From contig CAJXDV010000017.1 of assembly GCA_913052435.1 (NCBI GenBank), forward strand, positions 1 to 14,365: 14,365 nucleotides of DNA, given 5' to 3'. The notes beneath the pieces were generated by a model that saw nothing but the letters and a program-made list of their open reading frames with translations, was not told where the DNA came from and searched no databases. Numbering within the stretch: position 1 is the first letter of the stretch; each line of letters begins with the position of its first letter. This stretch comes from an uncultured Pelagibacteraceae bacterium. GTDB taxonomy: Bacteria > Pseudomonadota > Alphaproteobacteria > Pelagibacterales > Pelagibacteraceae. Position numbers and translations under genes: made by a program. Of this stretch, positions 1 to 14,365 are shown piece by piece.

Positions 1-653
1 TGAGCAATAATTGATAGTGCAATTTCAGGCGCAGATTTTCCGCCAAGTTTAATCCCGATAGGCCCATGAATAGAATTTATTTCTTGATCTGTAAATCCCG
101 CGTCCTTTAATCTTTGGCATCTGTTTTCATGAGTTTTTTTACTACCTAAAGCTCCAATATAATAAAATTTATTTTTTAATGCATGTTGTAATGCAGGATC
201 ATCAATTTTTGGGTCATGTGTTAGTGCAATTAAAGCTGTATTTGAATTTGTTTCAATTTCCTCAAATGCTTCATTGGGCCATTTATTTATAATATTAATA
301 TCAGGAAACCTTTGCTCGGACGCAAAATATCCTCTTGGATCAATTATTGAGATTTCAAAATTTAAACTTTTCGCAAAATCAACTAAATACTGAGCAATAT
401 GTACTGCACCTACAATAATTACTTTTATTGGTCTAATATATGTTTCAATAAAAATTTCAGTTCCTTCAATTACACCATTTTTTTTTAATTTAAAAAAATT
501 TTCAATTTGTTTTTTATAATTTTCAAATTCTTCGCTTAATGATTTTCCTGGTTCAAATATTTCGCTATCTCCATTTTTTAGATTAGTTAAAATTGCAAAT
601 TCAGTTTTGGATATTTTTTTTTTAATAATTTCTTGAAGGATCTTTAATTTCAT
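1..653 (-). CDS. XdhC C-terminal-domain (Rossmann) protein, Mo-hydroxylase maturation, 3' end cut by window
   Basis: The frame opens with ATG at 653 and stays open to the window edge, giving 217 visible residues without a stop. A nucleotide-binding Rossmann motif is seen near residue 80 (VGAVHIAQYL, followed by a SIIDPR strand end). The C-terminal hallmarks of XdhC/CoxF proteins follow: ALTHDPKID, YIGALGSKKTHENR and GPIGIKLGGKSAPEIA. Family members help insert or sulfurate the molybdenum cofactor of xanthine dehydrogenase-type enzymes. The family usually carries this domain fused behind an XdhC_CoxI domain; here the N-terminal domain is a separate upstream gene. Its stop TAA shares one base with this ATG (TAATG), so translation is probably coupled. 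Only the last few residues are probably missing. Family assignment is secure; the exact chemical role is inferred. Confidence 0.88.
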   Translation of the reverse strand, partial: MKLKILQEIIKKKISKTEFAILTNLKNGDSEIFEPGKSLSEEFENYKKQIENFFKLKKNGVIEGTEIFIETYIRPIKVIIVGAVHIAQYLVDFAKSLNFEISIIDPRGYFASEQRFPDINIINKWPNEAFEEIETNSNTALIALTHDPKIDDPALQHALKNKFYYIGALGSKKTHENRCQRLKDAGFTDQEINSIHGPIGIKLGGKSAPEIALSIIA

Positions 654-982
654 TAGTTTACTTGTTCAAGATAAACTGCAATTTCTCCTCCACAGGCAAG
701 TCCTACTTCCCAGGCACTTTCATTAGAAATTTTAAATTCAATTTTCTTACAAGGTTTATTATCTTTAATTAGTCCAACACATTCTCTGACAACGGCAGAT
801 TCTACACATCCTCCTGAAACGGAACCTGAAAAATCTCCGTTTTCATTTACAATCATTCTGCTGCCCACTTGTCTTGGTGAAGAACCCCAAGTTTGTATTA
901 CGGTTGCAAGAACTACTTTTTGATTGGAATTTACCCAATCATTAGCTTCTTCGAGAATTTTTTCATCAAATGAATTTTTCAT
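653..982 (-). CDS. XdhC/CoxI N-terminal-domain protein, Mo-hydroxylase maturation factor
   Basis: This 109-residue protein consists of little more than an XdhC_CoxI domain. Visible landmarks are a VVLATVIQTWGSSPRQVGSR segment (about residues 23-42), SGSVSGGCVE (about 52-61) and the terminal GLACGGEIAVYLE (about 94-106). Proteins with this domain act in maturation of the molybdenum cofactor of xanthine dehydrogenase-like enzymes. The gene lies 30 bases after coxM on the same strand, and its stop overlaps the start of the separate C-terminal-domain gene by one base. No clear Shine-Dalgarno is seen before the ATG, so translation may depend on coupling from coxM. It could have been called a truncated XdhC, but the clean stop/start junction and intact domain argue for a natural two-gene arrangement. 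Confidence 0.88.
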   Translation of the reverse strand: MKNSFDEKILEEANDWVNSNQKVVLATVIQTWGSSPRQVGSRMIVNENGDFSGSVSGGCVESAVVRECVGLIKDNKPCKKIEFKISNESAWEVGLACGGEIAVYLEQVN

Positions 983-1012
983 TTGATATGAAGTTAATAC
1001 CGATAGATTTAA

Positions 1013-1798
1013 TTAGCAAGCATCAACGGCTTTTTTAGCAAATACTTTTATCATATTTGCTCTATATTCTGCTGATGCATGAATATCAGAGTTCATGCCT
1101 GATGAAGAAATGCTAAAATTATCAATTGATGAAGATGAAAATTTACTTGTAAGTGCTTTTGCTAAATCTTTATCATTATAAACACAAGATTTTGCTCCTG
1201 TAACCGCAACATTAACTGAACTTTTATGTTTCGCAACATAAACTCCAACTATAGCATATCTTGATGCTGGATTCGGATATTTTTGATAATTAGATTTTTC
1301 TGGTATTGCAAATTCTATTACTTCTATAATCTCACCACTTTTCAACGGAGTTTCAAACATGCTTTTAAAAAATTTATCTGCATCTATCTTCCTGTTATTT
1401 GTATGGATAACAGCGTTCAAAGCTATACATGCAGATGGATAATCTGCTGATGGATCATTGTTTGCAATAGATCCTCCTATTGTTCCTCTATTTCTTACTT
1501 GAGGATCTCCTATTCCTTCGGCTAGAGCTGCTAATGATGGTATTGCTTTCTTTACATCTTTTGAATTAGCAACTTCCACATGTTTTGTCGTAGCTCCTAT
1601 TTTTACTGTCTTACCACTAACTTTGATTCCAGATAGACTTTTTATTCCTTTTATATCAATAATATCTCTATAATTTGCAAATCCTAATTTCATTGAAGGA
1701 ATAGTGGACATTCCACCTGCTAAAAAAACAGAGTTAGAAGAAGCCAATTTTGAAGCTTCTTTTACATTTTTCGCTGAATGATAATTAAATGTTTTCAT
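1013..1798 (-). CDS. coxM: Form II CO dehydrogenase-like FAD-binding medium subunit
   Basis: This 261-residue protein is the flavin subunit of a three-subunit molybdenum hydroxylase, passing electrons from the iron-sulfur subunit to an acceptor through FAD. Two FAD-pyrophosphate motifs of the family are visible: AGGMSTIPSMK (residues 27-37) and RNRGTIGGSIANNDPSADYP (102-121). The C-terminal CODH flavoprotein domain shows ASAEYRANM (about 242-250). The first motif is usually AGGHS in CoxM relatives; here Met replaces the His. The length is at the short end of the family. The start is fixed by a strong Shine-Dalgarno (GGAGAGA, about 5 bases upstream), which also covers the end of coxL, 9 bases away. 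The function of the complex depends on the large subunit, which is form II, so the substrate is unknown. Confidence 0.93.
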   Translation of the reverse strand: MKTFNYHSAKNVKEASKLASSNSVFLAGGMSTIPSMKLGFANYRDIIDIKGIKSLSGIKVSGKTVKIGATTKHVEVANSKDVKKAIPSLAALAEGIGDPQVRNRGTIGGSIANNDPSADYPSACIALNAVIHTNNRKIDADKFFKSMFETPLKSGEIIEVIEFAIPEKSNYQKYPNPASRYAIVGVYVAKHKSSVNVAVTGAKSCVYNDKDLAKALTSKFSSSSIDNFSISSSGMNSDIHASAEYRANMIKVFAKKAVDAC

Positions 1799-1807
1799 AA
1801 TCTCTCC

Positions 1808-4183
1808 TTAAGCTGCTTCCGAATTTCTTTTTTTATTTTGATTACATACTTTCCAGACTTTTTCTGCGGTAGCTGGCATTGAAATTTCTGCTCCAATTGC
1901 ATTCATTACAGCATTCATCACTGCAGCAGGAGCAGCTATAGCTCCTGCTTCACCACATCCTTTTGTTCCTAAAGGATTTGTAGTTGATGGTGTGCAGGTC
2001 CAATCTAGTTTAAATTCTGGTAAATTATCTGCTCTTGGCATGGTATAATCCATGTATGATGCTGTAATTAATTGACCTGAATTATCATAGCGGCACTCTT
2101 CATATAATGCTTGGCCAATTCCTTGGACTACTCCTCCGTGTACTTGTCCTTCAACAACTAATGGATTTATAATTGTTCCAAAATCATCGACCGCTGTATA
2201 TTTAACAACTTTTGTTTCTCCTGTTTCGGGATCTACTTCAACCTCACAAATATGTGATCCCGCAGGAAAAGAAAAGTTAACTGGATCAAAAAAAGAAGTT
2301 TCTTTAAGCCCTGGTTCTTCTCCTTCAGGAAGAGGAGATTTAACTTCGCCATAAGTTCCTGGTAGATAACAAGCAAATGCTATTTCGCCTATTGTTTTCT
2401 TCTTGTTTGATTTTGCAACAACAAATTCTCCGTTACTAAATTCAACATCATCTTCGCTTGCTTCTAGCATTTTTGCTGCAACTCTTTTGCCTTTAGCTAT
2501 TATTTTTTCACAAGCTTTGACTATTGCAGTTCCACCTACTGTTAATGATCTTGAGCCGTATGTTCCATATCCAAAAGGACCTTTGTCCGTATCTCCATGG
2601 GAAATTTCAATATTTTCTATTGGTACTCCTAACTGATCAGCTGCTATTTGTGCAAATGTTGTATCATGACCCTGTCCATGGCTGTGTGAACCTGTAAACA
2701 CAGTAACATTTCCAGTTGGATTAAATCTAACTTCAGCAGATTCCCAAAGTCCTATTCCACATCCTAACATCATAACGACTGGAGATGGAGCTATTCCACA
2801 AGCTTCGAAATAAGAACATAATCCTATTCCTCTTAGTTTACCTTTAGATTCTGACTCGCGTTTTCTTTTTTCAAAACCTTTGTAGTCAGCTACTTCCATT
2901 GATTTATTTAGTCCCGCAACATAATCTCCTGAGTCAACTGAATGAACTAATGTTTGTTGAAATGGAAATTGGGTTGGAAAATTTTTCATCCTAATTTCTG
3001 CTGGATCCATACCTAGCTCTCTTGCTGCTTTTTCAACTATAGTTTCAATTGTATACGTTGCTTCAGGTCTTCCAGCTCCTCTATAAGCATCAACTGGAGC
3101 AGTGTTTGTAAAAACTGCCTTTACATTGGTATAAGCTGCTGGCATTTTATAAACTCCGGTAGCACAAGGACCAAACAAATAAGTTGGCGTAACTGTTGCA
3201 AATACGGAAGCGTAAGCACCAATATTTGCTATTGTTTCATTTTTAAAACCTAAAAATGTACCATCATTTTTTACTGCTAGTTCAGCATGAGTGACGTGGT
3301 CTCTTCCGTGACAGTCAGATAAAAAAGATTCTGTTCTATCAGCAACCCATTTTATTGGTCTTTCAATTTTTTTAGCAGCCCAACTACAAACAACTTCTTC
3401 AGCATATGGATAAATTTTTGAACCAAAGCCACCTCCAACATCTGGAGCTATAACTCTCAATTTATTTTCTGGAGCTACTCCATTAAATGCAGAAATAATT
3501 ATTCTAGCTAAATGTGGATTTTGACTTGTGGTATATAAAGTTATTTCTTCAGTAGACGGATTGTAATCAGCATTAGCTGCTCTTGGTTCCATTGCATTTG
3601 GAACCAATCTATTATTAATTAAATCAATTTTAATTATTTTGTCTGCTTTATCGAAAGCCTCTTTTACTTTTGCTCTATCTCCTAATAACCAATCAAAACA
3701 TAAATTCTTAGGTATTTCTTTATAAATTTGATCTGAATTCATTGCATCCTTTGTGCTAACCACGGCTTTCATAATTTTATAATCAACTTTAACAAGTTCG
3801 GCTGCATTTCTCGCTTCATCTAATGACTCAGCTATAACAACTGCAACATGGTCTCCTACATAATTTACAGTGTCGTTTGCTAATGGCGGATGTGCTGGTA
3901 CTTTCATATCAGAGCCGTCTTCGCTTTTAATTCTCCAGCCTGCTATTAGTCCTCCAATTTTATCGTTTGCTATATCAGCGCCTGTAAGTACAGCTACTAC
4001 ACCTGAAGCTTTTAATGCCTTAGAAGTATCAACTTTTTTTATTTGTGCTCTTGCATGAGGAGAGCGTACAAAATAAGCAAAGGTTTGATTAACAAAATTT
4101 ACATCTGCAGTATATTTTCCTCTTCCTGTTAAAAGTTTTTTATCTTCTTTTCTTTCAACTCTTGATCCAACTAAACTTGCCAT
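1808..4183 (-). CDS. coxL: Form II CO dehydrogenase-like molybdopterin large subunit
   Basis: This 791-residue catalytic subunit belongs to the xanthine dehydrogenase superfamily. It binds Mo-molybdopterin (probably the cytosine dinucleotide form) and hydroxylates or oxidises a small substrate. Features in order: N-terminal hammerhead domain with GRGKYTADV (20-28); Moco-binding DVGGGFGSK (248-256); active-site loop AYRGAGR (366-372); cofactor-binding GSHSHGQGHDTTFAQ (498-512); and GTKGCGEAG (739-747), whose Glu745 fits the conserved catalytic base. AYRGAGR marks form II; genuine form I CO dehydrogenases carry AYxCSFR with an active-site Cys. Length is typical. The start at 4183 has AGGAGG upstream, overlapping the coxS stop. 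Some form II enzymes have been linked to CO use, others not, so the product should be read as an aerobic-type Mo hydroxylase of unknown substrate. Confidence 0.95.
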   Translation of the reverse strand: MASLVGSRVERKEDKKLLTGRGKYTADVNFVNQTFAYFVRSPHARAQIKKVDTSKALKASGVVAVLTGADIANDKIGGLIAGWRIKSEDGSDMKVPAHPPLANDTVNYVGDHVAVVIAESLDEARNAAELVKVDYKIMKAVVSTKDAMNSDQIYKEIPKNLCFDWLLGDRAKVKEAFDKADKIIKIDLINNRLVPNAMEPRAANADYNPSTEEITLYTTSQNPHLARIIISAFNGVAPENKLRVIAPDVGGGFGSKIYPYAEEVVCSWAAKKIERPIKWVADRTESFLSDCHGRDHVTHAELAVKNDGTFLGFKNETIANIGAYASVFATVTPTYLFGPCATGVYKMPAAYTNVKAVFTNTAPVDAYRGAGRPEATYTIETIVEKAARELGMDPAEIRMKNFPTQFPFQQTLVHSVDSGDYVAGLNKSMEVADYKGFEKRKRESESKGKLRGIGLCSYFEACGIAPSPVVMMLGCGIGLWESAEVRFNPTGNVTVFTGSHSHGQGHDTTFAQIAADQLGVPIENIEISHGDTDKGPFGYGTYGSRSLTVGGTAIVKACEKIIAKGKRVAAKMLEASEDDVEFSNGEFVVAKSNKKKTIGEIAFACYLPGTYGEVKSPLPEGEEPGLKETSFFDPVNFSFPAGSHICEVEVDPETGETKVVKYTAVDDFGTIINPLVVEGQVHGGVVQGIGQALYEECRYDNSGQLITASYMDYTMPRADNLPEFKLDWTCTPSTTNPLGTKGCGEAGAIAAPAAVMNAVMNAIGAEISMPATAEKVWKVCNQNKKRNSEAA

Positions 4184-4197
4184 ATCTTTATATCCTC

Positions 4198-4659
4198 CTA
4201 CATTTTGGAAGCTGCTTCTTTAACTGCAGCAACAATATTTTGATAACCTGTGCATCTGCATATATTGCCTTCTAGCCATTTTCTTATTTCTGAATCACTT
4301 GGTTTTTTGTTGTTTTGTAACAGATCAACAGCACTCATAACCATTCCTGGTGTGCAGTAACCACATTGCAAACCATGAAGTTTTTTAAATGCTTCTTGCA
4401 TGGGATGCATTTTTCCATTCTGTGCCAGTCCCTCTATTGTAGTAATCTTTGATCCTTCAAGATCTGCAGCAAATGCAGTACAACTTTTTATTGACTTACC
4501 ATTAACATGAACAACACATGCGCCACATTGGCTAGTGTCACATCCAACATGCGTTCCCGTTAAATTCAATATATCTCTTAAAAAAACTGATAAAATCGTA
4601 TGATTTGATATTTCTTTAGTAACTTTTTTTCCGTTAACTTCCAAACTTACCTTTTTCAT
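4198..4659 (-). CDS. coxS: Form II CO dehydrogenase-like [2Fe-2S] small subunit
   Basis: This 153-residue protein carries two [2Fe-2S] clusters and relays electrons from the Mo site to FAD. The plant-ferredoxin-type cluster ligands are Cys40, Cys45, Cys48 and Cys60 ([18 protein letters not shown] and the following SC). The second, all-helical cluster uses Cys99, Cys102, Cys134 and Cys136 ([10 protein letters not shown] and [10 protein letters not shown]). All eight ligands are present. It is the first of the S-L-M genes; its TAG stop is immediately followed by the coxL Shine-Dalgarno. Its own ATG has an AGAGGA Shine-Dalgarno close upstream, supporting the start. A 116-base gap separates it from coxG and may carry a promoter. 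The assignment is secure as a Mo-hydroxylase small subunit; the substrate is unknown. Confidence 0.95.
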
Positions 4660-4775
4660 AGTTCCTCTTACCCCCTGAATAAGGCGTTAATTTATTTCAA
4701 TTCTATTTATGATTAAAACATAATAAAGAAGCATCTTCAATTGTTAAGCATAAATTGGTTCTAGTTTAACGCGAT
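4660..4775 (-). promoter_or_regulatory. coxS leader region with candidate promoter
   Basis: This is the only sizeable gap inside the cox cluster. On the minus strand a possible -35 TTGAAG (4740-4735) is followed after 17 bases by a possible -10 TTTAAT (4717-4712), which would give a leader of roughly 45 bases. A run of five G sits shortly before the AGAGGA Shine-Dalgarno. A 7-base inverted repeat (GCGTTAA at 4684-4690, TTAACGC at 4766-4772) frames most of the gap. The promoter matches are only partial, so coxSLM may instead be read through from coxG. Confidence 0.35.
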
Positions 4776-5360
4776 TCAAATTACAAAAAATACTACAATA
4801 AGAAGCAAAACTACTCCTAAAATATAAATAATAAATTTATTATTAATTTTTTCCCAAATATTTAGTTTTTCATATTTTTGATTTTCGCTTTCTGGTTTAT
4901 TTTCTGTTTCACGTGAAATTTTTTCTGATGAAATTAATTTTGAAAACTTTCCGAAAAATATATCAGCCATTTTTTTTGCTGTCATATCAATTAAACGTGA
5001 ACCTACTTGAGCAATCTTTCCACCTACATTTGCTTCAACTTCATAGGAAAGTTTTGTACCACCTTCAAAATCTTCTAGGTTAACTTTGGCTTGTCCAGAA
5101 GCAAATCCAACTGGTGAATTTCCAGATCCTTCGATTATATAGCTATTAGGTGCGTTAATTTGTTTTAATTCAATATCTCCTGTAAAACTTGCGTTAAATG
5201 GTCCAATTTTATTCGTAGCTGTTGCCGTGAACTCTGTATCAGAATTTTTTATAAACTTTTCACATCCTGGAATTGATTTTTTTAATATTTCAGGATTGTT
5301 TAATGCCTCCCACACTTTTTGTTTTTCTAGATTTATTTGATAAGATCCTGACAATTTCAT
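4776..5360 (-). CDS. coxG: CoxG-like SRPBCC protein with C-terminal membrane anchor
   Basis: This 194-residue protein starts with a SRPBCC/CoxG domain (about 1-145). Visible family features include the opening MKLSGSYQI, VWEALNNPEILKKSIPGC (16-33), the KIGPFNASFTGDIEL strand pair (about 51-65) and GSGNSPVGFASGQAKVNL (78-95). A charged, Glu/Lys/Asn-rich linker (about 146-172) leads to one hydrophobic segment (about 176-194) that ends the protein, as expected for a C-terminal membrane anchor. CoxG proteins accompany CO dehydrogenase-type enzymes; they are implicated in docking the enzyme to the membrane, and in mycobacteria in handling quinone as the electron acceptor. Here it is first in the minus-strand cox cluster, so coupling CoxSLM to the respiratory quinone pool is a reasonable inference. 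It begins 22 bases from a divergent gene. Confidence 0.88.
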   Translation of the reverse strand: MKLSGSYQINLEKQKVWEALNNPEILKKSIPGCEKFIKNSDTEFTATATNKIGPFNASFTGDIELKQINAPNSYIIEGSGNSPVGFASGQAKVNLEDFEGGTKLSYEVEANVGGKIAQVGSRLIDMTAKKMADIFFGKFSKLISSEKISRETENKPESENQKYEKLNIWEKINNKFIIYILGVVLLLIVVFFVI

Positions 5361-5382
5361 AAGAAAAAAAATATACTAATTT
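5361..5382. promoter_or_regulatory. 22-base divergent spacer between coxG and the DUF1244 gene
   Basis: This spacer separates two divergent start codons and is almost pure A/T. On the plus strand TATACT (5372-5377) is close to a -10 box only 5 bases before the DUF1244 ATG, which would mean a leaderless or nearly leaderless mRNA. On the minus strand TATATT (5375-5370) could serve coxG with a leader of very few bases. Neither start has a Shine-Dalgarno. Any -35 elements would lie inside the opposite coding sequence. This is suggestive only, because AT-rich DNA gives such matches easily. Confidence 0.3.
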
Positions 5383-5628
5383 ATGGACGAAAATACAAAA
5401 AAAGAATTACAATCTGCAGCCTTTGAAAGATTGTTAAATCACTTAAGAAAAAGAAAAGATGTTCAAAATATTGATTTAATGAATCTTGCTGGTTTTTGTA
5501 GAAATTGTCTTTCTAGGTGGTACAGAGAAGAAGCTGAAACAAAAGGAATTAATATTTCCGATTTAGATGCACGTGAGTATGTATATGGAATGCCATATTC
5601 AGAGTGGAAAGAAAAATATCAAAAATAA
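5383..5628 (+). CDS. DUF1244 family small protein
   Basis: This 81-residue protein matches the DUF1244 (SMc04008-like) family found widely in alpha- and gammaproteobacteria. The core is very typical: AAFERLLNHLRKRKDVQNID (12-31), then NLAGFCRNCLSRWYREEA (34-51) with a Cys39-x-x-Cys42 pair, and near the C-terminus AREYVYGMPYSEWKEKYQ (63-80). It is small, predicted soluble and mostly helical, with no signal peptide. The function of the family is unknown; the CxxC might bind metal or be redox-active, but no second pair is present. It is the only plus-strand gene between coxG and moaB. Its stop codon directly abuts the stop of the convergent moaB gene with no base between them. Family assignment is confident, function unassigned. 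Confidence 0.9.
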   Translation: MDENTKKELQSAAFERLLNHLRKRKDVQNIDLMNLAGFCRNCLSRWYREEAETKGINISDLDAREYVYGMPYSEWKEKYQK

Positions 5629-6129
5629 TTATTTTTCATTAAGTCTAGGAAATAATTCTACAAAGTTACAAGGTTTGTGATTAATATCTAATTGATGAAC
5701 TAAAATTTTATCCCAAGCATCAGTTACTCCACCTGAAGACCCCGGTAGTGCAAATATATATTTACCTTTTGCTAATACAGCACAAGCTCTTGATTGAATA
5801 GATGATGTGCCTACAGTTTCTAAGCTCATATATCTAAAAACTTCACCAAAACCAGGTATTTTCTTATCTGCAATGTCTTCAATTGCTTCTGGAGTAATAT
5901 CTCTACCTGTTAGTCCTGTTCCGCCAGTAGTAATAATGACGTCTATTTTTTTCTTGTTTAGCCAAGATTTAAGAATTTTTTTAATATCTTTTTTATTATC
6001 CTTGCAAATTTTTCTATCCATTAAATTATGTTTAGCTTTTTTGATTTTTTGAGAAAGTATATTTCCTGATTTATCTGTTTTTAAAGTTCTTGTGTCAGTA
6101 ACTGTCAATAATGCTATATTTATATTCAT
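5629..6129 (-). CDS. moaB: MoaB/Mog-type molybdenum cofactor biosynthesis protein
   Basis: This 166-residue protein has the MoCF-binding fold of MoaB/Mog. Hallmarks are IALLTVTDTRTLKTDKSG (5-22), TTGGTGLTGRDITPEA (67-82), PGFGEVFR (92-99) and ALPGSSGGVTDAWD (127-140). Mog-type members adenylylate molybdopterin before Mo insertion; MoaB paralogues are close relatives, and some have this activity while the E. coli one has no clear role. Length and the GLTGRDITPEA form favour MoaB over Mog. Location beside a molybdenum hydroxylase cluster on the same strand suggests it supplies cofactor for that enzyme, although the opposite-strand DUF1244 gene separates them and they are probably not one transcript. 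The ATG lies only 9 bases from a divergent permease gene. moaB is the best symbol. Confidence 0.85.
   Translation of the reverse strand: MNINIALLTVTDTRTLKTDKSGNILSQKIKKAKHNLMDRKICKDNKKDIKKILKSWLNKKKIDVIITTGGTGLTGRDITPEAIEDIADKKIPGFGEVFRYMSLETVGTSSIQSRACAVLAKGKYIFALPGSSGGVTDAWDKILVHQLDINHKPCNFVELFPRLNEK
6092..6120 (+). promoter_or_regulatory. Possible promoter for the permease-msrA pair, inside moaB
   Basis: Only 9 bases separate the moaB and permease start codons, so a plus-strand promoter must overlap moaB. GTGTCA (6092-6097), a 17-base spacer and TATATT (6115-6120) give a plausible sigma-70 arrangement, with the ATG about 18 bases further on. The match is moderate and the DNA is AT-rich, so this is a weak call. 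Confidence 0.22.
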
Positions 6130-6138
6130 AATTTTTTT

Positions 6139-6888
6139 ATGACTATATTATCAATTCTTTTTTTTGTAACTGCGCTAATTTACTCTAGTGTTGGATTGGG
6201 AGGTGGTTCTACTTATCTTGCTTTATTACTATTATGGGGAGCACCTTATCAAATTTTCCCGATTGTAGCATTAGCTTGTAATATAATAGTAGTTTCAGGG
6301 AATTCGTTCAATTATATCAGGACTGGAAAATTAAATTTAAAACTTCTTATTCCTTACTTGCTTGGATCAATACCTTTTGCATTTATTGGCGGTTCAATTC
6401 AAATTGAAAAAGAATTATTTGAAATAATATTGTTTTTTGTTTTGGCGATAGCTGGAGTGTTGCTGTTAATTAATTTTAAATCTTATGGCGACAATTCATC
6501 AAGTTACAAAACTTTACCAATTTATATCTCTGCATTAATAGGAGTTGTTTTAGGCTTTGCGTCTGGAATTGTTGGTATAGGAGGTGGTATTTTTTTAAGC
6601 CCTATCCTCTATTTATTTAGAGCAGCTAACCCCAGACACATAACAACCACTGTTTCATTGTTTATTTTAATAAATTCTATATTTGGAATTATTGGTCAGC
6701 TAACAAAAAATCAAAATTTATTTGAGGTTAGAGAATATCTCTATTTATTATTAGCTGTATTTATTGGAGGACAAATAGGAAATTTTTTAAATTTAAAATT
6801 ATTTTCAACAAAAATATTAGCTTTAATTACTTCTCTATTAGTAATTTTTGTAACTGTAAGAATGGGTTTTAATATTTTTGGTTTTTAA
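6139..6888 (+). CDS. TauE/SafE family membrane permease (sulfite/organosulfonate exporter-like)
   Basis: This 249-residue, very hydrophobic protein has about eight predicted membrane segments. It shows the internal duplication of the TauE/SafE family: each half contains a glycine-rich motif, SVGLGGGSTYLALLLL (17-32) and GIVGIGGGIFLSPILYLF (143-160). The second half also has NPRHITTTVSL (164-174), a segment typical of the family. Members are linked to export of sulfite, sulfoacetate or other small anions, but most are uncharacterised and the substrate cannot be read from sequence. The stop TAA is followed directly by the ATG of the exported msrA, so the two form a tight pair. This links the permease loosely with sulfur or oxidative-damage metabolism; a sulfite-type substrate is inferred. 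Family assignment is strong. Confidence 0.87.
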   Translation: MTILSILFFVTALIYSSVGLGGGSTYLALLLLWGAPYQIFPIVALACNIIVVSGNSFNYIRTGKLNLKLLIPYLLGSIPFAFIGGSIQIEKELFEIILFFVLAIAGVLLLINFKSYGDNSSSYKTLPIYISALIGVVLGFASGIVGIGGGIFLSPILYLFRAANPRHITTTVSLFILINSIFGIIGQLTKNQNLFEVREYLYLLLAVFIGGQIGNFLNLKLFSTKILALITSLLVIFVTVRMGFNIFGF

Positions 6889-7464
6889 ATGAAAGTTTTT
6901 TTTTATAGTTGTTTAATTTTACTAATCTCAACAAAAATATTGAGTGCTCAAAATATAGCAAAAGCCTATTTTGCTGGTGGGTGTTTTTGGTGCATGGAAG
7001 AGTCGTTTGAAAAGATAGGTGGTGTAGTTGAAGTTATTTCAGGATATTCAGGTGGAACAACAACAAATCCAACTTATAAAGAAGTTACATACGGAAATAC
7101 AGGTCATTTTGAAACGATCGAAGTCATTTATGATAGTTCAGTAATATCGTACAAAAAACTATTAGATAATTTTTGGATTAACATAGATCCGTTTGATTCA
7201 GTTGGTCAGTTTTGTGATAAAGGATACAGTTATAGATCAGTTGCTTTTTATCAGAACCAAATACAAAAAATAATGATTGAAAACACCGCTAAAAAAATCG
7301 AAAAAAAATTCCAAAAAAAAGTAGTAACTTATATAAGAAAATTTGACCAATTTTTTAAAGCCGAGGATAAACATCAAAACTATTATCAAGAATATTTTAT
7401 TAATTATTTAAGATATAAAAAAGCATGCGGAAGGGTGAAAGTAATAAATAGCATTTGGAACTAA
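6889..7464 (+). CDS. msrA: Peptide methionine sulfoxide reductase MsrA, probably exported
   Basis: This 191-residue enzyme reduces methionine-S-sulfoxide in proteins. The catalytic motif GCFWCMEESFE (31-41) has nucleophile Cys32, followed by SGYSGGTTTNPTYKEV (51-66), TGHFETIEVIYD (71-82), an FWINIDPFDSVGQFCDKG segment (95-112) and HQNYY (162-166). A further Cys in ACGR (179-182) is a candidate resolving residue. Residues 1-20 form a Sec signal peptide: one Lys near the start, a hydrophobic core (VFFYSCLILLIS) and an LSA-Q cleavage site after residue 20. The protein is therefore predicted to act in the periplasm, unlike the common cytosolic MsrA. It starts on the base after the permease stop. 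The 3' side faces a convergent operon with a candidate terminator. The family is certain; export is a prediction from the N-terminus. Confidence 0.94.
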   Translation: MKVFFYSCLILLISTKILSAQNIAKAYFAGGCFWCMEESFEKIGGVVEVISGYSGGTTTNPTYKEVTYGNTGHFETIEVIYDSSVISYKKLLDNFWINIDPFDSVGQFCDKGYSYRSVAFYQNQIQKIMIENTAKKIEKKFQKKVVTYIRKFDQFFKAEDKHQNYYQEYFINYLRYKKACGRVKVINSIWN

Positions 7465-7549
7465 AAAAATTTTACCATTCTTTATTATTAACTTATATTT
7501 TTTTGGTGTAGCTACAAATTTTTATCCTTCGTTTAATTTTTTTCTTTAA

Positions 7550-7578
7550 AAGGACAATCATTGATTGTTCTTGTTTTG
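7550..7578 (+). terminator. Hairpin terminator candidate after msrA, possibly bidirectional
   Basis: The arms AAGGACAATC (7550-7559) and GATTGTTCTT (7563-7572) form a 10-pair stem (one G-T pair) around the 3-base loop ATT, followed by GTTTTGTT. It lies in the convergent gap between msrA and the oxidoreductase gene. On the minus strand the same stem is followed by TT and AAAG, a much poorer U-tract, so it probably ends mainly the msrA transcript. The rest of the 150-base gap is AT-rich without clear structure. Confidence 0.5.
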
Positions 7579-7614
7579 TTATTTAATGCTGTATTGGACA
7601 TTTATATAAAAAAA

Positions 7615-8718
7615 TTATAGTACGTATGGCTCAGGTCTAGCATTGCTGTTTAATACTCTTTCAACGGCAAATACGCTAATATCGATTGTTTGATAAGAGC
7701 CAGTTGTAATTAATTCTGTTAGAGCCTTTCCTATTCCGGGTGCTTGCATTAAACCTCTTCCCGTAAAGCCTGAGGCTACATAAACATTTTCATATTTTGG
7801 ATGTTTTCCAACTACTGCATTGTTATCTAGTTTATTACAATCATAATAGCCTGCCCACCCACCTGTTAACTTTAACTCCTCAAATGCAGGTATTCTTTTT
7901 GCAAGAGCTGGCCAAACTAGTTCTTCAAAATCGTTCCATGCCGGCTCAAGATCTTCAGCATCAAATACAGATTTAGGAGAACCAGCTAAATATTCTTTAC
8001 CCTCAGGTCTCCAATATACTCCTGTTGTTAAATCTCCTATTAATGGCATTTCAGGAAAATGTTTGGGACATTTAACCCTGAAAACTGTGTGTTTTTGTGG
8101 AACTACAGGAATATCTTCTAAAAGCTGTTTGGTCCAACATCCGGCAGCAGAAACAATAATTTTAGCATTTATTTCAGATAAACTTTTTACTTCTCCTTTT
8201 ATAAATTCTGCACCAAGTTCAATTGCTTTACTTTTAAGTGCACTGTGAAACATGAAAGGATCTATCCAGCCTTCACTTTTATTATCTGTATAGGTTGCTG
8301 TTTCAATTCCTTCACTATTAACATAGGGGAAAATTTTGCTTAACTCTGAACCTTTTATATTCTTTGTTCCAGCATCACATTCTTTATGATTTTGTAAAGC
8401 TCTATATTGTTCTTCAGCATGCTCAGGGCCAAATACCAATAGATATCCGTTAGGTACTATGCTGGCAGTTGGATTTGGATTCTTTTCCGTTTTTAATAAT
8501 TCAGGAATTTGAAAAATAAATTCTCTTGCAAATTTCCCAAGAAGAATGTTTTCTTTTTGATAAAATTGTCTTCTAAAACCACCTAATGATAAAGGGAAAG
8601 AAGCAGATTTATAAGCTGGGTCTCTTTCAATTACCTTAACTTTTCTGCCCTCTTTTGATAAAAAATAAGCAGATGCTGCACCAATAATTCCACCACCAAC
8701 AATAACAACATCATCCAT
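7615..8718 (-). CDS. DAO-family FAD-dependent oxidoreductase (FOXRED1 / sarcosine oxidase-like), fourth gene of gcv operon
   Basis: This 367-residue flavoprotein begins MDDVVIVGGGIIGAASAYFL, a classic FAD dinucleotide-binding fold with GxGxxG at 8-13 and the ribose-binding Glu31. The C-terminal part has LTGGWAGYYDCNKLDNNAVV followed by ASGFTGRGLMQAPGIGKAL, closely resembling FOXRED1 and sarcosine/dimethylglycine oxidase relatives. Such enzymes usually oxidise the C-N bond of an N-methyl or amino acid. The frame extends back to an ATG at 8790 inside gcvP, but the ATG at 8718, one base after the gcvP stop, fits a normal N-terminus starting just before the FAD motif. Position behind gcvTHP suggests it makes or consumes glycine, for example by oxidising sarcosine, but the substrate is inferred. 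It should share the glycine riboswitch control of the operon. Confidence 0.85.
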   Translation of the reverse strand: MDDVVIVGGGIIGAASAYFLSKEGRKVKVIERDPAYKSASFPLSLGGFRRQFYQKENILLGKFAREFIFQIPELLKTEKNPNPTASIVPNGYLLVFGPEHAEEQYRALQNHKECDAGTKNIKGSELSKIFPYVNSEGIETATYTDNKSEGWIDPFMFHSALKSKAIELGAEFIKGEVKSLSEINAKIIVSAAGCWTKQLLEDIPVVPQKHTVFRVKCPKHFPEMPLIGDLTTGVYWRPEGKEYLAGSPKSVFDAEDLEPAWNDFEELVWPALAKRIPAFEELKLTGGWAGYYDCNKLDNNAVVGKHPKYENVYVASGFTGRGLMQAPGIGKALTELITTGSYQTIDISVFAVERVLNSNARPEPYVL

Positions 8719-8719
8719 A

Positions 8720-11587
8720 TTATGCAGCATCTTCTTTGAATTCATCCATGCTTGGACAAGTACAATAAATGTTTTTATCACCATACACATTGTCTACTCT
8801 TGCTACAGGAGGCCAAAACTTATTTGCTTTAAGAAATTTTTCTGGATAAGCAGCCTCTTCTCTTGAATATTTATGATTCCAATTATTTGATGTTAATTCT
8901 AAATTAGTATGAGGTGCATTTTTGATTGGATTATCAATTTTATCAAATTCTCCTGACATTATTTTATCTATCTCAGATTTTATTTTAATTAAAGTATCGC
9001 AAAATCTATTTAGTTCGGATAAGCTTTCACTTTCAGTCGGTTCAATCATCATGGTTCCTGGAACTGGCCATGACATGGTTGGAGCATGAAAGCCAAAATC
9101 TACTAATCTCTTAGCTATATCTTCTTCGGTTACGCCAGTTTCGCTTTTGATGGTCCTAATATCAATAATACATTCATGTGCCACGTTCCCATTCTTTCCG
9201 GCATATAAAATTGGGAAATGATTTTTTAATTTTTTAGCAACATAATTTGCATTAAGAATTGCATTTTGAGTGGCTAATTTTAAACCATCAGATCCCATCA
9301 TTTTAATATACATCCATGAAATAGATAGAATACTCGAACTTCCCCAAGGAGCAGCTGAAACTGCGCCTATTCCATTTGCCGGACCACAATCTTTAATAAC
9401 TGAGTGACTAGGTAAATAAATTTCTAAATGTTTTTTGCATGCAATTGGACCCATGCCAGGACCTCCACCACCATGAGGAATAGAAAATGTTTTATGCAAA
9501 TTAATATGACACACATCTGGACCAAAATTGCCTGGTTTTGAGATACCAACTAGAGCATTTAAATTTGCTCCATCCATATAAACCTGTCCTCTATGCTTGT
9601 GAATTAGTTCACAAATATCTATAATTTTTTCTTCAAAGACTCCATGTGTAGATGGATAAGTTACCATTAAAGCACCTAAATTTTCTGAGTGCTTTTCAGC
9701 TTTATTTTTTAAGTCTTCATAATCGACATTTCCATCTTTGTCACAATTAACAACAACAACTTTCATTCCGGCCATTTGAGCACTTGCAGGATTGGTTCCA
9801 TGAGCAGAGCTTGGTATTAAACAAACATTTCTATTACTTTCACTTCTTTCAGAATGATATTTTCTAATCACCATCAATCCTGCATATTCGCCTTGTGCAC
9901 CAGCATTTGGTTGTAAAGAAACTCCAGAAAAACCAGTAATTGATCTTAACCAATTCTTTAGATCGGTAAAAAGTGTTCTAAAACCGTCCATTTGCTCTAT
10001 TGGAGCAAATGGATGTGGTTCAGCAAATTCTCTCCAGGTTATTGGCATCATTTCAGCAACAGCATTTAGTTTCATTGTACATGATCCTAGGGCAATCATA
10101 GACCTATTAAGTGAAATATCTTTATTCTCCAATTTTTTTAAGTATCTAACCATCTCTGTTTCAGAATGATAAGTATTAAAAATAGGATGCTCTAAATATT
10201 TTGAGCTTCTCAATAAACTTTTAGGTAAGTTGGGCAAACTTTCAGTTGGGTTTTCTTTAATTGATTCTGTGCAATTAAAAATTTTTAACAATTGATTGGC
10301 TCTATAAACATTTTTCTTTTCATCAAAAGAAATAGATAACATTGAAGAATTTACTTTTCTGATATTAACTTTATTATCTAGGGCATTTTTATATATTTGT
10401 TCAGTTTTATCTTTCGTTATAATTGTTACTGTGTCAAAAAAAGAATCTGAATATAACTTATATCCAGATTGTTTCAGTTTATCAGAGAAGTTTTTTGCTA
10501 ACTGTGAAACTCTTTCCGAAATTGCTCTTATTCCTTCGGGTCCATGGTAAATTGCATAGGCTGCTGAAACAATTGCTAACAAAGCTTGAGCTGTGCAAAT
10601 ATTACTTGTCGCTTTATCTCTTCTTATATGTTGTTCTCTCGTTTGTAGAGACAGTCTATAAGCTTTATTGCCATGTCTATCTACAGATACACCAATTATT
10701 CTTCCTGGCATTGATCTTTTAAATTCATCTTTTGTTGCAAAAAAAGCCGCATGTGGACCACCATAACCCATTGGAATTCCAAATCTTTGGGAACTACCAA
10801 CCGCTATATCTGCTCCTAATTCTCTGGGAGTTTTAAGCTTAGCTAAAGCCAACAAATCACACGCTAAAATTGCTTTTCCCTTTTTCTTATGAATTTTACT
10901 TATACTTTCACTTGGATCTTTTATGTCTCCAAGCGTTCCTGGGTATTGAATAATTCCACAAACTAAATCTTCTTTTAATTTATCCAATTCTTCATTATCG
11001 TTACCAACAATCATTTTTAATCCCATTGGCTCTGCTCTAGTTTTAACAACATCAATAGTTTGTGGGTGACAATTTTCAGAAATAAATATTAAATTAGAGT
11101 CACTTTTATTTATTCTATGACTAAGACCCATTGCTTCCGCAACGGCCGTTCCCTCATCAAGCAACGATGCATTCGCAATGTCCATTCCGGTAAAATCAAT
11201 AATCATTTGTTGAAAGTTTAATAACATTTCTAATCTTCCTTGAGCGACTTCAGGTTGATACGGTGTATAAGAGGTATACCATCCTGGATTTTCAAGAATA
11301 TTTCTTACAATTACATTAGGTGTATAAGTTCCATAATAACCCATTCCAATGAAATTTGAGTAAATTTGATTTTTTTTCGATACAATTTTTAACTTTCTTA
11401 AAGCTTCATACTCAGAATTAGGTTCTCCAATACTTAACTCGTCCTTGAAATGAATTTTTTCAGGAACTGTGTCTTTAATTAAATCATCTAAAGATTCGTA
11501 ACCTAGCTCATTCAACATTTTTGATTGTTCTTCTTTTGAAGTGCCAATATGTCTTTTTATAAAATCTTTTTGAGAATTATGTAACAT
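8720..11587 (-). CDS. gcvP: Glycine dehydrogenase (decarboxylating), P protein of the glycine cleavage system
   Basis: This 955-residue single-chain P protein decarboxylates glycine using pyridoxal phosphate and loads the aminomethyl group onto the lipoyl arm of GcvH. The full family length is present. Landmarks: N-terminal FIKRHIG (9-15); YTPYQPEVAQGRLEMLLNFQ (107-126); SLLDEGTAVAEAM (141-153); HPFAPIEQMDGF in the second half (525-536); GSCTMKLNA (501-509); PSSAHGTNPASAQMAGM (592-608); and the cofactor site HINLHKTFSIPHGGGGPGMGP (694-714), with Lys699 the expected Schiff-base lysine. The fused form (not split gcvPA/gcvPB) is usual for proteobacteria. The ATG shares one base with the gcvH stop (TAATG), implying translational coupling. 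The last codon lies one base before the start of the FAD oxidoreductase. The assignment is certain. Confidence 0.98.
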   Translation of the reverse strand: MLHNSQKDFIKRHIGTSKEEQSKMLNELGYESLDDLIKDTVPEKIHFKDELSIGEPNSEYEALRKLKIVSKKNQIYSNFIGMGYYGTYTPNVIVRNILENPGWYTSYTPYQPEVAQGRLEMLLNFQQMIIDFTGMDIANASLLDEGTAVAEAMGLSHRINKSDSNLIFISENCHPQTIDVVKTRAEPMGLKMIVGNDNEELDKLKEDLVCGIIQYPGTLGDIKDPSESISKIHKKKGKAILACDLLALAKLKTPRELGADIAVGSSQRFGIPMGYGGPHAAFFATKDEFKRSMPGRIIGVSVDRHGNKAYRLSLQTREQHIRRDKATSNICTAQALLAIVSAAYAIYHGPEGIRAISERVSQLAKNFSDKLKQSGYKLYSDSFFDTVTIITKDKTEQIYKNALDNKVNIRKVNSSMLSISFDEKKNVYRANQLLKIFNCTESIKENPTESLPNLPKSLLRSSKYLEHPIFNTYHSETEMVRYLKKLENKDISLNRSMIALGSCTMKLNAVAEMMPITWREFAEPHPFAPIEQMDGFRTLFTDLKNWLRSITGFSGVSLQPNAGAQGEYAGLMVIRKYHSERSESNRNVCLIPSSAHGTNPASAQMAGMKVVVVNCDKDGNVDYEDLKNKAEKHSENLGALMVTYPSTHGVFEEKIIDICELIHKHRGQVYMDGANLNALVGISKPGNFGPDVCHINLHKTFSIPHGGGGPGMGPIACKKHLEIYLPSHSVIKDCGPANGIGAVSAAPWGSSSILSISWMYIKMMGSDGLKLATQNAILNANYVAKKLKNHFPILYAGKNGNVAHECIIDIRTIKSETGVTEEDIAKRLVDFGFHAPTMSWPVPGTMMIEPTESESLSELNRFCDTLIKIKSEIDKIMSGEFDKIDNPIKNAPHTNLELTSNNWNHKYSREEAAYPEKFLKANKFWPPVARVDNVYGDKNIYCTCPSMDEFKEDAA

Positions 11588-11967
11588 TAGCTTGCGCTTT
11601 CTTTTGCAAATTTATCGTATTCTTCTTTGTTCATTAGGCTGTCTAGTTCTGATTTATCTTTAATTTTAAGCTTAAATAACCACGAGTTTCCTTCTGGATC
11701 TGTATTTATTTTTGAAGCATCATCTACAATTGATTTGTTAATATCAACTACCTCTCCACTTACTGGTGTGTAAACGTCACTAGCAGCTTTTGTTGACTCA
11801 ATCACTCCTACCGTTCCATCTTTTTCGACATTTAACCCTTTTTCTGGAAGTTCAACAAATACAATATCACCTAACATTTCTGTTGCATTTTTTGTTATAC
11901 CAATTGTAGCAACTTCTCCTTCTAGTTTTATCCACTCGTGTTCTTTGGAAAATTTAAATTCAGACAT
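11587..11967 (-). CDS. gcvH: Glycine cleavage system H protein (lipoyl carrier)
   Basis: This 126-residue protein carries the aminomethyl intermediate between GcvP, GcvT and the dihydrolipoamide dehydrogenase. The lipoylation site is Lys60 in [17 protein letters not shown] (57-73); upstream [10 protein letters not shown] (8-17) and [17 protein letters not shown] (28-44) are typical. The length matches the family. Its ATG lies inside the end of gcvT (8-base overlap) and is preceded by a strong Shine-Dalgarno, AAGGAGA, about 5 bases upstream and within the gcvT coding sequence. The gene is thus well translated independently as well as by coupling. The L protein (Lpd) is not in the window. Confidence 0.98.
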
Positions 11968-13066
11968 TTATCTCTCCTTTAACATGGTTTTTTTTATAAA
12001 ATGGTAAATTACAAATATTAGCTGGCACCCTTTTTCCCCTAACTTCTAAAAATATTTTTGTATTTAATGAAGAATAATTATTTTCCACATACCCCATAGC
12101 TATTGAACATTCTACGCTAGGTCCGAATGTTCCGCTTGTAATTTTTCCAATTTCTTGATTTTCATCATTAAATATTTTTGTTTCTTCTCTCGCTATAACT
12201 CTTGTTTCAGGTTTAATTCCAACTCTTAATCTTTTTACGCCTTCATTAATTTGGTCCTTTATAATACTTGAGCCAGGATAATTACTTTCAATTCTATTTT
12301 TTGAAATTGCCCATTTCAAATTTGCTTCTATTGGGCTTGTTTTAATATCTATATCATTTCCATATAAACAAAGGCCTGCTTCTAATCTCAAAGTATCTCT
12401 AGCTCCTAATCCAATTAAATTTGAACCATTTTCTAGCAATAATTCTACAAATCTCTCTGCTTTTTGATTATTAATAGAAACTTCAAATCCGTCTTCACCT
12501 GTATAACCAGATCGAGTTATATAGATTTTGGTATCTTCAAAATTAAAATTATCTCCATTCATAAATTTAAGTTTATTTGAATTTGGTATTATTTTTTCTA
12601 ATACATTTTTTGCATCTGGTCCTTGAATTGCGATCAATGAAAGGTTTTCATTTAAATTCATGTCATACTTATTATTTAATTTTTCTTTAATAATTTTAAA
12701 ATCTTGATCTTTGCAAGCAGCATTTAGAATGATTAGATAACCATCTTTGATTCTTGTAATTATTAGATCATCGTATATTCCAGCCTTATCATTCATCAAA
12801 AATGAATATTTGCTTTGATTTAAATTTATTTTTTTTAAATCTAATGGAAATATTTTTTCTAAACTTTCAGTTAGATCTTCTTTTCCAAAAATAAATAGTT
12901 GACCCATATGAGAAACATCAAATATTCCTGATTTTGTTCTAGTGAATTTATGTTCTTGAATAATTCCATCTTTATATTGAATTGGCATTTGATAACCTGC
13001 AAATTCAACAAACTTAGCTCCATGTTTTTGATGAAGATTAAATAATGATGTTTTTTTAGATTCCAT
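11960..13066 (-). CDS. gcvT: Aminomethyltransferase, T protein of the glycine cleavage system
   Basis: This 368-residue enzyme transfers the methylene group from aminomethyl-GcvH to tetrahydrofolate, releasing ammonia. Landmarks: [13 protein letters not shown] (19-31), [10 protein letters not shown] (47-56), [11 protein letters not shown] (95-105) with the conserved folate-site Asp, [13 protein letters not shown] (186-198), [20 protein letters not shown] (219-238), and in the C-terminal barrel ITSGTFGPS (309-317) and LPFYKKN (354-360). The length is usual. It is the first gene of the operon and is preceded by the tandem glycine riboswitch. Its Shine-Dalgarno is a modest AAGAG (13076-13072) 5 bases before ATG. 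That sequence and the AUG itself can pair perfectly with the aptamer II linker/P1 strand, so this start is probably the regulated step. Identity and start are secure. Confidence 0.97.
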
Positions 13067-13152
13067 ATTAACTCTTAATTAACCCCCTCTGTCTATTTGC
13101 CTGAGAGATTTACTCCTTCGGCGAGAATTATTCTCTTTCCAGAGTTAATATG
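13064..13152 (-). promoter_or_regulatory. Predicted expression platform: 12-bp pairing that masks the gcvT RBS and start codon
   Basis: In the transcript the segment CATATTAACTCT (13152-13141) is perfectly complementary to AGAGTTAATATG (13075-13064). The second arm contains the Shine-Dalgarno AGAG and the whole AUG of gcvT. The first arm overlaps CUCUG (13144-13140), which in the folded aptamer II should form P1 with CAGAG (13091-13087). The two pairings are mutually exclusive. Glycine binding should stabilise P1 and free the start site, giving a translational ON switch. The complementarity is seen directly; the mechanism is inferred. Confidence 0.7.
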
Positions 13153-13224
13153 TACGGTCCTTTTGCCTGAGAGTTTCCGGGGTGGTTGCTCCTTCGGCGC
13201 TACACTTAAGTAGTCTCTCCCGTA
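13081..13224 (-). ncRNA. Tandem glycine riboswitch (two aptamers) upstream of gcvT
   Basis: The region contains two consecutive glycine aptamers in the 5' leader of gcvT. Aptamer I (about 13224-13153) opens with UACGG, GAGAG, then has GCGCCGAAGGAGCAA, CUCUCAGGCAAAAGGA and closing CCGUA. UACGG/CCGUA forms P1 and GAGAG/CUCUC forms P2. Aptamer II (about 13144-13087) has CUCUGGAAAGAG, CUCGCCGAAGGAGUAA, UCUCUCAGGCAAAUAGACAGAG, with CUCUG/CAGAG as P1. Both aptamers keep the conserved GCCGAAGGAG and CUCAGGCAAA cores. Known gcvT-linked tandem riboswitches turn on glycine cleavage when glycine is abundant; the same is expected here. No U-tract terminator follows, so control is more likely translational than transcriptional. 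Confidence 0.97.
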
Positions 13225-13229
13225 AAGAA

Positions 13230-13239
13230 ATTATATCAT
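13230..13239 (-). promoter_or_regulatory. Extended -10 promoter of the gcvTHP operon
   Basis: The minus strand reads TGATATAAT (13238-13230), an extended -10 element (TG, one base, then perfect TATAAT). Transcription would begin about 7 bases later, near 13223, exactly where the riboswitch begins. No good -35 is seen at 17 bases (TAAAAG), which fits an extended -10 promoter. It sits in the short gap after the upstream permease gene. Confidence 0.6.
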
Positions 13240-13255
13240 GGATAAGTGAATTCTT

Positions 13256-14125
13256 TTAGGTCTTTTTTCTTTTTTCCAACAATGAGTAAAATTGAATAAG
13301 AACTGCAATAATGATGATTGATCCTCCAATTAGTGCAACAAATTGTGGAACTTCATCTAAGAAAATCCACGCCCAAAAAGGTCCGAAAACTGCTTCTGTC
13401 ATCATTAAAATTCCTACCATTGCTGATAAAGTTTTTTTTGCTCCTATAGTTATAAGAATAAAGCCAAGTCCAAGTTGAAAAAAGCCGGCTATAAAAGCTA
13501 AGAAGATATCATTTGTGGATATATTAATTTTTGTAGAAACAGAATAACCTATTAGCATAGCCACTATTCCCGCAAAGAGTTGTAATGGTACCATATCAAC
13601 ATTCGGATATTTTCTTACGATTATAATTAAAACTGCAAACGAACATGGCATTACAAAAGCAACAAGGTTACCAGACAATTGTCCTGGAGATAAAGAATTA
13701 CCTACCATTAGTATTATTCCAGAAATTGCAAGAATTATAGAAGTTAAAGTTAGTTTAGATATTTTTTCTTTCAAAAATAAATATCCAAAGATTGCCAAAA
13801 AGATCGCTTGAGTTTGAATAATAAAATTAGTGTTAGCAACCGTTGTATTATACATTGCGAAAACGTAGGCGCTAAAACCACAACCAAGTATTATTCCGCC
13901 AAAAAATCCAGGTATTCCCGATTCATACAGTGCACGAAAAACTTTTTTTTTATAAGTGAATAATAAAAAAATACTAACTAGAACAACAAAAAATAATTGT
14001 CTCCAAAACAATATTTGCCACAGCGTGGCTCCTTCAAAAGATTTTACAATTAGACCACCAAAACTTAAACAAAAGGCCCCTAAAAAAACTAACAATGGTC
14101 CAGGTAATTTTGAAATTAAATTCAT
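13256..14125 (-). CDS. EamA/DMT-superfamily membrane permease
   Basis: This 289-residue protein has about ten hydrophobic segments arranged as two EamA repeats (about 8-140 and 150-280), typical of drug/metabolite transporters. Landmarks include GAFCLSFGGLIVKSF (16-30), WQILFWRQLFF (36-46), NTNFIIQTQAIFLAIFGYLF (98-117), FLKEKISKLT (117-126) and, in the second half, MMTEAVFGPFWAWIFLDEVP (about 241-260). The C-terminus is a short basic tail (EKRKKT). DMT proteins move amino acids, nucleotide sugars or other metabolites, but the substrate is not readable from sequence. The ATG overlaps the stop of the preceding PxpC/KipA-like gene by 4 bases (ATGA), so the two are likely co-translated. The riboswitch and its promoter lie downstream and do not control it. 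Family is secure, substrate unknown. Confidence 0.88.
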   Translation of the reverse strand: MNLISKLPGPLLVFLGAFCLSFGGLIVKSFEGATLWQILFWRQLFFVVLVSIFLLFTYKKKVFRALYESGIPGFFGGIILGCGFSAYVFAMYNTTVANTNFIIQTQAIFLAIFGYLFLKEKISKLTLTSIILAISGIILMVGNSLSPGQLSGNLVAFVMPCSFAVLIIIVRKYPNVDMVPLQLFAGIVAMLIGYSVSTKINISTNDIFLAFIAGFFQLGLGFILITIGAKKTLSAMVGILMMTEAVFGPFWAWIFLDEVPQFVALIGGSIIIIAVLIQFYSLLEKRKKT

Positions 14126-14365
14126 TTAATGTTTAAAACTAAATTTTGTGTTTCCATTTCATATAGCTTAAACAAAATTTCAGCATCAGATAATTCTATT
14201 TCTTTAAATTTAATTTTTGATCCTGGTGGTAGTTGAACCAATTTGTCATAATCTGCGCTTATAACAACGCCTATTTTTGGATAACCGCCAATTGTTCCGT
14301 GATCTGAAAGCATAATTATAGGATTTCCATCTGCAGGTACTTGGATAACACCTTTAATTATTCCT
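14122..14365 (-). CDS. C-terminal end of a PxpC/KipA-type biotin-dependent carboxyltransferase-family protein (5-oxoprolinase subunit C)
   Basis: The open frame runs in from the right window edge with no start in view; 80 C-terminal residues are visible. They show IIKGVIQVPADGNPIIM, SDHGTIGGYPKIGVVISADY and QLPPGSKIKFKEI, the characteristic end of the KipA/PxpC family (domain AHS2). In proteobacteria the PxpABC proteins form an ATP-dependent 5-oxoprolinase that recycles pyroglutamate to glutamate; in Bacillus KipA acts with KipI in sporulation control. Proteobacterial context favours PxpC, but PxpA and PxpB would lie outside the window. An internal ATG at 14313 is not the true start, since the conserved region extends upstream of it. 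The stop overlaps the DMT permease start (ATGA). Confidence 0.85.
   Translation of the reverse strand, partial: GIIKGVIQVPADGNPIIMLSDHGTIGGYPKIGVVISADYDKLVQLPPGSKIKFKEIELSDAEILFKLYEMETQNLVLNIK

Follow-up and report, generated by a model that had tools for sequence, protein, structure and literature searches.

The closest described counterpart of the element studied here is the tandem glycine riboswitch upstream of gcvT in Neisseria gonorrhoeae, a translational ON switch supported by mutations in the account given in PMC13104608. There, in the glycine-free state, nucleotides of aptamer 2 pair with the translation initiation region, the pairing described being between P3a, P3, and P1 nucleotides of aptamer 2 and the region just upstream of the start. 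The gcvT riboswitch of Bacillus subtilis likewise carries tandem aptamers through which glycine turns the gcv genes on, but its control, as presented in PMC6944388 and PMC13104608, is by transcription termination. The initial annotation of the present sequence set a start-codon-masking platform against the many gcvT glycine riboswitches that act on transcription termination and held it to be worth testing in a streamlined genome. In Pseudomonadota, however, a translational platform is nothing out of the ordinary, since translational control is described as favored there (PMC12452182) and is demonstrated in Neisseria (PMC13104608). The SAR11 glycine riboswitches before gcvT and glcB listed in PMC2704228 and PMC5069720 are the same elements as those treated below, and the SAR11 passages of these papers give names and genes and no expression platform. 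More generally, riboswitch expression platforms vary so greatly that covariation is hard to obtain for them, as noted in PMC13273304.

We analyzed a window of 14,365 nucleotides (the whole of the stretch considered, contig CAJXDV010000017.1 of assembly GCA_913052435.1) from an uncultured Pelagibacteraceae bacterium. The gcvT leader and the genes behind it comprise the following features.

13230..13238, minus strand: possible extended -10 element TGATATAAT, judged from sequence, with a predicted start near A13223, where P1 of aptamer I begins
13145..13232, minus strand: glycine aptamer I (68.1 bits with RF00504, whose gathering score is 32)
13079..13152, minus strand: glycine aptamer II (RF00504, 51.4 bits in a whole-genome search, gathering score 32)
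13152-13141, minus strand: 5' arm of the proposed OFF helix, CAUAUUAACUCU = CATATTAACTCT, made of the inter-aptamer linker and the first four bases of P1-II
13140..13144, minus strand: P1-II 5' strand CUCUG, of which CUCU is common to P1-II and the OFF helix
13087..13091, minus strand: P1-II 3' strand CAGAG, placed by sequence, a 60-row alignment, and Rfam models
13075-13064, minus strand: 3' arm of the proposed OFF helix, AGAGUUAAUAUG = AGAGTTAATATG, ending on the gcvT AUG
11960..13066, minus strand: gcvT, the putative regulated gene, a 368-aa frame matching the NCBIfam GcvT equivalog above cut-off
11587-11967, minus strand: gcvH, an open reading frame after gcvT matching its NCBIfam equivalog above cut-off
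8720-11587, minus strand: gcvP, an open reading frame after gcvH matching its NCBIfam equivalog above cut-off

Both aptamers exceed the RF00504 gathering score, making the element a glycine riboswitch by curated sequence and structure score, and they lie adjacent (13232-13145 and 13152-13079) before a single platform, in tandem arrangement. Membership in the Glycine-GGAnGA tandem family, RF03166, was not recovered: the two aptamers together scored 72.8 bits against a gathering score of 110, and the leader GGAUGA and linker GACG positions of that alignment are gaps or unlike bases in the window. The assignment of CTCTG (13144-13140) opposite CAGAG (13091-13087) as P1-II, made at the outset, is borne out in the sequence. 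Among 60 aligned relatives, the four inner pairs form in 59 or 60 rows and the outermost in only 17, so P1-II is usually 4 bp. Since TGATATAAT adjoins aptamer I, the transcript may start on the first base of P1, without the leader strand that a kink-turn needs. SAR11 glycine-riboswitch reads described in PMC5069720 begin at the first P1 nucleotide or up to 15 nt upstream; a promoter scan called none at 13230-13238, and an exact TATAAT lies upstream in only 18 of 152 SAR11 gcvT leaders. At the far end of the gene group, the gcvP frame and the next frame, a FAD-dependent oxidoreductase (7615-8790; best NCBIfam match below cut-off), would overlap by 71 nt at 8720-8790 if the first ATG is used.

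The 12-bp complementarity between the linker and the gcvT start region, from which this analysis set out, is present with its arms at exactly 13152-13141 and 13075-13064, the gcvT ATG occupying 13066-13064. Exactly this helix appears in the unconstrained minimum-energy fold of the window leader; its central pair, 13146-13070, has a predicted probability of 0.994 to 0.998, and the start region has a predicted mean unpaired probability of 0.007 to 0.009 in the free state. The helix score was reached by none of 200 dinucleotide shuffles. The leader as a whole does not fold with extreme energy, 13 of 200 shuffles folding at least as well (z, -1.6). Contiguous Watson-Crick helices of at least 12 bp between the start region and the upstream 165 nt were found at 22 of 34 starts with a glycine aptamer upstream. 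None of the 151 remaining ORF starts of the window and SAR11 relatives, which had no such aptamer upstream, showed one, and a 400-kb stretch of a different SAR11 genome (G161) gave a single case among 269 ORF starts. The linker:start complementarity in the window is thus real and not a product of chance. The single G161 case (L326, about position 10956, plus strand) belongs to a 462-aa ORF beginning MKLRKEFDSIG and is an all-A-T 12-bp match with its partner 31 nt upstream.

The masked stretch had been described as running from the Shine-Dalgarno sequence through the start codon. It does cover the start codon and the preceding 9 nt, but contains no recognizable Shine-Dalgarno sequence. Judged by GGAG, AGGA, and GAGG motifs, none of the 34 riboswitch-led starts has such a sequence at -16..-4, and by these motifs the platform is not of the Shine-Dalgarno-sequestering kind. 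Across 400 kb of G161, these motifs occurred at -16..-4 in 27 of 269 starts, compared to 11 at -46..-34 and 22 at +33..+45. Neither a Shine-Dalgarno nor a G-profile peak was seen upstream of the 269 ORFs in G161 positions 1-400000 (L326-L345), in profiles that are blurred because starts were taken as the first in-frame ATG. G161 is probably HTCC1062, given that its two riboswitch places fall inside intergenic regions tabulated for that strain in PMC2704228; in its own gcvT leader, L305, 10 of the 12 helix pairs form.

We asked whether the helix is kept among relatives, mostly uncultured Pelagibacteraceae, that is, SAR11. The sample consisted of the best 120 loci of a genus-level search, 80 more from named genomes, 20 chosen by region from an order-level search, and the order search's own loci; because the 120 loci are the top of a score-ranked list, weak aptamers are under-sampled. 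Counts cover genomes with a match (103 of 151, 124 of 197, and 80 of 142 in the genus-, order-, and class-level searches, respectively), and a landmark script placed 234 of 244 SAR11 sequences. In all 153 distinct SAR11 gcvT leaders that passed the script, from six genera (130 in g1, 16 in g5, 3 in g6, 2 in g2, and 1 each in g3 and g4), the linker/P1-II strand is the best partner of the start region, with a helix of 10 to 16 bp. The helix score was reached by 2 of 9960 shuffles (1 of 5360 in g1, 0 of 3200 in g5, 0 of 600 in g6, 0 of 400 in g2, 1 of 200 in g3, and 0 of 200 in g4). In a fixed register, every position is paired in 101 of 130 g1 leaders and 13 of 16 g5 leaders. Three further g4 leaders, dropped by the landmark script, pair more weakly (L289, -8.4; L296, -10.5; L302, -3.8 kcal/mol), with two or three unpaired cells each.

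The conserved helix also carries compensatory changes, as the comparison with related genomes proposed in the initial annotation was meant to reveal. In a 60-row MAFFT alignment not fitted to structure, 96.4% of 720 cells are paired, compared to 89.9% in shuffled alignments and 30 to 46% with slid partners. Double-change cells (36 versus 10.9 shuffled), further pair types (17 versus 11.9), and the covariation score (0.216 versus 0.101) are all raised, and 0 of 500 shuffles reached any of these values or the paired fraction, while the number of pairs with a double change (5 versus 2.7) was matched by 19 of 500; as all these counts are of sequences, independent events are fewer. Column 11:103 is U-A in g1 and g2 and A-U in g3, g5, and part of g4 and g6; column 12:102 is U-A but A-U in g2 and g4; column 10:112 is A-U but U-A in part of g4; and column 7:115 is C-G but A-U in part of g1 or U-A in part of g6. 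G-U pairs fill 38 of the 720 cells, which fits RNA and makes an inverted repeat acting at the DNA level less likely. RNAalifold run on the same alignment also returns the linker:start helix. In L286 and L288, MAFFT puts the far arm in the wrong position, and the actual helices are longer. When arms were exchanged between groups, pairing was weaker than with the native arms almost throughout the swap matrix, in which the -6.7 outlier of g5 reflects an L243 arm taken at the wrong place. In a g1 subgroup (L040, L041, L042, L045, L076, and L136) and in L230, L242, and L288, the helix stops a few bases upstream of the AUG and is kept through a changed register or sequence. Since the helix persists where the AUG has moved, conservation applies to the masking of the initiation region and not to the letters of the AUG.

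Other alphaproteobacterial gcvT riboswitches share the tandem aptamers before gcvT but differ in what follows, with a linker that is rarely the best partner of the start and a longer stretch between aptamer II and the start. Thirty of 49 fetched class-level loci were placed, the other 19 lacking landmarks or a gcvT start, and for several of the thirty the script chose a GTG or TTG start that may be wrong. The linker was the best partner in only 1 of the 30 (L277, 8 bp; z, -0.7), and the observed score was reached in 2755 of 6000 shuffles, a chance level that led us to reject a general alphaproteobacterial platform. The distance from CAGG to the start is 33 to 40 nt in g1 compared to 43 to 137 nt (median, 76.5) in these 30 leaders, their median linker is 15 nt compared to 12 nt in SAR11, and a GATG occurs in the linker of 14 of 30 compared to 0 of 152 SAR11 leaders. 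Start-region pairing to the linker is predicted at a mean of 0.96 in 129 g1 gcvT leaders and of 0.18 in the 30.

A direct two-state translational ON switch had been proposed for the window. The arrangement does predict translational ON control, but the exchange is not clean. P1-II and the OFF helix have only CUCU in common, and P1-II excludes CUCU:AGAG but not the linker part. When the leader was folded with and without the P1 constraint, as had been suggested, the start region was cheaper to open with P1-II in place (7.8 to 2.5 kcal/mol), but 9 linker:start pairs persisted in the minimum-energy fold, nested and over the AUG. Imposing P1-II on the window leader raises the ensemble energy from -43.8 to -38.2, a cost of about 5.6 kcal/mol. 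The median opening cost falls from 8.5 to 3.1 kcal/mol in 129 g1 gcvT leaders, and relief is also predicted in g5 (9.7 to 4.3), g3 (6.1 to 1.8), and g4 (10.5 to 3.8 kcal/mol). Relief is small in the type-strain leader L305 (7.8 to 6.1) and absent in g6 (6.8 to 6.8), and the change is reversed in g2 (7.8 to 10.2); all of these are secondary-structure energies without tertiary contacts, with L168 left out. Because P1-II shares only CUCU with the OFF helix, its formation alone can leave 9 bp over the AUG, and the linker must also be freed. Its release is perhaps completed by dimerization of the aptamers, which a 9-bp linker helix would hinder.

Based on the sequence comparisons and folding models, we consider it likely that the tandem glycine riboswitch switches on gcvT translation, probably together with that of gcvH and gcvP. 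When glycine is absent, the linker and the first four bases of P1-II would pair with the 12 bases ending on the AUG, and this pairing would block the ribosome from the start codon. Glycine binding would stabilize aptamer II and P1-II, which would take CUCU from the OFF helix, and packing of the aptamers would probably also pull the linker out, such that the AUG opens. We infer that the leader binds glycine, that its free state is OFF in the cell, and that binding releases the linker.

The helix might instead act on gcvT translation as a brake that is constitutive or tied to growth, or serve to stabilize the short leader, with little effect of glycine. That 9 bp of the helix are compatible with P1-II, and that opening is not eased by forced P1-II in g2 and g6, would fit such a role, but the 5' arm is part of P1-II in every aligned row (columns 15 to 18 are shared), as a switch strand needs, and forced P1-II cheapens opening in most leaders; we regard this explanation as improbable. 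Somewhat less probable again is that control lies mainly in transcription attenuation, whether intrinsic or Rho-dependent, with translational masking as its by-product. Attenuation operates in some glycine riboswitches, such as that of B. subtilis gcvT as described in PMC13104608 and PMC6944388, and an untranslated mRNA could lie open to Rho. Against it, a scan of 12950-13450 found no terminator-like sites, in agreement with the early suggestion that no separate anti-terminator is needed, and the roughly 20 nt from P1-II to the AUG contain no U-run.

Two other explanations carry still less weight. Since P2 and P3 of aptamer II lie within the extended helix in the predicted fold, this helix could be read as the glycine-bound aptamer itself, with a long alternative P1, which would make the element an OFF switch. 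However, Rfam models put P1-II on the CAGAG right after the conserved GAC, and the sense would be the opposite of that given for gcv operons in PMC13104608, which makes this reading very unlikely. As for chance or the low complexity of an A+T-rich genome, the arms are indeed A+T-rich and, among 269 other starts of a SAR11 genome, one shows a 12-bp match made up of A-T pairs alone, but shuffles, background starts, the swap matrix, and two-sided changes all speak against it, and cross-genus covariation refutes it for gcvT, leaving it a negligible probability.

The platform is not general to SAR11 glycine riboswitches: in leaders of glcB, the malate synthase gene, the arm is mostly shorter with a fixed mismatch, and three leaders lack it. 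As a contiguous helix, the best partner of the glcB start region is aptamer I in 35 of 40 leaders, and the score was reached by 612 of 1760 shuffles, so that scoring of this kind lends no support to glcB sharing the gcvT platform. With a mismatch allowed, 9 pairs recur among 40 distinct g1 glcB leaders, 8 of them in 36 to 40 of the 40, and in 38 of the 40 an invariant A-C or A-A mismatch breaks the arm (L034-L153 and others; L143 is outside the leader set used for one glcB comparison). The native linker duplex has a median of -10.7 and a null fraction of 0.03, start-region pairing to the linker is predicted at a mean of 0.51, and forcing P1-II barely alters opening (5.5 to 5.0). The constant mismatch may be a weak point that sets a different threshold. 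The arm is absent from the window genome's own glcB leader (L073; G000:C6:12770-13370), where the start region is predicted to be mostly open, and from two g5 glcB leaders, L291 and L301. In the latter two, a 12-bp match joins the start region to the aptamer I core (AUGUAGCGCCGA); 0 of 400 shuffles reach it, and it is perhaps a different platform nearer the Neisseria type.

A broader and decidedly tentative proposal is that SAR11 made the inter-aptamer linker, which in many other alphaproteobacteria holds a GATG-type kink-turn-like motif, into the switching strand. Aptamer packing, rather than P1-II formation alone, would then free the start codon, and cooperativity would be tied directly to AUG access in an organism that barely uses Shine-Dalgarno sequences. 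The glcB riboswitch of the same genomes would be a weaker version with a fixed internal mismatch, and that mismatch would give it a different glycine threshold.

The literature searched, which did not extend to Tripp et al. 2009 and Torgerson et al. 2020, named no start-codon-masking platform in SAR11. Provisionally, then, the platform looks new as a variant, the glycine riboswitches of SAR11 gcvT and the translational switch of Neisseria being already known. SAR11 genomes here supply covariation for one riboswitch expression platform, together with a concrete model for how glycine may open the glycine cleavage genes in one of the ocean's commonest bacterial groups, and a case in which access to the start codon, rather than to a Shine-Dalgarno sequence, seems to be masked. 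As in N. gonorrhoeae, tandem aptamers stand before gcvT and would act as an ON switch by pairing with the initiation region when glycine is absent. Unlike in Neisseria, the strand that pairs in SAR11 is the inter-aptamer linker together with the 5' strand of P1-II, and the AUG itself is included in most leaders.
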